This document shows positions 1-64,000 of a stretch of 64,000 nt of DNA, one piece after another. The number at the start of each line of letters is the position of its first letter. The first letter of the stretch is position 1. Where the stretch lies: IMG/VR virus record IMGVR_UViG_3300021963_000055, positions 1-64,000 of that record. One strand, written 5' to 3'. The DNA comes from a virus. The notes beneath the pieces are model-generated. The model worked only from the letters and a program-made list of their open reading frames with translations, searched no databases and was not told the DNA's origin. Both the position numbers and the translations under genes were made by a program.

Positions 1-104
1 GCAGGAACTTCTTCAGAAGAAGTAACATTTTCTGCGAGCACAGGAGCACACAGAGAATTTACAGAAATGGATACAGCAGCAGCAAGAAGAATATTATTAA
101 TCAT
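1..104 (-). CDS. Exported protein, N-terminal fragment (cut by window edge)
   Basis: Partial gene leaving the left edge. The ATG at 104 overlaps the TGA stop of the ferredoxin gene (ATGA arrangement), so the two are probably translated together. The visible 34 residues are a Sec-type signal peptide: a hydrophobic core rich in Ala, Ile, Leu and Val after an N-terminal Met-Ile-Asn-Asn, ending in a likely signal peptidase site (Val-Leu-Ala before Glu, about residue 24), followed by a polar Asn/Thr/Ser/Glu stretch. The n-region has no positive residue, which is weak for a signal peptide. The mature domain is outside the window, so no function can be given. Confidence 0.6.
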   Translation of the reverse strand, partial: MINNILLAAAVSISVNSLCAPVLAENVTSSEEVP

Positions 105-397
105 CACAGATTTTCTTCCTGCTCAGTCAGGATAACACAATCACTTGTGGGATATGCTACACAAGTCAGCACCCAACCATCAGCAATCTGGTCGTCGTCA
201 AGGAAGGATTGCTCCTCATTATCTACGGTGCCAGAGATGAGTTTCCCTGCACAAGCTGAACAAGCACCTGCTTTGCACGAAGAAGGAAGGTCAACACCTG
301 CTTCTTCTGCTGCTTCAAGAATGTATTGGTCATCAGAACATTGAATAGTAGTTTCAGTTCCATCGAGAGAACGAAGAGTAACATTGAAAGGGAACAT
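104..397 (-). CDS. petF: Plant-type [2Fe-2S] ferredoxin
   Basis: A 97-residue ferredoxin with the complete 2Fe-2S ligand set: Cys41, Cys46, Cys49 and Cys79 (C-x4-C-x2-C-x29-C) in the [10 protein letters not shown] context, the usual length for cyanobacterial PetF. It would carry electrons from photosystem I to ferredoxin-dependent enzymes during infection; cyanophage ferredoxins are known auxiliary genes, often thought to feed bilin reductases. The reading frame extends upstream to a TTG at 412, but ATG at 397 fits ferredoxin N-termini better. A strong promoter lies at 461-489, between this gene and hli. Its stop overlaps the start of an exported protein. Confidence 0.93.
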
Positions 398-460
398 TAG
401 TAAGTCTCGCAAATTTTTTCTACGGATGCTGCCAGTAACACTAAGAAACTGACACTAGTA

Positions 461-489
461 ATTGTAAACAAAAGTTCAGTCATTGTCAA
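461..489 (-). promoter_or_regulatory. Sigma-70-type promoter for petF
   Basis: On the minus strand TTGACA (489-484), a 17-base spacer and TACAAT (466-461). Transcription would start near 454 and read petF and the exported protein gene. It is placed directly after the hli stop codon. Confidence 0.75.
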
Positions 490-496
490 TCAATTG

Positions 497-691
497 TCAG
501 AAGATCCCGAAGAAGAGTTTGCCAGTGAGAGCATAAGAAATAGCCCCAGCAACAATACCGAGCATTGCCCAACGTCCATTATAGGTCTCTTTCCATTCAT
601 TTGGAGTTTGCATACCATAATTGTGGTAGTACATAGTAGGTTCTTTGGCCCACATGTTTTGTTGCCCACGGTCATTAGTCGTTACAGTCAT
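497..691 (-). CDS. hli: High-light-inducible protein (Hli)
   Basis: A 64-residue single-helix member of the chlorophyll a/b-binding-like family. The signature is at residues 35-46: a Glu followed by Asn-Gly-Arg-Trp-Ala-Met-Leu-Gly, then a hydrophobic membrane helix (about 42-62) ending in Phe-Phe-Gly-Ile-Phe. Family members bind chlorophyll or carotenoid and protect photosystem II and nascent chlorophyll proteins in the thylakoid membrane; cyanophage copies are thought to sustain photosynthesis during infection. It starts 3 bases downstream of the stop of the ribbon-helix-helix gene, which suggests one transcript. Confidence 0.93.
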   Translation of the reverse strand: MTVTTNDRGQQNMWAKEPTMYYHNYGMQTPNEWKETYNGRWAMLGIVAGAISYALTGKLFFGIF

Positions 692-694
692 AAT

Positions 695-871
695 TTACTC
701 AATAGATTTAGAAATTGCATTTTGCTCATCATATAACATTCCCTTTTTAATTAAATCTATTACAAGTCTTGAAGTTGTAATAAATTTTTCATCACTTATT
801 TTTTTCAATTCATGAAGTATATGCACATCTTTTTCTCTAAAAGATATGTTCAAGTTTCTTTGTGTAGTCAT
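695..871 (-). CDS. Small ribbon-helix-helix (Arc/CopG-like) protein
   Basis: A 58-residue protein read directly from the sequence (ATG 871, TAA 695). The N-terminal strand (Leu-Asn-Ile-Ser-Phe), a first helix (about residues 13-27), a Thr-Thr-Ser turn and a second helix ending Ile-Lys-Lys-Gly-Met match the ribbon-helix-helix fold of Arc/MetJ-type DNA-binding proteins, which act as dimers. The position just ahead of hli suggests a small transcriptional regulator of this host-like cluster, but its target is unknown. The call rests on pattern only. Confidence 0.6.
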   Translation of the reverse strand: MTTQRNLNISFREKDVHILHELKKISDEKFITTSRLVIDLIKKGMLYDEQNAISKSIE

Positions 872-899
872 TATTAATAAATGTTACAATAGTATATAT

Positions 900-923
900 G
901 AAAAAGGGGGTTGTATAACCCCC
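900..923 (-). terminator. Rho-independent terminator after the porin-like gene
   Basis: Minus strand: GGGGGTT, 4-base loop, AACCCCC, then TTTTTC. The 7-bp stem (917-923 with 906-912) sits just past the stop of the porin-like gene. Confidence 0.85.
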
Positions 924-936
924 AATTGTCAGAAAA

Positions 937-1803
937 TCAGAACTTAAAGCCTAGACCAGTGGTGAACACAGGACTATAAGCGGCATCAGCACCACCATAT
1001 GCATTACCAGCATTAGTGGTAGGGAACTTCAGATCTGCAAAACCAACTAGGGAGTTAGTTAGACGACCTTCAACCCCTAGAGCAAGCACAACTTGACCCT
1101 TCTCACCAATAGCAGACTGATAGTTTGATTGAGTACCATTGGTGAAAGGAACTTGATAACCAACACCAGCATAGATGTTAGCAGCACTCACACCTGCCTT
1201 ACGGGCGATAGACCAATCATAGGAGATGAGACCACCACCAGCGGTGCCGATGTTGCTGTCAGGTCCAGCAACGGCATTCAGGTAAGGACGAACCGACACA
1301 GCATTCTGATTGCTGAAAGTCTTGGCAGCGTAACGTGCTTGGAGAGTACCACCAGAGATAGTACGGTTGGCAGTATAACCACCACCATCAACACCTTGCT
1401 TATTCAGCAGCACACCGATACCAACGTAGTTACCAACGCCTTGTGCTTTCTGAGCAGCAGCAACCTCAAGGGCGCTTACGCGAGCGTTAACGGTAGCAAA
1501 CTCAGCACGAAGAGCAGCAGCGAGTTTAGCATCTGCTTCAGACTGATACTCAGTAATGCGGTCCAGGCAAGCGTTGGTGAGAGCAGCAAGCTCAGCACGG
1601 GTAGCGGGTTGTCCAGGTTCAAAAGTACCATTAGGATAACCAGCGATACAACCGTAACGCGACACCAAATTGGAGATGGCCTGATAAGACCACTCGGTGG
1701 GTTGAACATCACGCAATTGTGAAACACTAGTGATTTGTGCCATGGCAGGAGCAGCAACAGAAGCAGCAACTACACCAGCAGTGATAAGTGAACGAATCAT
1801 CAT
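937..1803 (-). CDS. SLH-domain porin-like outer-membrane protein
   Basis: A 288-residue exported protein built like a miniature cyanobacterial SomA/OprB-type porin. It has a signal peptide (about 1-22, Ala-Met-Ala cleavage region), a single S-layer homology domain (about 28-80, including the Gly-Tyr-Pro-Asn-Gly-Thr-Phe-x-Pro core and the T-R-A-E-L-A motif), a short coiled coil (82-118), then a Gly/aromatic-rich beta region ending in a C-terminal Phe, the usual outer-membrane assembly signal. Host SomA porins are nearly twice as long, so the barrel is short. It has its own strong promoter (1879-1907) and terminator, so it is an independent, probably early unit. A role in altering the infected cell's envelope or nutrient uptake is inference. 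Confidence 0.8.
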   Translation of the reverse strand: MMIRSLITAGVVAASVAAPAMAQITSVSQLRDVQPTEWSYQAISNLVSRYGCIAGYPNGTFEPGQPATRAELAALTNACLDRITEYQSEADAKLAAALRAEFATVNARVSALEVAAAQKAQGVGNYVGIGVLLNKQGVDGGGYTANRTISGGTLQARYAAKTFSNQNAVSVRPYLNAVAGPDSNIGTAGGGLISYDWSIARKAGVSAANIYAGVGYQVPFTNGTQSNYQSAIGEKGQVVLALGVEGRLTNSLVGFADLKFPTTNAGNAYGGADAAYSPVFTTGLGFKF

Positions 1804-1842
1804 AATTCAAAAAATGATTGAGTACAGATTTTATTTATATTG

Positions 1843-1995
1843 TTAGAAACCGTAACACAGTTCGGTTCCTTCCCCAATATTATAGGGTAAAAGGTGGGGG
1901 CTGTCAACCCCCTTGCAGGCTCGCCACCAATTTTGATTACGAGAAAATTGGAAACTCGGCGGGAGCGTAAACTCCTCATCCGCACCAGTCGGCAT
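1843..1995 (-). CDS. Possible 50-residue ORF overlapping a promoter
   Basis: ATG at 1995 and TAA at 1843 enclose 50 codons with a protein-like composition (Trp-Trp, several Pro, Phe and Asn residues). The frame stays open only about 15 codons upstream. The start codon lies inside a candidate pseudoknot (1986-2022), and the ORF contains the porin promoter. It may be a leader peptide or a gene remnant. I do not recognise it. Confidence 0.3.
   Translation of the reverse strand: MPTGADEEFTLPPSFQFSRNQNWWRACKGVDSPHLLPYNIGEGTELCYGF
1879..1907 (-). promoter_or_regulatory. Consensus promoter of the porin-like gene, -35 box inside an inverted repeat
   Basis: Perfect minus-strand TTGACA (1907-1902), 17-base spacer, TATAAT (1884-1879). 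The -35 box is flanked by GGGGG and CCCCC (1896-1912 overall), a perfect inverted repeat that could be an operator or a cruciform/hairpin. The leader to the ATG at 1803 is about 70 bases. Confidence 0.85.
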
Positions 1996-2022
1996 ATTTA
2001 ATGTCCAATCCGACGAGGACTA
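1986..2022 (-). ncRNA. Candidate H-type pseudoknot RNA element B
   Basis: Minus strand: stem 1 pairs GTCC (2020-2017) with GGAC (2006-2003). Loop bases GTCGG (2014-2010) pair with CCGAC (1992-1988) downstream, crossing stem 1. An A/T-rich linker contains the ATG of the 50-codon ORF. A GGAG/CTCC hairpin follows further downstream. The architecture matches element A at 2288-2314, with different bases in the same paired positions. It could be a riboswitch or translation-control element. Confidence 0.4.
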
Positions 2023-2058
2023 ATTTGGGTCATTGACTCCACCAGGGTATTTTTTAAG

Positions 2059-2256
2059 TCATTCCAAGACTTCTAAATCTTTGTATATTTGCCAGATATA
2101 CTGTTTGTGTTCTTCAAGTTTTTCGATTGTTTCTTGAAGTTTGGTATAATTTTTCAAATTCATTTGGGGTTGAATTTGTTTAAGTGTAGTAATTACACTT
2201 TGAATTTCACTACATACATGAGATAACTTGAAAGAACGATAGTTTGTTTGTTCCAT
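2059..2256 (-). CDS. Small coiled-coil-like hypothetical protein
   Basis: A 65-residue, mostly helical protein with heptad-like Leu/Ile spacing and many Gln, Lys and Glu (a run of helices from about residue 8 to the end). No Cys cluster, signal peptide or catalytic motif is visible. It is read from the promoter at 2338-2366 through a leader containing candidate pseudoknot A, so it looks like a short riboregulated peptide gene. I do not recognise the family. Confidence 0.6.
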   Translation of the reverse strand: MEQTNYRSFKLSHVCSEIQSVITTLKQIQPQMNLKNYTKLQETIEKLEEHKQYIWQIYKDLEVLE

Positions 2257-2287
2257 TTGAATTTTAAGGGGTTGCTCCCGACCAGGG

Positions 2288-2314
2288 CAGAGTTTATAGT
2301 CTACTCCGAGACTA
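2288..2314 (-). ncRNA. Candidate H-type pseudoknot RNA element A in the leader of the 65-residue gene
   Basis: Minus strand: TAGTCT (2314-2309) pairs with AGACTA (2302-2297). The whole 6-base loop CGGAGT (2308-2303) is complementary to ACTCTG (2293-2288), giving a pseudoknot. A few pairs must open to leave loop length. It lies between the promoter (2338-2366) and the short gene starting at 2256. The setting recalls the downstream-peptide (glutamine-II) motif known from cyanophages, but I cannot confirm the consensus from memory. Confidence 0.45.
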
Positions 2315-2337
2315 ATAAAATTGATCTAAAAATATTT

Positions 2338-2366
2338 AGTCTATCACAGAATTTGTTTTGTGTCAA
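2338..2366 (-). promoter_or_regulatory. Sigma-70-type promoter for the 65-residue gene
   Basis: Minus-strand TTGACA (2366-2361), 17-base spacer, TAGACT (2343-2338; 4 of 6 matches). The leader downstream contains candidate pseudoknot A. Confidence 0.55.
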
Positions 2367-2369
2367 GAG

Positions 2370-3047
2370 TCAAATCATTACTAGTTTTTCATGACCAACC
2401 CTGCAGGTAGGATCTACCCAAATTTCAAATCCTGCATCTTTTGCATCATGACAAAATGCAACATCTTCAGAACATACATCCTGAATATTTTCTGCAATAT
2501 TAATTAATTTTGGAGCAAACCAAGGATATTCAATTTTTTCAAATACTCCTTGTTTAATTAACACCCAACCAAAACCAATGTAATCTACTTTAAATGGTTC
2601 AGTTTTTTCAAGAAGTTCATTTGATGTTAAAAATTTATAGGTTCCATTCTCAATAAAATATTCCGAATCCATAGTCTCAACGACTGGAGTATAAAACCCA
2701 TTAGATAAATCGCCACCTGGCTGTGAATACCAACCAGAAGCTATATCTTTATCCATAGAAATTAATTTTTCAAGCATTTGAAAATTGAATCTAATGTCGG
2801 AGTCAATCCACATCATATAATCATAATCCATTCCATTAAAAGGAAGTTGAGTTTTTCCTTCTAGCACATCTGCAGCTAAACACTTGCATCTAGCAAAGTT
2901 AACCATACTAGAGTATTGCTGCGAAATTTTAAAGTTTCCACCTTGATTGGAAATATAAGACAATAATTCAATAAAATTAACTAAAAAATCGCCCGAATAA
3001 TTATTTCCTGGCAAACAAAAAATAATACTTTTATCTTTTAAACTCAT
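2370..3047 (-). CDS. GT-A-fold glycosyltransferase (Anp1/family-2-like)
   Basis: A 225-residue protein with the hallmarks of a GT-A glycosyltransferase: an N-terminal strand ending Ile-Ile-Phe-Cys-Leu-Pro-Gly, an Ala/Arg-rich nucleotide-binding helix, and a metal-binding Asp-Ser-Asp at residues 82-84 in the setting Trp-Ile-Asp-Ser-Asp-Ile. The Ser-Glu-Asp-x-x-Phe-Cys segment near residue 194 resembles the catalytic acidic motif. It would transfer a sugar from a nucleotide sugar; the acceptor (phage DNA, virion protein or host polysaccharide) cannot be told. ATG at 3047 was chosen over an in-frame GTG at 3077 because GTG would overlap the upstream gene. Confidence 0.8.
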   Translation of the reverse strand: MSLKDKSIIFCLPGNNYSGDFLVNFIELLSYISNQGGNFKISQQYSSMVNFARCKCLAADVLEGKTQLPFNGMDYDYMMWIDSDIRFNFQMLEKLISMDKDIASGWYSQPGGDLSNGFYTPVVETMDSEYFIENGTYKFLTSNELLEKTEPFKVDYIGFGWVLIKQGVFEKIEYPWFAPKLINIAENIQDVCSEDVAFCHDAKDAGFEIWVDPTCRVGHEKLVMI

Positions 3048-3049
3048 AA

Positions 3050-3223
3050 TTAATGTTTGAATTTTAGTTTGTTGCACTCGTTACAATAATAAGAAAACCC
3101 AGTGCTAAAGTATTTTACCACTTGGTAGTGGTTTTTGTCAAGGGGGTATTCAGTGGAACAGTTGGAACACTGTCTAGTCCCACCACCAACAGAGGTTTTC
3201 AAGGGTGTTGATGAATTGCTCAT
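3050..3223 (-). CDS. Small zinc-ribbon protein
   Basis: A 57-residue protein with two CxxC pairs (Cys-Ser-Asn-Cys and Cys-Asn-Glu-Cys) about 25 residues apart, the layout of a zinc ribbon. The ATG at 3223 lies 50 bases inside the 3' end of the upstream 193-residue gene, and the stop is 3 bases from the glycosyltransferase start, so all three are probably co-translated. Small zinc ribbons usually bind nucleic acid or proteins; no specific role is visible. Confidence 0.7.
   Translation of the reverse strand: MSNSSTPLKTSVGGGTRQCSNCSTEYPLDKNHYQVVKYFSTGFSYYCNECNKLKFKH
3112..3141 (-). promoter_or_regulatory. Possible internal promoter ahead of the glycosyltransferase
   Basis: Minus-strand TTGACA (3141-3136), 18-base spacer, TAAAAT (3117-3112), inside the zinc-ribbon gene and 65 bases before the glycosyltransferase ATG. 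Confidence 0.4.
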
Positions 3224-3755
3224 GATAGACCGTGCGACTCGGATTAGGTTTACCATCTTTCATGTCTTGTAGATACTGCATTATACCACGAACTACTGGA
3301 GTGTCTTGGAAGTATTCGTGCATTCGATAACAATTAAATTTTTCGTTGTACTGGATGAAGTCATGCAATGGTGCCATGTTGCGACGGTATGCACGAATGA
3401 ATACATCTTCATCTTTAATACCGTGCTTGTTGCGAATGTCAAGTGGTGTATATTTTTCACCATTATATTCTTCATCAAGTTTTTCTGGATCACCAAATAC
3501 AAAATGAAGATCTTCGTAATACTTTTCCATTAACTCAAGGTTTGGTGCTACACGAAGTTCTTCATTCTCTTCCATGTAATATTTCATTCGATTAATTGCA
3601 TCTGGATCTGTTAGACGGAATACAATATTACCAATGTAATAGTCTACAGGACCACCATAAAGACTGCTTGATGTTCTTTTACGAAAAGAGAGGTGGATTA
3701 TTTCAAATCCAGCCTCTTCATTCTCTTCTCCAACTAGTCCTTGAGAAAATGTCAT
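3174..3755 (-). CDS. Conserved-looking hypothetical protein, 193 residues
   Basis: A soluble, acidic and aromatic-rich protein of 193 residues ending in Trp-Trp-Trp-Asp. No signal peptide, membrane segment, nucleotide-binding motif or metal cluster can be seen. It starts 3 bases after the stop of the 69-residue gene upstream and overlaps the zinc-ribbon gene downstream by 50 bases, so it belongs to a tight four-gene unit that ends with the glycosyltransferase. I do not recognise its family. Confidence 0.75.
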   Translation of the reverse strand: MTFSQGLVGEENEEAGFEIIHLSFRKRTSSSLYGGPVDYYIGNIVFRLTDPDAINRMKYYMEENEELRVAPNLELMEKYYEDLHFVFGDPEKLDEEYNGEKYTPLDIRNKHGIKDEDVFIRAYRRNMAPLHDFIQYNEKFNCYRMHEYFQDTPVVRGIMQYLQDMKDGKPNPSRTVYHEQFINTLENLCWWWD

Positions 3756-3757
3756 AA

Positions 3758-3967
3758 TTAATGAAACCCAAAGTTTGAATTGTCTAACTCGTTGCCTTGT
3801 TTAATTTCTTGTTTACGAAGCTTTTTAAGCTCTTTTACTAGATCTTTAATTTGTTTGTATGCATCATCTGCATGGAGTTTTCCACCAACTTCAAGCCCAA
3901 CGATAACTTGAACTCGATCTCCAAACTGAGCAAGTTGTTTTTCAAAGGTAGTTAGTTCTTCATACAT
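3758..3967 (-). CDS. Small helical hypothetical protein, 69 residues
   Basis: A charged, helical protein (Lys/Glu-rich from about residue 38 to 58) with no catalytic motif. It starts just after tRNA-Thr and opens the unit that continues into the 193-residue, zinc-ribbon and glycosyltransferase genes (gaps of 2-3 bases or overlaps). Function unknown. Confidence 0.65.
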   Translation of the reverse strand: MYEELTTFEKQLAQFGDRVQVIVGLEVGGKLHADDAYKQIKDLVKELKKLRKQEIKQGNELDNSNFGFH

Positions 3968-3986
3968 GGCAGGTATTTAATTTTAA

Positions 3987-4060
3987 AGCCCAAGATCGGA
4001 CTTGAACCGATGGCCTACGCTTTACAAAAGCGTTGCTCTATCCAACTGAGCTACTCAGGC
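3987..4060 (-). tRNA. tRNA-Thr (UGU)
   Basis: Full cloverleaf on the minus strand: acceptor GCCTGAG with CTTGGGC (two G-U pairs), D-arm GCTC/GAGC, anticodon stem ACGCT/AGCGT with loop TTTGTAA (anticodon TGT), T-arm ATCGG/CCGAT. CCA is not encoded. Its first ten bases overlap the 3' end of the 86-residue gene, whose TAG stop is formed by tRNA bases 8-10. Confidence 0.92.
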
Positions 4061-4311
4061 ATGTCTTCAGGATTTTCTAGATCAACTGGAAATAAACAAG
4101 GATGACATTCTTCATCAATCAAATAGAATGAAGTGCGGTACAAATCTTCAGGAGCATATTCCTGATTATTTGATGCATCTATTTGAACGTAAGGGTCATC
4201 CTGCATGATTTGAGGAATCTCTTCAAAAGTAAAAGGTACGTTGTTGATGAAATACATTTCCACAATTTCATTGTTGTAGTAACAATACTTTGAGGAAATT
4301 TTGTATTTCAT
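4051..4311 (-). CDS. Hypothetical protein, 86 residues, ending inside tRNA-Thr
   Basis: An acidic 86-residue protein with many Tyr, Asp and Glu residues and a Cys-x-x-x-Cys pair near the C-terminus. ATG at 4311 was preferred to an in-frame GTG at 4323. It lies between tRNA-Asn and tRNA-Thr, and its last codons and stop are shared with the tRNA-Thr acceptor stem, so processing of that tRNA would cut the end of the coding region. Function unknown. Confidence 0.65.
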   Translation of the reverse strand: MKYKISSKYCYYNNEIVEMYFINNVPFTFEEIPQIMQDDPYVQIDASNNQEYAPEDLYRTSFYLIDEECHPCLFPVDLENPEDMPE

Positions 4312-4345
4312 AACTGTATCCACCGATACTGATATTTATCGGTAA

Positions 4346-4417
4346 CTGGCGTGGTAGGAATCGAACCTACAGTCCTACGATTAACAGTCGTTTGCATTAC
4401 CGTTATGCTACACGCCA
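4346..4417 (-). tRNA. tRNA-Asn (GUU)
   Basis: Minus strand: acceptor TGGCGTG/CACGCCA, D-arm GCAT/ATGC, anticodon loop CTGTTAA (anticodon GTT), T-arm GTAGG/CCTAC. The top base pair of the anticodon stem is an A-A mismatch; the rest pairs. CCA is not encoded. Confidence 0.88.
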
Positions 4418-4421
4418 TTGT

Positions 4422-4538
4422 GGTAGGTGGAGATAACGTTGCCTATGTTATCCCTCTTTACTTCATCCAGCCACAGAATACTAGACCAGCGAGAGGTTTT
4501 GGCACCTACAATTTTAAGGGCAAGAGTATCCACCTACG
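4422..4538. ncRNA. Candidate stable structured RNA inside the tRNA cluster
   Basis: The gap 4418-4640 holds no convincing gene. Its first part is closed by a 9-bp inverted repeat, GTAGGTGGA (4423-4431) with TCCACCTAC (4529-4537). Inside it is a hairpin GATAAC/GTTATC (4432-4437 with 4447-4452) plus smaller pairings (CCTC/GAGG, GCCA/TGGC). Transcription should be minus-strand like the tRNAs. Size and place recall the unexplained RNA C and RNA D of the T4 tRNA cluster. Bases 4539-4640 show only a 39-codon open stretch without a start codon. Confidence 0.4.
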
Positions 4539-4640
4539 ATAAAATCTACGATGTGGCCTAGGGGACTCTTTGTTTAATACAACGTTCCTTGTTGCACCCT
4601 TTACTACAGCATTCTGGTTTATCTTTCCAGTGCCATTAGT

Positions 4641-4713
4641 ACCTCTGGCTGGGAATCGAACCCAGTTTCCAAGTGCATTATCTGCCTGTCCTTACCAATA
4701 GACTAACAGAGGA
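4641..4713 (-). tRNA. tRNA-like sequence with abnormal anticodon arm (possibly decayed)
   Basis: The D-arm (GTCT/GGAC), T-arm (CTGGG TTCGATT CCCAG) and most of the acceptor (CCTCTG/CAGAGG) are intact, and the length is normal. The region where a 5-bp anticodon stem and 7-base loop belong does not fold: no register gives five pairs with a U at position 33. One alternative, CAGG/CTTG, leaves an enlarged loop. I cannot assign an amino acid. It is either a pseudogene or a tRNA with a non-standard anticodon loop. Confidence 0.45.
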
Positions 4714-4717
4714 TATA

Positions 4718-4882
4718 CTAATTTTGCTGTAGAAGATATTCTACTGTATTTGCCACATCATTCATAGCATCACGAAGATTAGGACGTTGACCAGATTCTT
4801 GTTTGATAACTGGTCGGTGATCATCAGTTAGAGTCCACCTCCACTGTTTCATGTCTTTACAATACCAAAGATTAATCTTCAT
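4718..4882 (-). CDS. Small hypothetical protein, 54 residues
   Basis: ATG at 4882 overlaps the end of the 52-residue gene upstream by 11 bases, which points to translational coupling. The product is polar, with four Trp/Tyr residues in its first half and a helical C-terminus. No motif is recognised. Its stop is 5 bases from the tRNA-like sequence. Confidence 0.6.
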   Translation of the reverse strand: MKINLWYCKDMKQWRWTLTDDHRPVIKQESGQRPNLRDAMNDVANTVEYLLQQN

Positions 4883-5030
4883 GTTTATAATACTCTAGTT
4901 CAATCCAATTAAGGAGTGTTTGAAATGCATTAATAGATGCTTGAGTACAATTATCTTCTTTAAGTCGATGAATGTAAAACTCAAGAGCTTCAATGACCAT
5001 CTGACGGTCAGTTTGTGAAATAAGTGACAT
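4872..5030 (-). CDS. Small hypothetical protein, 52 residues
   Basis: ATG at 5030, TAA at 4872. A helical acidic protein beginning with a Ser/Gln/Asp-rich segment and ending in Tyr-Tyr-Lys-His-Glu-Asp. It is coupled to the overlapping 54-residue gene. No family is recognised; it lies 22 bases downstream of tRNA-Gly. Confidence 0.6.
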   Translation of the reverse strand: MSLISQTDRQMVIEALEFYIHRLKEDNCTQASINAFQTLLNWIELEYYKHED

Positions 5031-5052
5031 AGTAACCTCAATGTATGAGGGA

Positions 5053-5123
5053 AGCGGGAAACGGGGATCGAACCCGTGATTTCAACTTGGAAGGATGACG
5101 TGTTACCGCTACACCATTCCCGC
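5053..5123 (-). tRNA. tRNA-Gly (UCC)
   Basis: Minus strand: acceptor GCGGGAA/TTCCCGC, D-arm GTGT/ACAC, anticodon stem TCATC/GTTGA with one T-T mismatch, loop CTTCCAA (anticodon TCC), T-arm ACGGG/CCCGT. CCA is not encoded. Confidence 0.92.
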
Positions 5124-5172
5124 AGTGACCCCTCTGTTTGAGCATCGTTGATAGGCTTGAGGGGTATTGAGT

Positions 5173-5424
5173 TTATTTATTAAATGTGATTACATCATCT
5201 TGGTAATAAGGTGTTGATGATGGAATTACTGTATCGCCTAGTTTAATTTCATATTTTGAACTAGTTTCTTGTGCTTTCTTCATTACAATAATGTAACCTA
5301 GCTTTTGTAAAGCTTCAGCAATAGAATGAAGAGTATAAGGATCTTCATGCATTGCACCTAGTTCAAGTGCAGAACGAAGTGCATGTTCAGCCTTTTCAAT
5401 TTGATACTTAACTGAATCGCCCAT
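5173..5424 (-). CDS. Hypothetical protein, 83 residues
   Basis: ATG at 5424 was chosen because the longer upstream extension would run through tRNA-Ala. The first 50 residues are helical with Ala/Leu/Glu repeats and resemble a helical-hairpin scaffold; the C-terminal part is beta-like and Ser/Pro-rich. No catalytic motif is seen. It sits between tRNA-Ala and tRNA-Gly. Confidence 0.65.
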   Translation of the reverse strand: MGDSVKYQIEKAEHALRSALELGAMHEDPYTLHSIAEALQKLGYIIVMKKAQETSSKYEIKLGDTVIPSSTPYYQDDVITFNK

Positions 5425-5443
5425 GATAATTATATAGTGGGGA

Positions 5444-5516
5444 TGGAGAATAGCGGACTTGAACCGCTGACATCCTGCTTGCAAAGCAGGCGCTCTACCA
5501 ACTGAGCTAATTCCCC
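5444..5516 (-). tRNA. tRNA-Ala (UGC)
   Basis: Minus strand: acceptor GGGGAAT/ATTCTCC (one G-U), D-arm GCTC/GAGC, anticodon stem CCTGC/GCAGG, loop TTTGCAA (anticodon TGC), T-arm AGCGG/CCGCT. CCA is not encoded. Confidence 0.95.
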
Positions 5517-5635
5517 AGATGGATTAAGTGTGATATATCTCATAAGGATATATCAGGGACTTAATCTCTATCCGTATACTGACTTTGCAGTTCACCGACA
5601 ATTTACCGTCAGAATGGAAGTTCTGGAAACGGCAA

Positions 5636-5710
5636 TCGGGATGATAGGACTTGAACCTACGACTTCCGCTTCCCAAAAGCGGCGCTCTAGCCAAACTGAG
5701 CTACATCCCG
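5636..5710 (-). tRNA. tRNA-Pro (UGG)
   Basis: Minus strand: acceptor CGGGATG/CATCCCG, anticodon stem CCGCT/AGCGG, loop TTTGGGA (anticodon TGG), standard T-arm. CCA is not encoded. The 210 bases between this and tRNA-Ile (5711-5920) hold no gene I can support, only small hairpins such as CCAAG/CTTGG. Confidence 0.95.
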
Positions 5711-5920
5711 TAGTGAATGGTGGGAGTCTGTCATACCCACAACCTGGAAGGTTACACTGACAACCGTATTTTCCAAGTACCTAGATTCTTCTTGGTCGGA
5801 AGTTCTATACCTTTGATTTCTCAACGATACAGCGGGCACCACCCCTAATCCGTTGCATTATCCCGTGAGTAACCACAAGGATTATTCTGCCACATTCTTT
5901 AGAGATCCGTCAACCTCTAA

Positions 5921-5991
5921 TAGGAACACTGGGAATTGAACCCAGACCAACCCGTTATAAGCAGGCCGCTCTACCATTAAGCTATGCTCCC
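5921..5991 (-). tRNA. tRNA-Ile (UAU)
   Basis: Minus strand: acceptor GGGAGCA/TGTTCCT (G-U pairs), D-arm GCTT/GAGC, anticodon stem GCCTG/CGGGT, loop CTTATAA (anticodon TAT), T-arm CTGGG/CCCAG. It reads AUA directly, whereas most bacteria read AUA with a lysidine-modified CAU tRNA. Confidence 0.9.
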
Positions 5992-6000
5992 GAGACTAAA

Positions 6001-6255
6001 TTATCGAACTTCGTAATCTAGTCTACGTATTCGTCTTTTCGGCACATCAACTTGATCAATAACTTTGGGTTTTGGTTTTGGTTTCATAAATCCACTCACC
6101 ATTTCAACTTGGCTGATGTCTTGTCCTATTATAACAGGTAACCCATTGTTGTCAAGTCTTATGTATGTCTCATTAGGACACTTACATGACTGACCTCTAT
6201 TTGGTGTTGCTACCTGAAGTGTTGCATTGCAACATTTACATCTGATTGTGTACAT
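6001..6255 (-). CDS. Small zinc-binding hypothetical protein, 84 residues
   Basis: The N-terminus carries Cys-Lys-Cys-Cys and, about 20 residues later, Cys-Lys-Cys-Pro, a likely zinc-binding fold. The C-terminus is basic with a Lys-Pro repeat (Lys-Pro-Lys-Pro-Lys-Pro-Lys) and an Arg-rich tail, which suggests nucleic-acid contact. ATG at 6255 follows an AAGG ribosome site; an in-frame GTG at 6285 lies inside tRNA-Arg. The gene contains a strong internal promoter (6128-6155). Function unknown. Confidence 0.65.
   Translation of the reverse strand: MYTIRCKCCNATLQVATPNRGQSCKCPNETYIRLDNNGLPVIIGQDISQVEMVSGFMKPKPKPKVIDQVDVPKRRIRRLDYEVR
6128..6155 (-). promoter_or_regulatory. Consensus promoter inside the zinc-protein gene, facing the tRNAs
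   Basis: Minus-strand TTGACA (6155-6150), 16-base spacer, TATAAT (6133-6128). It would give a separate supply of tRNA-Ile, Pro, Ala and the tRNAs further downstream. Confidence 0.6.
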
Positions 6256-6284
6256 TGTGTCATACCTTAAATATTCAGTTGTCA

Positions 6285-6358
6285 CGACTCAGGAGGGACT
6301 TGAACCCCCGACCAACTGCTTAGAAGGCAGATGCTCTATCCAACTGAGCTACTGAGTC
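6285..6358 (-). tRNA. tRNA-Arg (UCU)
   Basis: Minus strand: acceptor GACTCAG/CTGAGTC, D-arm GCTC/GAGC, anticodon loop CTTCTAA (anticodon TCT), T-arm. CCA is not encoded. Its 5' end shares two bases with the stop of the 135-residue gene. Confidence 0.93.
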
Positions 6359-6764
6359 ATTGATTTGATTTTACCATGTTCTCGGGGCAGTTGTCAACCC
6401 ATGGGGCACACAACCTCATTTCCCCTCCAAGTGCTCGACACTCATCAGTATAACACACATCAGTGTCAACTGGTTTCTCTGAGTATCGTGGTGGTGATAT
6501 TGTAACACGTCCTGTGTCACCTGTCAAGCGTTCATAATCTCTGATTGCTTTATCGACATCTCTCTTAACACGACGGTCAAGTAATGTCGGATCCTTTATT
6601 ATATAGTCGTTTAATTGACTCTTTGGAAAATATTTTCTTTGAACTTCGTCAATCAGGTCATACCAATGTACTGCATCAATCCCTGTGCATTTTGTAAGTA
6701 AACCTACTGATGAAGTAAGAATAACTCCTATGATAGCAAAATTTATAACTTGCTTTTTATTCAT
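6357..6764 (-). CDS. Membrane-anchored hypothetical protein, 135 residues
   Basis: ATG at 6764 gives a short Lys-rich start and one membrane helix (about residues 6-25), then a charged 110-residue domain with four Cys in the last 35 residues (Val-Cys-Tyr, Glu-Cys-Arg, Leu-Cys-Ala, Asn-Cys-Pro), possibly disulphides outside the membrane. A longer start at 6791 would cover the terminator hairpin, so it was rejected. It follows the RlpA-like gene. Function unknown. Confidence 0.65.
   Translation of the reverse strand: MNKKQVINFAIIGVILTSSVGLLTKCTGIDAVHWYDLIDEVQRKYFPKSQLNDYIIKDPTLLDRRVKRDVDKAIRDYERLTGDTGRVTISPPRYSEKPVDTDVCYTDECRALGGEMRLCAPWVDNCPENMVKSNQ
6368..6397 (-). promoter_or_regulatory. Likely promoter of tRNA-Arg
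   Basis: Minus-strand TTGACA (6397-6392), 18-base spacer, TAAAAT (6373-6368), ending 10 bases before the tRNA-Arg 5' end, within the 3' end of the preceding gene. Confidence 0.55.
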
Positions 6765-6790
6765 GAGAAAGGGGAGAACGAATCTCCCCA
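6765..6790 (-). terminator. Hairpin terminator after the RlpA-like gene
   Basis: Minus strand: GGGGAGA, 5-base loop, TCTCCCC, then TTTCTC. The perfect 7-bp stem lies 12 bases past the RlpA-like stop and just before the next ATG. The weak T-run suggests partial termination. Confidence 0.6.
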
Positions 6791-6801
6791 TTATTTATCT
6801 G

Positions 6802-7164
6802 TTAAACTCTAGAGTAACAGATTCTCGCCACTCCCTGTCCAGGGTGAGCAATAGTAGAGAATGCCCCGTAGGACAGGTCGAGGTCTCGTCCTCCGACATA
6901 TGGACCTCTATCATTCACTCGCACAATAACTGACTTACCATTACTTTGATTTGTAACACGTAACCTAGTACCGAATGGAAGCCACCTATGTGCAACAGAT
7001 CGACCATATGCATTATATCTTTCACCGTTTGCGGTGGTTTGGCCGTGATATCCATCACCTACACCATAATGTGACGCCAGGGAACATCCGCTGGCAGCTT
7101 CAGCTTTTTGGGGCGTAAATCCAAGAAGTGTTGAAGCAATGAGAAGTGTTGAAATAAAACGCAT
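6802..7164 (-). CDS. RlpA-like secreted double-psi beta-barrel protein
   Basis: A 120-residue protein with a signal peptide (1-23, Ala-Glu-Ala cleavage) followed by a complete RlpA-type domain: Thr-Ala-Asn-Gly-Glu-Arg-Tyr-Asn (44-51), the His59 region with Leu-Pro-Phe-Gly-Thr-Arg (62-67), and Val-Asn-Asp-Arg-Gly-Pro (83-88) with Asp85. In bacteria RlpA is a septal lytic transglycosylase that cuts peptidoglycan lacking stem peptides. A phage copy could remodel or weaken the host wall, possibly assisting lysis. The leader contains an inverted repeat (7243-7281), and tRNA-Tyr lies upstream. Confidence 0.88.
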   Translation of the reverse strand: MRFISTLLIASTLLGFTPQKAEAASGCSLASHYGVGDGYHGQTTANGERYNAYGRSVAHRWLPFGTRLRVTNQSNGKSVIVRVNDRGPYVGGRDLDLSYGAFSTIAHPGQGVARICYSRV

Positions 7165-7242
7165 TTAAATTAATAGAACTCTACATCCCAATAGAAGGGG
7201 GGTACACCCACCTCTCGATGGGCACCTTCCTGGGCACAAAAT

Positions 7243-7281
7243 GATAACACTCAACCGCATATAATAAAAATTGGTGTTATC
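7243..7281 (-). repeat. 8-bp inverted repeat between tRNA-Tyr and the RlpA-like gene
   Basis: GATAACAC (7243-7250) and GTGTTATC (7274-7281), separated by 23 A/T-rich bases, next to the tRNA-Tyr 3' end. It may be a processing or attenuation hairpin or an operator. There is no clear T-run. Confidence 0.4.
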
Positions 7282-7283
7282 AA

Positions 7284-7365
7284 TGGGTAGGGAGGGATTT
7301 GAACCCCCGTAGGCAGAGCCAACGGATTTACAGTCCGCCTCCATTAACCACTCGGACACCTACCC
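7284..7365 (-). tRNA. tRNA-Tyr (GUA)
   Basis: An 82-base class II tRNA on the minus strand: acceptor GGGTAGG/CCTACCC, anticodon loop CTGTAAA (anticodon GTA), long variable arm, T-arm GGGGG/TCCCT-type. CCA is not encoded. Confidence 0.92.
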
Positions 7366-7374
7366 GATAACAAA

Positions 7375-7403
7375 ATGTTACCACACTTTCATCAGGTTGT
7401 CAA
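7375..7403 (-). promoter_or_regulatory. Likely promoter of tRNA-Tyr and the RlpA-like gene
   Basis: Minus-strand TTGACA (7403-7398), 17-base spacer, TAACAT (7380-7375), 9 bases before the tRNA-Tyr 5' end. Confidence 0.6.
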
Positions 7404-7429
7404 GGTACTTGGGATATTTATAAACCTTA

Positions 7430-8122
7430 TCAGGGTTGGAAAACCCTACCCCATCCATCGTTTCCTTTTGGACACCATCTACGAGATAGTTCGGATCTCT
7501 TGTATACAGCTCCTTTTCCATTGTTTACTGAGCCTGTATAACCATCATTTAAAGAACCGTATGGATCATTAACTACATAATCTCCTGCTGGAGTCTTGCC
7601 AATAACTACAACCATGTGCCCACCAGTAGGTGCAGAAAGAGATCCCCTATGAAGGATACCAATAACAACGGGTCTTCCTGCAGCTAGTTCTCTATCAAGA
7701 TCATTAAAAGTTAATGAATATGAGAATGAAGACTTAATTCCATATGATGCAAGAACTTTAGTTTGAACTAGATGATCTGTAGTATCTCCAATAGCAAATA
7801 CTTTTTGAACATATGCATCGTCACCTTTAGATCCTTTTAACGTGCCTGGTTTAAAATATTCAAGACACATAGCACAACTAGAACTGTTACAAGTACGGTT
7901 AGCATCTCTGTAATTATCGGTTTGTGGAAAGAATGGAACTTCTAGAATATTTGATTTTGGTTTATCTGGTTTAGATCTATAGATTCTTACCCAATTGGAT
8001 TCATCTTCAAGAAGACTTTTAACAGAAGCGTCTAGATCTTTTTCAAATTGTTCTACTGCAGCAACATGCTTTGGATTGTTCTCGTCGTAATGTTTAAAAA
8101 AGTTGTGTAAATCAATTTTCAT
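7430..8122 (-). CDS. C39-like papain-fold cysteine peptidase
   Basis: A 230-residue protein. After a charged N-terminal arm (1-60) comes a peptidase C39-like domain: Gln67 before the catalytic Cys78 (or Cys83) in Thr-Cys-Asn-Ser-Ser-Ser-Cys-Ala, His169 in Gly-Gly-His-Met-Val-Val, and Asp186 in Val-Asn-Asp-Pro-Tyr. That order is the Cys-His-Asp triad of the family, which includes bacteriocin-processing and wall-related peptidases. No signal peptide is seen, so a cytoplasmic or virion role is more likely than export. It overlaps the nuclease gene upstream by 4 bases. Confidence 0.75.
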   Translation of the reverse strand: MKIDLHNFFKHYDENNPKHVAAVEQFEKDLDASVKSLLEDESNWVRIYRSKPDKPKSNILEVPFFPQTDNYRDANRTCNSSSCAMCLEYFKPGTLKGSKGDDAYVQKVFAIGDTTDHLVQTKVLASYGIKSSFSYSLTFNDLDRELAAGRPVVIGILHRGSLSAPTGGHMVVVIGKTPAGDYVVNDPYGSLNDGYTGSVNNGKGAVYKRSELSRRWCPKGNDGWGRVFQP

Positions 8123-8457
8123 TTTAGTTCTCCGAATAGTTTGATAAAGTATTCTGCATCAACAACAACTAAAGGTTTCTTGTGATTCTTTTTCATGACT
8201 ACAATAGGTTCATAATCACCTGAGTTAGCTTTAGCTTGTTCATAAGCTTCCCATACATTTAATCTTTCGCAATTTTTGCACTCGATGGAAAAAGGAAACT
8301 TACTTCTAGCAGCTCTGGCCATGATTAAGTCTTCACCACCAGCACCCATAGATCTAGATTCAATATCTTCAGGATGTATCTCTAGTTGTTCTATGAGTTG
8401 TTCTCTAACCCATTTCTGCAAATTCCTACCTTTAGCTTTAGCACTCTGAGGTTTCAT
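8119..8457 (-). CDS. Small PD-(D/E)xK-type nuclease
   Basis: A 112-residue protein with an early Lys-Gly-Arg-Asn helix, an acidic Gly-Glu-Asp at 41-43 and Glu59-Cys60-Lys61 after a hydrophobic strand, the spacing of the PD-(D/E)xK core found in Holliday-junction resolvases and VRR-type nucleases. It probably acts on branched or foreign DNA. It is the first gene of its unit, read from a perfect promoter at 8509-8537, and is coupled to the C39-like peptidase. Confidence 0.65.
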   Translation of the reverse strand: MKPQSAKAKGRNLQKWVREQLIEQLEIHPEDIESRSMGAGGEDLIMARAARSKFPFSIECKNCERLNVWEAYEQAKANSGDYEPIVVMKKNHKKPLVVVDAEYFIKLFGELK

Positions 8458-8508
8458 TATATATCTCTAAGTATTATCTAAGATATTTATCTGAACCCTG
8501 ACAGAGTT

Positions 8509-8537
8509 ATTATACAGGGTTTTATGGGTCTTGTCAA
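8509..8537 (-). promoter_or_regulatory. Consensus promoter for the nuclease-peptidase unit
   Basis: Minus-strand TTGACA (8537-8532), 17-base spacer, TATAAT (8514-8509), preceded by a run of seven G. Confidence 0.85.
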
Positions 8538-8612
8538 GCCCCCCCTATCGAAAATCCTTAATAGGTCAGAAAACAGGCTTTTTTTCCACGGTTTTACTAG
8601 GAGTTTGAGCCA

Positions 8613-8640
8613 TAAAAAAGAGGGTTGGTTAAACCCTCTT
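8613..8640 (-). terminator. Rho-independent terminator after the 366-residue virion gene
   Basis: Minus strand: AGAGGGTT, 5-base loop, AACCCTCT, then TTTTTA. The 8-bp stem lies 11 bases after the stop. Confidence 0.88.
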
Positions 8641-8650
8641 TTGATTATTG

Positions 8651-9751
8651 TCACGTACCCTTTTGTCTTTGCATATCAGAATATTTACCAACAAGATTTC
8701 CTTCCCTATCTTGTTTATACTTTTGCTCAAACTTTTCACCCTTTTTCTGCTTCATACCTCTTGCAAATTGATGCATTAATCCAAGTGGGCGATCAGACAT
8801 ACCTTCAACAATTACATCAATCCACTCTTCACTCATGTTTACCATGATAGCCTGTGCAGCTTCTGGAGTTTCTGCATAACCTTCCTCTAGAAGATGCTCA
8901 AGAACTACATCATACACATCTACATCTTCACCAAGTCTTGATGCTAGCTTACCTGCGCCAGAAGCTACCTTTCTAGCAACTCTGCCGACTAGGCTCTTAC
9001 CAGATTTTTTCGCAGCAGATCCCGCTGCTTGCATCTTAGCCTGAGCAGCATCACTAGAAGACTTAGTTTTTGCTACTGCAGCTTGACCTGCAGACTTAAC
9101 TGCACCCTTAGCTTTATTTACACCACGCTGAAGCTTATTTGCAGCTCTTTGTGCTAGATGTCCAACTACAGCAGAACGAACTCCTCTGCGGCCAGCAGGA
9201 TCCTTAGAAGCCTGCTTCATTCCGATAGCACTTCTGTTAAGTGCTTGACCTTTCTTACCAGATACTAGCTTATGCTTAGCTGCATAATCTCCTGCAGCAG
9301 TATCTACAGCCTTTCTAGCTTTCTCTACACCACTCTTGATTGCGCCCTTAACACGAGCTGCAGCCTTACCAGGAGCGTCTTTAACTGCTTGTGCTTGGCG
9401 CTGGCGAGCAGCAGAAACCACCGCACTACGTCTTGCTTGCTGACGCATTGCGGTGCCCTGACCAGTGGTTACTGGTGCTGAACGCTTATCTGAGCTGAGC
9501 TTGGTGTATCCACCACGACCAGTAGTTACTGTAGCTTCAGAAAGAAGATCTTCAAATGCTTCTTCGATCTCATCGAGATCAAAGCCTTCTTCCATCATAG
9601 CTTCGATTGTTTCATCAACAATCTCTTCTAGCTCTTCATCATAAAGATAATCAATATCTTCAAATAGTTCGGTTTCTTCTGCTAGAGTTTCTCTTAGATC
9701 ATCGTTATAAACGGCGAAATAAGACTCGTATAGTTTTTGAGTACTTGTCAT
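8651..9751 (-). CDS. Basic virion/internal protein with acidic ends
   Basis: A 366-residue protein in three parts: a very acidic N-terminus (1-72), a long Lys/Ala/Arg-rich, histone-H1-like middle (about 85-280), and an acidic helical motif (about 285-325, rich in Leu, Glu and Met) before a polar tail. The build matches the larger 882-residue protein nearby and suggests a DNA-associated capsid protein. Leu-Leu-Ser-Glu/Ala at the end of the acidic arm fits the (I/L)xE cleavage rule of the T4 prohead protease. It has a T4-late-type box at 9783-9790 and a terminator. The assignment is by composition and context. Confidence 0.65.
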   Translation of the reverse strand: MTSTQKLYESYFAVYNDDLRETLAEETELFEDIDYLYDEELEEIVDETIEAMMEEGFDLDEIEEAFEDLLSEATVTTGRGGYTKLSSDKRSAPVTTGQGTAMRQQARRSAVVSAARQRQAQAVKDAPGKAAARVKGAIKSGVEKARKAVDTAAGDYAAKHKLVSGKKGQALNRSAIGMKQASKDPAGRRGVRSAVVGHLAQRAANKLQRGVNKAKGAVKSAGQAAVAKTKSSSDAAQAKMQAAGSAAKKSGKSLVGRVARKVASGAGKLASRLGEDVDVYDVVLEHLLEEGYAETPEAAQAIMVNMSEEWIDVIVEGMSDRPLGLMHQFARGMKQKKGEKFEQKYKQDREGNLVGKYSDMQRQKGT

Positions 9752-9782
9752 GGGAATTTTTATAAATGTTACTTTATAGTAT

Positions 9783-9790
9783 TATTTATA
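9783..9790 (-). promoter_or_regulatory. T4-type late promoter
   Basis: Minus-strand TATAAATA, 31 bases before the ATG of the 366-residue virion gene. Confidence 0.7.
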
Positions 9791-9806
9791 AAAACTCCCG
9801 TATTGA

Positions 9807-10967
9807 CTATAGTTTGAAGCCAGAGAAAGTATCGTTCTTCATGTCTTGTTTGATACCACCAATCACATAAGATTCAATCTCTGTTTCCTGTGGGGCATTC
9901 TGCATCATCTTAGAATTCAGCCAATGCTCAGTCCAAGGTAGTGGATTGTTTGACATAGAAATATCAAACTCTGGCTTGAGACCAATAGCTTTCATTCTAC
10001 GATTTGCAATATACTCAACATATGAAGATAGTAGCTTTGCATTCAGACCAATCATAGATCCATCTTTAAACAGATACTCAGCCCAAGCTTTCTCTTCATT
10101 TACTGCACGAAGATACATCTGACGTACATTGTCTTGCTCTTCTTCAATAATTTCAAGCATCTGAGGATCATCACCATTCTTCCAGTTCTTGATGATATTC
10201 TGAGTGATGACTAGGTGCTGAGATTCATCACGAGCAATCAAGCCAATGATCTTAGCAGATCCTTCCATAAGCTTAAGTTCACCAAATGCAAATGAACATG
10301 CAAAGGAAACATAGAATCGAATACCTTCAAGAATATTCACATTCATTACTGCACGATATAGTTTCCTCTTAACTTCTTTCAGCTCAAGGTTTGCAGTAGT
10401 ATGATCCCCAAGTTCCCATAATGTACCTCCACCCCATTGCTGAGCAGATTCAATTAACTCATCATATGCTTGAGTCACACTAGTTGCACGTTCTAGAATC
10501 TTTTCATCATCAAGAATAGTATCAAATACTTCAGTTACATCTGAGTATACATTCTTGATAATGTATGTATATGAACGACTATGAATCATCTCCATAGTTT
10601 CCCAGATGGTCATGCAAGCTTCTAGTTCTGGGAGTGAGCAGTATGGCAGGAATGCCATACCAGGACCACGACCCTGAACGGAATCAAGCATGATCTGATA
10701 CTTCAGATTTGAAGTAAAGATGTGCTTTTGTTCTGAACGAAGTGTTTGATAGTCTGCACGATCTTTTTGGAGGGAGACCTCCTCAGGTCTCCAGAAATAT
10801 CCCAGTTGCTGTTGGGTTAGTTTTTCAAAGATAGGATACTTGTATGAATCATACCTTTGAACTCCTAGAGGTTTACCAAAGAACATTGGTTGCTTTTTGG
10901 TATCTACATGATTGCTGTTGAATACGGTCATTCCTTTGATTTCACTGTTGTTTTTAATGAATTGCAT
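9807..10967 (-). CDS. nrdB: Class Ia ribonucleotide reductase, small subunit
   Basis: A 386-residue NrdB (R2), close to the enterobacterial length. It carries the di-iron ligands Asp95, Glu126 and His129, the radical-bearing Tyr133 (context Ile-His-Ser-Arg-Ser-Tyr), and the second Glu-x-x-His in Arg-Asp-Glu-Ser-Gln-His. With NrdA it reduces ribonucleoside diphosphates to deoxy forms for phage DNA synthesis. The C-terminal Phe-Lys-Leu tail would dock on NrdA. AAGGAG lies 7 bases before the first ATG, which fixes the start. It lies 12 bases downstream of nrdA. Confidence 0.97.
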   Translation of the reverse strand: MQFIKNNSEIKGMTVFNSNHVDTKKQPMFFGKPLGVQRYDSYKYPIFEKLTQQQLGYFWRPEEVSLQKDRADYQTLRSEQKHIFTSNLKYQIMLDSVQGRGPGMAFLPYCSLPELEACMTIWETMEMIHSRSYTYIIKNVYSDVTEVFDTILDDEKILERATSVTQAYDELIESAQQWGGGTLWELGDHTTANLELKEVKRKLYRAVMNVNILEGIRFYVSFACSFAFGELKLMEGSAKIIGLIARDESQHLVITQNIIKNWKNGDDPQMLEIIEEEQDNVRQMYLRAVNEEKAWAEYLFKDGSMIGLNAKLLSSYVEYIANRRMKAIGLKPEFDISMSNNPLPWTEHWLNSKMMQNAPQETEIESYVIGGIKQDMKNDTFSGFKL

Positions 10968-10979
10968 GTAAATTCTCCT

Positions 10980-13292
10980 TTAGATTTTGCAGCTTTCACA
11001 ATCATCTTCAACTTCTAATTGAGTTAGTAGCTGAGATAAAGCTTCTCCTTTTTCTTCTACATCTCCGTCAGACTTACTATCATAGGTGTTTTGATAGTAG
11101 CTTGTCTTCCAACCATACTTATAGGTCATAAGTAAATCTTGTGCCATCACGCTAACAGGAACTTCATTATCGGCATAATTTTCTGGATTATACGACCAGT
11201 TTCCAGAAATCGCTTGATCAAAGAACTTTTGCATAACAGCAACAATATTAATGTAACCAGTATTGCTAGACATATCCCAAAGCAGCGTATAGTTCTTTTT
11301 GAGAGTTTGATAACTTGGAACAATCTGCTTGAGAGGTCCTTTCTTTGATTTCTTAACGGACAAGTAATCTCTAGGAGGCTCGATTCCATTTGTCTCGTTT
11401 GACACAACGGAGCTACTCTCCGATGGCATCTGTGCGGACAACGTTGAATGTCGCAATCCAAATGTTTGAATTTCGGTACGTAGAGTCTCCCAATCATGTG
11501 TAAGGTTATTCGGTACGATTTCGTCTACATCTTGCTTATATGTATCAATCGGCAGAATACCCTGAGAATATTTTGTACGATTGAAATACTCACATGCTCC
11601 CTTCTCTTTAGCAAGTTGATTGGATGCTTTGAGAAGATAGTATTGGAATGATTCAGTTAGATCATGAACTAGTTGCCAAGCTTCCTTATCTTCATATTTG
11701 GCTCCGTTGCGAGCCAAGAAGTGAGCCAAACCAATATATCCAATACCAAGAGAACGTCTGGACTCGGTTGAGATACGTGCAGCTTCTACAGGATAGTTTT
11801 GATAGTCAATCAATTCATCTAGAGAACGAACTGAAAGATCACATAGTTCTTCTAATTCAGAGAAGTTGTTGAGTTTGCCAACATTAATTGCAGATAGAAT
11901 ACAAAGTGCAATCTCACCTTTTGAATCATCAATATGATCAATAGGAACTGTTGGAAGTGTGATCTCCTGACAAAGGTTAGACATATTAACTTTGTCAAGG
12001 AAAGATGAGTGTGAATTGCAGTGGTCGATATTCATGATGTAGATACGACCAGTTTCAGCACGTTCTTTTAGGAGGTCCAGAAAGAGTTCTTGAGCAGAGA
12101 TAGTTTTTCTTGGAATAGACTGATCTCGTTCGTAAGATACATATAACTCGTCAAATCCATCAGTACCAAAAGCATCATAAAGCCCAGGAACGTCGTGTGG
12201 TGAGAAGAGTGAAATTTCTTGGTTTTGAATGAATCGTTCATAGAATAGCTTGCTGATTTGAATGCTATAGTCTAACTTACGAACACGGTTATCCTCAGTT
12301 CCTTTGTTATTTTTTAATACTATGATGTCTTCTATTTCTTGGTGCCAAATAGGGAAGTGAACTGTAGCTGACCCACCACGAATGCCGTTTTGAGTGCAAC
12401 ATCTGACCGTCGCTTCAAATTTTTTGAGAAACGGAATGACTCCTGTATGTGCAACCTCTCCTCCACGGATTTTGCTATTGATACCCCTGATTCGGCCTGC
12501 GTTGATACCGATTCCAGCACGCTGAGCCACATAACGGCCAATAGCCATGTCAGAGCTGAAGATAGAATTGAGAGAATCGTTAGAATCAATAAGCACGCAA
12601 GAAGCAAATTGACGAAGAGGGGTTCTAACACCTGCCATGATTGGCGTGGGGATGTTGATTCGGTGCTTGGAGATTGCGTTGTAGTATCGTTTGACATAAT
12701 CTAGTCTCGTTTCCTTTGGATATTCTGCAAACATTACTGCAGAAATGAGCATGTACATGTACTGAGGAGTTTCAAAAATTGTCTTGGAACTCCTGTCCTG
12801 AACCAAATACTTATCTACTACTTGACGAAGACCAGCATAAGTAAAGATATAATCTCTTTCGTGATCCATCCAAGAATTAATTTTATCCCACTCTTCCATA
12901 GAATACTTACTGAGAAGTTCTGCATCGTAAATTCCCAGAGAAACTCCCGCAGTAAGATGATCATGGACATTTGGAAATTCTACTTTCCAATTAGGTCCAA
13001 AGACTTGTTTATATAAACCGAAAAGCAGAAGACGAGCAGCAACATACTGATAATTTGGATTATCGAGACTGATAAGGTCGCTAGCTGACCTAACCAGGAT
13101 TTCTTGGATTTCATCTGTAGTGATTCCGTCGTAAAATTGAATACCTGAATTAATTTCTACTTGAGAAGCACTTACTCCAGCAAGACCTCCACAAGCACAT
13201 TCAACCATATTATGAATTTTATCTAGATCTAGAGGTTCAAGAGTACCATTACGTTTCTTAACTGTAGTACCGTTACTCATACTTTCTTCCAT
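10980..13292 (-). CDS. nrdA: Class Ia ribonucleotide reductase, large subunit
   Basis: A 770-residue NrdA (R1): N-terminal ATP cone, then the 10-strand barrel with active-site cysteines in the Ala-Ser-Cys-Val-Leu-Ile and Ser-Asn-Leu-Cys-Gln-Glu contexts (the Glu two residues after the Cys is the catalytic acid), Tyr-Tyr-Gln-Asn for radical transfer, and a C-terminal Cys-Glu-Ser-Cys redox pair. The ATP cone suggests dATP control is possible. The start overlaps the primase gene; an alternative ATG lies 4 codons further in (13280). A promoter-like sequence inside the primase gene (13667-13695) could drive nrdA-nrdB. Confidence 0.97.
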   Translation of the reverse strand: MEESMSNGTTVKKRNGTLEPLDLDKIHNMVECACGGLAGVSASQVEINSGIQFYDGITTDEIQEILVRSASDLISLDNPNYQYVAARLLLFGLYKQVFGPNWKVEFPNVHDHLTAGVSLGIYDAELLSKYSMEEWDKINSWMDHERDYIFTYAGLRQVVDKYLVQDRSSKTIFETPQYMYMLISAVMFAEYPKETRLDYVKRYYNAISKHRINIPTPIMAGVRTPLRQFASCVLIDSNDSLNSIFSSDMAIGRYVAQRAGIGINAGRIRGINSKIRGGEVAHTGVIPFLKKFEATVRCCTQNGIRGGSATVHFPIWHQEIEDIIVLKNNKGTEDNRVRKLDYSIQISKLFYERFIQNQEISLFSPHDVPGLYDAFGTDGFDELYVSYERDQSIPRKTISAQELFLDLLKERAETGRIYIMNIDHCNSHSSFLDKVNMSNLCQEITLPTVPIDHIDDSKGEIALCILSAINVGKLNNFSELEELCDLSVRSLDELIDYQNYPVEAARISTESRRSLGIGYIGLAHFLARNGAKYEDKEAWQLVHDLTESFQYYLLKASNQLAKEKGACEYFNRTKYSQGILPIDTYKQDVDEIVPNNLTHDWETLRTEIQTFGLRHSTLSAQMPSESSSVVSNETNGIEPPRDYLSVKKSKKGPLKQIVPSYQTLKKNYTLLWDMSSNTGYINIVAVMQKFFDQAISGNWSYNPENYADNEVPVSVMAQDLLMTYKYGWKTSYYQNTYDSKSDGDVEEKGEALSQLLTQLEVEDDCESCKI

Positions 13293-14257
13293 GTAGTAAA
13301 TTGAACTTTAGCTTCCAACCCTTGATATGTGTTTCGTTTAATTATTTGCTGCGGGTTGAGTCCAGCAATAACCATGTCATTGATATCTTTTTCTTTTATA
13401 GTACTTGGCCAGATAACAATTTTTTCTCCTGCATCAATAAGCTTTTCATAACGTTTAACTATTTGTAAATTGCGAGGCTCGTTGTCCAAAATAAAAACTC
13501 TATCCTTGTAGATAGATTTATCTAAATGAACATCAGATCCACACATCGCAATAGCATTAGATAGAAAAAGAGAGTCGAAAGGACCCTCCGTGACATAGAT
13601 AGTTTTATTAAAATCTACAGAATCAAGTCCAAATAGTTTAACGTACTTATCATCCAGGATGGTAGTAATATAGCGTAGTTTTGCAGTTTTGTCAAGAGCC
13701 CTTCCCTGAAATCCAAAAAAGTTTCCACTTTTTGATATGAGGGGAATAACAATTCTAGACTCCTTAATTTTTGTTTCTGTTTTTGCCCAAGCATGAAAAT
13801 CCTCTGTGTAATAAAACTTAGAAAAATATTTTTCTGGTATCTGTCTTTTAGAAAGGTATTCTTTTGCTGGGTGTGAATTATTTAGTTCTGATACTTTCGT
13901 AAGCTCAGATAATGGCGTTTTTTTGAATACAGGCTTTTGAAATTCAAACTTTGGCTCAGCAACATTCATTCCTGCACCAGTCAATCCCGACTTAAATCTT
14001 TCCATGACATACTCATCATGAATAGCAATATCTAGATCTTTTAGAAAGTTTGCAAGAGTGCGTCCTACTCCGCAATTATGGCACTTGTATACCATATTCG
14101 CATTCTTGCGATAGAAAAACCCCCTAGCACGATTTCTGTTTCGTGCGGAATCCCCACAGTAAGGGCATCGAAAATTATATAGATTATCCTTCTTTTTTGC
14201 GAACTTGTCTAGACGAATTGAAATTAGGTTGATGTACTTGGTGTCAATGTAGCTCAT
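13277..14257 (-). CDS. 61: DNA primase
   Basis: A 326-residue homologue of T4 gp61. It has an N-terminal zinc ribbon (Cys31-x2-Cys34 and Cys59-x2-Cys62) followed by a Toprim domain with Val-Thr-Glu-Gly-Pro-Phe-Asp and a later Ile-Leu-Asp-Asn acidic motif. It lays RNA primers for lagging-strand synthesis with helicase gp41. The start overlaps the coiled-coil membrane protein gene by 4 bases. A TTGACA-17-TATAGT promoter (14284-14312) lies just upstream. Confidence 0.95.
   Translation of the reverse strand: MSYIDTKYINLISIRLDKFAKKKDNLYNFRCPYCGDSARNRNRARGFFYRKNANMVYKCHNCGVGRTLANFLKDLDIAIHDEYVMERFKSGLTGAGMNVAEPKFEFQKPVFKKTPLSELTKVSELNNSHPAKEYLSKRQIPEKYFSKFYYTEDFHAWAKTETKIKESRIVIPLISKSGNFFGFQGRALDKTAKLRYITTILDDKYVKLFGLDSVDFNKTIYVTEGPFDSLFLSNAIAMCGSDVHLDKSIYKDRVFILDNEPRNLQIVKRYEKLIDAGEKIVIWPSTIKEKDINDMVIAGLNPQQIIKRNTYQGLEAKVQFTTWKKV
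13667..13695 (-). promoter_or_regulatory. Possible internal promoter upstream of nrdA
   Basis: Minus-strand TTGACA (13695-13690), 17-base spacer, TATATT (13672-13667), within the primase gene about 375 bases before nrdA. Confidence 0.45.
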
Positions 14258-14670
14258 TTAGTGGTGGTCTGCTCTGTCCTCCCACTATAGGGCATCCCAA
14301 CCACATTGTCAATGAAGGGCACGACCAGTCCGACAACTAGCACAACCACCCCAGAGATCGCTGCCACCTGCCACCTGAATTTTAATAAATCTCCAACTGA
14401 TTGTTCTATTTTTTCTACTCTTTTAAGTACAGTTGTATGATCTTCTGTATTAGTTTTTTTAATATCATCTACCATCTTTATAATAACTTCATCAGCTTTA
14501 GATGTTTGTTCTATTCTTTCCTCATGTATAACTAACATCTTACTAATGTTTTGACTTGTTTCACTTATCTTTTCGATTGCAGACTCGATCTTTTTCATCA
14601 TTTGTTCGTAGATACTAAGTCTTTCTTCTAGTAATGCAATTTTTGTTTCGGTGGCAGAATTCTGAAACAT
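14254..14670 (-). CDS. Coiled-coil protein with C-terminal membrane helix
   Basis: A 138-residue protein: heptad-rich helix through about residues 8-92, then a hydrophobic helix (about 99-120: Ala-Ile-Ser-Gly-Val-Val-Val-Leu-Val) and a short polar tail. The plan resembles XhlA/haemolysin-type phage proteins linked to holins, but the evidence is only architectural. It sits between the 128-residue structural-like gene and the primase. Confidence 0.65.
   Translation of the reverse strand: MFQNSATETKIALLEERLSIYEQMMKKIESAIEKISETSQNISKMLVIHEERIEQTSKADEVIIKMVDDIKKTNTEDHTTVLKRVEKIEQSVGDLLKFRWQVAAISGVVVLVVGLVVPFIDNVVGMPYSGRTEQTTTK
14284..14312 (-). promoter_or_regulatory. Sigma-70-type promoter for the primase gene
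   Basis: Minus-strand TTGACA (14312-14307), 17-base spacer, TATAGT (14289-14284), 27 bases before the gp61 ATG. Confidence 0.65.
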
Positions 14671-14684
14671 AGTTCCTCTTAGAG

Positions 14685-15071
14685 TTATTGTGCGGGTTGA
14701 GTTCCTCTGGAGGATGCAAAAGTTGCAATTTTTTCAAATCCAGCAGAAGATGAATTGATAGTTTTAATCATCTTAACTCGATTACTAGCGTTTAGATTTC
14801 TATACAAGTCAATCATTTTATTTGCATTATCAGGAGAAACCTGAACTTTTTCTCCATTGTCAAACATTACAACACCTTGCTGGCCACTTAATGTAATTTG
14901 TTTTAACTGGTCAACTACTTTACCACCACTTTCAACCAATGTTTGTTCATTCATTTTTTTTCTTTTTTTCTTTTTAGATGCAGGGATTCCAGGTGGTTCT
15001 ACACTAGGAGGAATTGATACGGCAGAACCATCTCCCACACAATTAACAGCAACTTCTTCATTGTAATTCAT
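14685..15071 (-). CDS. Hypothetical protein, 128 residues, with basic cluster
   Basis: Begins with an acidic/Pro-rich arm, then a run of nine basic residues (Lys-Lys-Lys-Lys-Arg-Lys-Lys type, about 33-40), then a helical domain with a Val-Met-Phe-Asp-Asn-Gly-Glu-Lys-Val beta turn. It overlaps the 120-residue gene upstream by 4 bases. Possibly a virion or DNA-contacting protein. No family is recognised. Confidence 0.6.
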   Translation of the reverse strand: MNYNEEVAVNCVGDGSAVSIPPSVEPPGIPASKKKKRKKMNEQTLVESGGKVVDQLKQITLSGQQGVVMFDNGEKVQVSPDNANKMIDLYRNLNASNRVKMIKTINSSSAGFEKIATFASSRGTQPAQ

Positions 15072-15430
15072 ATCTTGTTAAGTTCCTCCAAACAATATAA
15101 ATCTGGATCTATGTTAGTAATAACGTCTTCTTCAAGTCTGTTTAAAAACAACATAAATGATTTTAGATATTTCCAATATTGAGTTTCTATTTTAAAGAAC
15201 AATATTGGAGTTGCTGCATCACCAAAAATATTATAAACAACAATAATATGATTTAACAAAAGATGAGTTTTGAGAATACCTGTTTTATCATATCTTTTAA
15301 GTAATCTTTTAATATACTTAAATCTTTTCAAGTCTTCAAAAAAATCATCTTTTGTCATCGCATTTGGGTTGTCATAATGTTTTATTGCAAATAACAAAAA
15401 GTTATCATCATTCAACTCATTAAATCTCAT
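15068..15430 (-). CDS. Hypothetical protein, 120 residues
   Basis: An aromatic- and Leu-rich, mostly helical soluble protein starting Met-Arg-Phe-Asn-Glu-Leu-Asn-Asp. Five Phe/Tyr-Lys-Tyr clusters suggest a compact helical bundle. It lies 6 bases after the Ig-like virion gene and is coupled to the 128-residue gene. It could be an assembly factor by context. Function unknown. Confidence 0.65.
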   Translation of the reverse strand: MRFNELNDDNFLLFAIKHYDNPNAMTKDDFFEDLKRFKYIKRLLKRYDKTGILKTHLLLNHIIVVYNIFGDAATPILFFKIETQYWKYLKSFMLFLNRLEEDVITNIDPDLYCLEELNKI

Positions 15431-15436
15431 TTGTTA

Positions 15437-16045
15437 TCATGCATAAGTTAAAGTAGCTGCTGCTGAGATAACTTCTTCAGTGCCACCAGCAGAATTAATC
15501 TTCACACGGAACTTGTAACCATTATAGGTTGCCTTAGCAGCTGCAGTGAGTGTAAGAGTATCTGTAGTTGTATCAGAATACACTCCAGTGTCAGTAAGGT
15601 TTGTCCACTTAGTTGTCTGTGTAGCAGTTTGAACTTGCCACTGATAAGTAAGAGTTCCAGGTGTTCCAGTTGTAGAAGTTGTTACTGCAAACGTTCCAGT
15701 ATATGGAGTTGTAGCACCAGTAACATCTGCTGGTTGTGCAGTAATAGTCACTGCAGATGCTACGTCAGCTGCGATAGTATCATCAGTTTGAGTTTCATTT
15801 GCATTGGTATCTGGATTTGCAAGAGCTACAAGCTTTTCTGCTTTGTGGCGAGTATTTCCTGCAGCATCAGTATATGTAAAATATGACCACCAACCAGGAC
15901 CATCAATTCCACGCTGACGGTTTTCATTTAGTTGAGCTTCAGTTTCATCAACAAAGACAATAGTTTTTGCTTGTGATGAAGAAGCAATTGTTGTTTCAAC
16001 TTTTGACTTATTAGCGTTTGAATCAGTTCTTCCGTATAGAGACAT
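15437..16045 (-). CDS. Virion protein with C-terminal Ig-like domain
   Basis: A 202-residue protein. Residues 1-75 form a small conserved-looking domain (Gly-Pro-Gly-Trp-Trp motif near 49-53). Residues about 95-202 are a Thr-rich Ig-like domain with the Tyr-Gln-Trp-Gln-Val strand and a matching Leu-Thr-Leu-Thr-x-Ala-Ala-x-x-x-Tyr-Asn-Gly-Tyr-x-Phe-Arg-Val end, as in phage surface decorations. It probably decorates the head or tail and helps adsorption. A TATAAATA late box lies 35 bases upstream (16080-16087). Confidence 0.75.
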   Translation of the reverse strand: MSLYGRTDSNANKSKVETTIASSSQAKTIVFVDETEAQLNENRQRGIDGPGWWSYFTYTDAAGNTRHKAEKLVALANPDTNANETQTDDTIAADVASAVTITAQPADVTGATTPYTGTFAVTTSTTGTPGTLTYQWQVQTATQTTKWTNLTDTGVYSDTTTDTLTLTAAAKATYNGYKFRVKINSAGGTEEVISAAATLTYA

Positions 16046-16079
16046 TTAACAATCCTCTGAAAAATATTTTTTCTATTAA

Positions 16080-16087
16080 TATTTATA
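16080..16087 (-). promoter_or_regulatory. T4-type late promoter
   Basis: Minus-strand TATAAATA ahead of the Ig-like virion gene. It overlaps the T-run of the terminator at 16085-16109. Confidence 0.7.
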
Positions 16088-16109
16088 AAAAATGGGGAGT
16101 TACCTCCCC
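16085..16109 (-). terminator. Rho-independent terminator
   Basis: Minus strand: GGGGAG, GTAA loop, CTCCCC, A, TTTTTT. It covers the end of the 50-residue membrane protein gene. Confidence 0.88.
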
Positions 16110-16252
16110 AAAAGCTTTTTGATAGTGTTTTTTGTAAAATCTATTACTGTATTTTCTTTGAATCGTTTAGTTTTTCCTAAGTATTCTGAACCTGCTAGGA
16201 GTAGAATTAAAATTAATTCTACTCCCCAGTTCAGCAATAAACATTCAATCAC
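16100..16252 (-). CDS. Small membrane protein, 50 residues
   Basis: GTG start at 16252 overlaps the TGA of the upstream gene (GTGA), giving translational coupling. Residues about 3-22 form one membrane helix (Leu/Ile-rich), followed by a basic cytoplasmic-type tail ending Lys-Lys-Leu-Leu-Gly-Arg. Size and single helix would suit a pinholin/spanin-like or virion membrane peptide, but that is a guess. Its stop is inside the terminator stem. Confidence 0.6.
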   Translation of the reverse strand: MIECLLLNWGVELILILLLAGSEYLGKTKRFKENTVIDFTKNTIKKLLGR

Positions 16253-16422
16253 TTACAATTTTTGAGAAGTGCAGTTCTTACAGTTACAGCAATTACATCA
16301 TCAATATCATTATCAGTAGTAGCTACATAACGATCAAGAAGTTGACATACTAGCTTTTTAGTATGGCAGCTATTCATAGCTGCTAGAAGTAGTGGTTTTA
16401 CTAATTCTACAAGTACTCCCAT
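16249..16422 (-). CDS. Small hypothetical protein, 57 residues
   Basis: ATG at 16422 is preceded by a perfect AGGAGG 5 bases upstream and by a TATAAATA late box (16444-16451), so strong late expression is expected. The product has a hydrophobic N-terminal helix and three Cys. It is coupled to the 50-residue membrane protein. Function unknown. Confidence 0.7.
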   Translation of the reverse strand: MGVLVELVKPLLLAAMNSCHTKKLVCQLLDRYVATTDNDIDDVIAVTVRTALLKNCK

Positions 16423-16443
16423 GATGTCCTCCTATAGTGGATC

Positions 16444-16451
16444 TATTTATA
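16444..16451 (-). promoter_or_regulatory. T4-type late promoter
   Basis: Minus-strand TATAAATA 22 bases before the ATG at 16422, overlapping an additional GATAAATA. Confidence 0.7.
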
Positions 16452-16457
16452 TTTATC

Positions 16458-19106
16458 TCAATCGAACCTGGAAGACATATTATCTTGAGATCTCTGTGCT
16501 GCAGCACGACGTTGTGCTACTTTTTGTGCAGGAGATGCTGGTGCTCCATACTGACCAGCGGCAGGTGGCTTTTTGCCAGGAACTTTTTTCTGTTGGCCAG
16601 CAGGCTTACCAGACATCTTACGCATAGTTTGTCTAACTGATCTGAGTGCAGGATCCGTATCACCACCTTTTTGAGTTGGTCTTCCTTTTGGCATATTAAG
16701 AGAACCAGAAGATGTTCCAGTTTCCTTTTCATAACGATTAAGTTCGTCAAGATGCTCAACTTCTTCCATGTGACCAGTTGGAAGTTTACCTTGCTTTTGC
16801 ATTTGAAGCCTTTGCTGTTGAAGCATTAAATGCTTTCTTTGCATCTGCTGCTGAGCTTTCATTCTTTGCTGACTTTGTGCTGCACTCTTAGCTGCTTCAG
16901 GATCAACTTCTTCTTGTCTATTATAAGCTTTCCAAGCGGCACCAAATGCCTTTCTTTTTTCTACATCAGTTAAACCATTTTTTGCATATTTAGCTTTAAT
17001 GTGCTTAGCCATTCTTTTGAATTGTTCACCTGGAGGAGAAACTTCATCAATCTGTTCAACTTCTTCTCTTCTCATATCAACCTGAGGATTGATGATCACA
17101 CCATCCTTTCTCTTTCCCTTCACATCTGGAGTATTGTCAGTTCTATTGGTCTGAGTTAAACTAACAAACTTTCCAGTTGCATCATCATCACTAGACTTTT
17201 TTTCGGTTAACTGCCTCCAGTCTGCGAATGTAAATCTTTCAATATCAAAAGTGTTTTGCAGTTTCTCTTCAATTAGTTCACGAGCAGAAGGACCAGATTC
17301 TTCTACCATTAGTTGAGCTTGTTCCATGAAGTAATCAAAGTGTTCTTGATCAAGAGTCTCAAAGATCTCTTGAACTTCATCGTAATTAAATGCAATTTCA
17401 GACTCAAGGAAATAACGAGTTAGAAGTTCTTTTTCTTCCTTCTTCATTTTTTTAACAAAAGTACCCACTGCTCTACCTGCAGTTGCAGCAGCGGATGCTC
17501 CAGATCTTCTGGCTGCTACTGCTTGTCCTGCAGCCGCTCCAGCAGCTCCCGCAGCCTTGACTGCAGTTCTACCTGCTGCTTTAGCTGCTCTACCAGCCGC
17601 AACAGTTGCCTTTCTTCTTGCTCTAGTTGCTTGTGGAGATGTTTCTGCTTGTCTTCCCCTCTCCCTAACCGCATCATAAGTTGCTTTAACTTCTGCAGCA
17701 CGTCTTGCTCCTACTTGTCTTGCTGTGTTTACTGATTGTCTAACAGATGCGATATCCTTTTCTGCTCTTGCTTTAAGTGCTCCGAGAATACCACCTTTTG
17801 CCTTTTCTTTTGTTTGTGTTGGAGTTGATTTGGTTGCTGGTTGTGCTTTCTTTGCACTTGCAATTTTTGACTGACTTTGTAGTGCAGCCTTCATCCCAGA
17901 AGATTTAGATGCTTCTTTTTCTTTTTCAGCTTTTCTTGATTTATGCTCTGCAGTTCCACGAATTGCAGAAGACTTAGCACCACCCTTTAATGAACCAATT
18001 GACTTGCCACTCTTAGAAGTACCAGATCCACGAACCTTAGTGCCACCAGCACCTCTTCTCCATTCTAGGAGAACTTCTTCTGATGAAATTTCATCTACAA
18101 AATCACAGAAATCATCGAGACCCATTTCTTCAATTAGAATATCAATACCGTATTCATTGAGACCTTCAGAAATTAGATAGTCTGCTACAAACTCAACATC
18201 TTCTATCTTCACACAATTATCTACAACTCTGCCACCCTTCATTTTAGTGCCAGCTTTTTTATAACCTTTCCAGCAAGCTTTTCCATCAACACCTTGCTCT
18301 TTACCCTCTTTGTTTTTTGCTTCAATTGCAAATTCCTCAGGAAGTCCTTTTGAACCACCTACTTTATTATATTCAGCTCTACGCTTAGCACCGCTCTTAT
18401 TATATTGATGATATTCTCTTTCTGAGCTACTAAGTTTTGGAGTATTCTTTGGCTTTGCACCAGGAGCAGTTGGAGCATCTGGTGTTGCTCCTCTTGCACG
18501 ACCTAAAGTATAATATCTTGGTCCTGTTTTGTCATCCCCAGAAATTCTCTTGCCTGCATCAGATCTACCTGCTTGATATTCAGTATCGGATTGTCCGTGT
18601 CTTCCTTTCCAAAGCTCAGCAACATAATCTACGGCTTCTTTTCTAGTCTTCTTAACATCATCACCTGGCTCGTATGGCTTATCATCACCATCAGAATTCC
18701 ACCAAGGATTCTTACCATTAAACTTACGACCCTTCAACTTAGGTCTTTTCTTTTCGTCAATAACTTCAACTTCTTCTTTACGAACTCCACCTTTCGCATT
18801 TAGTTTTGCCTGAATGCGTTGTTTCATTTCTGGCATTGAAGCAACGTTATATAATGCAAGAGTAGGGGCACTGAAAGTAGTGCCATTAGTGTAAACAGCA
18901 ACACCCATGTAATCTCTTACTTTCTTGTCTTCAAGAAGAGTTAGAGCATAATCCAGGGTAGTATCAATTAAATTTTCTCTTAGATACTCTTCTTGAGAAT
19001 CCACATCACCTGGAAAGTACGCTTGTGCGGACTCAACCATTTTTGTAGCCTTATACATCATGTCAGGAGAAAGTGACATGAATTGTGAGACAATAGATAA
19101 ATCCAT
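16458..19106 (-). CDS. Large internal/virion protein with histone-like basic region
   Basis: An 882-residue mosaic: helical N-terminus (1-100), disordered charged linker, a GK-A-C-W-K-G-Y-K-K-A-G-T-K type segment (275-290), an acidic helix pair (300-350), a long Lys/Ala/Arg-rich H1-like stretch (about 350-555), another acidic helix pair, then a Gln/Met-rich tail. The octapeptide Glu-Glu-Val-Glu-x-(I/L)-Asp-Glu occurs at 111-118, 681-688 and 781-788; each ends in an (I/L)xE site like those cut by the T4 prohead protease. It is probably packaged with DNA and processed. Late-type boxes lie at 19129-19146. It resembles the 366-residue gene. Confidence 0.65.
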   Translation of the reverse strand: MDLSIVSQFMSLSPDMMYKATKMVESAQAYFPGDVDSQEEYLRENLIDTTLDYALTLLEDKKVRDYMGVAVYTNGTTFSAPTLALYNVASMPEMKQRIQAKLNAKGGVRKEEVEVIDEKKRPKLKGRKFNGKNPWWNSDGDDKPYEPGDDVKKTRKEAVDYVAELWKGRHGQSDTEYQAGRSDAGKRISGDDKTGPRYYTLGRARGATPDAPTAPGAKPKNTPKLSSSEREYHQYNKSGAKRRAEYNKVGGSKGLPEEFAIEAKNKEGKEQGVDGKACWKGYKKAGTKMKGGRVVDNCVKIEDVEFVADYLISEGLNEYGIDILIEEMGLDDFCDFVDEISSEEVLLEWRRGAGGTKVRGSGTSKSGKSIGSLKGGAKSSAIRGTAEHKSRKAEKEKEASKSSGMKAALQSQSKIASAKKAQPATKSTPTQTKEKAKGGILGALKARAEKDIASVRQSVNTARQVGARRAAEVKATYDAVRERGRQAETSPQATRARRKATVAAGRAAKAAGRTAVKAAGAAGAAAGQAVAARRSGASAAATAGRAVGTFVKKMKKEEKELLTRYFLESEIAFNYDEVQEIFETLDQEHFDYFMEQAQLMVEESGPSARELIEEKLQNTFDIERFTFADWRQLTEKKSSDDDATGKFVSLTQTNRTDNTPDVKGKRKDGVIINPQVDMRREEVEQIDEVSPPGEQFKRMAKHIKAKYAKNGLTDVEKRKAFGAAWKAYNRQEEVDPEAAKSAAQSQQRMKAQQQMQRKHLMLQQQRLQMQKQGKLPTGHMEEVEHLDELNRYEKETGTSSGSLNMPKGRPTQKGGDTDPALRSVRQTMRKMSGKPAGQQKKVPGKKPPAAGQYGAPASPAQKVAQRRAAAQRSQDNMSSRFD

Positions 19107-19128
19107 ATTCTGTACGTTATTGAAGTTC

Positions 19129-19146
19129 TATTTATTATTATTTATC
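19129..19146 (-). promoter_or_regulatory. T4-type late promoter boxes
   Basis: Minus-strand GATAAATA (19146-19139) and AATAAATA (19136-19129), 23-40 bases before the ATG of the 882-residue gene. Confidence 0.5.
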
Positions 19147-20322
19147 TTTTCGTTTGCCTTTAGTAAATGACTTAACTGGTTCAGTTGGATGCATTCTCTG
19201 CAGATATTCTCGGTAATCATCAGTACCAATCTCAAGTGGACCTGGATGATAACTTAGATCTTTGATCCATGTACGATGAATTTTCTTTTGCTCATCTACA
19301 AAAATTACATAGTTAGATCCACGAGTGACAATCTTTCCAGAAATACCTGTGACAACATCTTGAACTTTTTCGCCAAGATTAAAAATACTTCCTTGGTAAT
19401 ACTCTTCACGAAGATTATCAATATCTAAATTTGGTGCAATTTTCCAAAGATCTTCTTTCAAATTCATAGAATTACGTACTTGTCTATAGATTGCACGACA
19501 TTCTTTTTTGCTTACATTGCCAGGAAGACCTTGTTTAAATGTTTCATAATCATTCTCAAGTGCGGCTTTACGCATCATTGCACTAGTAATTCCTTCTGTC
19601 TTATCATTATCAGGATCTTGCATGTTCGTACTGACAACTTCTACGCCATAAAAGTCATACACACTTCCATTATATTTCTGTGCAATTTTTTCATACTTCT
19701 GAACGTTCTCTTCCCCACATACAATAACAACATGATGATATCCTTCATCATGGAGTGAAGTCAAAATGTCGTAAATATTATCTCCGTTCTCTGGGTCATT
19801 GATAATGTTCTCTGCATGATCTGGGAATACATGCTGAAGAATATTATACTTGGTTTTGAAGTCTAATGGATTTTGCTTTTTATCAGATGTTCTACTTGGA
19901 TAAATTCTATACTCTGCTTCTAGTTCTTCTGCTTGTTCCTGAACAGCATTGAGTAGATTTTCATGTCCGAGTGAAGGAGGATTAAATCTCCCAAAAGTAA
20001 TAACAACCGCAGGACCTTCTCCATGCTGAAGTTCCTGAGGTTGCTCTGCGTCTGCAGGTTGTTGAGTTTGTTGGGGCTGTGAAGGAAGATTCTGCACATC
20101 CGCCATTGAAGATGGTCCCAACAATGGTTGCCCAGTCTTCAGTTTTTTCTTTTCGTCTTTGGTGATAGATACTAATTTCTGACCACCCTTCTCACTCTTA
20201 GCGACTATCTCTCCCTTAGCGTTAGAATAGTATCCTTTCCCCATGTGGGTAAGACCTTTCTTTTCCGCTTCCTTCCCCGCAGGAGTTCGTGCTTCTGTTA
20301 TAAATTGTCTAAAAGTTTTCAT
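19138..20322 (-). CDS. Nucleotidyltransferase with N-terminal capsid-targeting sequence
   Basis: A 394-residue protein. Residues 1-10, Met-Lys-Thr-Phe-Arg-Gln-Phe-Ile-Thr-Glu, then Ala11, closely match the T4 internal-protein capsid-targeting sequence (MKTYQEFIAE, cut after Glu10 by gp21). A Gln/Pro-rich linker leads to a cytidylyltransferase/NMNAT-like domain with Gly-Arg-Phe-Asn-Pro-Pro-Ser-Leu-Gly-His at 111-120 and a Thr-Ser-Ala-Met-Met-Arg-Lys phosphate motif near 240. The C-terminal 70 residues contain a small beta domain. It probably transfers a nucleotidyl group (substrate unknown) and may be packaged and injected. ATG at 20322 was chosen over TTG at 20331. Confidence 0.82.
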   Translation of the reverse strand: MKTFRQFITEARTPAGKEAEKKGLTHMGKGYYSNAKGEIVAKSEKGGQKLVSITKDEKKKLKTGQPLLGPSSMADVQNLPSQPQQTQQPADAEQPQELQHGEGPAVVITFGRFNPPSLGHENLLNAVQEQAEELEAEYRIYPSRTSDKKQNPLDFKTKYNILQHVFPDHAENIINDPENGDNIYDILTSLHDEGYHHVVIVCGEENVQKYEKIAQKYNGSVYDFYGVEVVSTNMQDPDNDKTEGITSAMMRKAALENDYETFKQGLPGNVSKKECRAIYRQVRNSMNLKEDLWKIAPNLDIDNLREEYYQGSIFNLGEKVQDVVTGISGKIVTRGSNYVIFVDEQKKIHRTWIKDLSYHPGPLEIGTDDYREYLQRMHPTEPVKSFTKGKRKDK

Positions 20323-20354
20323 CAAAAACAAAAGTTCTACATCTATTATTTAGG

Positions 20355-20768
20355 TCAAATCTTAACTGAGACAATGGATTTTGCAGTGCTCAAGTATTCA
20401 GAAAGTTTATAAAGTTCTTCAAAATTTTTCTTATACAACTTAAAAAAATCAAATGCATATTTAGCATTCTTATTTTTAGATGTTAGTTTTGTATAATACT
20501 CTTCAAACGTATCTAGTTTGTTTCCTGTCGTAATAAATGATTTGAAGATTATGAAGAGGTAGAAGTTTTGGTTTTTAAAAATAAAGTTTAGGAACGCAGA
20601 ATTTTTTTTAATTGATAACTCTGCATTCCTAAGAGCAATATTAAACATTTTATATTGCGACACTGTGAAATTAAATGACTGTCCGATTGATCTAATTTTA
20701 CTAACATCAGACAAAATCATTGTGGAGTTTTTTCCAAATAGATCAATCAAACAATCATTTGAATTCAT
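20355..20768 (-). CDS. Hypothetical protein in the replication cluster, 137 residues
   Basis: A Phe/Lys-rich, helical soluble protein that overlaps the mazG start region by one base and precedes the structural block in transcription order. No catalytic or metal motif is visible. Its place beside gp41 and mazG suggests an accessory DNA-replication role such as a helicase loader, but there is no sequence evidence for that. Confidence 0.65.
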   Translation of the reverse strand: MNSNDCLIDLFGKNSTMILSDVSKIRSIGQSFNFTVSQYKMFNIALRNAELSIKKNSAFLNFIFKNQNFYLFIIFKSFITTGNKLDTFEEYYTKLTSKNKNAKYAFDFFKLYKKNFEELYKLSEYLSTAKSIVSVKI

Positions 20769-21208
20769 CAGATATCTCCCTCTTGGCGATTTTCGGATCG
20801 GAATACACGGAAAGCTCCTTCGGGATACCGTGCAGTTAGTTTATCAACGTTGGTTTCTAGAACTTCTTCTAGATTTGTTCCTAGTGCAATACAACCTTGA
20901 GCGATATACCACATCACATCTCCCATTTCTTTGATCATGTGAGTACGTGATTGATCGTTGTATGGTTTTCCTTGGAATGCAATCTTCTTGACAATTTCAG
21001 CGAACTCACCACCTTCAGCAGTTAGACCGATTGCAGCAGTCAGAAGTCGGTTCAAGTCAACACCAGTCCCATTTACGTTGTCATCAGGCAACTTACGTTC
21101 AAGTTCGTTGACCTTGTTAACAAATTCTTCTGGATTGCTTGAATAAATGCTGGTGGTGTCACCAACAAAGTTTTGATATGCATCGAGACTAATTAGCTTT
21201 TTTGTCAT
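20768..21208 (-). CDS. mazG: MazG-like NTP pyrophosphohydrolase
   Basis: A 146-residue all-helical MazG-type protein with the two metal-binding motifs Glu-Gly-Gly-Glu-Phe-Ala-Glu and Glu-Met-Gly-Asp-Val (near 70 and 94). The family hydrolyses (d)NTPs to monophosphates. Cyanophage MazG has been proposed to alter ppGpp or to clear host or modified nucleotides for reuse. It overlaps gp41 by 4 bases, so it is expressed with replication genes. Confidence 0.9.
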   Translation of the reverse strand: MTKKLISLDAYQNFVGDTTSIYSSNPEEFVNKVNELERKLPDDNVNGTGVDLNRLLTAAIGLTAEGGEFAEIVKKIAFQGKPYNDQSRTHMIKEMGDVMWYIAQGCIALGTNLEEVLETNVDKLTARYPEGAFRVFRSENRQEGDI

Positions 21209-22590
21209 ACTTTAAATCCGTCAAATGTTCTAGTTTGATGTTTGGTGATTTTTTCTTGGAAGTTGTACTCTTCGTCTTGACCAGAATCAACAATGTTTCG
21301 TTGAGCACTGTCCTCCACATTATACAGCTTCATCTTGGATCTGTCAATACCCACCACGAACCTCTTGTATGCTGTAGGATCGTTGTAACGATTCTTTAAC
21401 TGCTTGATCATAATCTGATTCAAGCTTTCCAACTCTTCAGTGCTAATAAGGGCAAACATAAAGTCAGCAGTAGCAGGAAGACCAAATGATTCAGAGGTAT
21501 CGGTAAGCTCAACATCAGAGTTACCATAACCTGAACGAGTAGTTTGTGTAGCAGAGACAATAGGAACATTGCACTCCACAGCAAGTCCACGTAACTCTTC
21601 AGCAATCGCTTTGACATAAGTGTAAGAGTTAACGAGAGTTCCCTTGTATCGAGAAGATGCACAGATATTTAGATAATCAATAAAGATAATATCTGGTCTA
21701 AATCCTTTCTTTAGTGCAAGATCATTCAATAAAGATTTAAAATGTCCAACGTGAGCTGATGCAGTTGGATATTCTTTGATGATTAGCTTTCCTCTAGTCT
21801 TTTCCTGTAACTTATTTAATTTTGATTCGTAACTAGATTTAGGTAGACTTACAATATCTTGAATATTTACATTCAAGAGGTTGGCATCAATTCTTTCAGC
21901 AATGCGTTCTTCTGCCATTTCCAGCGTAATGTACAGAACGTTCCTCCCTTGGAGCAAGACGGAGCTAGCAACGTGGCACATGAATAAAGACTTCCCGACA
22001 CCCGTACCAGCAAGAGCGATATTAAGAGTTTTGTTAGGGAGACCACCTTTCGTGATTTTGTTAAGTAGTTCAATATCAAAGGGAATTTTGTCTTCTTTTT
22101 TGTGGTAGAAATCATATCGAGAATCTGAATCTGAAATATAGTCATGACCAATATGGTCATCAAATGAAACTGATAGTGCATCGGAAAGGATAGAAGGTAT
22201 TGAATCCTTACTTCTAGTTTTATCCTTTCCATCTGCGATTTTAACTGATTCTAGTAGAGCCAAATAAATGGCTCTATCTTTACACCATTTTTCAGTAGTG
22301 TCTAGCAACCATTGCTGATCGACTTTTTCCTCTTTTAAATCAGCAATAGTCGCCATAGCACTCTGAAACATATCATCAGAGATGTCCTTTCTATTTTCAA
22401 TTTCAATATTTAAAACTGACTTAGTAGGAATATCGTCATACTTAGTTACGAAATTATAGATCTCCTGAAAGATAATTTTTTCGTAAATAACATCGAAGTA
22501 TGTTTCTTTGATAAAGGGAATTACTTTTCTTGTATAGGTTTCATCATATAAAAGATTTGAAAGAATCTTTGTTTCAAGTCTATCCATCAA
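21205..22590 (-). CDS. 41: Replicative DNA helicase (DnaB family)
   Basis: A 461-residue homologue of T4 gp41. RecA-type core: Walker A Gly-Thr-Gly-Val-Gly-Lys-Ser (about 195-201), Walker B Ile-Ile-Phe-Ile-Asp-Tyr, the sensor-like Thr-Gln-Thr-Thr-Arg-Ser-Gly, and an arginine-finger region near the C-terminus. It forms a hexamer that unwinds the lagging-strand template with primase gp61. The 4-base overlap with uvsX and its promoter (22626-22654) point to a joint unit. Confidence 0.96.
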
Positions 22591-23627
22591 GCCTCGTCTC
22601 CATCAAGGGTGTCGATCACCCCATAACTATACTCCTTTTTGGCGCATTCGTCAAGTGCTTCCATCACTTCGGGGGTGAAAAATTTTTCAGGCTCTGAAAG
22701 AATAGCCTTAGCATAAAATTTCCCACCATTAATTTCATAACGACCCCCAGATTTAATGAAGACTCCGTGCTTCTCACCCAATTCCAATAGTCCATAGTAC
22801 TTGTCAAGTCCACGTTCATCATAGAATAGCCTCGTTTCAATTAGTGAATTTTCTTTTGTAAACCTAGACTTAAATGCTTTACACTTAATGATGTTACCAA
22901 CTACTTCAGTGCCATCTTTTTCCTTTGATTTGGAAAGATATACAATAGTTGAAGCTGCATATTTTAAACCAGATCCACCACCCATTTCTTTGGTTGGCAT
23001 GTAAGATCCAATAACATCATAGGTATGGTTGGTCACGATCATTGGAATTCCTGCTGTGCCAAGCTTCAAGGACAGGATACGGAACACCGATTTGATGACC
23101 TGTGAACGAGTCATGTCACGGGTTTCCTTGCCTGCAGAAGCATCCTCGATTTCCTTGGTGGTCGCAAGCATTCCCAGAGAATCCAGGACAAACATTAGAG
23201 GTGGGCGCTCATTTTTATTGAGCTTCATGTATTCATCAACAACTTTAATTGACTGAGTGCGAAACTCTTGTACAGTTGATACTGGAACCAGACCAACTCG
23301 TTTTGCATCAATGCCACGAGTAGTCATCATATCTTTCGTGATGGCAGACTCAGTTTCAAAGTAAATTACTTCTCCTGTAGGATTTTGTTGAAGGAAGTAT
23401 TTAACGATTGAGAGAGCAAAGAAAGTTTTTCCAGTAGATGACTCACCAGCGAGAGCTGTAATCTTGTTGTTAGGTAGCCCCCCAAAAATACTGCCACTAA
23501 GGAGAGCGTTAAAGATATAACTCCCAGTGTCAACAAAGCCCCCACAATCTCCTGCGGCGACTCCATCTTCAACGATTCCTGCATACTCATTGTCCAGCTC
23601 TTTAATAATACTATTTAAGAAACTCAT
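22587..23627 (-). CDS. uvsX: RecA-like strand-exchange recombinase
   Basis: A 346-residue UvsX (T4: 391). Walker A Gly-Glu-Ser-Ser-Thr-Gly-Lys-Thr (about 60-67), Walker B Met-Phe-Val-Leu-Asp-Ser, and a downstream Gly-Ser-Gly-Leu-Lys-Tyr-Ala loop of the DNA-binding region. It coats ssDNA and drives strand invasion for recombination-dependent replication, loaded by UvsY (encoded at 40215-40646). It is placed between gp43 and gp41. Confidence 0.95.
22626..22654 (-). promoter_or_regulatory. Possible promoter for gp41 and downstream genes
   Basis: Minus-strand TTGACG (22654-22649), 17-base spacer, TATAGT (22631-22626), inside the end of uvsX and 36 bases before the gp41 ATG. Confidence 0.5.
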
Positions 23628-23646
23628 AGTAACCTCGGTAATAATT

Positions 23647-26139
23647 TTAAAAGAATGCTTCTAGTGTACCACGTTTTTCGGATACCCATCCGATTGCATT
23701 TAGAACAGAGTTTAGTGGTTCAAGGAAGCTCTTGGAGAATTGCATATCGTAATCAATATACTTTTCTACATTGAACTCTGTCGGAAGTGTTTGGAAATAT
23801 GAAATAACATTTTCCTGAATTGGATTAGGAACTTTCAAGTATACAAACTTGATCTTTTCTCCCTCTTGGATATATGGATACTTATTTGAAATATTTAATT
23901 GTTTGATGAGATGATTGTAAAGGATTGCACCTCTAACCTGAATTGGAGTTTTGGGTGCAAACAAGGTTGAACTTCCTTTATACTTATCTAAGTTGTTTAG
24001 ACTCCTTGGGAATGAGATATTAACAATGTCTTGCTTTCTAGTTTCAAGTTTTACATTGTTAATAAAATTAATTAGAGTGTCATTATCTTTGGCAATAATA
24101 ATCTCAAAAGCTTTCATGAGTTTATCACGAAAATAAGATGGAGTAGATGATCTGGCAGTCTCAAGACCCATGATCTTCATCTTTGCCTTCTCATATCTTA
24201 CACCCTCGGAATCCCATACGTTGAGAATATAACGTTTCTTTGCAGTCCAAATTCCTTTATCTGCAATGTTCTCACGTTTCATCTTCATCTTCTGAGCGTA
24301 AGCATTCACATACTCCGCCAGTTCTTGGTAGCAACTTTCAATATAAGTTTCAAGTTCCACCTTACAGATCTTATCAAGGAAGTTAACAATTTTTTCAGTA
24401 GTTGCCTCTCTTCCTTTGAATACAGTTTCAACCAAAGGACCCATATTAAGATAAATGGAGTCAGTATCTGAAGCAATAACATAATCAACATCATGTGTCT
24501 TAAGAACTTTATTCATATACGAATTAATTTTATTCTCGATCCAACGAATAGATAACTGACCCGACATAGTAATTGCTTCTGCATTAGTAATAAGAAAATA
24601 CCTAAAGTATTCATTACCAATAGCACCATAAGCGGAGTTGAGTTGAATCTTACGTGCCATCTGAATGTTGTTGCAGCGGGCAATCTCTTTTTTCAACTCA
24701 ATCGTTGGAGTTTTTTCATATTGCTGTTTAGCAGCAATCATTTTGTTTTTGTATATGGTACGATCTTCATAGATTTTTTCCATCAGCTTTGGGAGAAACC
24801 CCTGCTTATGCGTATCGTACATCGCACCATTTGCACACACTGTTGCACAATCTAGATAACTTGTATCTACTGATTGACTAAGAAGTTTATTTACATCAAT
24901 GGATGGAAACCTTTCATCTAATAATGTTTCAGGAGAAATGTTGTATTGCATAATTAGATGTGGATATAGACTGTTCAAGTCAAAATTTACAACCCAATCA
25001 TGCTTACCAAGAATAGGGTCCTTTACATATGCACCTTCATATGCATAATCTTTCTTCTGAATAACCTTTGGTGGAACTACGATATTCTTTTGCTTTAGAT
25101 AATTGAAGATAATGTTGTCCCAAGTTTTTACCTGAGAGTATACATCCTCAAAATTTTCCTTAGCGTCATATGCCATAGTGATGGCAAGCTCAATTAACTT
25201 CATCTTATCATCAAGACGATCAACAAGTTCTACGTCACGAATGTTGTAGTCAATAAATTTTTGCCAATCATTAGTGTAGAACTCTTTGAAGTTTTCAAAC
25301 TCGGAGTGATCAAGTTTCTTCTCGCCAAGTTCAACGAATGCGATGTGATCAAGTCGATATGATTCTTGGTTGGTATAAGTGAACTTCTTGTATAGATCAA
25401 GATAATCTAACACAGATAGTCCTGCAATCTCATAGATGATGTGAGTGCGACCCATGATAACAACTTCTCGATTGGTCACAACTGTCCAAGGAGAGAATGA
25501 TTTCATGTGCTTTGTAGATAGCACTTTATCTAAACGACGCATAATATATGGAATGTCATACAAATACACGTTCCATCCAGTAACTACATCTGGAGTATCT
25601 TGAACCCACCAATCAAGAAAATTTTGAAGCATTTGTTGCTCAGTCCAGAATACTCGATATTCTACATCTGAACGTGTGTTTTCATACTCTCTAGTTCCCC
25701 AGACAATAATTTCTTTAGTATTGATATCTTTTACTGTGATGCAAAGCATTTCTTCTGAGGCTTCTTGCACATTTGGAAATCCATTTTCGCAAGCAACCTC
25801 AATATCAAGAGAAATAATCTTCATAGAAGAAATATCAAACTTGATTTCCTCTTCTGGAAACTGATTCCCAATGTACTGATACAAAAATCTCTCATATCCA
25901 TACACAGTAAAATTATCTACATTTTCATATTTTGATAAAAACTCCTTGGCTTCTTTAGTTCTATCGAATTTTATTGGAGCTACAAACTGACCATCTAAAG
26001 TAGTATATTTAGATTTTTTATTTGATGGAACAAACAATGTAGGGGAAAACTTGTCTTGGTAGATCTCTTTGACCCCATTATTATATCCCCTATAATGAAT
26101 TACATCTTTAATTAGTTGGATGTTTGTGTAAAACCTCAT
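23647..26139 (-). CDS. 43: Family B DNA polymerase
   Basis: An 830-residue gp43 (T4: 898). Exonuclease motifs Leu-Asp-Ile-Glu, Asn-x-x-x-Tyr-Asp-Ile-Pro and Tyr-x-x-x-Asp are present, followed by polymerase motif A (Asp-Leu-Asn-Ser-Leu-Tyr-Pro), motif B (Asn-Ser-Ala-Tyr-Gly) and motif C (Asp-Thr-Asp-Ser). Both proofreading and synthesis residues are intact. The C-terminal Phe-Phe lies in the usual sliding-clamp contact region. It overlaps the LSm-like 121-residue gene by 4 bases. Confidence 0.97.
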
Positions 26140-26501
26140 TTAGAAATCAATTGAGTGTATAGAGTTAAAATTTCGGGGCAGGGTTCTACAATAGTCATGA
26201 TTTTATTTGAGTTGAGAAGAATATCTACATCTTCTGTGAACAGCGGATATCTGACCAATTGAGCGTAATCAGTTTGAATAGTTACAATTTCTTTTCCATC
26301 TTTAATATTTTTTTCTTCTATGGTCCGTAAAAATACTGCATTATCTGGAGGAAAATGTTTATCTTCCTCATTATAATCCCAATAAGTTAAATCCAAAACC
26401 CGATATGGATTTTTCATGTATAGAGAGGGTTCTTCGTCTAGCTCTTCATATTCACAAATAATATAGTCATTGTTGATAAGTTGAATCAATTTGATATTCA
26501 T
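26136..26501 (-). CDS. LSm-like small protein, paralogue 1
   Basis: A 121-residue protein; ATG at 26501 follows GGAG, and the longer frame would cover the promoter. It begins Met-Asn-Ile-Lys-Leu-Ile-Gln-Leu, like the 95-residue protein at 29087, has an Asn-Pro-Tyr-Arg-Val strand, and ends in Lys-Ile-Met-Thr-Ile-Val-Glu...Ile-Leu-x-Leu-Tyr, which aligns with the tail of the 132-residue protein at 38351. The predicted small beta-barrel with a C-terminal helix suggests an RNA- or protein-binding scaffold. It is the first gene of the gp43 unit. Confidence 0.6.
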   Translation of the reverse strand: MNIKLIQLINNDYIICEYEELDEEPSLYMKNPYRVLDLTYWDYNEEDKHFPPDNAVFLRTIEEKNIKDGKEIVTIQTDYAQLVRYPLFTEDVDILLNSNKIMTIVEPCPEILTLYTQLISK

Positions 26502-26529
26502 GGGTAGCTCCATGGGAACAACTCTATGT

Positions 26530-26558
26530 AGTATAGCATACCCAGGAGCCCATGTCAA
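26530..26558 (-). promoter_or_regulatory. Sigma-70-type promoter for the DNA polymerase unit
   Basis: Minus-strand TTGACA (26558-26553), 17-base spacer, TATACT (26535-26530). It directly follows the hsp20 terminator. Confidence 0.8.
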
Positions 26559-26560
26559 GT

Positions 26561-26597
26561 AAAAAGACCCAATCCCTGATATTTGCCAGGGTGGGTC
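26561..26597 (-). terminator. Terminator after hsp20
   Basis: Minus strand: GACCCA with TGGGTC enclosing CCCTG/CAGGG, followed by TTTTT. A long, slightly interrupted hairpin just past the hsp20 stop. Confidence 0.75.
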
Positions 26598-26632
26598 TGT
26601 GCCGACGATATTTGGGGATTTCCCAATTCTAT

Positions 26633-27136
26633 TTATTTGATTGTGTTCTCGCCTGGAAAGTTTGAATTTCTATCCTCTGTTAAAAATTGAGGATCTGATT
26701 TTACTCCAGGAATGCTCCAGGTTGTTTTCTTTTGGTGTTCTGGAATAATTCTTTCAATATCTATAGTTAGTAGTCCATGCTCAAAATTCACAGAGGATAC
26801 TCTATGTTCATCTGAGAGTTGAATTTTACGGGTGAAGGAACGTTTTGATAAACCTTTGTGTACATACTGTCTTGTAGTATCTCGTTCCTCAACTTTGCTG
26901 GCAATTGTGAGAACGTTTTGTTCTGTAAAGACTTCAATCTCTTCTGGGTTAAATCCTGCAAGAGCGACTTCAACTGTGTAGTTACTGTTGTCATGTTTGA
27001 CGATGTTGTAGGGAGGATAGTTAACATTAACCGTGTGCTGCATAGCATCTAATCGGTTAAACATTTCATCCAGACCTACAGCGAGTGGAGCGTAATCGTT
27101 CCAAAATGAGTCTAGTGATTGGGTAGTGAATTTCAT
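26633..27136 (-). CDS. hsp20: Small heat-shock protein (Hsp20/IbpA family)
   Basis: A 167-residue alpha-crystallin-type chaperone. The core domain (about 38-140) has Tyr-x-Val-Glu-Val-Ala-Leu-Ala-Gly-Phe, Leu-Thr-Ile-x-x-Lys, and the signature Phe-Glu-His-Gly-Leu-Leu-Thr-Ile-Asp-Ile. It would hold unfolding proteins, host or capsid, in the cytoplasm. Hsp20 genes are near-universal in T4-like cyanophages. It stands alone between its own promoter (27196-27225) and terminator. Confidence 0.93.
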   Translation of the reverse strand: MKFTTQSLDSFWNDYAPLAVGLDEMFNRLDAMQHTVNVNYPPYNIVKHDNSNYTVEVALAGFNPEEIEVFTEQNVLTIASKVEERDTTRQYVHKGLSKRSFTRKIQLSDEHRVSSVNFEHGLLTIDIERIIPEHQKKTTWSIPGVKSDPQFLTEDRNSNFPGENTIK

Positions 27137-27195
27137 TTTAATTCTCCTTATTAAGCGAGAGTTGGTTTTAGAGACCCCGAAGGCATCTCTTCACA

Positions 27196-27225
27196 ATTAT
27201 ATATATGAGAGTTTGAAAATTGCAA
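27196..27225 (-). promoter_or_regulatory. Promoter of hsp20
   Basis: Minus-strand TTGCAA (27225-27220), 18-base spacer, perfect TATAAT (27201-27196), in the divergent gap between hsp20 and the plus-strand island. Confidence 0.55.
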
Positions 27226-27240
27226 GTGCGGATGACCGAA

Positions 27241-27248
27241 AATAAATA
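27241..27248 (+). promoter_or_regulatory. Late-type box for the plus-strand island
   Basis: AATAAATA on the plus strand, 24 bases before the ATG at 27273; a TATAAT (27252-27257) follows but has no matching -35. Confidence 0.4.
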
Positions 27249-27272
27249 GATTATAATCGGAACAAATTAATT

Positions 27273-27593
27273 ATGTTATCTACTCAATATCGTCTTCGCC
27301 TTGAATTTATCTGCAGTCGAATTGCAAATCATGAGGAAGTAAAATTAGAAGACATGATTTGGGCAGAGAAATTGGCAAAGGTAAATAGAACTGCAGGTAC
27401 AATGCTTCGCCAAGCAAGAAGAAAAGCAGAAAATCCCAACATGCAGGAGGGAGATATGGATGATTTTTTAAACCAACTTGACATCGGTGGACTTGGAAAT
27501 CAAAGAAAAGGAATCAGTAGATTTGATACTGTAGATGATATCGTAGATTTCTTCACAGATGACAAACCAGAAGACTGGAGGCAACATGATTAA
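27273..27593 (+). CDS. Hypothetical protein, 106 residues (plus strand)
   Basis: First gene of the only plus-strand block. A helical, charged N-terminal half (Arg/Glu-rich, with Arg-Gln-Ala-Arg-Arg-Lys at about 50) and an acidic C-terminal half (Asp-Asp-Ile-Val-Asp-Phe-Phe). No signal peptide or catalytic motif. It overlaps the following membrane protein gene by 8 bases. Its family is unknown to me. Confidence 0.7.
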   Translation: MLSTQYRLRLEFICSRIANHEEVKLEDMIWAEKLAKVNRTAGTMLRQARRKAENPNMQEGDMDDFLNQLDIGGLGNQRKGISRFDTVDDIVDFFTDDKPEDWRQHD

Positions 27594-27837
27594 TAATAAT
27601 CTTTATTATGCATTTATTACTGTCTTTGCAATTATAGGATATATAATTGTAGTGGATAAAAATGTTGCAACTTATATAACACTACTATATAAACTATTGC
27701 AAGTAAATGTAAGAAAATTTATATTTTGGATTCAATTTTATCCAAAACTTCGATATGATACTTGGAAATTAAAAAGAAGCATGAAAAAATTCATCAAAGA
27801 AATGAATCAAGATACATCAGGAGATAATAATATCTAA
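27586..27837 (+). CDS. Small membrane protein, 83 residues (plus strand)
   Basis: ATG at 27586 overlaps the previous stop. Residues about 6-24 form a membrane helix (Ala-Phe-Ile-Thr-Val-Phe-Ala-Ile-Ile-Gly), possibly followed by an amphipathic second segment. The rest is basic (Lys-Leu-Lys-Arg-Ser-Met-Lys-Lys). It could sit in the inner membrane with its tail in the cytoplasm. Function unknown. Confidence 0.65.
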   Translation: MINNNLYYAFITVFAIIGYIIVVDKNVATYITLLYKLLQVNVRKFIFWIQFYPKLRYDTWKLKRSMKKFIKEMNQDTSGDNNI

Positions 27838-27880
27838 AATTGTATCAAATATTACAATTTTACTCAGATATATATTAATA

Positions 27881-27982
27881 CGTTCATCTGCTATTTGCGA
27901 ATAGCGAATGCAGACGGAAGTAAGCCGACTCGGAACGGATCGTTCATCGGGAAACCGACGCAAAAGCCGACTGAAGGAACGC
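27881..27982 (+). promoter_or_regulatory. Candidate tandem glutamine riboswitch (glnA-type)
   Basis: Two aligned units. Unit 1 (27881-27937): CGTTC closes with GAACG; a P2 stem TCTGC/GCAGA holds a GCTATT/AATAGC hairpin, followed by CGGAAGTAAG. Unit 2 (27941-27982): CGTTC closes with GGAACG around TCGG-GAAA-CCGA. Both contain AAGCCGACT before the closing strand, and unit 2 has the GAAGGAACGC ending. The glnA glutamine aptamer, as I remember it, has CGUUC, a P2, ACGGAAGUA(A/G)G and GAAG-AACGC. Unit 2 has a degenerate GGAAGTA. It precedes the DUF4278 gene, whose ribosome site is at 28001. Confidence 0.6.
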
Positions 27983-28012
27983 TCTTTAGCCTAAAAATTA
28001 AGGAGAACCCTA

Positions 28013-28171
28013 ATGTCACAAGCAACTTATAGAGGGTGTAAGTATAACACTGACACACCCAAAGAAGAATATCGCCAGTGGTATTCACAAACCCATGCTC
28101 CAGCTCATCCACAAAATACATATCGTGGTGTTGCTTATCGTCCTTGTAACAACCAGGAGGTAGCAAAATGA
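28013..28171 (+). CDS. DUF4278-like small protein
   Basis: A 52-residue protein with two copies of the Thr-Tyr-Arg-Gly-x-x-Tyr motif (residues about 5-11 and 37-43), the mark of DUF4278 proteins that are common in cyanobacteria and of unknown function. AGGAGA lies 6 bases before the ATG at 28013. The leader holds the candidate glutamine riboswitch. The stop overlaps the next start (ATGA). Confidence 0.75.
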   Translation: MSQATYRGCKYNTDTPKEEYRQWYSQTHAPAHPQNTYRGVAYRPCNNQEVAK

Positions 28172-28251
28172 ATTGGTTGAATGTTATTCGTAAACAAATT
28201 CAAAAACAAAATCGCCTACGTCAAGCACAACTTGTAATGGCAATGAAATAA
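28168..28251 (+). CDS. 27-residue basic peptide
   Basis: ATG at 28168 overlaps the previous stop and has AGGAGG 7 bases upstream. The product is a single basic, Gln-rich amphipathic helix. It is very short, but the strong ribosome site and the terminator right after its stop support it as a real gene. Confidence 0.55.
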   Translation: MNWLNVIRKQIQKQNRLRQAQLVMAMK

Positions 28252-28284
28252 AAAAAGAGGGGGTCATAAGACCCCCTTTCTTCA
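28251..28284. terminator. Bidirectional terminator between convergent genes
   Basis: GGGGGTC-ATAA-GACCCCC (28259-28276) with an A-run on the left and a T-rich right side. It serves the plus-strand island and, on the minus strand, the end of regA. Confidence 0.88.
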
Positions 28285-28704
28285 TTCTGACTGTTTTTTC
28301 TTGCCAATATTATATTTACTTTCTAAAGTCCATTCATGTTTGTCTTTAAATGATAAAACTTTAATTTGACTTAATGGAGCTGCATCTGCTACTTGATCTG
28401 CGTTTATGATCTTTACAAGACCCCAATCTTGAAGCAGTTGTGCAATTCTGTTTTTCCTTTGTACATCATTCTGGAAAAGGTTTGCTCTTTTTCCATCGAG
28501 AGCAAATAGCTCTTTAAAATGTACAATATAATATCTACCTTGTTTATGTAATATATGACAAGATTGATATATTTTTTTTTCTTTGCGTGATGCTACGCCA
28601 ATTCTAGTAAGTGTCTCTCTAACTTTTAGAAAGTCATCTGGTTCACTTAGAGTTACTTCAACCATTTGATCTGGTGACCAACTTACTTCACTATCAGTGT
28701 TCAT
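28282..28704 (-). CDS. regA: RegA translational repressor
   Basis: A 140-residue homologue of T4 RegA (122): matching segments include Asp-Asp-Phe-Leu-Lys-Val-Arg-Glu-Thr-Leu-Thr-Arg, Tyr-Gln-Ser-Cys-His-Ile-Leu, Tyr-Tyr-Ile-Val-His-Phe-Lys-Glu and the C-terminal Phe-Lys-x-Lys-His-Glu-Trp. RegA binds start regions of early mRNAs and blocks ribosomes. ATG at 28704 was chosen because GGAGG lies 6 bases before it; an upstream in-frame GTG is weaker. The start is inside gp62, the same arrangement as T4 (44-62-regA). Confidence 0.95.
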   Translation of the reverse strand: MNTDSEVSWSPDQMVEVTLSEPDDFLKVRETLTRIGVASRKEKKIYQSCHILHKQGRYYIVHFKELFALDGKRANLFQNDVQRKNRIAQLLQDWGLVKIINADQVADAAPLSQIKVLSFKDKHEWTLESKYNIGKKKQSE

Positions 28705-29083
28705 TTTTTCCTCCACGATTCAACTTAGATTTAATAAATTCAATTTGTTCGTCTGTCAAAATTTTCAAAGCATTTTTTGCTTTTTCATTATTATATCCGT
28801 AGTACTGTTTGATGTACTCCAGAGAATCCAGCTTCTCTTTCTTTAGCCAAGGAGAGAACCGTTTCTTTGGTCTGATAATATTTATATAAAAATCATATTG
28901 AAGTTTCTTGTCTAAATCGGAATGTAGATTCATTTCATTTGCCAATAAAACAGTATCAACAAATCCAGAAAAGCATCTATTCACAATAAATGAAGGATAT
29001 CCATTTTCACAAAAAGGATCTTCATCCATCAAATTTAATTTAGTCTGATTAATTGAATTTAAATAATCTTTTAGTTCTGCCAC
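28694..29083 (-). CDS. 62: Clamp-loader small subunit
   Basis: A 129-residue gp62 (T4: 187), recognised by its place between gp44 and regA and by the Lys-Arg-Phe-x-x-Trp-Leu-Lys-Lys and Asn-x-x-Lys-Ala-x-x-Ala-Leu-Lys-Ile-Leu-Thr segments. With four gp44 subunits it opens and loads the gp45 clamp. It is shorter than in T4, as is usual for cyanophages. Confidence 0.88.
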   Translation of the reverse strand: MAELKDYLNSINQTKLNLMDEDPFCENGYPSFIVNRCFSGFVDTVLLANEMNLHSDLDKKLQYDFYINIIRPKKRFSPWLKKEKLDSLEYIKQYYGYNNEKAKNALKILTDEQIEFIKSKLNRGGKNEH

Positions 29084-29086
29084 AAT

Positions 29087-29374
29087 TTACACAATAATTT
29101 TTTTATCGGGAGTAACAATTTTACTAAACATTTGTTTATATTGGTCTACAATATCAGAATTTACTTCCGCAACATAGACTACAAATCGCTTATTGACTGG
29201 GATTTCTTTCTGATCTTCGCTGATAATAGGAGACCAAGGAGCAAATCCCATCTTTCCCTGTCCAGTAGGAATTGCAACAATTGCATCCTGAATGGCGAGA
29301 AATTCATCTCCATCCTCCACAATAGTAGCAACAACGTCTTCACCTGAAGACATACGAATTAGTTTTACATTCAT
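29087..29374 (-). CDS. LSm-like small protein, paralogue 2
   Basis: A 95-residue protein: Val-Lys-Leu-Ile-Arg-Met-Ser-Ser-Gly-Glu-Asp-Val-Val-Ala-Thr-Ile-Val-Glu (residues 3-20) reads like the first two strands of an Sm/Hfq-type barrel, then a Pro-rich loop with Ala-Pro-Trp-Ser and a C-terminal helix ending Gln-Tyr-Lys-Gln-Met-Phe. It shares this plan with the proteins at 26136 and 38351. It is embedded between gp44 and gp62, so it is made with the clamp loader. Confidence 0.6.
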   Translation of the reverse strand: MNVKLIRMSSGEDVVATIVEDGDEFLAIQDAIVAIPTGQGKMGFAPWSPIISEDQKEIPVNKRFVVYVAEVNSDIVDQYKQMFSKIVTPDKKIIV

Positions 29375-30318
29375 TTGAATTTACAATCACACATTAGTTC
29401 GGTAAAGCAGGCAAGAAGATTAATTTCTTGATCTGCTGCAAATGGAATTTTAGACTGATAATTTGCAATGATAATTACAGCCTGGGGAATGGATTGTGGT
29501 TCTAAAGAAGAATACAATACATCATAAACACTACGAATAACACGATTTACATCATTATCTAGGTTTTCCACTACCCACTTTCTAACAGAAGCAAAATTTC
29601 TATCTTTCATAAAACTAACAAGAGCTTTAGTATTTACATCAGAAAATGCAGTTAAAACACCACTGTCAATTATTCCACTAGAAGAATATCGCTGAAGTTC
29701 ATTTAAAACTCGTCGCCAATCTGGAAAAAATTTATTGATTACTTCTGCAACAACCTTTTCATCATACTGAACATTCTCTCCCTCAAGAATAATCCTGATA
29801 TGGTTGAAGAATTCTCCTGCAACCTTTGGCTTGTCCTTTCCTGCAATACTGAAGTCAAAGACTGCACACCTAGATTGCAATGGCTCAATAATCTTGTTCT
29901 TATAGTTGCAGGTGAAGATAAACCTGCAGTTGCTATGAAACGTCTCAATATTAGCCCGTAGGAGGAGTTGAACGTCGTTGGTTGTGTTATCTGCTTCATC
30001 AATAATGATGACTTTTGGTTTACCATTTCCTTGAAGTGATACGGTCGAAGCAAAGTTCTTTGCTTGGTTCCGTACCGTGTCCAAAAATCGTCCTTCATCA
30101 GATCCATTGATGACATAAAAATCTACCCCCAGTTCATTACATAGTGCCTTTGCAATAGTGGTTTTTCCAATACCTGGAGGACCACATAATAGTAAATTAG
30201 GAATTTCTCCCTGATCTACGAAATTTTGAAATGTATCTTTTACATTTTTAGGAAGAATACAATCACTTACCTTCTGAGGTCTGTATTTTTCCACCCACAA
30301 GAAATCATTACGAATCAT
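29371..30318 (-). CDS. 44: Clamp-loader large subunit (AAA+ ATPase)
   Basis: A 315-residue gp44 (T4: 319). Walker A Gly-Pro-Pro-Gly-Ile-Gly-Lys-Thr (46-53), Walker B Ile-Ile-Ile-Asp-Glu-Ala-Asp (about 107), sensor 1 Thr-Cys-Asn, and the Ser-Arg-Cys arginine finger. It loads the gp45 clamp with gp62, starting 4 bases after the gp45 stop. Confidence 0.97.
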   Translation of the reverse strand: MIRNDFLWVEKYRPQKVSDCILPKNVKDTFQNFVDQGEIPNLLLCGPPGIGKTTIAKALCNELGVDFYVINGSDEGRFLDTVRNQAKNFASTVSLQGNGKPKVIIIDEADNTTNDVQLLLRANIETFHSNCRFIFTCNYKNKIIEPLQSRCAVFDFSIAGKDKPKVAGEFFNHIRIILEGENVQYDEKVVAEVINKFFPDWRRVLNELQRYSSSGIIDSGVLTAFSDVNTKALVSFMKDRNFASVRKWVVENLDNDVNRVIRSVYDVLYSSLEPQSIPQAVIIIANYQSKIPFAADQEINLLACFTELMCDCKFK

Positions 30319-30322
30319 TCAA

Positions 30323-30991
30323 TTAACCTCCAAAAGTGGAATCTGGTTCTAGTGCAATCCAATATTCAAGATTGTACTTTGAACTAGTAAATTGAGAAAT
30401 ATTTAAAGAAGAAACTACAACTTTATATACATCGGGAATAATTTTAATATTCTCAATCTTGAAGTTAAAAATAAATTGTTTATTTGTTTCTCCTACTTTG
30501 GCAGAAAAATTATTTGAGGTATCATTATCTTTGTTTCTTACAACAAGATTAATTTCTCCATCCTCACCAATCAAAGACATATCTTTAAGCTGATACACGT
30601 TTGCAGCTTTAAGAAGTGATGATAATACTTCTTCACTCAATTCAAATTCAACCAGCTCTCCTGCCATGACAATATCTTTATCTGGGGGTGTCGTAATTAA
30701 AGTTGGATCTGAAAAGAAATATTTTACCTTTGATCGACCATTTTTGATAGTCATGTAACTTGGATTGCTGAAGATAAATTCCGCATCTTTGAATAGAGTT
30801 AATCCACCAAGAAACTCATTTAAATCGTAAAGTGCAATATCTTGTTCAAATACTTCACTGCACTTATACTCTGCAAGAATATTCTTTACAGGAGAAATAG
30901 TACGAATTACACTACCAGCCTTTACTACGATAGAAGAATTGATAGTGGCAAAGTTCTTGAGAACATTTAGAGTTTCATTGGAAATTTTCAT
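30323..30991 (-). CDS. 45: Sliding clamp
   Basis: A 222-residue gp45 (T4: 228), beta-rich without catalytic residues, in the order gp45-gp44-gp62-regA. The trimeric ring tethers gp43 to DNA and, in T4, also couples gp55-dependent late transcription to replication. It overlaps the 104-residue gene upstream by 4 bases. Confidence 0.93.
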   Translation of the reverse strand: MKISNETLNVLKNFATINSSIVVKAGSVIRTISPVKNILAEYKCSEVFEQDIALYDLNEFLGGLTLFKDAEFIFSNPSYMTIKNGRSKVKYFFSDPTLITTPPDKDIVMAGELVEFELSEEVLSSLLKAANVYQLKDMSLIGEDGEINLVVRNKDNDTSNNFSAKVGETNKQFIFNFKIENIKIIPDVYKVVVSSLNISQFTSSKYNLEYWIALEPDSTFGG

Positions 30992-31302
30992 ACTGATTTA
31001 AACTCCTGAAGACCGTTGTTGGTACGTGAATAATGTTTATCAAAGTGAAGCAAAAGCATAGCATAGTGAATGACTTTCATCAAATCACGTTTGTTGTGAC
31101 CATCTTTGTCACCATAACGAGAGCCATATTTTAAGATGTTCGCTTGACAGAAATCTTGAGCTAGCCCTTTGGCTGCCATAAGATCAATAGTCTGAACATC
31201 AGAATATTCTTCGTCATGTCCACAGTAGTGGCTTCCATAAGTACTTACTACATACTCCTCAATATCCTTAAGAATCCTGTCTTCATTGTACTTCCATTGC
31301 AT
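30988..31302 (-). CDS. DUF3310/SaV-like nucleotide-kinase-type protein
   Basis: A 104-residue protein; ATG at 31302 follows GGAG. The segment Tyr-Ser-Asp-Val-Gln-Thr-Ile-Asp-Leu-Met-Ala-Ala-Lys-Gly-Leu-Ala, then Ile-Leu-Lys-Tyr-Gly-Ser-Arg-Tyr-Gly and Arg-Asp-Leu-Met-Lys-Val-Ile-His-Tyr, fits the DUF3310 (SaV-like) pattern found in many phages. It is the first gene of the gp45-regA unit. A nucleotide-related role is inference from the family name. Confidence 0.6.
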   Translation of the reverse strand: MQWKYNEDRILKDIEEYVVSTYGSHYCGHDEEYSDVQTIDLMAAKGLAQDFCQANILKYGSRYGDKDGHNKRDLMKVIHYAMLLLHFDKHYSRTNNGLQEFKSV

Positions 31303-31316
31303 AATTAAAATCTCCA

Positions 31317-31343
31317 AATAAAAAATGGGGAGAAAGACTCCCC
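31317..31343 (-). terminator. Terminator after cobS
   Basis: Minus strand: GGGGAG, TCTTT loop, CTCCCC, A, TTTTTT. The start site predicted for the promoter at 31345-31373 falls inside this hairpin. Confidence 0.8.
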
Positions 31344-31344
31344 T

Positions 31345-31373
31345 AGTATACATCAATCAGATAGAGCTGTCAA
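31345..31373 (-). promoter_or_regulatory. Sigma-70-type promoter for the gp45-44-62-regA unit
   Basis: Minus-strand TTGACA (31373-31368), 17-base spacer, TATACT (31350-31345), at the very end of cobS and overlapping its terminator. Confidence 0.7.
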
Positions 31374-32469
31374 GTGCTTCTTGATTAGGTTCTACCACAT
31401 TTTCTTCAGTGGCATCTAGAGCAGAAGCATCAATGTTCTTATAAAGATCTAGGAAAGAACTCTTGGTATCATCATCAAAACGATTGATACAAACATTGAT
31501 AGCCTTCTTGCGATTCTTGAAAATGGCAAATGACTGAACAATATGAACAAGGCGACGAGTAGTAATAATTTCATCTACGCCACCATCATAGAAGGTTTTG
31601 CGAATGTTGTCAGCCCAGACGATCAGCTTGTCTACAAACTCCTCATCAACAACCTCAAAAGAGTTCATCAGATTCATGAGAATCTTCTTTTCAGTTGTCA
31701 TGGAAGGATATGGTTGCTCAAACGTGATGGGGAAACGTTCTAGGAAAGCTTCATTCATTACATTGGTTCCAATAAAGCGACCATCATCAGAACCCTTACC
31801 TTTGGTGTTGGCAGTGGCGATCACATTGAATCCTGCTGTAGGAGTTACGTACTGGTTGATCTTTTTGAGGAAAACACCTTTACCTTCTAGGACAGACTGC
31901 AAACACATGATCTTGTTAGAAGCAAGGTCAATCTCATCAAGCAGAAGAACTGCACCACGCTTCAGAGCATTCACTACAGGACCGTCATGCCATACAGTTT
32001 CTCCATCAACAAGTCGGAAGCCACCCAGCAGATCATCCTCATCGGTCTCAATAGTGATGTTGACACGAATCAGTTCACGCTTCAGGTGAGCACAAGCTTG
32101 CTCTACGCTGACAGTTTTACCATTGCCAGAAAGACCAGTAATGAAAACAGGATAAAACATCCCAGACTTGATAATCCGCTTCACATCACTGAAGTTACCA
32201 AACGAGACGTAGTTTTTGTCTTTCTGTGGAATGAAACTAACTACAGGAATAGCAGGAGTTGCAGACATAGAATTAAAAGTTTTTTCAAGTTGTTCAGTTA
32301 CAGTCAAATTCCAGACTCCACGACCAGTTTTGTTGGGTTCAAGTGTCTTGCAGATAGATGCAAGAGAAGTGTTTGAGCTTGCAGCATATTCAATGAGTTG
32401 TTGGCGAGTCACAGTTTCGCCGTAAATAGCAGTCAGGTTTTGAACAAGCTGATCAATCATTTGAGTCAT
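31357..32469 (-). CDS. cobS: CobS-like AAA+ ATPase
   Basis: A 370-residue MoxR/CobS-type AAA+ protein: Walker A Gly-Leu-Ser-Gly-Asn-Gly-Lys-Thr (about 113-120), Walker B Leu-Leu-Leu-Asp-Glu-Ile-Asp (about 176), sensor 1 Ala-Thr-Ala-Asn-Thr-Lys-Gly-Lys-Gly and the arginine-finger Phe-Leu-Glu-Arg-Phe. CobS is the ATPase of the aerobic cobalt chelatase and a hallmark cyanophage gene, often tied to cobalamin. Here it lies directly downstream of a VWA protein, its natural partner class. A promoter at 32499-32527 drives it. Confidence 0.92.
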   Translation of the reverse strand: MTQMIDQLVQNLTAIYGETVTRQQLIEYAASSNTSLASICKTLEPNKTGRGVWNLTVTEQLEKTFNSMSATPAIPVVSFIPQKDKNYVSFGNFSDVKRIIKSGMFYPVFITGLSGNGKTVSVEQACAHLKRELIRVNITIETDEDDLLGGFRLVDGETVWHDGPVVNALKRGAVLLLDEIDLASNKIMCLQSVLEGKGVFLKKINQYVTPTAGFNVIATANTKGKGSDDGRFIGTNVMNEAFLERFPITFEQPYPSMTTEKKILMNLMNSFEVVDEEFVDKLIVWADNIRKTFYDGGVDEIITTRRLVHIVQSFAIFKNRKKAINVCINRFDDDTKSSFLDLYKNIDASALDATEENVVEPNQEALDSSI

Positions 32470-32498
32470 AATGAAGTTACCTCGTTTGGTATGAAAGT

Positions 32499-32527
32499 AG
32501 TATAGGGCAAAGGGAGTGGAGTGTCAA
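32499..32527 (-). promoter_or_regulatory. Sigma-70-type promoter for cobS
   Basis: Minus-strand TTGACA (32527-32522), 17-base spacer, TATACT (32504-32499), overlapping the end of the VWA gene. Confidence 0.8.
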
Positions 32528-34668
32528 GCGATTTGCTCGATGAATTTCGATAAGATGATCTTATTAAAAGCCTTCTTACTCATTTTAGTTTTAAATGCTG
32601 TCAGTACATTTGATGAATTTACTAAAGAGTCATCAGTGGGAGAACTATTTCCAATTTCAATAAAGTAGAGTTCATTGTACCCCAAAGAAGTTGCAGTAAA
32701 TGACCTAGTTTTTGCCCACTCTGAAGACACTTCACTCCAAGATGAAAATTCATCTTGAAGATAACGATTAAGAAAACTCTTAGCTCCATAGAAATCAATA
32801 AGTCGGAATCCCACGGCATTAGATCCAGTAATTTGACGATAGTAATCTACAAATGCACTGGTAATTCCCATACTTCCATTCTTACTGATATTCATCATGG
32901 TAATTTTGTTTTTCTTGTCTTGAAGACATAGAACTTCATTAAAGTTAAGCCACCCAGAATGAACAATGTTTTTACTACCATAACTTGGACGATTGTATGC
33001 AACTGAGTTGGATTCTCCATCAGTCAAGAAAACTGTGTTAACCTTATCTACTTTATAAGTTTTTTTGAACTTGTCAAACACCTCAATAGCTGCGAATACG
33101 CATTCATTTAGAGGAGTGCTACCTAGATCATAATGACCATACTCACTAGTTAGATATGATTGCTGATCTAGAGTATGTGCGAGTTTCCAAAGATTCTTCA
33201 TCTGACTCTCCATTTGAGCAGTATTCATTTTACTACTCAGAAAATTCACAAGAAGAAAATCACTATTGATATAAATTTGATTTTCCTTTACGGTTATTTG
33301 CTTACTGCGAGACATTTGAGCATAGTTCTTTGCAATGTTCCTGTCGTTAAAGGAATACACTTCAAAAGAAATCTGTGTCTTTTTACAGAACTGAATTAGA
33401 TTGAATAGTTGCTTGATAGTGCCTACTAGGTTTCCTTGCATGGAACCAGACCAATCAAGATACATGATCAGACCATGAGACTTACCTTTAGGAACTACAG
33501 TTACCTTCTTGAAGATATCATCATTCCACTTGTAGGAATACATCTTATTGGTATCAAGAACACCAGTCCCAGCAGTAGCAGACCGATTGTATTCGGCTGC
33601 TCGCTTCTTCATTTCAAATTCCTTAATCAGATATGACACAGACTTCTTACAATCATCTTTGTAATTTTTGTAATCATTTTCTGCTTTGTTAAACATACTC
33701 TGGTAATAATTCTTGTTTTTATATCCAGAGTGATTAGCATAATCAATTATGCTGGTAAAAATCTTGGGAAGATCGTTGACACATTCTTTCCAGGGAAGAA
33801 GATGATTATCAATATTAATAGATGGTGGAGTCAAATAGATGTAGGTGTCACCAGTAAGACTAGCAAGTTGCTGTTGATTTTTAGACCATGCCTTATCCGT
33901 ATCAGAACTAAAATCTGCTTGCTTCCCTGAGTTGGTGGAAGAAGATGGAGTAGATTCCTCAGGAACATCTTCCTTATTGTCGCAATCTGATTGAGCAGAG
34001 ATTTGATTCTGACTATCGCTCACGTTACTCTGAAAACTCTGATTCTCTTGAGGATCCGACTGATTTATTTCACCTTCAAGTGAATCACCTGCAGTAGAGG
34101 TCAATTGAAGTTCAACTTCTTGTTCAGTGTGCTCTACCAGTTCTTTGACAATATTGACAACATCATCAAAAGTTTCTGCATTAGAAACTTTACCAATAAT
34201 TACCTGCTCTTCTGGAGTAAAATTGATAAACACCCCAGCATTAACGTTACCAAGTTTAAAATGAAGATTAATTTTATCAATAAATTTCAGTGAATTGATA
34301 TCAATTGTTTTAACTTCAAAGAAATCCTCATCATGAAGTTCTGAATATCCACGATAAAATGCACGAGCAAGACCAGGGTACTTGCGTTTCATGAGTTTCT
34401 CGATGCGAGCATCCTCAATCACGTTCAAGTAACCCTGAGGGAGATTTAAATCACTACCATAAAGATCTGGAGTGTAAATGGCATGACCAACTTCATGACC
34501 CACAAGAAGATCATATACATCATTAGAAGTGCCTTCCCAAATAGGAAGAGTCAGCACACGATTGTGAGTGTCAAAGCTTGCAGTAGAAACAGAACGATGT
34601 TCAACGGTGAGGTTTTCAGTCGCTAGGAGTTTCGCAAGAATACTCTTGGTCTGTTTGATGTCGGACAT
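32524..34668 (-). CDS. CobT-like VWA protein with zincin-type HExxH motif
   Basis: A 714-residue protein. N-terminal region: His58-Glu-Val-Gly-His62, a metalloprotease-type HExxH, followed by Asn-Val-Ile-Glu-Asp-Ala-Arg-Ile-Glu, which could supply the third metal ligand. Then a Ser/Gln/Asp-rich acidic linker (about 185-265) as in CobT. The C-terminal VWA domain carries the MIDAS sequence Asp-Trp-Ser-Gly-Ser (about 405) and a later Thr-Asp-Gly-Glu-Ser. It probably pairs with the CobS ATPase as a metal-chelatase or protein-remodelling complex. The promoter at 34692-34720 is its own. Confidence 0.8.
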   Translation of the reverse strand: MSDIKQTKSILAKLLATENLTVEHRSVSTASFDTHNRVLTLPIWEGTSNDVYDLLVGHEVGHAIYTPDLYGSDLNLPQGYLNVIEDARIEKLMKRKYPGLARAFYRGYSELHDEDFFEVKTIDINSLKFIDKINLHFKLGNVNAGVFINFTPEEQVIIGKVSNAETFDDVVNIVKELVEHTEQEVELQLTSTAGDSLEGEINQSDPQENQSFQSNVSDSQNQISAQSDCDNKEDVPEESTPSSSTNSGKQADFSSDTDKAWSKNQQQLASLTGDTYIYLTPPSINIDNHLLPWKECVNDLPKIFTSIIDYANHSGYKNKNYYQSMFNKAENDYKNYKDDCKKSVSYLIKEFEMKKRAAEYNRSATAGTGVLDTNKMYSYKWNDDIFKKVTVVPKGKSHGLIMYLDWSGSMQGNLVGTIKQLFNLIQFCKKTQISFEVYSFNDRNIAKNYAQMSRSKQITVKENQIYINSDFLLVNFLSSKMNTAQMESQMKNLWKLAHTLDQQSYLTSEYGHYDLGSTPLNECVFAAIEVFDKFKKTYKVDKVNTVFLTDGESNSVAYNRPSYGSKNIVHSGWLNFNEVLCLQDKKNKITMMNISKNGSMGITSAFVDYYRQITGSNAVGFRLIDFYGAKSFLNRYLQDEFSSWSEVSSEWAKTRSFTATSLGYNELYFIEIGNSSPTDDSLVNSSNVLTAFKTKMSKKAFNKIILSKFIEQIA

Positions 34669-34691
34669 AGATGCCTCAATTCAGTCCTCAT

Positions 34692-34720
34692 ATAGTAACA
34701 GGTCCATCCCACTGTGTCAA
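34692..34720 (-). promoter_or_regulatory. Promoter of the VWA gene, -35 box inside an 8-bp inverted repeat
   Basis: Minus-strand TTGACA (34720-34715), 17-base spacer, TACTAT (34697-34692). CCATCCCA (34704-34711) and TGGGATGG (34721-34728) flank the -35 box, a likely operator. Confidence 0.75.
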
Positions 34721-34742
34721 TGGGATGGATTATAAGGATTGC

Positions 34743-36455
34743 TTATAGCTCTTTTACTTTACTAAAATTCTTGACTTTCTGGAATTGTAGAACCTTTTCA
34801 AATTTATCGTGAAGCATATCTCCTTTATGAGAGATGACAAACACATTTGTATCAGCATCAATTCCACGAATAATACGAAGAAAATCTTCAGTGCCAGAAG
34901 TATCTAGTGAACTATCAAAAACTTCATCCAAGATTAGCAAATTTGTATTTGTAGAATTTTTTAGTTTAGCAACTGCTCTCCAAGTAAACATCAATGCCAA
35001 ATCAATTCGCATCTTTTCTCCTTCTGAAAATGAAGTGTAACTAAATTCATCCCGATGTCTAGATTTGATAGTTTCTTCAAAGTTTTCGTCAAGATTAAAG
35101 TTTACATAGAAGTCCATTAACTGAAGATACTTATTGATCAACTGATTCATTACTGGCAGATATTTTTTAATGATCTTAGACTTGATGCCAGTATCCTTTA
35201 ACAAACTAGAAATAATTTCAAAGTATGTTTTATTGGCTTTCATTTTGTCAACTTGCTTTTGCAGAGCAACTCCTTCAGAAGCAAGTGCGGTTAGTTTTTG
35301 TTTTTCAGTTGCAATGTCTTTATCGGATTCAGAAATTTTTTGAATTTCTTCTTTAAGTGCATCAATAAATTTTGTGAGTCCGTTACACTTATAATTTTGT
35401 GATGTCATCTTGACAGTCAAATCATTAATTTCAGCTAAAATTTTCTGAGATTTATCAATGATTTCTTGTGACTCTTGAATTTTAATTTCAACTTCCTTTA
35501 TTGAATTTTGAAGTTTTTCTATCTCAGAGTTGCATTTTGAAATGTGTTTGATTTTAACTTCATCAGTCAAATCCTGATGGCAAGTTGGGCACGTATGATT
35601 TTGATCATAAAACTGGATATTAGATTCATGATCGGATAGTTTAGTCGAAAATTTTGTCCTATAGTTTTCAAGTTCTTTGATATTAATTTTTGGAAGACTT
35701 GCAAGCTCTTTATTTTTAGCGTGAAGATCTTTACAGATTTTATCGTAGGTTTCGTTGCATTCCGTTATTTGTTGTTCGTAATCTTTTATTTGAGCTTGCT
35801 TATCTTCGATATTTTTCTGAGATTGATTTTTAATGTAGTCAATATGATTCTTTTGCATCTTAACTTTTTCTTTCAGAAACTCAATCTCATTTTCATATGA
35901 TTTGATATTGTCATTATTTGTTTTGACTCTATCTTTCAAGATGACATTCATTGTCGAGAAGATACGAATGTCTAGAAGGTCTTCAATAATTTCTCTGCGG
36001 TGTGCTGCAGGAAGTTGCATGAATGGAACAAAGGTACTTGATCCAAGAATTACAATCTGAGTAAATGATTTGTAATTTAATTTTAGAATATTTTGCTCTA
36101 GATATTTTTGCTGATCTGACGATGCAGCAGCTTGATCCAATAGCTGACCATCTATCCAGATCTCAAAGATGTTTGGTTTGAGTCCACGAATAATTCTATA
36201 TTCTTTTGAACCTATACTGAACTCTAGGTCTACTTTACAGTCTTTTTCGTTTATAGAGTTAATAAGTTGGTTTTTATTGACCTTGCGAAAGGACTTGTTG
36301 AAGAGAGCAAATACAATAGCCTCGATAACGGTACTCTTACCAGCTCCATTAGATCCAACTACCAAGGTTGTATTTGCGTCGTTTAGATTAATTTTTATAG
36401 GTGTGTTACCTACTGCAAGAAAATTAGAATATGTTATAGACTTAAATAAAATCAT
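34743..36455 (-). CDS. 46: Recombination endonuclease subunit, SMC/Rad50-like
   Basis: A 570-residue gp46 (T4: 560): Walker A Gly-Ser-Asn-Gly-Ala-Gly-Lys-Ser (34-41), two long coiled-coil arms around a zinc hook Cys-Pro-Thr-Cys (about 290), the ABC signature Phe-Ser-Glu-Gly-Glu-Lys (about 478) and Walker B Leu-Leu-Ile-Leu-Asp-Glu. With gp47 it resects DNA ends for recombination-dependent replication and degrades host DNA. It is separated from gp47 by a small DUF3110 gene. Confidence 0.96.
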   Translation of the reverse strand: MILFKSITYSNFLAVGNTPIKINLNDANTTLVVGSNGAGKSTVIEAIVFALFNKSFRKVNKNQLINSINEKDCKVDLEFSIGSKEYRIIRGLKPNIFEIWIDGQLLDQAAASSDQQKYLEQNILKLNYKSFTQIVILGSSTFVPFMQLPAAHRREIIEDLLDIRIFSTMNVILKDRVKTNNDNIKSYENEIEFLKEKVKMQKNHIDYIKNQSQKNIEDKQAQIKDYEQQITECNETYDKICKDLHAKNKELASLPKINIKELENYRTKFSTKLSDHESNIQFYDQNHTCPTCHQDLTDEVKIKHISKCNSEIEKLQNSIKEVEIKIQESQEIIDKSQKILAEINDLTVKMTSQNYKCNGLTKFIDALKEEIQKISESDKDIATEKQKLTALASEGVALQKQVDKMKANKTYFEIISSLLKDTGIKSKIIKKYLPVMNQLINKYLQLMDFYVNFNLDENFEETIKSRHRDEFSYTSFSEGEKMRIDLALMFTWRAVAKLKNSTNTNLLILDEVFDSSLDTSGTEDFLRIIRGIDADTNVFVISHKGDMLHDKFEKVLQFQKVKNFSKVKEL

Positions 36456-36717
36456 GAGTGATAGTATCAGGAGGAATTACAAAATCATCGGGGGTAATTA
36501 CACAATAGCTGTAACCAAAATTTTCACACGCTGCAATAGCATCTTCTTCTTCTATCTGAATTAATTGCATTTCGGGAAAACCATCAGCCTCTAAAAGTCC
36601 AATATATCGAGCTGCATCATCTTCATCAACAAACATCTGAAGAACTTTTGTTCCATCAGATGTTGTTACTGCGTATGCACCTTCTTCTTTTTTGTCTTTT
36701 AGAGTGAGTATGAACAT
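36442..36717 (-). CDS. DUF3110-like small protein
   Basis: A 91-residue protein with the cyanobacterial DUF3110 pattern: Asp-Gly-Thr-Lys-Val-Leu-Gln-Met-Phe-Val-Asp-Glu-Asp-Asp-Ala-Ala-Arg-Tyr, Gly-Leu-Leu-Glu-Ala-Asp-Gly-Phe-Pro, and an acidic Glu-Glu-Glu-Asp before Ala. The family's function is unknown. It overlaps gp46 by 14 bases and touches the gp47 stop, so it is translated with the gp46/47 nuclease. Confidence 0.72.
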   Translation of the reverse strand: MFILTLKDKKEEGAYAVTTSDGTKVLQMFVDEDDAARYIGLLEADGFPEMQLIQIEEEDAIAACENFGYSYCVITPDDFVIPPDTITHDFI

Positions 36718-37766
36718 TAGAGAACTTCAGAAGCTTCGATGTAAATAGATTTAACGATAGATTTCAAATGAAATTTATCATAATTATCTTTCATATCTTC
36801 TATATATTTCTGAAGAGTTGTGAGGGTATCTTCGTGTTCAATGGTTTCAATATCACCATTGTCGGAAGCTATTTGAGTATCCTCGATAATTTTAAGATCA
36901 TGGATACCTACATTATAGAACCTTTCCACAATTTTGTCAAACAGGTATAGGTCAGTTTTATTTTCGACTATGATCTTCACATAAGTATCTTTGTACTCAC
37001 TGAGATCCATTTTCAAATAATCGTTAGCGATATCATCATAATAAAACTTTCTAAACATTCGGAATGGATTACGAATGAACTTGAGTTTTCTAGCATCTAG
37101 ATCATAAAGATGAAAACCTCTTTCTTCATTGTAATCACTCCAAGTCATTTCATATGGATTGCCAAGATAGTAAATATTATCACTTCTAGACTTGTGATGA
37201 AAATGACCTGAGAATACTCGTTTAAACTTGGAGAATATATCTCGATCTAAACCACCCTCAAATGTATGTCCTGGATGGGCTTCAAATCCATTGATTTCTA
37301 GGTGTCCCATCAAAACTTCAGATTTAGTGTTCTGAAGATGAGCCATCACTTTTCCTTGATTTTCAGAGTTAATCCAGGGAACCATAGTAATGGTATTGCC
37401 AAGAACATCAATGTCGCAAATCTCATCATAGATTGTAATATTATCATAACAATCTAACAATAGAGTTGGAGTGTTTACTCTGTTAGTATTCTTGTAGTAT
37501 GCAGTATGGTTTCCAACAATCATGTGGACTTGTATACCCATATCTGCTAGTCGATCATAATAATGTCTTTTGATTCTATCCCAAGCTACAAAATCAATAG
37601 CCTTACGATTGTCAAAAGTATCTCCAAGATCAAATAAAATTTTAATGTTATATTTTTCTAGAGTGGGGAAAAATACTTCATCATAGAATTTTAGAAAGAA
37701 CTCCCAGAAAGCTTGGGAGCCTTTTCTTCCGTCGAGATGCTGATCAGTAATAATTGCAGAGTTCAT
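36717..37766 (-). CDS. 47: Recombination endonuclease subunit, Mre11-like
   Basis: A 349-residue metallophosphoesterase (T4 gp47: 339). Motifs in order: Asp8-x-His10, Gly-Asp-Thr-Phe-Asp-Asn-Arg, Gly-Asn-His, Gly-His-Leu-Glu, Gly-His-Phe-His-His. These bind two metal ions for exo/endonuclease activity. The nuclease works with gp46. It overlaps gp55 by 4 bases. A perfect promoter-like sequence lies inside it (36912-36940). Confidence 0.96.
   Translation of the reverse strand: MNSAIITDQHLDGRKGSQAFWEFFLKFYDEVFFPTLEKYNIKILFDLGDTFDNRKAIDFVAWDRIKRHYYDRLADMGIQVHMIVGNHTAYYKNTNRVNTPTLLLDCYDNITIYDEICDIDVLGNTITMVPWINSENQGKVMAHLQNTKSEVLMGHLEINGFEAHPGHTFEGGLDRDIFSKFKRVFSGHFHHKSRSDNIYYLGNPYEMTWSDYNEERGFHLYDLDARKLKFIRNPFRMFRKFYYDDIANDYLKMDLSEYKDTYVKIIVENKTDLYLFDKIVERFYNVGIHDLKIIEDTQIASDNGDIETIEHEDTLTTLQKYIEDMKDNYDKFHLKSIVKSIYIEASEVL
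36912..36940 (-). promoter_or_regulatory. Perfect-consensus promoter inside gene 47
   Basis: Minus-strand TTGACA (36940-36935), 17-base spacer, TATAAT (36917-36912). It would add transcription of the DUF3110 gene and gp46. Confidence 0.6.
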
Positions 37767-38233
37767 CGGTTGTTGCGATATTCAAGGTTTTCTTTGATAC
37801 TATTCATATCAGACATATTAAATCCCATGATGGAATCGTCTGCAGCAAATACTTCATCAAATCCAGATCGTTCTAGAAGTTTGGTTTTAACTTCCAACTG
37901 TTTCTTTTCTTTTTGGATTCTACGAAGAAAAGCAAAGTAAATAATTTGAGTGAAGTAAGCAAATGGATTAGTAGACTTTTCTGGATCAAAGTTGTCGATA
38001 TACTGTAGACAGTTTTCAATTCCATCACAGATCATATCATCCTTGAACATATAGTTCACGAAATTAGGACGGTAAGAAAGATGAGTTGCGATTTTAAGAA
38101 AACACTCTCCAATATAATTTGGGACTCTTGGTTTTTCTTTGCCTTCTTCTTTAGCTAGTTTAACTTCTTTCCTGTAAACCATTAAGGCATCCAAAAAGTC
38201 CTTATTGTTTACGTAGTGTTCTTTTTTCTTCAT
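37763..38233 (-). CDS. 55: Late-transcription sigma factor
   Basis: A 156-residue gp55 (T4: 185). The Ile-Glu-Asn-Cys-Leu-Gln-Tyr-Ile-Asp-Asn-Phe-Asp-Pro and Pro-Phe-Ala-Tyr-Phe-Thr-Gln-Ile-Ile-Tyr segments match sigma region 2, which reads the TATAAATA late box. It directs host RNA polymerase to late promoters, helped in T4 by gp33 and the gp45 clamp. Its own promoter is early-type (38260-38288). Confidence 0.93.
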   Translation of the reverse strand: MKKKEHYVNNKDFLDALMVYRKEVKLAKEEGKEKPRVPNYIGECFLKIATHLSYRPNFVNYMFKDDMICDGIENCLQYIDNFDPEKSTNPFAYFTQIIYFAFLRRIQKEKKQLEVKTKLLERSGFDEVFAADDSIMGFNMSDMNSIKENLEYRNNR

Positions 38234-38259
38234 TCAATCTTTTAGTTGCGAGTGTATTC

Positions 38260-38288
38260 ACTTTAACACATTTGAATAGCTTTGTCAA
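38260..38288 (-). promoter_or_regulatory. Promoter of gene 55
   Basis: Minus-strand TTGACA (38288-38283), 17-base spacer, TAAAGT (38265-38260). Its -35 lies back to back with that of the plus-strand promoter at 38296-38324. Confidence 0.7.
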
Positions 38289-38295
38289 GGGGGGG

Positions 38296-38324
38296 TTGAC
38301 AAGAGTGCTCAAAGTGTGTATAAT
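38296..38324 (+). promoter_or_regulatory. Consensus plus-strand promoter, antisense to the uvsW region
   Basis: Perfect TTGACA (38296-38301), 17-base spacer, TATAAT (38319-38324) on the plus strand, although all neighbouring genes are minus-strand. The transcript would run antisense into the LSm-like gene and uvsW. Only a 12-codon ORF follows. Confidence 0.7.
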
Positions 38325-38350
38325 AACCATGTCAAGGTTCAGAACTTATA

Positions 38351-38749
38351 TTAAGTATCTATATTGAGTTTAAAAGACTTCTCTAGAAGTCTTCTTGCCT
38401 CATCAATTTTATTTTTAAATCCTAATTCTTTGTCTAATGATACTCTATTAGTATTTTCTTTATTGATATATTTTTTTAAAGTATTACGATAAAGATTTAA
38501 TATTTTATTATCTGCTTCACCTACAGTAAATACTTTACTTTTTTCAATAAAGAATATATCTTCTCTAGAAAATTTAATCCAAGGTCTCATATCAACTTTA
38601 TACATTTCTCCTGCAGGAGTCATTATAAGTTCTACTAGTATTTCAAGTGGATTTTCAATAATAAATCCATCCTCTTCTTCGCAAGAAACTATAATTCCAA
38701 CTATTTCCGTTCCATCTACTAATTTAATTACTCCATAAAATTCAGTCAT
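38351..38749 (-). CDS. LSm-like small protein, paralogue 3
   Basis: A 132-residue protein whose first 45 residues, Ile-Lys-Leu-Val-Asp-Gly-Thr-Glu-Ile-Val-Gly-Ile-Ile-Val onward, look like an Sm1 motif followed by Phe-Ile-Ile-Glu-Asn-Pro. Its later Lys-Val-Phe-Thr-Val-Gly-Glu...Ile-Leu-Asn-Leu-Tyr matches the 121-residue protein at 26136. It overlaps uvsW by 4 bases. The binding partner is unknown. Confidence 0.6.
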   Translation of the reverse strand: MTEFYGVIKLVDGTEIVGIIVSCEEEDGFIIENPLEILVELIMTPAGEMYKVDMRPWIKFSREDIFFIEKSKVFTVGEADNKILNLYRNTLKKYINKENTNRVSLDKELGFKNKIDEARRLLEKSFKLNIDT

Positions 38750-40218
38750 GTTTGATTCCTTTTAAAATTTACTGGAATTATTTCATACTCAAAATTTTCT
38801 TCTGAGTAAGTTTTAATTCGTTCTATTAAATGATTTAACGTATAGTTTTTCTTTTCTCCTTTTGAGAAATCATCAGCAATATCGAATAGTTTTGCTTTTG
38901 ATTTATTTTCTCCTTTTCTTAATACTCTTCCAATTGATTGAAGGTTTCTAACCCTTGATTTACTAGGGGAGGCAAAAATAACATTATGTAAATTTCTAAT
39001 GTTAATACCAGTAGAAAAAGTGCCGTAAGAAGCAATGATGATAGCATTAGATTCTTCTTCTGTTAATTTTCTAATTAATTCTCTTTCTTCGGTATCAACT
39101 CCACCATATACAAAAAATACTTTTCGTTCATGCCCCACATCACTATTTATTATTTCGTAAAGTATCCTACCATGTTTTTCTACCATAGCAAACAATATTA
39201 AAGTGTTGCCATCTTGATTGATAGCTATTTTTTTGATATAATTGTTTCTCTTTTCAGATCTACAAATATAATCTATTTCTTCTTGATATGAACTAAATTT
39301 ACATGCATCATGTTGAAGAAGTAATACATTAATTTTGAGGTTTGATAGGTAACCTTTGTCGATCAATTTTTTGGTCTTAATAACCTTGTTAACAGGTCCA
39401 AATAACCCCTCTAATACGAGTTGATTTGTATTAGACCCATCCAGAGTACCTGTGAAGCCAAATCTATACTTACAATTGTGTAGTTTTGTCATGATTGATA
39501 TTAGAGACTTAGCTTTAAACTGATGAGCTTCATCTCCAATAACGACATCATATTTTTCAAAGAAACTTTTTGGAAGTTTATAAATTGACTGCCAAGTAGT
39601 GACAGTTACTGATTTATTTGTTTGCTTTGATTTTCCTGAATAAATTTTATGTGTTTCTTCTCCCCAACCATATTCTTGAAAATCTTTTGATAGTTGTTCT
39701 ACAAGAGAAGTTGTAGGAGTAATAATTAACACATTTAAATTTTTGTCAGTATAATATCTAACAATGCAATAAATTATGAGAGATTTACCTGAAGCAGTAG
39801 GAGATAACAATAACTTTCTATTGTTCCTCAGTGCTTCATAAATTGCTTTGTATTGGTAGTCTCTAACTTTAAATGGAATTCCTATAGATTTAATGTAATC
39901 TACAAGTCCTTCTGGAGTTATATTTTGATTGGAATCTTTTGGCATTCCATAATATGGATTATCCTGATCCAAATATGTGTATCCTCTAATACACAACCAT
40001 TCAGTTAGGTAATCATACAATCCAACATAAATTAATCCATCAAATGGACTAAATAATCTAATTTTTCCATCCCACAATTTATTTTTATATTGTGGCATAA
40101 ATTTAGCATTTGGGACATCGAATGTGAAATACTCAGATAATTCGTATTTAATATGAGGTTCACATTCTACAGTGAGATAAACTTCGTTCTTCTTCTTGAT
40201 AATAACATCTGTCATCAA
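38746..40218 (-). CDS. uvsW: UvsW DNA/RNA helicase
   Basis: A 490-residue SF2 helicase (T4 UvsW: 503). Motif I Ser-Pro-Thr-Ala-Ser-Gly-Lys-Ser (about 136-143), motif II Asp-Glu-Ala-His, motif III Phe-Thr-Gly-Thr, motif VI Gln-Ser-Ile-Gly-Arg-Val-Leu-Arg. In T4 it unwinds R-loops, shutting off origin replication, and migrates branches during recombination. It overlaps uvsY by 4 bases, forming a recombination pair. Confidence 0.95.
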   Translation of the reverse strand: MMTDVIIKKKNEVYLTVECEPHIKYELSEYFTFDVPNAKFMPQYKNKLWDGKIRLFSPFDGLIYVGLYDYLTEWLCIRGYTYLDQDNPYYGMPKDSNQNITPEGLVDYIKSIGIPFKVRDYQYKAIYEALRNNRKLLLSPTASGKSLIIYCIVRYYTDKNLNVLIITPTTSLVEQLSKDFQEYGWGEETHKIYSGKSKQTNKSVTVTTWQSIYKLPKSFFEKYDVVIGDEAHQFKAKSLISIMTKLHNCKYRFGFTGTLDGSNTNQLVLEGLFGPVNKVIKTKKLIDKGYLSNLKINVLLLQHDACKFSSYQEEIDYICRSEKRNNYIKKIAINQDGNTLILFAMVEKHGRILYEIINSDVGHERKVFFVYGGVDTEERELIRKLTEEESNAIIIASYGTFSTGINIRNLHNVIFASPSKSRVRNLQSIGRVLRKGENKSKAKLFDIADDFSKGEKKNYTLNHLIERIKTYSEENFEYEIIPVNFKRNQT

Positions 40219-40646
40219 ATACTACCTTGCATAAATTTCTGCCAGTCAATGCTGTTTTTAATTTGAAAACCTCTAGTGCTAATATTGCTTAGAATATTTT
40301 CTAATAAAAATATCATCTCCTTATAATAATTTAGTTTATTTAAAGATGACTGAATTTCATCATCAGATTCGATATACAATTGAACATCTTGTTTGAGCAC
40401 TTTTAAATCGAATGGTTTTTGTTTATATACTTCTGGATCTGACTTTCCAGTATAATACTCATACTTTTCTTTGAGCATTTTTTTATAATCTTGCTCTTTT
40501 TTAATTTTAATTAATCTAACATCAGAAAGCCAATTTAAATATTTGCTATGAAGTTGTGGAATTTTAATAGATTCATGATCAAGAAGGTCCTCATCCATTT
40601 TAGAATCTTGAGCCCAATGATCTTTAATGAAGTCAATGTCAATCAT
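40215..40646 (-). CDS. uvsY: UvsY recombination mediator
   Basis: A 143-residue homologue of T4 UvsY (137): shared features are Tyr-x-x-Trp-Leu-Ser, Glu-Tyr-Tyr-Thr-Gly-Lys-Ser-Asp and the C-terminal Ser-x-Arg-Gly-Phe-Gln-Ile-Lys. It loads UvsX on gp32-coated ssDNA. It lies directly beside uvsW as in other T4-like phages and overlaps the tail-tube-like gene by 4 bases. Confidence 0.9.
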   Translation of the reverse strand: MIDIDFIKDHWAQDSKMDEDLLDHESIKIPQLHSKYLNWLSDVRLIKIKKEQDYKKMLKEKYEYYTGKSDPEVYKQKPFDLKVLKQDVQLYIESDDEIQSSLNKLNYYKEMIFLLENILSNISTRGFQIKNSIDWQKFMQGSI

Positions 40647-41179
40647 AGTTTTTTATCATTAATAGTGTATATATCGTATATAGTATACTTAAAATTGGCG
40701 CTAACAGTAAAATATTGAACATCTTGTGATGTAGATTCAAATCTTAATTGTCCAATATTTGTAGGAAATAAATCTTTAAAAATTACTTTAAATTTTTTTT
40801 TAAAGTTAGAATCTAGAATAAACAAAATTCCTTCGCTATAAGTTTTATTTTCTAAATCGTCGCCAGGAAGTTCTGAAATATCTTTACCTGAATATGGATG
40901 GCCAAGTTTCCTTACCCAATTATGAATGGCAAGGTAATTTTTCATGCCCTCATCCACAATAAATTCAAGATTTAAATCTTCAAAATTAATTTCATCTCCA
41001 GGATGTGGAATTGCATTCCATCGTGTAGATTGAGTAGCTACAGATAAAGATACTCCAGGAATATTTGCTGACTGACAAAAGAATGATACATTAGGATATT
41101 TAATTAATTGAAATTGAAATCCAATTCCTGTTAAAAAATTAGCTGGGCAAGAAGAATTTGTTACAAAATTAGCAGCCAT
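40643..41179 (-). CDS. Tail-tube-fold virion protein (gp19-like paralogue)
   Basis: A 178-residue protein with the T4 gp19/gp54-type tube pattern: early Phe-Gln-Phe-Gln-Leu-Ile strand, a Ser-Ala-Asn-Ile-Pro-Gly-Val segment, Pro-His-Pro-Gly-Asp-Glu-Ile, Leu-Glu-Phe-Ile-Val-Asp and Trp-Val-Arg-Lys-Leu-G.H. It is shorter than the main tube protein at 46535 and stands apart, next to gp23, so it may form a tube end or baseplate-tube junction. The exact T4 equivalent is unsure. Confidence 0.7.
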   Translation of the reverse strand: MAANFVTNSSCPANFLTGIGFQFQLIKYPNVSFFCQSANIPGVSLSVATQSTRWNAIPHPGDEINFEDLNLEFIVDEGMKNYLAIHNWVRKLGHPYSGKDISELPGDDLENKTYSEGILFILDSNFKKKFKVIFKDLFPTNIGQLRFESTSQDVQYFTVSANFKYTIYDIYTINDKKL

Positions 41180-41201
41180 GATGTTTTATTTTTATTTAGA
41201 T

Positions 41202-41226
41202 AAAAAAAGAGCCCCAAAAGGGGCTC
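41202..41226 (-). terminator. Rho-independent terminator after gp23
   Basis: Minus strand: GAGCCCC, TTTT loop, GGGGCTC, then TTTTTTT. A strong 7-bp stem past the major capsid stop. Confidence 0.93.
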
Positions 41227-41247
41227 CTGAAGTATATAAACCAGCGA

Positions 41248-42633
41248 TCACATTAGGTTGATCACACGGGTTCTTCTGTAGTAAACGTTGTCGTTTGCTT
41301 GGAGAGCACCAGAACGCTGGGTAAGACCACCTGCAAATGGGTTTGCAACCATGCCGTAACGGGTCTTGAAGCCAATCTTAGGCTGGAAGGTGTCCTGACC
41401 GATAGAACGAACCATCTGGAGAGGGACATATGGGCAATAGAAGAGACCTGCATCGTATGCATTGCTTCCCTTATAACCCATTACATAGTAATGATCGTTA
41501 GAGATGTTTGCGGAATATGGATCAACATAAACCTTGATACGACCGTTGATAGTACCAGCAAGAGTAGAAACGGTGTCATCTGGGGTGTCACTGGTGTTGA
41601 GTAGTGGGGTGTAATCCATTACTTTAGCAGCAGCTAGAGCACTTGCAACGTCTGCGGAACAAACGATGAAGTTACCCTTTCCTCTACGAGTCTCATGACC
41701 GATTGCGTTTGCATCACGCTCGATCTGGAATAGTAGACCCTTGAACTTCTCAACTGACCAACGACCGTTGGAGTCAACGTCGAGGTCGAAAGTACCAGCG
41801 TTAGCTACGTTGTTCTGAGCACCAGGCTTTGCAGTTACGTAGATGGTACGTACAACTTCACGGTTGATTTCAGTTAAAATCTCTGAGCTTAGGATGTTAG
41901 CAAGCTCAGTCTCGGCATCAAGACCATGAATAGCCTTGAGGTCTTGTGCGAGTTCTAGGGTGTACTCAGCTTTTAGAGCACGGCTCTTTGCTGTTACAGT
42001 TACCTTCTCAATGCTGAAGCTCATTTCACGGAACTCGGAACCAGCTTCACCTAGAGCTTCTGCAGCGTTGGTATTCATACCACCAACTGCAGCGTAGTTG
42101 CCAGAAGCGTTAAGTACACCAGGGTTGGTTGCAGTCTCACCAGTTGCTGCAGAGTATGCACCACCAGCAGCAGAGTAACCAGAAGGAACTTCGTTGAAGA
42201 AGGTCTCGTTATCGAATACGTTTGGAGTAGCACCGTTACCGTTACGGTCAGTACCACGATGAGCACGCATTGCGAAGATGAGTCCAGTAGGACCGCTCAT
42301 TGGCTGAACACCGCAAATGTCATAAGCAATTAGCTTAGGCATGGAACGGCGGATTAGGCTGATTAGAACTGGATCGAAACCAGCAACTGGACCGCCAGCA
42401 GCAGCGCCGCCAGAGAAACCATGTGCTCCTGCACCTGCACCACCTGCAGTGAAGGAACCAGTGCTGTTAGCAGCTACTTCGGAAAGAACGCCACGCTCTT
42501 CACGAAGGAAAGACTCTTGGTTCTCAAGGAGAACTGCAGTTACTGCCTTACGATATCTGTCTGTAATTGGGTTTAGATCGTTATGCTCCAGAATAGGAGC
42601 CCATTTTCTTTGTAGCTGTTCTGAATTAAACAT
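41248..42633 (-). CDS. 23: Major capsid protein
   Basis: A 461-residue gp23 (T4: 521) with the HK97 fold signature Ile-Ala-Tyr-Asp-Ile-Cys-Gly-Val-Gln-Pro-Met-Ser-Gly-Pro-Thr-Gly. The N-terminal propeptide ends at Gly-Val-Leu-Ser-Glu52, a (I/L)xE site at the same place as the T4 gp21 cut after Glu65, so about 409 residues should remain in the virion. It has a TATAAATA late box (42681-42688) and a strong terminator, so it can form its own abundant mRNA. Confidence 0.98.
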   Translation of the reverse strand: MFNSEQLQRKWAPILEHNDLNPITDRYRKAVTAVLLENQESFLREERGVLSEVAANSTGSFTAGGAGAGAHGFSGGAAAGGPVAGFDPVLISLIRRSMPKLIAYDICGVQPMSGPTGLIFAMRAHRGTDRNGNGATPNVFDNETFFNEVPSGYSAAGGAYSAATGETATNPGVLNASGNYAAVGGMNTNAAEALGEAGSEFREMSFSIEKVTVTAKSRALKAEYTLELAQDLKAIHGLDAETELANILSSEILTEINREVVRTIYVTAKPGAQNNVANAGTFDLDVDSNGRWSVEKFKGLLFQIERDANAIGHETRRGKGNFIVCSADVASALAAAKVMDYTPLLNTSDTPDDTVSTLAGTINGRIKVYVDPYSANISNDHYYVMGYKGSNAYDAGLFYCPYVPLQMVRSIGQDTFQPKIGFKTRYGMVANPFAGGLTQRSGALQANDNVYYRRTRVINLM

Positions 42634-42680
42634 TGGGGGTTAACTCCTTGGTTGTTAAATTTATTGTTAGGAATCTATTA

Positions 42681-42688
42681 ATATTTAT
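42681..42688 (-). promoter_or_regulatory. T4-type late promoter of gp23
   Basis: Minus-strand TATAAATA, 48 bases before the gp23 ATG. Confidence 0.8.
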
Positions 42689-42702
42689 AAAAATCTAGAC
42701 TA

Positions 42703-43851
42703 TCACTGAGCCCATCTGGAAACAGCATTTACATATGCTGCCATTGGTCCCTCATAGAAGTCTTGATTCTTTTCAACGAGGTCTTCCACATAATTAGACT
42801 GAACTCTTGGGAAATAATTTTCCTTAATAGTTTCAATCTTGTCACGGAAAGATTCTTCACTAATAAACTCAACACCTTCTGCAAGGTTGAACATCTTTTC
42901 CTTTTGTGTTTCTGCTAGACCTTCGGATACTTCTGCAATAATTCCATGTTTAATATAGGATCCGATTTCTTGGTTTAGTTCAACATTAACTTCAATCTGT
43001 TCGTTGAGTTTTTCCTCCATCTCATCTAGTTTAGCTGCCATTTCGGCAACTACATCTTGTTGCTCTTCTGGAAGATCAATGTTGTTCTCCATGAAGAGGT
43101 TTGCAAGACCTTGCATTAGATTTTCAGCAATTTCGGTCTTGATGCCGTTGTCAATAGAAAGCTGGTTCTCAGCAATCCACTGTTCAGCAACATAATCAAG
43201 GTGAGCGTCTACACGAGTCTCTAGGGACTCAGCAATCTCTTCAATTTCCTCGATTAGACGCTGTTCGTATAGTGCCTCAAACTTTTGAACTTCTTCAACA
43301 ACTTTAGCCTTTACTGCTGCTTCAAAAATAGTTGCAGCCTTTTGCATAAAGTGCTCGGAGAGTTCTTCTCCGTAGAAGAGTGCATTGAGATCGTCGGTAA
43401 TATCGACTTCAATCTCTTCTGCCTTCATTTCTGTTTTTTCTTTCTTGGAAGACTTTTTCTTGCCTTCCTTTTCATCTTCTTCATCCTCATCTTCATCTTC
43501 ATCCTTTTCGTACTCACCTTCAGCAAGTAGTTCATCATCCTCTAGTTCCTCTTCTTCTCTCATTCCTTTTTGGCCTGGAGCGGAACCTTGGAGATGTGGC
43601 ATTGTATCTGGAGACTTAGCTCCAGCATTTACTTTAGAAGATGACTTCTTTACTCTGGAAGAAGCTTTTTTGCCAATTTCATCACCTTCTGGCTTAGTTG
43701 TGGAAGAACCACCTAACTCTTCTGGTGATGCACCCTGTCCAGGAGTGCTGTGCTGTAATTTTTGCATACGGTCTCCTGGTTTAGCGTGAGCAGTGACAAC
43801 GTTTCCTTCTTCTAGAAATTCGTCAAATTCTGTATTTAATACATTGGACAT
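42703..43851 (-). CDS. 22: Prohead core scaffolding protein
   Basis: A 382-residue gp22 (T4: 269), identified by place (between gp21 and gp23), extreme acidity, an Asp/Glu run (about 112-130) followed by a Lys patch, and a long helical coiled-coil C-terminal half. It forms the scaffold for prohead assembly and is destroyed by gp21 protease. The N-terminal 140 residues are low-complexity and longer than in T4. A late box lies at 43890-43897. Confidence 0.9.
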   Translation of the reverse strand: MSNVLNTEFDEFLEEGNVVTAHAKPGDRMQKLQHSTPGQGASPEELGGSSTTKPEGDEIGKKASSRVKKSSSKVNAGAKSPDTMPHLQGSAPGQKGMREEEELEDDELLAEGEYEKDEDEDEDEEDEKEGKKKSSKKEKTEMKAEEIEVDITDDLNALFYGEELSEHFMQKAATIFEAAVKAKVVEEVQKFEALYEQRLIEEIEEIAESLETRVDAHLDYVAEQWIAENQLSIDNGIKTEIAENLMQGLANLFMENNIDLPEEQQDVVAEMAAKLDEMEEKLNEQIEVNVELNQEIGSYIKHGIIAEVSEGLAETQKEKMFNLAEGVEFISEESFRDKIETIKENYFPRVQSNYVEDLVEKNQDFYEGPMAAYVNAVSRWAQ

Positions 43852-43889
43852 CGAAAAAACCCTCTAGAATATGTGATATTTTCTACTAT

Positions 43890-43897
43890 TATTTATG
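43890..43897 (-). promoter_or_regulatory. Late-type promoter of gp22
   Basis: Minus-strand CATAAATA, 39 bases before the gp22 ATG, overlapping the gp21 stop. Confidence 0.55.
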
Positions 43898-44546
43898 AAA
43901 TTTTGATATTACGGAGAAAACTTTCAAAAACTTGTAGTTTTCTTTCAGTTAAACTATTAGAAGATGCGTTATTAATTGCTCGTCTGTAACTATTAATTAC
44001 CTTTTCTTCTAACATACCATTGTTCCAAATCCACTCTTTGCCTTCCATAATGCCTTGTACAAAAGCATCTGGAGCAGAAGGATCCGCAACAATGTCTGCA
44101 GCAGTAGATAACATAAAGTCATCTTTCACTACATTTACTCCATTCCTTTCCTCAATAGATCCAATACCTCTTGAGGAAACTCCGAGTGTAACTCCAGACT
44201 CAAGGAGAGACTTAGCGATTTTACCCATAGGAGTTTCTAGAATTTGAGCTTTCCCAATGAAGTTTGTTCCTTCTGCACGGAGAGAAACAATCTTATGGGA
44301 TACTCGATCTAGATTGATTGTTGGGCTATCTGGATGTCCCAGTTCACCTAGAGCACGACCCTTGGCAACGTAGTTCTCATTGTATGAGCCTACCTCTCTA
44401 TTGAGAGTTTCCATGGGATACATTCGACCATTGCGGTTCTTTAGTTCCGCTTGAAGAAATACTCCTTCAATATATAGGTTCTTTTTACCACCTCTTTCTT
44501 CGGTGATAACTTTAATGTTTTCTATAGTTTCTGTGATTAGTTTCAT
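43893..44546 (-). CDS. 21: Prohead core protease
   Basis: A 217-residue gp21 (T4: 212), a serine protease of the herpesvirus-assemblin-like fold. Candidate catalytic residues are His71 or His84 (Gly-Glu-Leu-Gly-His-Pro-Asp-Ser-Pro, Asp79-Arg-Val-Ser-His) and Ser124/125 (Gly-Val-Ser-Ser-Arg-Gly). It cuts gp23, gp22, gp67 and internal proteins after (I/L)xE during head maturation. It overlaps gp67 by 4 bases. Confidence 0.93.
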   Translation of the reverse strand: MKLITETIENIKVITEERGGKKNLYIEGVFLQAELKNRNGRMYPMETLNREVGSYNENYVAKGRALGELGHPDSPTINLDRVSHKIVSLRAEGTNFIGKAQILETPMGKIAKSLLESGVTLGVSSRGIGSIEERNGVNVVKDDFMLSTAADIVADPSAPDAFVQGIMEGKEWIWNNGMLEEKVINSYRRAINNASSNSLTERKLQVFESFLRNIKIS

Positions 44547-44791
44547 TGTTCGTACTCTTCTTCTGGTACTTCGTCCCCATCATCTTCATATTCAACTACA
44601 GATTCACTACCGTCATAATAATCATCATCTTCTTCATAATTATTAGATGCAAACATATTTTGTGCAATTTCAATTTTTCTCATCCCAATCTTTTCGGAAG
44701 TTTTTCCAAAAAGTGAATCATAGATTTTTTCATTTGCATTTACATTATTTCTAGCAATAATGCTATCAACAATTTCCTGTGCCAAAGACAT
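44543..44791 (-). CDS. 67: Prohead core protein gp67
   Basis: An 82-residue protein: a helical N-terminal half with Lys-Ile-Glu-Ile-Ala-Gln-Asn-Met-Phe (39-47), comparable with the Lys-x-x-Ile-Ala-Arg-Asn-Phe of T4 gp67, and a very acidic C-terminal half of Asp/Glu/Tyr. It lies between gp20 and gp21 as in T4. It is a minor prohead core component processed by gp21. Confidence 0.8.
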   Translation of the reverse strand: MSLAQEIVDSIIARNNVNANEKIYDSLFGKTSEKIGMRKIEIAQNMFASNNYEEDDDYYDGSESVVEYEDDGDEVPEEEYEQ

Positions 44792-44825
44792 AAAAACTCC
44801 AATAATGTATAAAAATTACAATAAC

Positions 44826-44833
44826 TATTTATT
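44826..44833 (-). promoter_or_regulatory. Late-type box upstream of gp67
   Basis: Minus-strand AATAAATA at the gp20 stop, 35 bases before the gp67 ATG. Confidence 0.45.
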
Positions 44834-46502
44834 AAAATTTAGCTCTTCCATAATCGGAAGGAGAGATGTAATTTTTAAATTGTGCATCTACTCCACCTCC
44901 TGCGGGACCTGCTTCACCTGATGCTGATTGATCAGTTGGAATTTGTTGGTCTTGACCTGGAGGTAATGCATCTCCACCCATTCCCTGATCCATCATCAGT
45001 GCGTTAGGATCTTGAATAATTCCAAGTTCCTTTTCTTTATCAATTTGCATATCAATTTCTTCAATCTCATCATCAGTTTGCTTGAGAATTTGTCTGCGAA
45101 CATATTCAACAGAGAAATACTTACCGAGATATGGTTCTACCTGATTAACAATGGCTAGTCTATCATTTAAAATTTCTGAATTTTTTAACTCAGTGAAATG
45201 ATTGTCAAAGATATAATCATACTGAATAAATTCCTTCATTTCTTCCCAATCATCTGCAGTGATGATTCCTTTGAGAAGAAGTTGAGTTCTGAGAAGATCA
45301 TGAAATAGATCACTAAAACGCTTACGAAGTCTTCCGACAAATTTAGCAAACTTAAGTTCATCACGAGTGATTTCGTTAGTTCTACCGATGGTAAATGAAC
45401 TTTCTTGCTCTAGTCTTGAAAGAGGAATATTTAGTGACTTATAAAGTTTCTTTTGGAAATACTTGACATCCTCAAGTTCTCCAAGATTTTGTCCCCCAGG
45501 AAGAGTTGTGATTTCTGTACCACGGCCACCTTCTCTTCTTGGTAGCCAAAAATCTTCAAGCATACTTAGATGCTTACGATCATCACGAATTTCTCCAGTT
45601 GCAGAGTCATAAACTAGCTTGTTTCTGTATCTACCCATGACTTCTCTGAGGTACTGTTCTGCCTTAACTTTAGGTAGATTACCCACGTCAATATAAAAGA
45701 TTCTACGTTCTGGAGCACGAGATAATCTGTAAATTACTAGAGAGTCTTCGATCATTCTAAGTTGATTTACAGACTTAATAGCCTTATAAAGATAACTTAG
45801 AACCATATTTCTATTATGATCATATAAACCAGATGGAACATAGGTTATAGCATCATTAGAAATTTTGATACCGTTTGCATCAGAACCTTTGTATCCTCTT
45901 GGGAAATAAATGTAGTATTCAATAAACTCACCATAGTCATACTTCTGACCTTCCATGGTGGTTAGTGAATCTACATTTTTCTGTCTTTTAATTTCTCTAA
46001 CTCTTTTTATTTTAAGTGAGTCAATATATCTTAATTCTTTAATTCCTTCTTTTGGTTTATCGAAGTCAATAATTTTATGGTAATATAGTCTTCCATCAAT
46101 ATACCAGCGACGGAAGATGTTATGACATTTTTTATCAAAATTTAAAAGTCTTAGAAGATTTCCAAACTCTTCTTTGATTGATTTTTTAATTTTATCACTC
46201 GCTTGAAGATTTGAAAGTTCTACTGATACTGGAGCAAAATCTAAATCACTACTGATAGCTTCATTAATAATATCATCAATAGCGCCATCAATTTCTGGAT
46301 GTAGAGCAATTTCTCTATATTTTCTAACCAGCTCAAATTCGTTATTATGTTGACCAACACCATCTAAATCTAGGTACTGACCAAAATAGGCACCTGCAGC
46401 AACTACTGAGGTGCCATCATCATCATTAGGTGGCGCTGGTGAAAACGCTTTTGCTGGTTTCTTCTTTCTATCCTCAATTGAGAAACCAAATAACTGGGTC
46501 AT
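44832..46502 (-). CDS. 20: Portal vertex protein
   Basis: A 556-residue gp20 (T4: 524). Recognisable segments include Val-Arg-Lys-Tyr-Arg-Glu-Ile-Ala, Trp-Tyr-Ile-Asp-Gly-Arg-Leu-Tyr-Tyr-His-Lys, Ile-Tyr-Arg-Leu-Ser-Arg-Ala-Pro-Glu-Arg-Arg and Leu-Pro-Gly-Gly-Gln-Asn-Leu-Gly. Twelve copies form the ring through which DNA is pumped, and it nucleates the prohead. The C-terminal 60 residues are Gln/Pro/Gly-rich. Confidence 0.97.
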   Translation of the reverse strand: MTQLFGFSIEDRKKKPAKAFSPAPPNDDDGTSVVAAGAYFGQYLDLDGVGQHNNEFELVRKYREIALHPEIDGAIDDIINEAISSDLDFAPVSVELSNLQASDKIKKSIKEEFGNLLRLLNFDKKCHNIFRRWYIDGRLYYHKIIDFDKPKEGIKELRYIDSLKIKRVREIKRQKNVDSLTTMEGQKYDYGEFIEYYIYFPRGYKGSDANGIKISNDAITYVPSGLYDHNRNMVLSYLYKAIKSVNQLRMIEDSLVIYRLSRAPERRIFYIDVGNLPKVKAEQYLREVMGRYRNKLVYDSATGEIRDDRKHLSMLEDFWLPRREGGRGTEITTLPGGQNLGELEDVKYFQKKLYKSLNIPLSRLEQESSFTIGRTNEITRDELKFAKFVGRLRKRFSDLFHDLLRTQLLLKGIITADDWEEMKEFIQYDYIFDNHFTELKNSEILNDRLAIVNQVEPYLGKYFSVEYVRRQILKQTDDEIEEIDMQIDKEKELGIIQDPNALMMDQGMGGDALPPGQDQQIPTDQSASGEAGPAGGGVDAQFKNYISPSDYGRAKF

Positions 46503-46534
46503 AATAATCCTATAACTCTTTTATGTATTTAGTA

Positions 46535-47170
46535 TCAAGATAAAGACTTGGATGTAGCTTCAAAGAAATTATACTGGAACTCTACAGTGAATTCCTCGAT
46601 TTGATCATTTGCTTCAAAAGAAAGATCAATTGAAGAAATTGCTGAAGGCCATGCATCATAAAATTTATATGCACGAATAACTTCTAGTTCAGCACCTTCT
46701 CCATTATTTGGATTAGCTGGAGTCTTGCTAGGGTTTTGATTATCTCTACTGAGCTGAAATACAGTCATATCTGCACAATATGACTTACCTCCATCACTTC
46801 CGTACCCTAATTGAGACGCATTTTCAGTGAGGGCATTGATACCTCTTGACCATGCTTCAAATGCTTGTCTAATTTCAAAGCTACCATCATTAATAATTGT
46901 CACAGACCATGGTTCAAAAGTTCTGTCTCCAGCAACTTTTAACATTCTTCCACGGAAGGGAACTTCAATTGTTCCAATATTTGAAGAGGGAATCTGAGCA
47001 GTTTTTACTAAAAATTCTGCTTGCTTTTGAAGATTTTGTGCAGTTTGCACATTTCCAATATCAACAATTTGAGAAATAGATGTTGGAAATGTTAACCTAA
47101 CTAGAAATAGATTAGGTCTTGCACCACCCTTTTTTAATTGTGATTTAAATTCTGTAATACTCTTAGCCAT
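46535..47170 (-). CDS. 19: Tail tube protein
   Basis: A 211-residue gp19 (T4: 163), between gp20 and the sheath gp18 as expected. The core motifs Gly-Gly-Ala-Arg-Pro-Asn-Leu-Phe, Ala-Gln-Ile-Pro-Ser-Ser, Val-Pro-Phe-Arg-Gly-Arg, Val-Thr-Ile-Ile-Asn-Asp and Trp-Ser-Arg-Gly-Ile-Asn are typical. Hexameric rings stack to form the rigid inner tube. Confidence 0.94.
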   Translation of the reverse strand: MAKSITEFKSQLKKGGARPNLFLVRLTFPTSISQIVDIGNVQTAQNLQKQAEFLVKTAQIPSSNIGTIEVPFRGRMLKVAGDRTFEPWSVTIINDGSFEIRQAFEAWSRGINALTENASQLGYGSDGGKSYCADMTVFQLSRDNQNPSKTPANPNNGEGAELEVIRAYKFYDAWPSAISSIDLSFEANDQIEEFTVEFQYNFFEATSKSLS

Positions 47171-47204
47171 TGTTTTCTCCTAGATGGTTTACAAAATAGA
47201 ATAA

Positions 47205-49490
47205 TTACTGAGTTAGTTCGCTAAATGAAACGCCAGTTCTCGTGGCTATAAAAGTGATGGTGATGTAATTAATACTTCTAGCAGGTTTAATGTAAATCTC
47301 AGCATTAAATTCATTTCTATCAATTACATCTGCACTATTATTGGTTTCATCACATATTACAAGGAAATCGTAAATTCCTCTTCTTCCTTGTACTCCTCTA
47401 AGATAAGGCTCAACAGCAGCTTTGAAAGAACTTCTAGTTATTTCATCATTAATTTCAAATAATTGGAATTTGGAGAATGTAGCAACATTCTTTTCAAGTT
47501 CAATGAAGAGTCTGCGAACATTAATTCTGCTAAAAGCACTAGGGGAAGATAACGCAGTTTTATCACCAAATAAAACAATTCCTTGCCCTGGGAAAGAAAC
47601 AATAGGATTAATTCTATTTGTATAAAGTCTATCTCTTTCACTTTGTTTTGGTGAGTATGCAAGTTTAGTTGCATTTTTTAAGTTTCCTCTATTGTAACCT
47701 GCTGGAGAGAACCAAGTTTCAGAATTAATAGTGGTACTAATGCAAAGACCCGCAACATCAGCAGCACAAGGGACATAACGATAGGTATCATTAAATTTAT
47801 CATAAATGTATTTGTATCCAGAATCAAAAATTGCAAATGAACTACTTGCTAGACCACTGAAAAAATCAATTATAGCTTCAGTTTTTATTGAACTAGCTGA
47901 ACTATTAATAACGTCACTTCTTCTTGGAGAAATTACTGCCATGCAATCTTTTCTTGAAGATGCAATATCAATAAGTTTGGAAGCTCTCTCTACGCTAATT
48001 TTTCCAGGAATTAAAAAGTCGATATCATTAAATCCTTCAGAATCTCTTAAAAGTTCATACGCATTGGTGGTTGCAGATTCAATATCTGCAAGATCAGTAG
48101 TAAATTCATAATCTTTACCGCCACTTAAGCTAAATCCAAGTGTAGGTGAATAGTTGATAGATGAAATTAATGAATATAATTTATTTGCACTATTTGTTTC
48201 TCCAATAGATGCAGTTGAATTTGCAGGACCTTCTAAGTTAATTTTTGAATTGCCAATAAAATCTAAACCAGCTCCAAATCCTGGGAAAATATATTTGGAT
48301 TTCTCTGCAATTGCTGAGTGAAAATAAACAAGAGAACCATCTAATGTACTTGCATCTTTTGCTTTAGAAACAAATAAATATTTTTCTAAAATTGTGTTTG
48401 GGACGCCAGTAATAACGCCATCTTCATCTAAAACCAAAATGTGCATTTCATCAAATTTACCGCCTTTACTGGCAACTGAAGATGAAGTTCCTGGTTGTGG
48501 TGCTACTTCTCTCCACTTAAGACCAGAAGCATACTCAAGAGAATCATAATATGTATTATCTACTGAAATAATATCTCCAGCAGCAATTAAGGTTGTTGGG
48601 GTATCAGCATTATCAGTGATGCTATAATTATTAAATGCAGAACTTGGAACTCTTTCTGTGCTCTTATTTAAAACAATATAAAATTTATTAGTAGTAGTAT
48701 CTACTTTATAAACCCATCCAGTTCCTACTTTAGTTGCTCCATTTTTGATTACAATAGCATCTCCTGGTGTGACTGTAGGATCGACAACAACTCCAGTTAC
48801 TGTTAGTGTAATATTATTTGCTGGGGCAGCTCCACCGACATCAGAACCTAAAATAGTAATTGTATCATTGACAACAAAATTTTCTCCACCTGTTATAGTT
48901 ACAGTATAAACATTTCCTGCAGATACTTCAACATTTAAAATTGCTCCTGTTCCAGATCCATTGGTAGTATATGCAACATTTGGATATGAAGCAGCACCAC
49001 CAGTTGCAGTTCCAGTAGTTGTAAATGTAGTAATTTTTCCAGTTGTTGCAGCGTAATTAATTATTTGATCTGCACCGTGATCAACTGCAACCACTCTGAG
49101 TGAATTTAATTTTTCCCCTGCAGTTCTACCTGCAAACTTAAATGCTGTACCATTATAGTTATCAAAATCAAATTTACTCTTAATAGTAAAATTTGATAAT
49201 CCAGTATCAGAAGATGAATTTAAAGTGATATTTGAACCACTTGGTCTAATTACTGCAGCAATTCCGCCATATTCGATAATAGTTGATGCGGCAAACCAAG
49301 ATTCATAATTATAATCATTTGGTCTGCCAAATGTATCTACTAATTCTCTTTCGCTAGAAATAAAAGTTACTGTATCTACAGGACCAGTTTCTGCAGCGAT
49401 TACGACTGCACCAACGTTCTGATCAGATACATTAACTATTGGAGTTAAATCAATTTCTTTAATGGATACTCCAGGTGAAGCAAACGCCAT
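47205..49490 (-). CDS. 18: Contractile tail sheath protein
   Basis: A 761-residue gp18 (T4: 659). The N-terminus (Ala-Ser-Pro-Gly-Val-Ser-Ile-Lys-Glu-Ile-Asp) and C-terminus (Arg-Val-Phe/Leu-x-Ile-Glu and Pro-Tyr-Leu-Arg-Gly-Val-Gln-Gly-Arg) are typical of sheath proteins. About residues 152-235 are a Gly/Thr/Val-rich beta module with repeats of Gly-Thr-Gly-Ala and Thr-Gly-Gly, which explains part of the extra length. Late boxes lie at 49529-49536. Confidence 0.96.
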   Translation of the reverse strand: MAFASPGVSIKEIDLTPIVNVSDQNVGAVVIAAETGPVDTVTFISSERELVDTFGRPNDYNYESWFAASTIIEYGGIAAVIRPSGSNITLNSSSDTGLSNFTIKSKFDFDNYNGTAFKFAGRTAGEKLNSLRVVAVDHGADQIINYAATTGKITTFTTTGTATGGAASYPNVAYTTNGSGTGAILNVEVSAGNVYTVTITGGENFVVNDTITILGSDVGGAAPANNITLTVTGVVVDPTVTPGDAIVIKNGATKVGTGWVYKVDTTTNKFYIVLNKSTERVPSSAFNNYSITDNADTPTTLIAAGDIISVDNTYYDSLEYASGLKWREVAPQPGTSSSVASKGGKFDEMHILVLDEDGVITGVPNTILEKYLFVSKAKDASTLDGSLVYFHSAIAEKSKYIFPGFGAGLDFIGNSKINLEGPANSTASIGETNSANKLYSLISSINYSPTLGFSLSGGKDYEFTTDLADIESATTNAYELLRDSEGFNDIDFLIPGKISVERASKLIDIASSRKDCMAVISPRRSDVINSSASSIKTEAIIDFFSGLASSSFAIFDSGYKYIYDKFNDTYRYVPCAADVAGLCISTTINSETWFSPAGYNRGNLKNATKLAYSPKQSERDRLYTNRINPIVSFPGQGIVLFGDKTALSSPSAFSRINVRRLFIELEKNVATFSKFQLFEINDEITRSSFKAAVEPYLRGVQGRRGIYDFLVICDETNNSADVIDRNEFNAEIYIKPARSINYITITFIATRTGVSFSELTQ

Positions 49491-49528
49491 GTTTATTACC
49501 TCTATGAGATTTTTTTCTCAAAACTATT

Positions 49529-49536
49529 TATTTATC
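49529..49536 (-). promoter_or_regulatory. Late-type promoter of gp18
   Basis: Minus-strand GATAAATA, followed by overlapping AATA repeats, 39 bases before the gp18 ATG. Confidence 0.55.
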
Positions 49537-49550
49537 TTTATATTTTGAGG

Positions 49551-51227
49551 TTACTTATATTCCCACATGTAAGCCATATCGCCATACTCATCAACATTCC
49601 ATTTACTATCAGTAGCAGAAGTCCAATAATCTCCTTTTGTATCTATAAAAGTAGTTTCATCATCAGTTAAGCCATCTAGTATAAAACCAAATGGAGCCAT
49701 ATCCTGTTCAATAGCCTCTCTTTGGTCTTCAAAAATTCTTTTTCTGACATCATTTGAAGTAAGCTCTCTAAAGTAAGGTTGAGTGGATAGCCAGGAAAAA
49801 ATCACAAGACACATGGCAAGGTCATCGTTACATCCTTCTTCTGCATTAAAGGTATCACTTTTTTGAATGAACGTAGTAAGCTCACTAATAATATCGTAAT
49901 CAGGAATCAATAATTTATCATCTTCAATCAATGCTTTCAGATTAGCACATCCATACTTTTTGACAGCTTTAGTCATCTTGACTCCTAACTGTGCTTTATT
50001 GGAAAACCCAGTGCCAACTAATTGTCCAGCACGACCTTTCATTGCACACATAAGCAAGTTATCATATTCAAGATCAAACTGAAGAATATCTGCCACTTGT
50101 CCTCCAATATCATTAACTTCAACAAGTACGTTAGCGTTGTTGTAATTTTTACCTACGGTATCAATAATATTAGGGAACAATATTGGTTTGATTTCGTTGT
50201 TTTTATATTTTGCTACTAATTTATATGGAATAGTAGTTACATCAATCACAGCAAATGCAGAGTAATCATTTCCAACTCCTCGTGCAACGTCAACAGTCAT
50301 AACATAGTCATGACCTTCTATTACGTCTTCATATACATCCAATCCACCACTTCTCTTTAGTGGATCTTCATAAACCATAGAACGAAGTTTATTTGGATTA
50401 ATGAGAGTATCAACAGATCCTAGGAAGGTACATTCAAATTCTTGCTCAAACTGTCGTTGAGAAGTGTTTGCAATAGTTTCTTCTTTCCATTTTTGGTCTC
50501 TACCTGGAACATCCCACCAATTAACTTCAAGTGGAGTGTAACTGTTTTTTCCTCGTTCTGCATCATGCCAAAACTTGTAGAACATGTTCATTCCATTTGG
50601 TGTGGAAATGATAATAACTTTAGTTGTCTTACCAGATGAAATGGTTGGATATACAGAGCTAAAGAACTGTTCTGCAATATGGTTTGGAATGAATGCAAAC
50701 TCATCCAAAAAGATGATGTTAAAAGAGTTCCCTCGGACAGCAGATGATGAGGTAGATGCAGCAATAATTTTAGATCCGTTCTCTAGCTCCAGTGAGCCAC
50801 GGTTCCAAGAACCCACGCCCTGCTGTAACCATTTGGGTAGATTTTCATAGGATAACTGCAATCTGGATAGAAGTTCCCTTGAGGTCTCTGCTTTATTTGC
50901 AAGAATAGCTATTTTTACGTTTGGGTTGAAAAGTGCATAGTGCAACAGGTAGGAAACCACAGTAGTTGATTTCCCTGTCTGTCTTGGAAGCTTTGCAATA
51001 TTGAATCTATGTTTATGAAAATTATCAATTAATCTTTCTTGAAATTCCCACATTTTAAAAGGTACTAGACCTTCATCAAGAGAAACAATTTTAATATACT
51101 TTTTGGCAAAGTAAATTGGGTCTTCTTGACACTTCAAATATTCTTCTAATTGTTCAGAAGTAAATTGTATTTGTACATTAGAAGGTTTTAGGTTGGGATT
51201 ACCCTTATAACTAGATTTATCACTCAT
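49551..51227 (-). CDS. 17: Terminase large subunit
   Basis: A 558-residue gp17 (T4: 610). Motor: Walker A Leu-Pro-Arg-Gln-Thr-Gly-Lys-Ser (80-87), Walker B Ile-Phe-Leu-Asp-Glu-Phe (about 172), coupling Ser-Thr-Pro-Asn-Gly. RNase H-like nuclease: Asp in Thr-Val-Asp-Val-Ala-Arg-Gly, Glu-Val-Asn-Asp and a final Asp-Asp-Leu-Ala. It cuts concatemers and packages DNA through gp20. It starts 16 bases after the frameshift extension stop (51243). Confidence 0.97.
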   Translation of the reverse strand: MSDKSSYKGNPNLKPSNVQIQFTSEQLEEYLKCQEDPIYFAKKYIKIVSLDEGLVPFKMWEFQERLIDNFHKHRFNIAKLPRQTGKSTTVVSYLLHYALFNPNVKIAILANKAETSRELLSRLQLSYENLPKWLQQGVGSWNRGSLELENGSKIIAASTSSSAVRGNSFNIIFLDEFAFIPNHIAEQFFSSVYPTISSGKTTKVIIISTPNGMNMFYKFWHDAERGKNSYTPLEVNWWDVPGRDQKWKEETIANTSQRQFEQEFECTFLGSVDTLINPNKLRSMVYEDPLKRSGGLDVYEDVIEGHDYVMTVDVARGVGNDYSAFAVIDVTTIPYKLVAKYKNNEIKPILFPNIIDTVGKNYNNANVLVEVNDIGGQVADILQFDLEYDNLLMCAMKGRAGQLVGTGFSNKAQLGVKMTKAVKKYGCANLKALIEDDKLLIPDYDIISELTTFIQKSDTFNAEEGCNDDLAMCLVIFSWLSTQPYFRELTSNDVRKRIFEDQREAIEQDMAPFGFILDGLTDDETTFIDTKGDYWTSATDSKWNVDEYGDMAYMWEYK

Positions 51228-51242
51228 AATATTTTATTTAAA

Positions 51243-51458
51243 TTAACAATTCCAGGCTCTTAAAGATTTATTGATTCTGCTGTTTGGATCGTTGGCTGTT
51301 TTTGAACTAGTAAGTTTCTTTTTCATACCACTCATCCTGGCACAAAATGATGCCCTGCGAGGATTGCCTACCTTTTTTGAAGGTGCCTTGAGATCGCTTC
51401 CAGGATTTTCTTTTTCGTATGAGCGGCGTCCTTTTTCATTCAGTCCGCCGCTTGGGGC
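51243..51458 (-). CDS. Conserved-looking extension reached by -1 frameshift
   Basis: Open 71-codon frame with no usable start at its head, ending in TAA at 51243. It encodes a basic sequence beginning Ala-Pro-Ser-Gly-Gly-Leu-Asn-Glu-Lys-Gly, with Ala-Ser-Phe-Cys-Ala-Arg-Met-Ser-Gly-Met-Lys-Lys-Lys in the middle and Leu-Arg-Ala-Trp-Asn-Cys at the end. I recall similar C-termini in phage proteins annotated DUF6321. It is in the -1 frame of the 353-residue gene and would be joined to it at the slippery site 51458-51464. The fused product would have about 419 residues. Confidence 0.7.
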   Translation of the reverse strand, partial: APSGGLNEKGRRSYEKENPGSDLKAPSKKVGNPRRASFCARMSGMKKKLTSSKTANDPNSRINKSLRAWNC

Positions 51459-51464
51459 TTTCCC
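51422..51464 (-). promoter_or_regulatory. Candidate programmed -1 ribosomal frameshift signal
   Basis: Minus strand: heptamer G-GGA-AAG (51464-51458) in the correct X-XXY-YYZ register of the 353-residue gene, 5-base spacer CCCCA, then stem AGCGGCG (51452-51446) paired with CGCCGCT (51428-51422) across a 17-base loop containing the zero-frame TGA (51442-51440). Confidence 0.75.
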
Positions 51465-52501
51465 GATTTCTTAGTCCAAGCAGCTCCCTCAGTCTTTAAC
51501 TTTGGCTTTTTCCACTCAGGACCTTTTAGTTTTGATTTAGCTACAGAAGCTTCCCCTGCACTAGTAGTTCTATCTGCAAGATTTCTAATCTTTGCTTGCT
51601 TTTGAGCAGTTTTATGTCCAGGACCAATCTCAAAGCTTGCTTCTTTCATAAATTCAGAGAAAGATTTTGATTCCCCTCTAAGCTGACGATAATGTGCTTT
51701 CTTTTCTGCACCAGAAGAACTCTTTAACCATGGATCATCATGATCAATTGAAGATTTATTAACTTGAACAGTCTTTACTTTATTCTTTGCATATGATTTT
51801 CCACTACCATATACAACTTTAGTTTTTGTTGGTCTAGTTGATTGATAAACTCTTCCTCCGCTACCAGTACGACCAACTTCTACTCTTCCTTTTGCTTTAT
51901 CAATTAATCGTCTAATTAATCCTTCATCCAATTCTTCATCAGATGCAAGATATTCGGCAGCAGTATCTACAAAGTCCGCAGCTCTAGTAATTTTAGATTG
52001 TACCCATGCAGGTAGTTGCTGATTTGATTTACGAATAACTTTACGAAGCATAGCAATAGATCTTTCCATTTGATCTAATTCAAGTTTTGCCATGTAACCT
52101 TCATGGTCTTTAATCTTTCCTGAAGCTATCTCTTTATGGTCTTCTTGCATGTTGAGAAGACTAGTATTCATTTCCCATGCACTAGGTCCATATGAACACT
52201 CAGATTTTTTCTCTGGTTTTTCGCAAAGATGGCAATAACGAGTTTCTTCTTTCTCTTCTTTGACGGCTTTTTTACCGTTTCTCCATTCTCCCTTTAGTTT
52301 CTTTTCCATCTTGAGTAAGTGCTTGTAGTAATCTGGAAATTCTGCAATATGCTGAAGTGCGATATTGTACGCCTCATCATGCTTTGTAACATGCTCTCGT
52401 TCTACAGTAGATCCAATTTCAGCTTGCCTGATAACGTAATCTACTGAGACGCCATGTTTTTTAGCAATCTCCTTTTCAGTAGGAACTCTTTTGTGTGCCA
52501 T
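51440..52501 (-). CDS. Virion/packaging-region protein with frameshift-extended form
   Basis: A 353-residue zero-frame product. The N-terminus (about 8-25) resembles a small helix-turn-helix (Glu-Lys-Glu-Ile-Ala-Lys-Lys-His-Gly-Val-Ser), followed by a DUF5661-like helix (Glu-Arg-Glu-His-Val-Thr...Ala-Leu-Gln-His-Ile-Ala-Glu), a Cys-x-x-Cys...Cys group near 90-102, and a Lys/Gly/Ser-rich tail. Near residue 282 is Lys-Ser-Phe-Ser-Glu-Phe-Met-Lys-Glu-Ala, close to the capsid-targeting motif. ATG 52501 overlaps the upstream TGA. A -1 slip at 51458-51464 extends it into gp17's leader. Confidence 0.75.
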   Translation of the reverse strand: MAHKRVPTEKEIAKKHGVSVDYVIRQAEIGSTVEREHVTKHDEAYNIALQHIAEFPDYYKHLLKMEKKLKGEWRNGKKAVKEEKEETRYCHLCEKPEKKSECSYGPSAWEMNTSLLNMQEDHKEIASGKIKDHEGYMAKLELDQMERSIAMLRKVIRKSNQQLPAWVQSKITRAADFVDTAAEYLASDEELDEGLIRRLIDKAKGRVEVGRTGSGGRVYQSTRPTKTKVVYGSGKSYAKNKVKTVQVNKSSIDHDDPWLKSSSGAEKKAHYRQLRGESKSFSEFMKEASFEIGPGHKTAQKQAKIRNLADRTTSAGEASVAKSKLKGPEWKKPKLKTEGAAWTKKSGKPQAAD

Positions 52502-53052
52502 CACCCACCTACAATCTGAACTTCAGTAATATGTCCTGTAGCAGCGCCATTGCCATCAGGCTTTACAGAAAATTTAATTGAATTTGAAAGAGTTGCAGTG
52601 TCAGTAAAATCTGCATATGCAGATGAATTTAATGCAACAGTAATTGAAGTATCTGTAACTGCAATAACTTCTAGGTGTGCAATGCCAGTATTGTACGCAG
52701 CAACTGAAGATCCAGTTAAAGTTACATAGTCTCCAACCGCAAAAGGATGTCCAGGAGTACCAGTATCAAGAGGAATATTCATCACTGTATTGGTTGCACC
52801 TTTAGTGATTGAAGTTATTCTTACTCTTTTTGGAGTAGCACACTTTACAATTTCAGAACTTTCTTTTGGGATATGAAAATCATTTCCATCTACTGCAGTT
52901 GGATTGCCACCCCATGCTACATGAATTGCATCACTAGCATCAGCAGTAAAACGATAAATTCCACTTCGTACAATTACTGCAGCGGACTGTGTAGCGTTAC
53001 CACCAGTACACGCCACCGCAGCAATATTTTGGACAACCTTAAGTACAGACAT
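52501..53052 (-). CDS. Beta-rich virion protein, 183 residues
   Basis: A Thr/Val/Ala-rich protein without catalytic motifs. Two parts are visible: residues 1-75 (Ala-Val-Ile-Val-Arg-Ser-Gly-Ile-Tyr-Arg-Phe then His-Val-Ala-Trp-Gly-Gly) and a C-terminal module with Val-Gly-Asp-Tyr-Val-Thr-Leu-Thr-Gly (about 107-115). The composition resembles phage head or neck decoration proteins. It lies between gp16 and the frameshifted gene in the late block. Confidence 0.65.
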   Translation of the reverse strand: MSVLKVVQNIAAVACTGGNATQSAAVIVRSGIYRFTADASDAIHVAWGGNPTAVDGNDFHIPKESSEIVKCATPKRVRITSITKGATNTVMNIPLDTGTPGHPFAVGDYVTLTGSSVAAYNTGIAHLEVIAVTDTSITVALNSSAYADFTDTATLSNSIKFSVKPDGNGAATGHITEVQIVGG

Positions 53053-53062
53053 TAAAATACTC

Positions 53063-53491
53063 CTATTCTTCTGTATTATTTATTTTTGATTGTTTTAGAA
53101 ACTTTTGTAGTTCTGCGGTGGAACCAACAAACATAGTATTATTTACAGTAGATGGACCTTTAGTTGGTTTATCTTCTTCAATATCTTTCATCTTTTTCTG
53201 AACTTCTATTAGTTTTTCTGCAAGCTCTGAAACATTTTTAATCCCTTGGAAAGCAACTTCATAAGCTCTTGGATGATCACTTTGAGAAGCTACATCTAAA
53301 ATTCCATCAATTGCTTTTTGTCCTTTTTGAATTAAATTGTATAGTTGACCTCTACTATATTTGTAATCTTTTTTTAGATCTTCTAAATCTGAATCTAAAA
53401 TAACTTCAAGTTCTGAAACTATTTCTGATGTGTCATTTGAGTTAGTTGGAACTATATCAAAAGTGTCATCTAATTTATCGTATGCTGACAT
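53063..53491 (-). CDS. 16: Terminase small subunit
   Basis: A 142-residue gp16 (T4: 164). The central coiled coil (Asp-Tyr-Lys-Tyr-Ser-Arg-Gly-Gln-Leu-Tyr-Asn-Leu-Ile onward), Ser-Asp-His-Pro-Arg-Ala-Tyr-Glu-Val, Met-Lys-Asp-Ile and the C-terminal Phe-Val-Gly-Ser-Thr-Ala-Glu-Leu align with T4 gp16. It forms rings that recognise DNA and regulate gp17. ATG at 53491 was chosen over a TTG at 53506. Confidence 0.9.
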   Translation of the reverse strand: MSAYDKLDDTFDIVPTNSNDTSEIVSELEVILDSDLEDLKKDYKYSRGQLYNLIQKGQKAIDGILDVASQSDHPRAYEVAFQGIKNVSELAEKLIEVQKKMKDIEEDKPTKGPSTVNNTMFVGSTAELQKFLKQSKINNTEE

Positions 53492-53493
53492 AA

Positions 53494-54291
53494 TTATTGT
53501 GTCCAAAGTTCATTAAATCCAAAGTTATCGTCAGATTCAACTAATAAATCATCTGCAGAGTTAATTTTACCATCTTTATTTAAATCTGTTAGTGCCTTAG
53601 GAGTTACACTATAAGTAACATATCTATTTGCATTGATAGCAGTTCCAATATCAACGTTAACCTTTTTAATGACATCAGAAGTAGTAATAGGACCATAAAT
53701 ATATGACTTTGCAGTGAATGTTAAAGTATAAATAATTGTTCTTCTTTGTGTAAAATCACCTTCATAGTCATCTTGAATAGAAACATTATTCAGTAAAATT
53801 GGAATATCTCTTTTCTCATTTGTCTCTGCTACCATATTAATAGTAATTGAAAAATATGGCTGAAAGAATGGTAAAATTTGCTCTAAAATTTGAACGGCAT
53901 CATCATTATTCTTGCTGATGATTGCAACTTCAAAGTCTAGATTGTATGGCACTGGCAGATAATGAGAATATGTTTTTTCAGTATCTCCAGATTTTGGGGT
54001 TCTGCAGATTTGAGTAGGTCCAAGCTTTCTCGCAGCATCATAAGAAATTCCTTTCATCTCAAAAGAAATTCTGGGAAGCTGAATTTGTGTTGGTCGTCTC
54101 TTGTCTAAATCTGGCTCTGCTTCTATTCTAGCAAGAAATTTTTCTGTAGGTCCATATGCAAGAGGAACCTTAATTGTCTGCTTAACAACTCCGTCTTTGT
54201 CTTTACGTTGAAGTTCTATATTATTGAATAATGTACCAAATCCAACAATAGTTTTACGAATTGATTCGTTATAAAAATGTGTACCTAACAT
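53494..54291 (-). CDS. 15: Tail completion/terminator protein
   Basis: A 265-residue gp15 (T4: 272): Phe-Tyr-Asn-x-Ser-Ile-Arg-Lys, Leu-Phe-Asn-Asn-Ile, Val-Pro-Leu-Ala-Tyr-Gly, Leu-Pro-Arg-Ile-Ser and Glu-Gln-Ile-Leu-Pro-Phe-Phe-Gln-Pro match. It caps the finished tail and joins it to the gp13/gp14 neck. It overlaps gp14 by one base. Confidence 0.94.
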   Translation of the reverse strand: MLGTHFYNESIRKTIVGFGTLFNNIELQRKDKDGVVKQTIKVPLAYGPTEKFLARIEAEPDLDKRRPTQIQLPRISFEMKGISYDAARKLGPTQICRTPKSGDTEKTYSHYLPVPYNLDFEVAIISKNNDDAVQILEQILPFFQPYFSITINMVAETNEKRDIPILLNNVSIQDDYEGDFTQRRTIIYTLTFTAKSYIYGPITTSDVIKKVNVDIGTAINANRYVTYSVTPKALTDLNKDGKINSADDLLVESDDNFGFNELWTQ

Positions 54292-55388
54292 TAAAATTCT
54301 CCCATGTTTGAATATTCACCAAATGGATTTCGTTCGGACCAGTCAATAATTTTATTTCCTTCGTCTTCAAACCATTTGTTTTCATTGAAATCATCATTTT
54401 CATTTTCAATAGAACTGAATGTATTAATTACCCATTCAGCATTACTAGTTCTACCAATTAAGGTTTCTCCATCAACAAATTTACCTACTATATCTATAAG
54501 CTCAAGTTCTTTAGTTGTGACATCATAACGAATAACCTTACCTTTTGCTCCGCTTCTGGAACCAGTTACAGTTTCTTCATATTTATAAGTTCCTCTTGGG
54601 GCTAAAATTGCTTGTGCAGTTGCACCAGTTCCAGCTCCAGTAATTGTAACTGCAGGTACAGAAGTGTATCCAGTTCCAGGCTCAATTACTTTTATACCTG
54701 TAATAACTCCAGCAGATACTGTAGCAGATGCTCTAGCTCCAGATGCTCCATTTACAGAACCAAAATTAACTGTTGTTCCTGATGCAGTATATCTAGTTCC
54801 ACCAGAAATAACATTAATTTGTTTAATACCTTCGGTAAGTTTAAATGTAATTGAATATCCTTCATCTCTTCTAATTTTATCAATTTCATCAATTCCAGTT
54901 TCAAATCTTTCGCCAGAATCTTCCATCACTTCACAAACTAGTTGATACGTTGCAATCTGCCCTAGCTGTCTGAATGGTTTATTATGTTCTACAAATTTAA
55001 TTTGGAACAACTGATTAGTTAATGGGAAATAAATTACATCACCTTCATTAGGTCTTTTAGATGTAATTAAATTATTTGATTTAGAAATTAAATCTTCCCA
55101 ACGTCGTTTGGATACAATAAAGGTAGCTTCTTCGGCAATTCTAACTCCAAATCTAGTTAATAAAGTTCCTTCTCCAGTAAATCCCTCATAATTTGAAACA
55201 TACATTTCAATTATATAATTTTCATCAAATTTTGCTAAAGGGTCTTCGCCAAACAATCTTTCATCGTTAGAAAATTCTCTTGGCAAATAATAAACATCAA
55301 ATCCATATATTTTTAAAGATTCTATTATTAAATCTTCATAAAGTTTTTGTTCAGATGAAGTTCCGTGAGAAAAATAAACGTTTTTCAT
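54291..55388 (-). CDS. 14: Neck protein gp14
   Basis: A 365-residue gp14 (T4: 256), well conserved from residue 1 to about 165 (Asp-Val-Tyr-Tyr-Leu-Pro-Arg, Ile-Glu-Met-Tyr-Val, Phe-Gly-Val-Arg-Ile). Residues about 190-265 are an inserted beta module with Pro-Gly-Thr-Gly-Tyr and Gly-Ala-Gly-Thr-Gly-Ala-Thr-Ala, similar in style to the insert in gp18. With gp13 it closes the packaged head and binds the tail. Confidence 0.92.
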   Translation of the reverse strand: MKNVYFSHGTSSEQKLYEDLIIESLKIYGFDVYYLPREFSNDERLFGEDPLAKFDENYIIEMYVSNYEGFTGEGTLLTRFGVRIAEEATFIVSKRRWEDLISKSNNLITSKRPNEGDVIYFPLTNQLFQIKFVEHNKPFRQLGQIATYQLVCEVMEDSGERFETGIDEIDKIRRDEGYSITFKLTEGIKQINVISGGTRYTASGTTVNFGSVNGASGARASATVSAGVITGIKVIEPGTGYTSVPAVTITGAGTGATAQAILAPRGTYKYEETVTGSRSGAKGKVIRYDVTTKELELIDIVGKFVDGETLIGRTSNAEWVINTFSSIENENDDFNENKWFEDEGNKIIDWSERNPFGEYSNMGEF

Positions 55389-56209
55389 TATCCTACCATA
55401 TCAAGTGGTGGCAATTCATATGTGTTAAGTAATTCTTCATATAGCTTGTCTAATTCTCCTATTGCGTCATCATATAACTGACGGCCATTAAAAGTTACTC
55501 CACCTGGCATTTGAATACCTTCAAATTTAGATAAATTTTGTCCCCACTGTTTTTTAATAAGTGAAGTTAAATATTTTTTAACCCAAATTTCATTATAAAG
55601 TTTGGTAAAACTATTTGGATCTAACGCTCTATAGCAGTCTACTACAATAAAATCATTAACAGATTGCATACCCCAATCTAGATCAATATACAGCCTATTT
55701 TGAACTTTGTTATATCTAATATCTTTATTACCTTCTAACATAAAATCAAGAGTTTCAAGATAAGTCAATACCATGTAATAATTCATGATATCATATGAAT
55801 AAAAATTATAAAAATCATTTAGGAAAAATTGATACCTAAAACCAAACATATTATTCACAAAAGCATTAGATACTTTAAAAATTCCTTGAACACCAACAAC
55901 ATGGTCTGGAACTGTTAAATATCCTCTACCTTCTTCAAAATTTAAAGTTCTGGAATTAACAGAACCGTTTGTATCAGTTTGAGTTGTAGTGAAATTACGT
56001 TTTTTTCCATTATCAATATCTTCTTGAGTAAGTTTGTACTTTAAGTACATTCTTTCCATTCCATTATAAGCTCTTTCATTAAAGATCTGAATGGTGTCAT
56101 CAATAAGATCTTCAACTTGGTCATCATCTACGTTAATTTCAATTACTGGTTTGCCAAGCTTACGAAGACAATATTCTTTTAATTGTAATCTACTACTTGG
56201 TTTTGACAT
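55388..56209 (-). CDS. 13: Neck protein gp13
   Basis: A 273-residue gp13 (T4: 309): Leu-Lys-Glu-Tyr-Cys-Leu-Arg-Lys-Leu-Gly-Lys-Pro-Val-Ile-Glu-Ile-Asn-Val at the N-terminus is diagnostic, followed by Asp-Asp-Thr-Ile-Gln-x-Phe. It attaches to the portal vertex with gp14 after packaging. It shares one base with gp14. Confidence 0.94.
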   Translation of the reverse strand: MSKPSSRLQLKEYCLRKLGKPVIEINVDDDQVEDLIDDTIQIFNERAYNGMERMYLKYKLTQEDIDNGKKRNFTTTQTDTNGSVNSRTLNFEEGRGYLTVPDHVVGVQGIFKVSNAFVNNMFGFRYQFFLNDFYNFYSYDIMNYYMVLTYLETLDFMLEGNKDIRYNKVQNRLYIDLDWGMQSVNDFIVVDCYRALDPNSFTKLYNEIWVKKYLTSLIKKQWGQNLSKFEGIQMPGGVTFNGRQLYDDAIGELDKLYEELLNTYELPPLDMVG

Positions 56210-56269
56210 TATACTAACCTTTTAAATTTTTACGATTTGTTTGGACAATTATTAACGCAATTTTATTTT

Positions 56270-56602
56270 TTATGTTACTCCAGGATTAATAGTGACAACA
56301 CCTTCAATTACTCTAATTTTTTTGTTGGATGGATCTGAAAGAACTACATCATATAAGTATCTTCCTTGCTCCATTAAAGAAGTTTGTGAAGATGTCAAAT
56401 TTAAATTTACGATTCCGTCAGTTCTAGTTGAAGAAAAGGTCACTAAAAAGCTCACATAAGTTGTACTATAATAAGATTTTTTTATTTTAGCCAATCCAGT
56501 GTAATCAGTTAAATCACGAGGATTATTATTATTATTGTACACTACAAATTGAACATCAAAATCAGCTCCTTGGTCAACATATAAGTTTTTTACCGCTGCC
56601 AT
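56270..56602 (-). CDS. Small beta-rich virion protein, 110 residues
   Basis: A single beta-sandwich-like domain: Asp-Gln-Gly-Ala-Asp-Phe-Asp-Val-Gln-Phe at 11-20, a Tyr-Asp-Val-Val-Leu-Ser strand and Val-Ile-Glu-Gly-Val-Val-Thr-Ile near the end, a pattern seen in phage baseplate and BppU-type N-terminal domains. A TATAAATA late box lies 24 bases upstream. It probably belongs to the tail or neck. Confidence 0.68.
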   Translation of the reverse strand: MAAVKNLYVDQGADFDVQFVVYNNNNNPRDLTDYTGLAKIKKSYYSTTYVSFLVTFSSTRTDGIVNLNLTSSQTSLMEQGRYLYDVVLSDPSNKKIRVIEGVVTINPGVT

Positions 56603-56625
56603 TTTATGTAGGGAGATTTCAATAA

Positions 56626-56633
56626 TATTTATA
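56626..56633 (-). promoter_or_regulatory. T4-type late promoter
   Basis: Minus-strand TATAAATA, 24 bases before the ATG of the 110-residue virion gene. Confidence 0.7.
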
Positions 56634-56640
56634 ATAAGAC

Positions 56641-56799
56641 CTATTTGTTTAATAACATATTTAATATGAGATGTTGTTGCATATGATATAATTTAGCAAA
56701 TTCTTTTGCTATTTTTTTAGCTTCTTCTTCATTTAAAGTATCTATATCATTATAAATTTTTTGAAGAGTAAATTGTTTAGTTAGAGGAAGTTCGTTCAT
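56641..56799 (-). CDS. NblA-like small protein
   Basis: A 52-residue protein (ATG 56799, TAG 56641). Its layout, Leu-x-Leu-x-x-x-Phe-x-Leu near the start, Glu-Glu-Ala in the middle, then a long helix ending Leu-Leu-Asn-Lys, aligns without gaps to the NblA pattern (L-x-x-E-F-x-L ... S-x-E-Q-A ... L-Y-R-Q-M-x-x-R-E ... L-L-K). NblA directs phycobilisomes to Clp protease, and some cyanophages carry it. The usual Trp at the C-terminus and the R-E of helix 2 are missing. It overlaps the 77-residue gene by 23 bases. Confidence 0.5.
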   Translation of the reverse strand: MNELPLTKQFTLQKIYNDIDTLNEEEAKKIAKEFAKLYHMQQHLILNMLLNK

Positions 56800-57010
56800 T
56801 TAATTTTAAAAGTAAATTTTTGATATCATTGATATCAGATTTTAAAGAATTTAAATCTTCTTCTATTTTATCAATTCTTTCAGATTTGTTTTTTCTTAAT
56901 TCATAATTTTTAATATAGTTATCGTATTCATACGAATTATCATTTATTATTGCACCACTAGATGTATCTCTGTAGAGACTTGGGTGCCCGTCTACTATTA
57001 ATTTATTCAT
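56777..57010 (-). CDS. Small coiled-coil protein, 77 residues
   Basis: ATG at 57010, two bases after the giant gene's stop. Residues 1-40 are polar and Tyr/Asp-rich; residues about 40-72 form a heptad coiled coil (Ile-Asp-Lys-Ile-Glu-Glu-Asp-Leu-Asn-Ser-Leu). Probably a trimeric structural or chaperone piece of the tail. Its end overlaps the NblA-like gene. Confidence 0.65.
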   Translation of the reverse strand: MNKLIVDGHPSLYRDTSSGAIINDNSYEYDNYIKNYELRKNKSERIDKIEEDLNSLKSDINDIKNLLLKLNERTSSN

Positions 57011-57011
57011 A

Positions 57012-60000
57012 TTATACTGCAAGTGCAATAGCTCTAAAGTTTCTTATTTTTGGAATGTTTGTTTGATCATTACTGATCATACAAATTTTAATTGAAAATT
57101 GTTTAAATTCTGAAACATTTTTTAGTTCAAAATCGAAAGCTTTATAATCTTTTGAATTTAATGATTTTGGATATGATACTGCAGGAATTTCAATATAACT
57201 CATTGAATCAAAAGATCCTAAATTTCCTTCACTATATATTTTTGCAAATACTTTAATATCAGAATACTCTCCATTTAGTCCTTGTTCTCTAATTGCATCC
57301 AATAAAACTTTAATAGAAGTTGATGTATTTTGTAAAGTAATTTTTTTGGTAATATAAGAAGAATAAATTCCAGATAAAGGAGTAAGTTCTTGTGTTATAT
57401 CAATTTTATTATTAGCAATTTTTTTAATGATTCTATTTGAAACTGCAATCGCAGATGAACCATTAATATCTAATGCGGGACTGACATTATCTTTTTCTGT
57501 AGATAAATTTACATTTAATGTTAAAGATGCAGAATTTTCAGAACCAAAATACTGATTTGAATTAGTTGGAGATGCAACTAATCTAGAACTACTTAACTCA
57601 TTGTATTGTCTATTTTGTACTGACTGCTCAGAAATTCTTACAAATGAAGTTTCCGCTTGATAAGGACTGTTTGCACTAACGCTTTCAAGTCCAAAAGAGA
57701 CATTTGTAAATGGAATTGATAAAATATTTAAATTTGGATATAATTCTTCATACTGTATATTTCGTGAAGCTTTAATATAAATGCCTCCAGAAATTACATT
57801 AGAATTAGCATTCACTCCAGAACTAATTTTATATCTATCTAAATCAATAATTTGCGTAATTTTATGAATTTTATTAATTTGATTTAATGGAACTCCATTG
57901 ATAGAATAGCAATACAATACACTCCCTGCTGCATGTGTCGTTGCAGTTGTTCCAAACTGACCTCTTCCATCAGGAGGTATGGACAACGTAGTTCCAGATA
58001 TAGCAGTATATTTTATAATTTCATTATTTACTAAAATATATCCAGGGTTAGTTGCTGAAACAGGTGTCTCTGCTATAGTACTCCAAGTAGTATCGGAAGT
58101 ATTTCCTACATTTATAGCTCCACTTTGAGTCGCTGTTGTAATTGAAGTATTTAAAGATGTTACTAAAGCTTCTGAAACTACAGAAGAAATTTTGACATAA
58201 TTTTGAATACTATTCATTCCATGATTTGGATGATAGACTTCAATTGATCCTGAAGATTGAGTGAATTTTAATGCATTAGCAGGAAGAGTTACATCTGTCA
58301 CTGGACCATTTATTAGTTTACAATTATATGTCGTTTCAGTAACAAATTTGGCTCTATTGAGTGTAAATTTAAGATCTTCAAATTGATCTGGAGTCCATAC
58401 AGACATATTCTGAGATTTATAAAGAGAACCAGAATATGGTTGCTTGTCAATAATAAATCCTCCCAATACATCAGTTTCAGAAAGTCTTGAAATCCAAACT
58501 TTATAATTCTTGGAAGCACTTCTAACAATAAATGCGTATTCTGTATTCTGATTTAAATAAATTGGACATGGGAAGGTGAATCTAGTAGCAACAGAGCCAT
58601 TGTTTGATACATTTACATTTGCAGATTGAACAGTAGCAATACTATTTGGAACTACTGTATTTGTTAAAGTGCCATTTTCCATGGTTCTAACTTCAACAGA
58701 TACTGGAAGTATAGAATCTTTGGTCTGGAAATACAAATCAATAGATGTAGCAAAGATTCCACCTTCAATATCAACCAAGAATGATTGTGCTAAAGGATCT
58801 CTTCCTGCTGGAGCTGGTGGTGGAGGTGGTGGGAATGGAATAAATACCGTTCTTGTTCCAATACCTGCGGTAGAAGAAATTTGTGCAGTAGTAAGTGAAA
58901 CTACGTTACTAGTGAGAGATACGTTTGTACCTAGTGTATTGTAAGTTGTTTGAGCACTTGAATCAGAAATTCCGTAAATAGAAGTTCCTGTAATTTGATC
59001 ACATAGTTTAAATACAGTTTCTCCAGTTTGATATGTATTTGGTGGAATAACTAAAAATGCTTCAACTGTTCCATTTACATCTGACTTTACTCTAGGTCCA
59101 GTGAATTGAACAGTTCCAGTAGCTCCAGATGCCAATCCTCTAATCTGAATTGTATCAATAAGTGCAGTTGGATTGATTTCTGTACCATCTCTTGTAGTAA
59201 TGTTATCAATTTTTAGGAAAGTTGTTGTTGATGTGTAACTTCCTAGGGGAGATGTTACTACTATTCCTCTTACTGGATTTGTAGCATTTGTTGCAGGAGA
59301 GAAAATCTCTACAGTTTCGCCATTGACAAAAGCAACACCATTTCTATTAGTCATCCCAGTTATTTGTTTGGGGAAGATCATAGAATTATTTAATCTATCA
59401 TCAACAAAGAAATGGAATAGTGTATCTGGCTTTAGCTTTGTTGATGTAAGCTCAACAATTCTAGATCTAATAAATCTTTCTGCAGAGATATTATTGATAC
59501 TATCTCCAACTTGAATATCTTGTGTTACTGGTGTAAATGTATTATTTCCACCTGGAGTGTTTTGAACACTTAAAGTTCCTCCTCCAACTACAAGACGTGG
59601 AACAATGTTTCTATTCCAGTCATTCCATTGATCTGCAAGAGCAGAAGTTCTATCGAATAGTGCTCTTAGGGGCTGAGATAAATCAATTCGTTGGACTTCT
59701 CTTGCAGTTCTTACTGTATCGAACCAAACATCCTTTTCTGGTTCTAGTTGAATGTCGCCATACCATTGAATAACTTCAAATGGCTGAAGATTTTCAACTC
59801 TGCTTGCATAACTTTGAACAACAAATGGAGTCTCCGTATATGGGAGAGTAACTAAGCTACCAGTCTGCTTTGCTGTAAATCCAGAAGTTGCTGGTTTTAA
59901 CTGAATATTAGTAACATATGGATATGGTCTTAGTATAGCTTTTTCAGTGTCAATACATGCAGTATATGAAGTATTATTTAAATCGGCTAAATCTGTAGTT

Positions 60001-63000
60001 TTAAAATTATCTGCAACAAATCCAGTTTTAAATCTATTATTGCCATCTTCATCAACAATTGTTAAACTGTTAGTGCCAATTTCCAAAAGATTTAATGAAG
60101 TTAACTCTTCTACTGTTTCTAGACGTTTATCAATTAATCCAATATCTTTCATTGTATAACGTCTTGATTTAATGATTTCTAATGTAGAATCATTTACTGA
60201 TTTCATATATGGAGGTATTGTTAAAGTGCCAATATGTAAAGTATTTGGCACATCTTCAGGTTCTTTAGGAATTAAAGAATCTGAACCTTTTGCAATGATT
60301 ATATTTCCATTTTCATCAAGAAAAATTTTATCAATTCTTCCAAGATAATAATCATAATCTAAACTAATTATTTCTCCAGGAAATGCAAACGATGGAATTA
60401 CTCTGTATAAAGATAATACATCAAATGCAGAAGCAGATTCTTGATATGGAGTGATTAAAGAACCTCCAGAACCAGGGGAAGGAACAGTTTCAAATCTAAA
60501 ATCTACTATATTACTATATGGAGTTCCATCATAACATAGTGGAATTTCTGAATATTCAATTTGTGAAGTATCATATGAATTTGTAGAATAAAAATCATTA
60601 CTAGTATTATTATGAATAAAATAATCAAATACAACTATAAATTTATTTTGTGGAGTTGGGCTACTTGAACGTCTAACTAATTTGGAAATATTATAAAACT
60701 CAGGTCCATCATTTTTATTTAATATAAAATCATTTGTAATATCTTTATAATTTCCATTTGTAACAGAAGTAATAAATTTGCCAACTACTGGAGAAATGGA
60801 TGTTATATCTACTGATAAAGTTAAATTAGTTCCATTTTGAAATTTATTATCTGAAAGATATACAATATAGAGAGTATTTCCACTAATTGAAATAATTTTT
60901 GCTCTAATATTTTGGTATGATATAATATCTCCAGCTACTAATCCAGTGGAATCATTGATATTAATTTTATCAAATAAGTCTTGATTTGATGCTTGCGAAT
61001 TTAGTGCTTGTCTAATAGCATGAATTTTATATACATCTGGAAATTTTAAAGATATTTCATTATCTACAAATCTAGTTCCATATATTGTGTTTGTACTAGT
61101 TTTTAATTTATCAACTAGCAAAAAGTTAAATTTACTTGCAGATTTTGTTTTTAATGAAGGGTTATTAGATCTAACTTTATAAGTAATATTTACATTAGTA
61201 TTACTCAATGAATCGCTAACAAAAATATTTACAGATGATGGAGATATTGAAGAAGCAGAAAATTCAACAATTCCAGAACTATTTGTGATTATAATATCAT
61301 TGGGAGATATAGTAAAATTAGAAGTTGTGGAAATAGTAAATCCAGCATTTGAAACTAGTTTCGTTTCTGTTATGGCTTTATAATATGATAGATCTGAAGT
61401 TGTTTTGACAGAATTATTTGAAATTCTTGAGAAAAAATTTGTCCCTGAAGTTTTAACTTTAGGAATTAATTTTTTTACATTATAATAAACTCCATCAGCT
61501 ACAGTTTCAGTAATAGTTATTTCACTATCAGTAACATTAGTTACTGTAGCAACAGAAGTTCCAATCAATAGTTTCATAGGAACTTGAATTTCGGATGAAA
61601 ATCTTGATCCGATTCCAGATAAAGTATTTCCAATAACTTTAAATGAAGTTCCAGAAATTGATACTTGTTCTAATTTTACGCTTGAACTAAATCCAGGTGC
61701 GCTTAAATTTGTAATATTTTCAATATTATTTGCAATTACTGTGGATATAGTGTATGTTGAATTATTTTTGCTATTTGTAAATGTAGATCCTGGTAAAAGT
61801 GTTCCTGCAACTTGTCTTAATGTAAGGGTAGAACCATTAATTGAATCTATTACTGCACTTGCACCATTATTTGTAAAAATAAAATCTCCTATAGCTAATG
61901 CGGGAGAATTTTCAGATGTTGTAACAACAGTAAACATCGAAATATCTGCCAAATATAATTTTCCACCTACTATTAATGATAATGCTACTGCTTTACCAAT
62001 CGAAGTTTCTACACCGCTTGCAATTTTTTTTAGTGTTACTAAATTTCCTGGTAACACTGATCCCTGTATTGTTGTCGTATCTAATTCAATATAATTGCCA
62101 AATGCAGAAATTAATCCTTGATTATTAATTGCTAAAGATTTTCTTGGTTTTTCTATCGTTACATATTTTTTATCTGTGTTATTAATTTCAAATCCTTTTA
62201 CATATGCTTTTATGGGAGAAAGTTCCATAGTATAATAATTTCTTCCATCAATAGATTTCCCATCTGTAATACTTGGAGTTCTATTTAATACTACTGTTCC
62301 ATCTAGTAAAGTATCGTTATAAGAATATACACCATTATTTTCACCATCATTATAAGTTTCTCGTAAATTTAAGTTAAAATCTGTTACAGTATAATTTCCA
62401 GATTCATCAAAAGTTCTTCTGGCTAAGTTTTTTTCAAGTTGATTATATACAGAATTTTCTACTAATTTAGCTACTTTTCCTTCTTCTAGTCTGAGAAGTT
62501 CAATAAATGTAGAATCTGTAGGGAGATCAATATCTTGTTTAGATAAGATAGCTTCAATTTTTAATCTATCTGCTCCTGGTGCTGCAAAATTAGGAGAACC
62601 AATTGCATTATCATATAAAGAATTATCTTCGTCTGTAGTTACAACACTTTCTAATATAGATAATCCAATTTTATATGATGAAAAATTGTTATATTGATCT
62701 AAAATAATACTTTGTTCTGGAACTTCTACAAAAAATCCACGAATAAAATATACTCCAGCTGTAATATATGCGGCACTTCCGACAAATGATGTTGCATTTT
62801 GTGTTGCAGTTACAGCTACGGGATTGTTATTTTCATCTTGTAATATTTCTCCATTTGTAAATTTTGTTAATTGAACGCCATTTACAACATTTCCAGAAGC
62901 AACATATTTTACATATAATGTTGCTGTAGATTTATCAGATTGTGTGGCACTAATGCTATTTAAAACTTTAGCTTTAACTCCTGAAGTTTGACCCACTAAA

Positions 63001-63293
63001 GTTTTTTCTGTCAGATTAGTTCTAATGCTTTCAAATGATATTCCTCCAATTGATGGCTGAACTAAAACAGCCTGATATTGAAGGTCATACCCAACTTGTC
63101 CTGGAATTACTACAGAACCGTGTTTAAATATGTGCTTACCAAATTTTTCAATTTGTCCCTGAAGGATTGATTGTAGAGTAGTTAATTCTCTAGCTTGAAT
63201 AGGATAATTTGGTTTAAATAGTACCCTATAAAAATTTTTAGATGAATCAAAATCGTCAAAATATGGCTGCAAATTAAGATTAGTATCTTGCAT
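57012..63293 (-). CDS. Giant baseplate/tail structural protein (DUF4815-type)
   Basis: A 2093-residue virion protein. The N-terminus (about 1-400) begins Tyr-Phe-Asp-Asp-Phe-Asp, then Phe-Lys-Pro-Asn-Tyr-Pro-Ile-Gln-Ala-Arg-Glu-Leu-Thr-Thr-Leu-Gln, the pattern of the DUF4815 family found in cyanophage baseplate proteins. The middle is a long series of Thr/Ser/Ile-rich beta segments. Pro-rich Pro-Phe-Pro-Pro-Pro-Pro-Pro-Pro and Gly-Arg-Asp-Pro-Leu-Ala-Gln-Ser-Phe lie near 1460-1490. It probably forms a baseplate wedge or short-fibre component. No late box is obvious at its start beyond AATAAATA near 63330. Confidence 0.82.
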   Translation of the reverse strand: MQDTNLNLQPYFDDFDSSKNFYRVLFKPNYPIQARELTTLQSILQGQIEKFGKHIFKHGSVVIPGQVGYDLQYQAVLVQPSIGGISFESIRTNLTEKTLVGQTSGVKAKVLNSISATQSDKSTATLYVKYVASGNVVNGVQLTKFTNGEILQDENNNPVAVTATQNATSFVGSAAYITAGVYFIRGFFVEVPEQSIILDQYNNFSSYKIGLSILESVVTTDEDNSLYDNAIGSPNFAAPGADRLKIEAILSKQDIDLPTDSTFIELLRLEEGKVAKLVENSVYNQLEKNLARRTFDESGNYTVTDFNLNLRETYNDGENNGVYSYNDTLLDGTVVLNRTPSITDGKSIDGRNYYTMELSPIKAYVKGFEINNTDKKYVTIEKPRKSLAINNQGLISAFGNYIELDTTTIQGSVLPGNLVTLKKIASGVETSIGKAVALSLIVGGKLYLADISMFTVVTTSENSPALAIGDFIFTNNGASAVIDSINGSTLTLRQVAGTLLPGSTFTNSKNNSTYTISTVIANNIENITNLSAPGFSSSVKLEQVSISGTSFKVIGNTLSGIGSRFSSEIQVPMKLLIGTSVATVTNVTDSEITITETVADGVYYNVKKLIPKVKTSGTNFFSRISNNSVKTTSDLSYYKAITETKLVSNAGFTISTTSNFTISPNDIIITNSSGIVEFSASSISPSSVNIFVSDSLSNTNVNITYKVRSNNPSLKTKSASKFNFLLVDKLKTSTNTIYGTRFVDNEISLKFPDVYKIHAIRQALNSQASNQDLFDKININDSTGLVAGDIISYQNIRAKIISISGNTLYIVYLSDNKFQNGTNLTLSVDITSISPVVGKFITSVTNGNYKDITNDFILNKNDGPEFYNISKLVRRSSSPTPQNKFIVVFDYFIHNNTSNDFYSTNSYDTSQIEYSEIPLCYDGTPYSNIVDFRFETVPSPGSGGSLITPYQESASAFDVLSLYRVIPSFAFPGEIISLDYDYYLGRIDKIFLDENGNIIIAKGSDSLIPKEPEDVPNTLHIGTLTIPPYMKSVNDSTLEIIKSRRYTMKDIGLIDKRLETVEELTSLNLLEIGTNSLTIVDEDGNNRFKTGFVADNFKTTDLADLNNTSYTACIDTEKAILRPYPYVTNIQLKPATSGFTAKQTGSLVTLPYTETPFVVQSYASRVENLQPFEVIQWYGDIQLEPEKDVWFDTVRTAREVQRIDLSQPLRALFDRTSALADQWNDWNRNIVPRLVVGGGTLSVQNTPGGNNTFTPVTQDIQVGDSINNISAERFIRSRIVELTSTKLKPDTLFHFFVDDRLNNSMIFPKQITGMTNRNGVAFVNGETVEIFSPATNATNPVRGIVVTSPLGSYTSTTTFLKIDNITTRDGTEINPTALIDTIQIRGLASGATGTVQFTGPRVKSDVNGTVEAFLVIPPNTYQTGETVFKLCDQITGTSIYGISDSSAQTTYNTLGTNVSLTSNVVSLTTAQISSTAGIGTRTVFIPFPPPPPPAPAGRDPLAQSFLVDIEGGIFATSIDLYFQTKDSILPVSVEVRTMENGTLTNTVVPNSIATVQSANVNVSNNGSVATRFTFPCPIYLNQNTEYAFIVRSASKNYKVWISRLSETDVLGGFIIDKQPYSGSLYKSQNMSVWTPDQFEDLKFTLNRAKFVTETTYNCKLINGPVTDVTLPANALKFTQSSGSIEVYHPNHGMNSIQNYVKISSVVSEALVTSLNTSITTATQSGAINVGNTSDTTWSTIAETPVSATNPGYILVNNEIIKYTAISGTTLSIPPDGRGQFGTTATTHAAGSVLYCYSINGVPLNQINKIHKITQIIDLDRYKISSGVNANSNVISGGIYIKASRNIQYEELYPNLNILSIPFTNVSFGLESVSANSPYQAETSFVRISEQSVQNRQYNELSSSRLVASPTNSNQYFGSENSASLTLNVNLSTEKDNVSPALDINGSSAIAVSNRIIKKIANNKIDITQELTPLSGIYSSYITKKITLQNTSTSIKVLLDAIREQGLNGEYSDIKVFAKIYSEGNLGSFDSMSYIEIPAVSYPKSLNSKDYKAFDFELKNVSEFKQFSIKICMISNDQTNIPKIRNFRAIALAV

Positions 63294-63338
63294 TTAGTTA
63301 AACCTTCAAGAATTTATGGTCGTTTTTTATTATTTATT

Positions 63339-64000
63339 TTAGAATTCTACTACTAATTTAATATCTTCAATTTGATCATTAGATCTGAAAACTGGTTTTC
63401 TATTTTCAATGTAAATAATTTTACCACTATATTTTTTAATTTCTCCGTTAGAATACCCGTTTACAAAGGTAGTTCCTGAAAGAACTGTCCCCACTGGAGT
63501 GCTATATGAAGTATCTGGCATTGCAGTAACATTACCTTGAGAAATTGCAAAATTACCAGAAAAATTAATAAATTTATCTTTATTTGCTCCTTCTTGAGTT
63601 TTATTGATATGCTCATTTTGATAATATTTTAAAATTTTATTCACTGAATCCCAATGAATAATTCTTCCTTTTGCACCAGTAGTTGGCTGAGTGATAATTT
63701 CTCCGTTTGTAAAATCATCAATCATTGTGGATGGAAATTTAATTGCTTTGCATACTGAAGCAGTAGGAGCAGTATAATCTAAATTTCCTATAGTTTGGGG
63801 ATCTTCAATAAGCCCAAATCTTCTAAATTGCATGTTGATTGGAATATCTCCATTTCCATCAAGAAAATCAAGACTTTTATTAATCATTACTCTATACCCT
63901 CCTAATTCGTAAATAGAATTTGATCCATGTCCGCCAGGAGGAGAAATAATAATTTCAAGTTTTGCAGTTGTTCCAAGACTAGTCACTGCACCAGATTGGG
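63339..64000 (-). CDS. 8: Baseplate wedge protein gp8, C-terminal part (cut by window edge)
   Basis: An open frame that enters from the right edge, at least 220 residues. The C-terminal segment Ser-Gly-Lys-Ile-Ile-Tyr-Ile-Glu-Asn-Arg-Lys-Pro-Val then Ile-Glu-Asp-Ile-Lys-Leu-Val-Val-Glu-Phe is the gp8 ending as I know it from T4-like phages. gp8 joins the wedge of the baseplate. The start lies outside the window; a GTG inside the frame at 63986 is not the real start. Confidence 0.8.
   Translation of the reverse strand, partial: QSGAVTSLGTTAKLEIIISPPGGHGSNSIYELGGYRVMINKSLDFLDGNGDIPINMQFRRFGLIEDPQTIGNLDYTAPTASVCKAIKFPSTMIDDFTNGEIITQPTTGAKGRIIHWDSVNKILKYYQNEHINKTQEGANKDKFINFSGNFAISQGNVTAMPDTSYSTPVGTVLSGTTFVNGYSNGEIKKYSGKIIYIENRKPVFRSNDQIEDIKLVVEF

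Follow-up and report, generated by a model that had tools for sequence, protein, structure and literature searches.

The virus contig IMGVR_UViG_3300021963_000055 (104,877 bases) was analysed over its first 64,000 nucleotides (the window), in which a nucleotidyltransferase gene was found whose product begins with a putative T4-type propeptide for capsid targeting. The preferred reading, with a probability of roughly 0.78, is that this NadD/NMNAT-like enzyme is made late, packaged by its tag, cut by the prohead protease gp21 and injected into the host. The protein would be produced from its own late promoter, and the tag, chiefly F4 and F7, would bind the prohead core, by analogy with T4, enclosing the protein in the prohead. 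Cleavage after Glu10 by gp21 would then release a 384-residue NadD/NMNAT-like adenylyltransferase, which would remain with the DNA and most likely pass into the host cell upon infection; there it would sustain or replenish NAD, or use a different nucleotide substrate. The features of the window used below are as follows.

19138..20322, minus strand: nucleotidyltransferase gene, 394 aa and stop (translation, profile searches, homologue annotation GC 190)
20293..20322, minus strand: putative capsid-targeting propeptide, residues 1-10, MKTFRQFITE (translation, family conservation, decoy and shuffle controls; cut predicted)
20290-20292 and 20293, minus strand: predicted gp21 cut site, after the Glu10 codon (last base 20293) and before that of Ala11 (20290-20292)
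20137..20289, minus strand: small folded module, residues 12-62 (structure model, profile matches in S-CREM2)
20011..20136, minus strand: variable, largely disordered linker, residues 63-104 (pLDDT below 50 at residues 75-98; 16% mean identity, 32% gaps)
19453..20010, minus strand: nucleotidyltransferase core, residues 105-290, with the HIGH-type motif GRFNPPSLGH at residues 111-120 (Pfam PF01467, invariant motif, NadD fold)
19249..19422, minus strand: small C-terminal beta domain, residues 301-358 (PHROG search, model, fold search)
20347..20353, minus strand: CTAAATA, an element of the T4 late promoter type, 31 nt ahead of the nucleotidyltransferase start codon
43893..44546, minus strand: gp21-type prohead protease (Peptidase_S77, 1.8e-34)
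42703..43851, minus strand: gp22-type scaffold protein (T4_CASP, 1.2e-70)
41248..42633, minus strand: gp23 major capsid protein (Gp23, 6.9e-142)

The phage is T4-like, with gp20, gp21, gp22 and gp23 encoded in the window; the named phages most closely related to it are Synechococcus and Prochlorococcus myophages. The nucleotidyltransferase belongs to the cyanophage cluster T4-GC190 ('cytidyltransferase', NadD/NMNAT-like).

Translation of the minus strand from 20322 to 20293 gave MKTFRQFITE followed by Ala11 (the N-terminus reads MKTFRQFITEARTPAG), as an earlier sequence-only reading of this DNA had stated. The match to the T4 signal claimed there also held: the tag has ten residues with aromatics at positions 4 and 7, I/L at 8 and E at 10, followed by a small residue at 11, in agreement with the positions that matter for function in the capsid-targeting sequence of T4. 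In T4, mutagenesis assigned targeting mainly to positions 4 and 7 and processing to positions 8 and 10 (PMC9026906). The gp21 protease was present in the same window, as had been noted, and is the predicted processing enzyme for the tag; gp22 is, by analogy with T4, its predicted binding partner. As Ala11 follows Glu10, a cut after Glu10 would leave 384 of the 394 residues, the mature length given previously. This cleavage is strongly predicted, and gp21 would very likely perform it. A published N-terminal peptide showing the cut was not found in the literature.

An anchored motif preceded the core in 105 of the 114 relatives with a readable core, and one of the other nine is truncated at its 5' end. 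Among the 94 relatives in register, K2, F7 and E10 were constant, position 4 was F in 89, position 8 was L, I, F or V, and position 11 was A or S in 92. The search motif partly imposed K2, E10 and the residue classes at 4, 7 and 8; it imposed neither A/S11 nor the near constancy of F4 and F7. Positions 3, 5, 6 and 9 varied. Mean identity to the window protein was 60% in residues 1-11, 37% in 12-62, 16% in 63-104 and 46% in the core. Residues 12-62 were missing from S-CREM2 gp154 and S-SZBM1_140, and the tag was retained in both (MKNFSSFLTEA and MRFRQFIIEA, respectively). The conservation of the tag and the late promoter element upstream support the start codon, and a wrong start was rejected on the former.

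The upstream element belongs to the T4-type late promoter class and was kept in close relatives, even with differing upstream flanks. Such elements numbered 34 on the coding strand and 6 on the opposite strand; they preceded gp18, gp20, gp67, gp22 and gp23, and were absent in front of MazG, gp41 and UvsX, which neighbour the enzyme gene. The nucleotidyltransferase gene has its own predicted T4-type late promoter, consistent with late expression.

The strict motif, M[KR]x(0-1)[FY]xx[FY][ILVMF]xE[ASG], occurred 103 times in 1.52 Mb of loci gathered mostly through the enzyme family and hence enriched for it, and 102 occurrences were close to an ORF start; ten Markov-shuffled sets together yielded one match. 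A DNA pattern of the tag matched at least 120 stretches in IMG/VR viral contigs, as against 0 for a permuted pattern of equal degeneracy. A chance origin of the N-terminus was rejected by the shuffle, decoy and conservation results. A relaxed pattern gave 21 matches in 13 T4-like genomes and its reverse gave 0, and on these counts the idea that genes of T4-like phages commonly start in this way was rejected. Among the 21, the match in HTVC008M opens a 30-codon frame and looks accidental. With S-CREM2 gp154 as the lone query, only one further locus was retrieved.

In T4 the tag DNA pattern matched exactly two genes, both starting with MKTYQEFIAEA, which we take to be IPII and IPIII. A third T4 gene, gp61.1 (NC_000866 18966-19130, minus strand, 54 aa, hypothetical), starts with the tag-like MKTFKEFIKED and to our knowledge is not among the known internal proteins. 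The propeptides of IPII and IPIII are identical (PMC9026906).

The identification of the product as a nucleotidyltransferase was upheld by profile searches. Pfam CTP_transf_like (PF01467) matched at 3.5e-6 (27.7 bits, cut-off 21), which places it in the HIGH superfamily, and PHROG cytidyltransferase at 1.6e-76. Residues F110, G111, R112, N114, P115, G119 and H120 were invariant, and GRFNPPxxGH was nearly invariant across the family. The structure model had a mean pLDDT of 80 (about 94 in the core, 105-290), with residues 1-10 poorly ordered, 12-62 folded, the linker disordered and a small C-terminal domain, which was partly KOW/SPT5-like in the fold search. The best PDB matches in Foldseek were NadD enzymes (E 2.6e-5, probability 1.00, TM about 0.6 of the target), followed by PPAT and human NMNAT1; a sequence search of solved structures gave one weak match, of no use. 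The NCBIfam NadD models scored E 0.008-0.06, far below cut-off, and the enzyme is therefore called NadD-like, not NadD.

An NAD-related activity is assigned tentatively, at slightly under even odds. Once packaged and injected, the enzyme may instead use some other small molecule as the acceptor of CMP or AMP, or modify a host macromolecule as T4 Alt does, which is a substantial possibility, albeit a minority one: most records annotate a cytidyltransferase, PPAT structures match the fold too, and the NadD-specific models were not passed. In favour of NAD, the NadD enzymes rank first in the fold search, and the weak NCBIfam matches include two nicotinate-nucleotide adenylyltransferases.

The tag was also found on other proteins. 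In various phages it preceded a T4 IPIII relative, ART-like proteins, DUF6267, a HAD phosphatase, GNAT acetyltransferases, a glucosaminidase, a lytic transglycolase and many unnamed families, to which S-CREM2 adds a tagged SAM lyase and a kinase. The mean column identity of 55 tagged proteins was 8%; as the tag itself was fixed by the search pattern, the diversity behind it is the point of this comparison. The gp21 protease family was present in 11 of the 11 tested records of at least 100 kb, all chosen for bearing the tag or the enzyme. In a profile search the 12-62 module recurred in two unrelated virion proteins of S-CREM2, kinase gp14 (3e-20, two copies; L280:10579-12846) and gp12 (3e-14; L280:7704-10313), so several packaged proteins have a second portable part in common.

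The motif scan of the contig beyond the window covered 40 kb, and the last 877 bases were covered by the whole-record pattern search. A second tagged gene was located there at 81883-82293 on the plus strand (L025:17883-18293; 136 aa, MKTYSEFITEA), with a AATAAATA element approximately 20 nt upstream. Its product was weakly similar (1e-5) to RNA 2'-phosphotransferase, a family with the ART fold, and a tagged relative was found in locus L131 and possibly in L178 and L142. PADLOC gave no match for the nucleotidyltransferase or the ART-like protein.

Several observations on neighbouring and related proteins were made alongside. S-CREM2 gp12 (L280:7704-10313, minus strand) is annotated as 'CRISPR Cas9 nuclease'. 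Pfam did not match it to Cas9, its best match being an unrelated one at E 0.12, and the annotation looks wrong. In S-PM2 p142 (L281:2133-3305) the enzyme is fused behind a DUF6267-related region, without an N-terminal tag; a separate DUF6267 protein with its own tag was found at L133:953-2182. Stretches resembling the tag were seen close to the N-terminus of gp22 of the window (FDEFLEE/G) and around the T4 gp23 maturation site near residue 65 (L239; AFGSFLTE/A). In S-CREM2 gp160 (L027:18343-19236), which is virion-detected, and Syn9 gp190 (L024:10695-11219), a near-N-terminal segment is almost identical to the gp23 arm (GFTGAAAPEGPVAGYDP versus GFTGAAAPGGPNAGFDP), a possible capsid-arm mimic judging by this likeness. 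The 882-aa downstream neighbour of the enzyme gene (16458-19106, minus strand) has three EEVExxDE motifs, starting near 18776, 17066 and 16766, each including a gp21-type (I/L)xE; this protein may undergo cleavage in the prohead. In S-SZBM1, the product of gene 139, which adjoins the enzyme gene, was virion-detected.

The enzyme could also be targeted into the prohead and cut in order to serve head assembly or DNA packing, or could merely be retained in the capsid, and not act as a delivered enzyme. The T4 core proteins gp22, gp67 and gp68 and internal protein IPIII have assembly roles (PMC9026906), and the low virion peptide counts (3 in S-CREM2, 2 in S-SZBM1) are silent on location or fate. 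Such a role is nevertheless unlikely. The residues of the catalytic motif do not vary within the family, a constancy that a structural filler would not need; the other tagged proteins include a SAM lyase, a kinase, GNAT and lytic enzymes; and T4 Alt and IPI are injected (PMC9026906). By analogy with these two T4 proteins, injection of the enzyme is likely, and it may act soon after entry.

Members of the enzyme family are reported from purified virions of four cyanophages in published proteomes: S-SM1 (PMC3037559), S-SCSM1 (ORF91; PMC9602691), S-SZBM1 (S-SZBM1_140, 2 peptides; PMC9146016) and S-CREM2 (ORF154/gp154, 3 peptides; PMC10665884). The S-CREM2 proteins with an anchored tag (SAM lyase gp6, gp13, kinase gp14 and cytidylyltransferase gp154) were all detected (4/4; Fisher p=0.003, or p=0.0004 among non-structural proteins; 217 genes, 52 detected proteins), the anchored form having been widened to GTG starts and L at position 4 after gp13 and gp14 were seen; with the narrower DNA pattern fixed in advance, both tagged proteins (2/2) were detected. 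Looser tag cases, gp12 (RFASFMAEA near the start), gp15 and gp136, were likewise detected. A looser motif, [FYL]xx[FY][ILVMFN]x(0-1)E within the first 30 residues, gave 13 S-CREM2 matches, eight of them virion-detected, and adds noise.

Tagged S-SZBM1_191 and _192 were absent from the 30-protein S-SZBM1 virion list, and the enzyme is seemingly missing from the 14-protein S-CREM1 list. The untagged S-PM2 homologue was undetected in S-PM2 virions, in a shallow proteome; the absence of both tag and detection fits tag-dependent packaging. The S-SCSM1 and S-CREM2 authors caution about co-purification and had already proposed injection of this enzyme family (PMC9602691, PMC10665884). It is unlikely that contamination by itself explains the detection in virions. 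That the N-terminal helix is no packaging signal and the enzyme acts in the infected cell, with its virion peptides being contaminants, as the authors' own warnings and the undetected S-SZBM1_191 and _192 would allow, is highly improbable in view of the independent detection in four phages, the 4/4 result in S-CREM2, the same motif on unrelated proteins and two T4 genes, and the late promoter, whereas a metabolic gene in a replication cluster would be expected to be early or middle.

The capsid targeting and packaging put forward in the sequence-only reading are well supported by the T4 positions, by the tag on two T4 genes and on unrelated proteins of gp21-encoding phages, and by the orthologues in the four cyanophage virions, and the enzyme of this uncultured virus is very probably packaged by its tag. 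The present analysis contributes the tag, its conservation and portability, the late promoter and the enzyme fold; the virion presence of orthologues in four isolates is published evidence.

The protein resembles T4 IPI, IPII and IPIII in being the product of a predicted late gene, in the gp21-type protease encoded with it and in its N-terminal targeting sequence of 10 residues, with aromatics at 4 and 7, I/L at 8 and E at 10, before a small residue at 11. Unlike these small basic proteins, of which it would share the cut and injection, it is a 43.5-kDa near-neutral enzyme (computed pI of the mature form 6.1, slightly acidic). If injected, it would be an enzyme carried in the head like the T4 ADP-ribosyltransferase Alt, but with a different fold; a tagged ART-like protein is encoded elsewhere in the same genome. 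It is of the same family as S-SCSM1 ORF91, S-CREM2 ORF154, S-SZBM1_140 and the S-SM1 T4-GC190 'NMNAT'/cytidylyltransferase, the virion-detected proteins; their detection and, in the S-SCSM1 and S-CREM2 papers, possible injection were previously published and are not new here. The accessible text of those papers does not mention a packaging signal; what is new here is the tag and its occurrence on other cargo. Head-packaged, injected enzyme repertoires have likewise been predicted from sequence for polyvalent proteins and for effectors fused to MuF or portal proteins (PMC5512222, PMC9503650), where packaging was deduced from head-protein fusion or gene neighbourhood; the present prediction relies on a short cleavable tag at the N-terminus. 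A literature search, with most subscription journals lying outside it, gave no previous account of the targeting sequence in cyanophages or of its wide enzymatic repertoire.

The tag offers a mechanism for a repeated, unexplained result, the presence of enzymes in the virion proteomes of cyanophages. A peptide beginning with Ala11 would separate true packaging from co-purification. As the same tag stands on many unrelated enzymes and several of these are in purified particles, it is probable that the viruses bring finished enzymes with them into the host. In T4-like phages of aquatic bacteria, one short cleavable tag may well be a general loading system, behind which unrelated enzymes are swapped and delivered at infection, and the injected repertoire of a phage would therefore be readable from its genome. 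The T4 targeting signal thus becomes a search tool: in a major group of marine and lake viruses, one low-background motif finds candidate injected enzymes, some of them, for instance a SAM lyase, likely to be anti-defence proteins.
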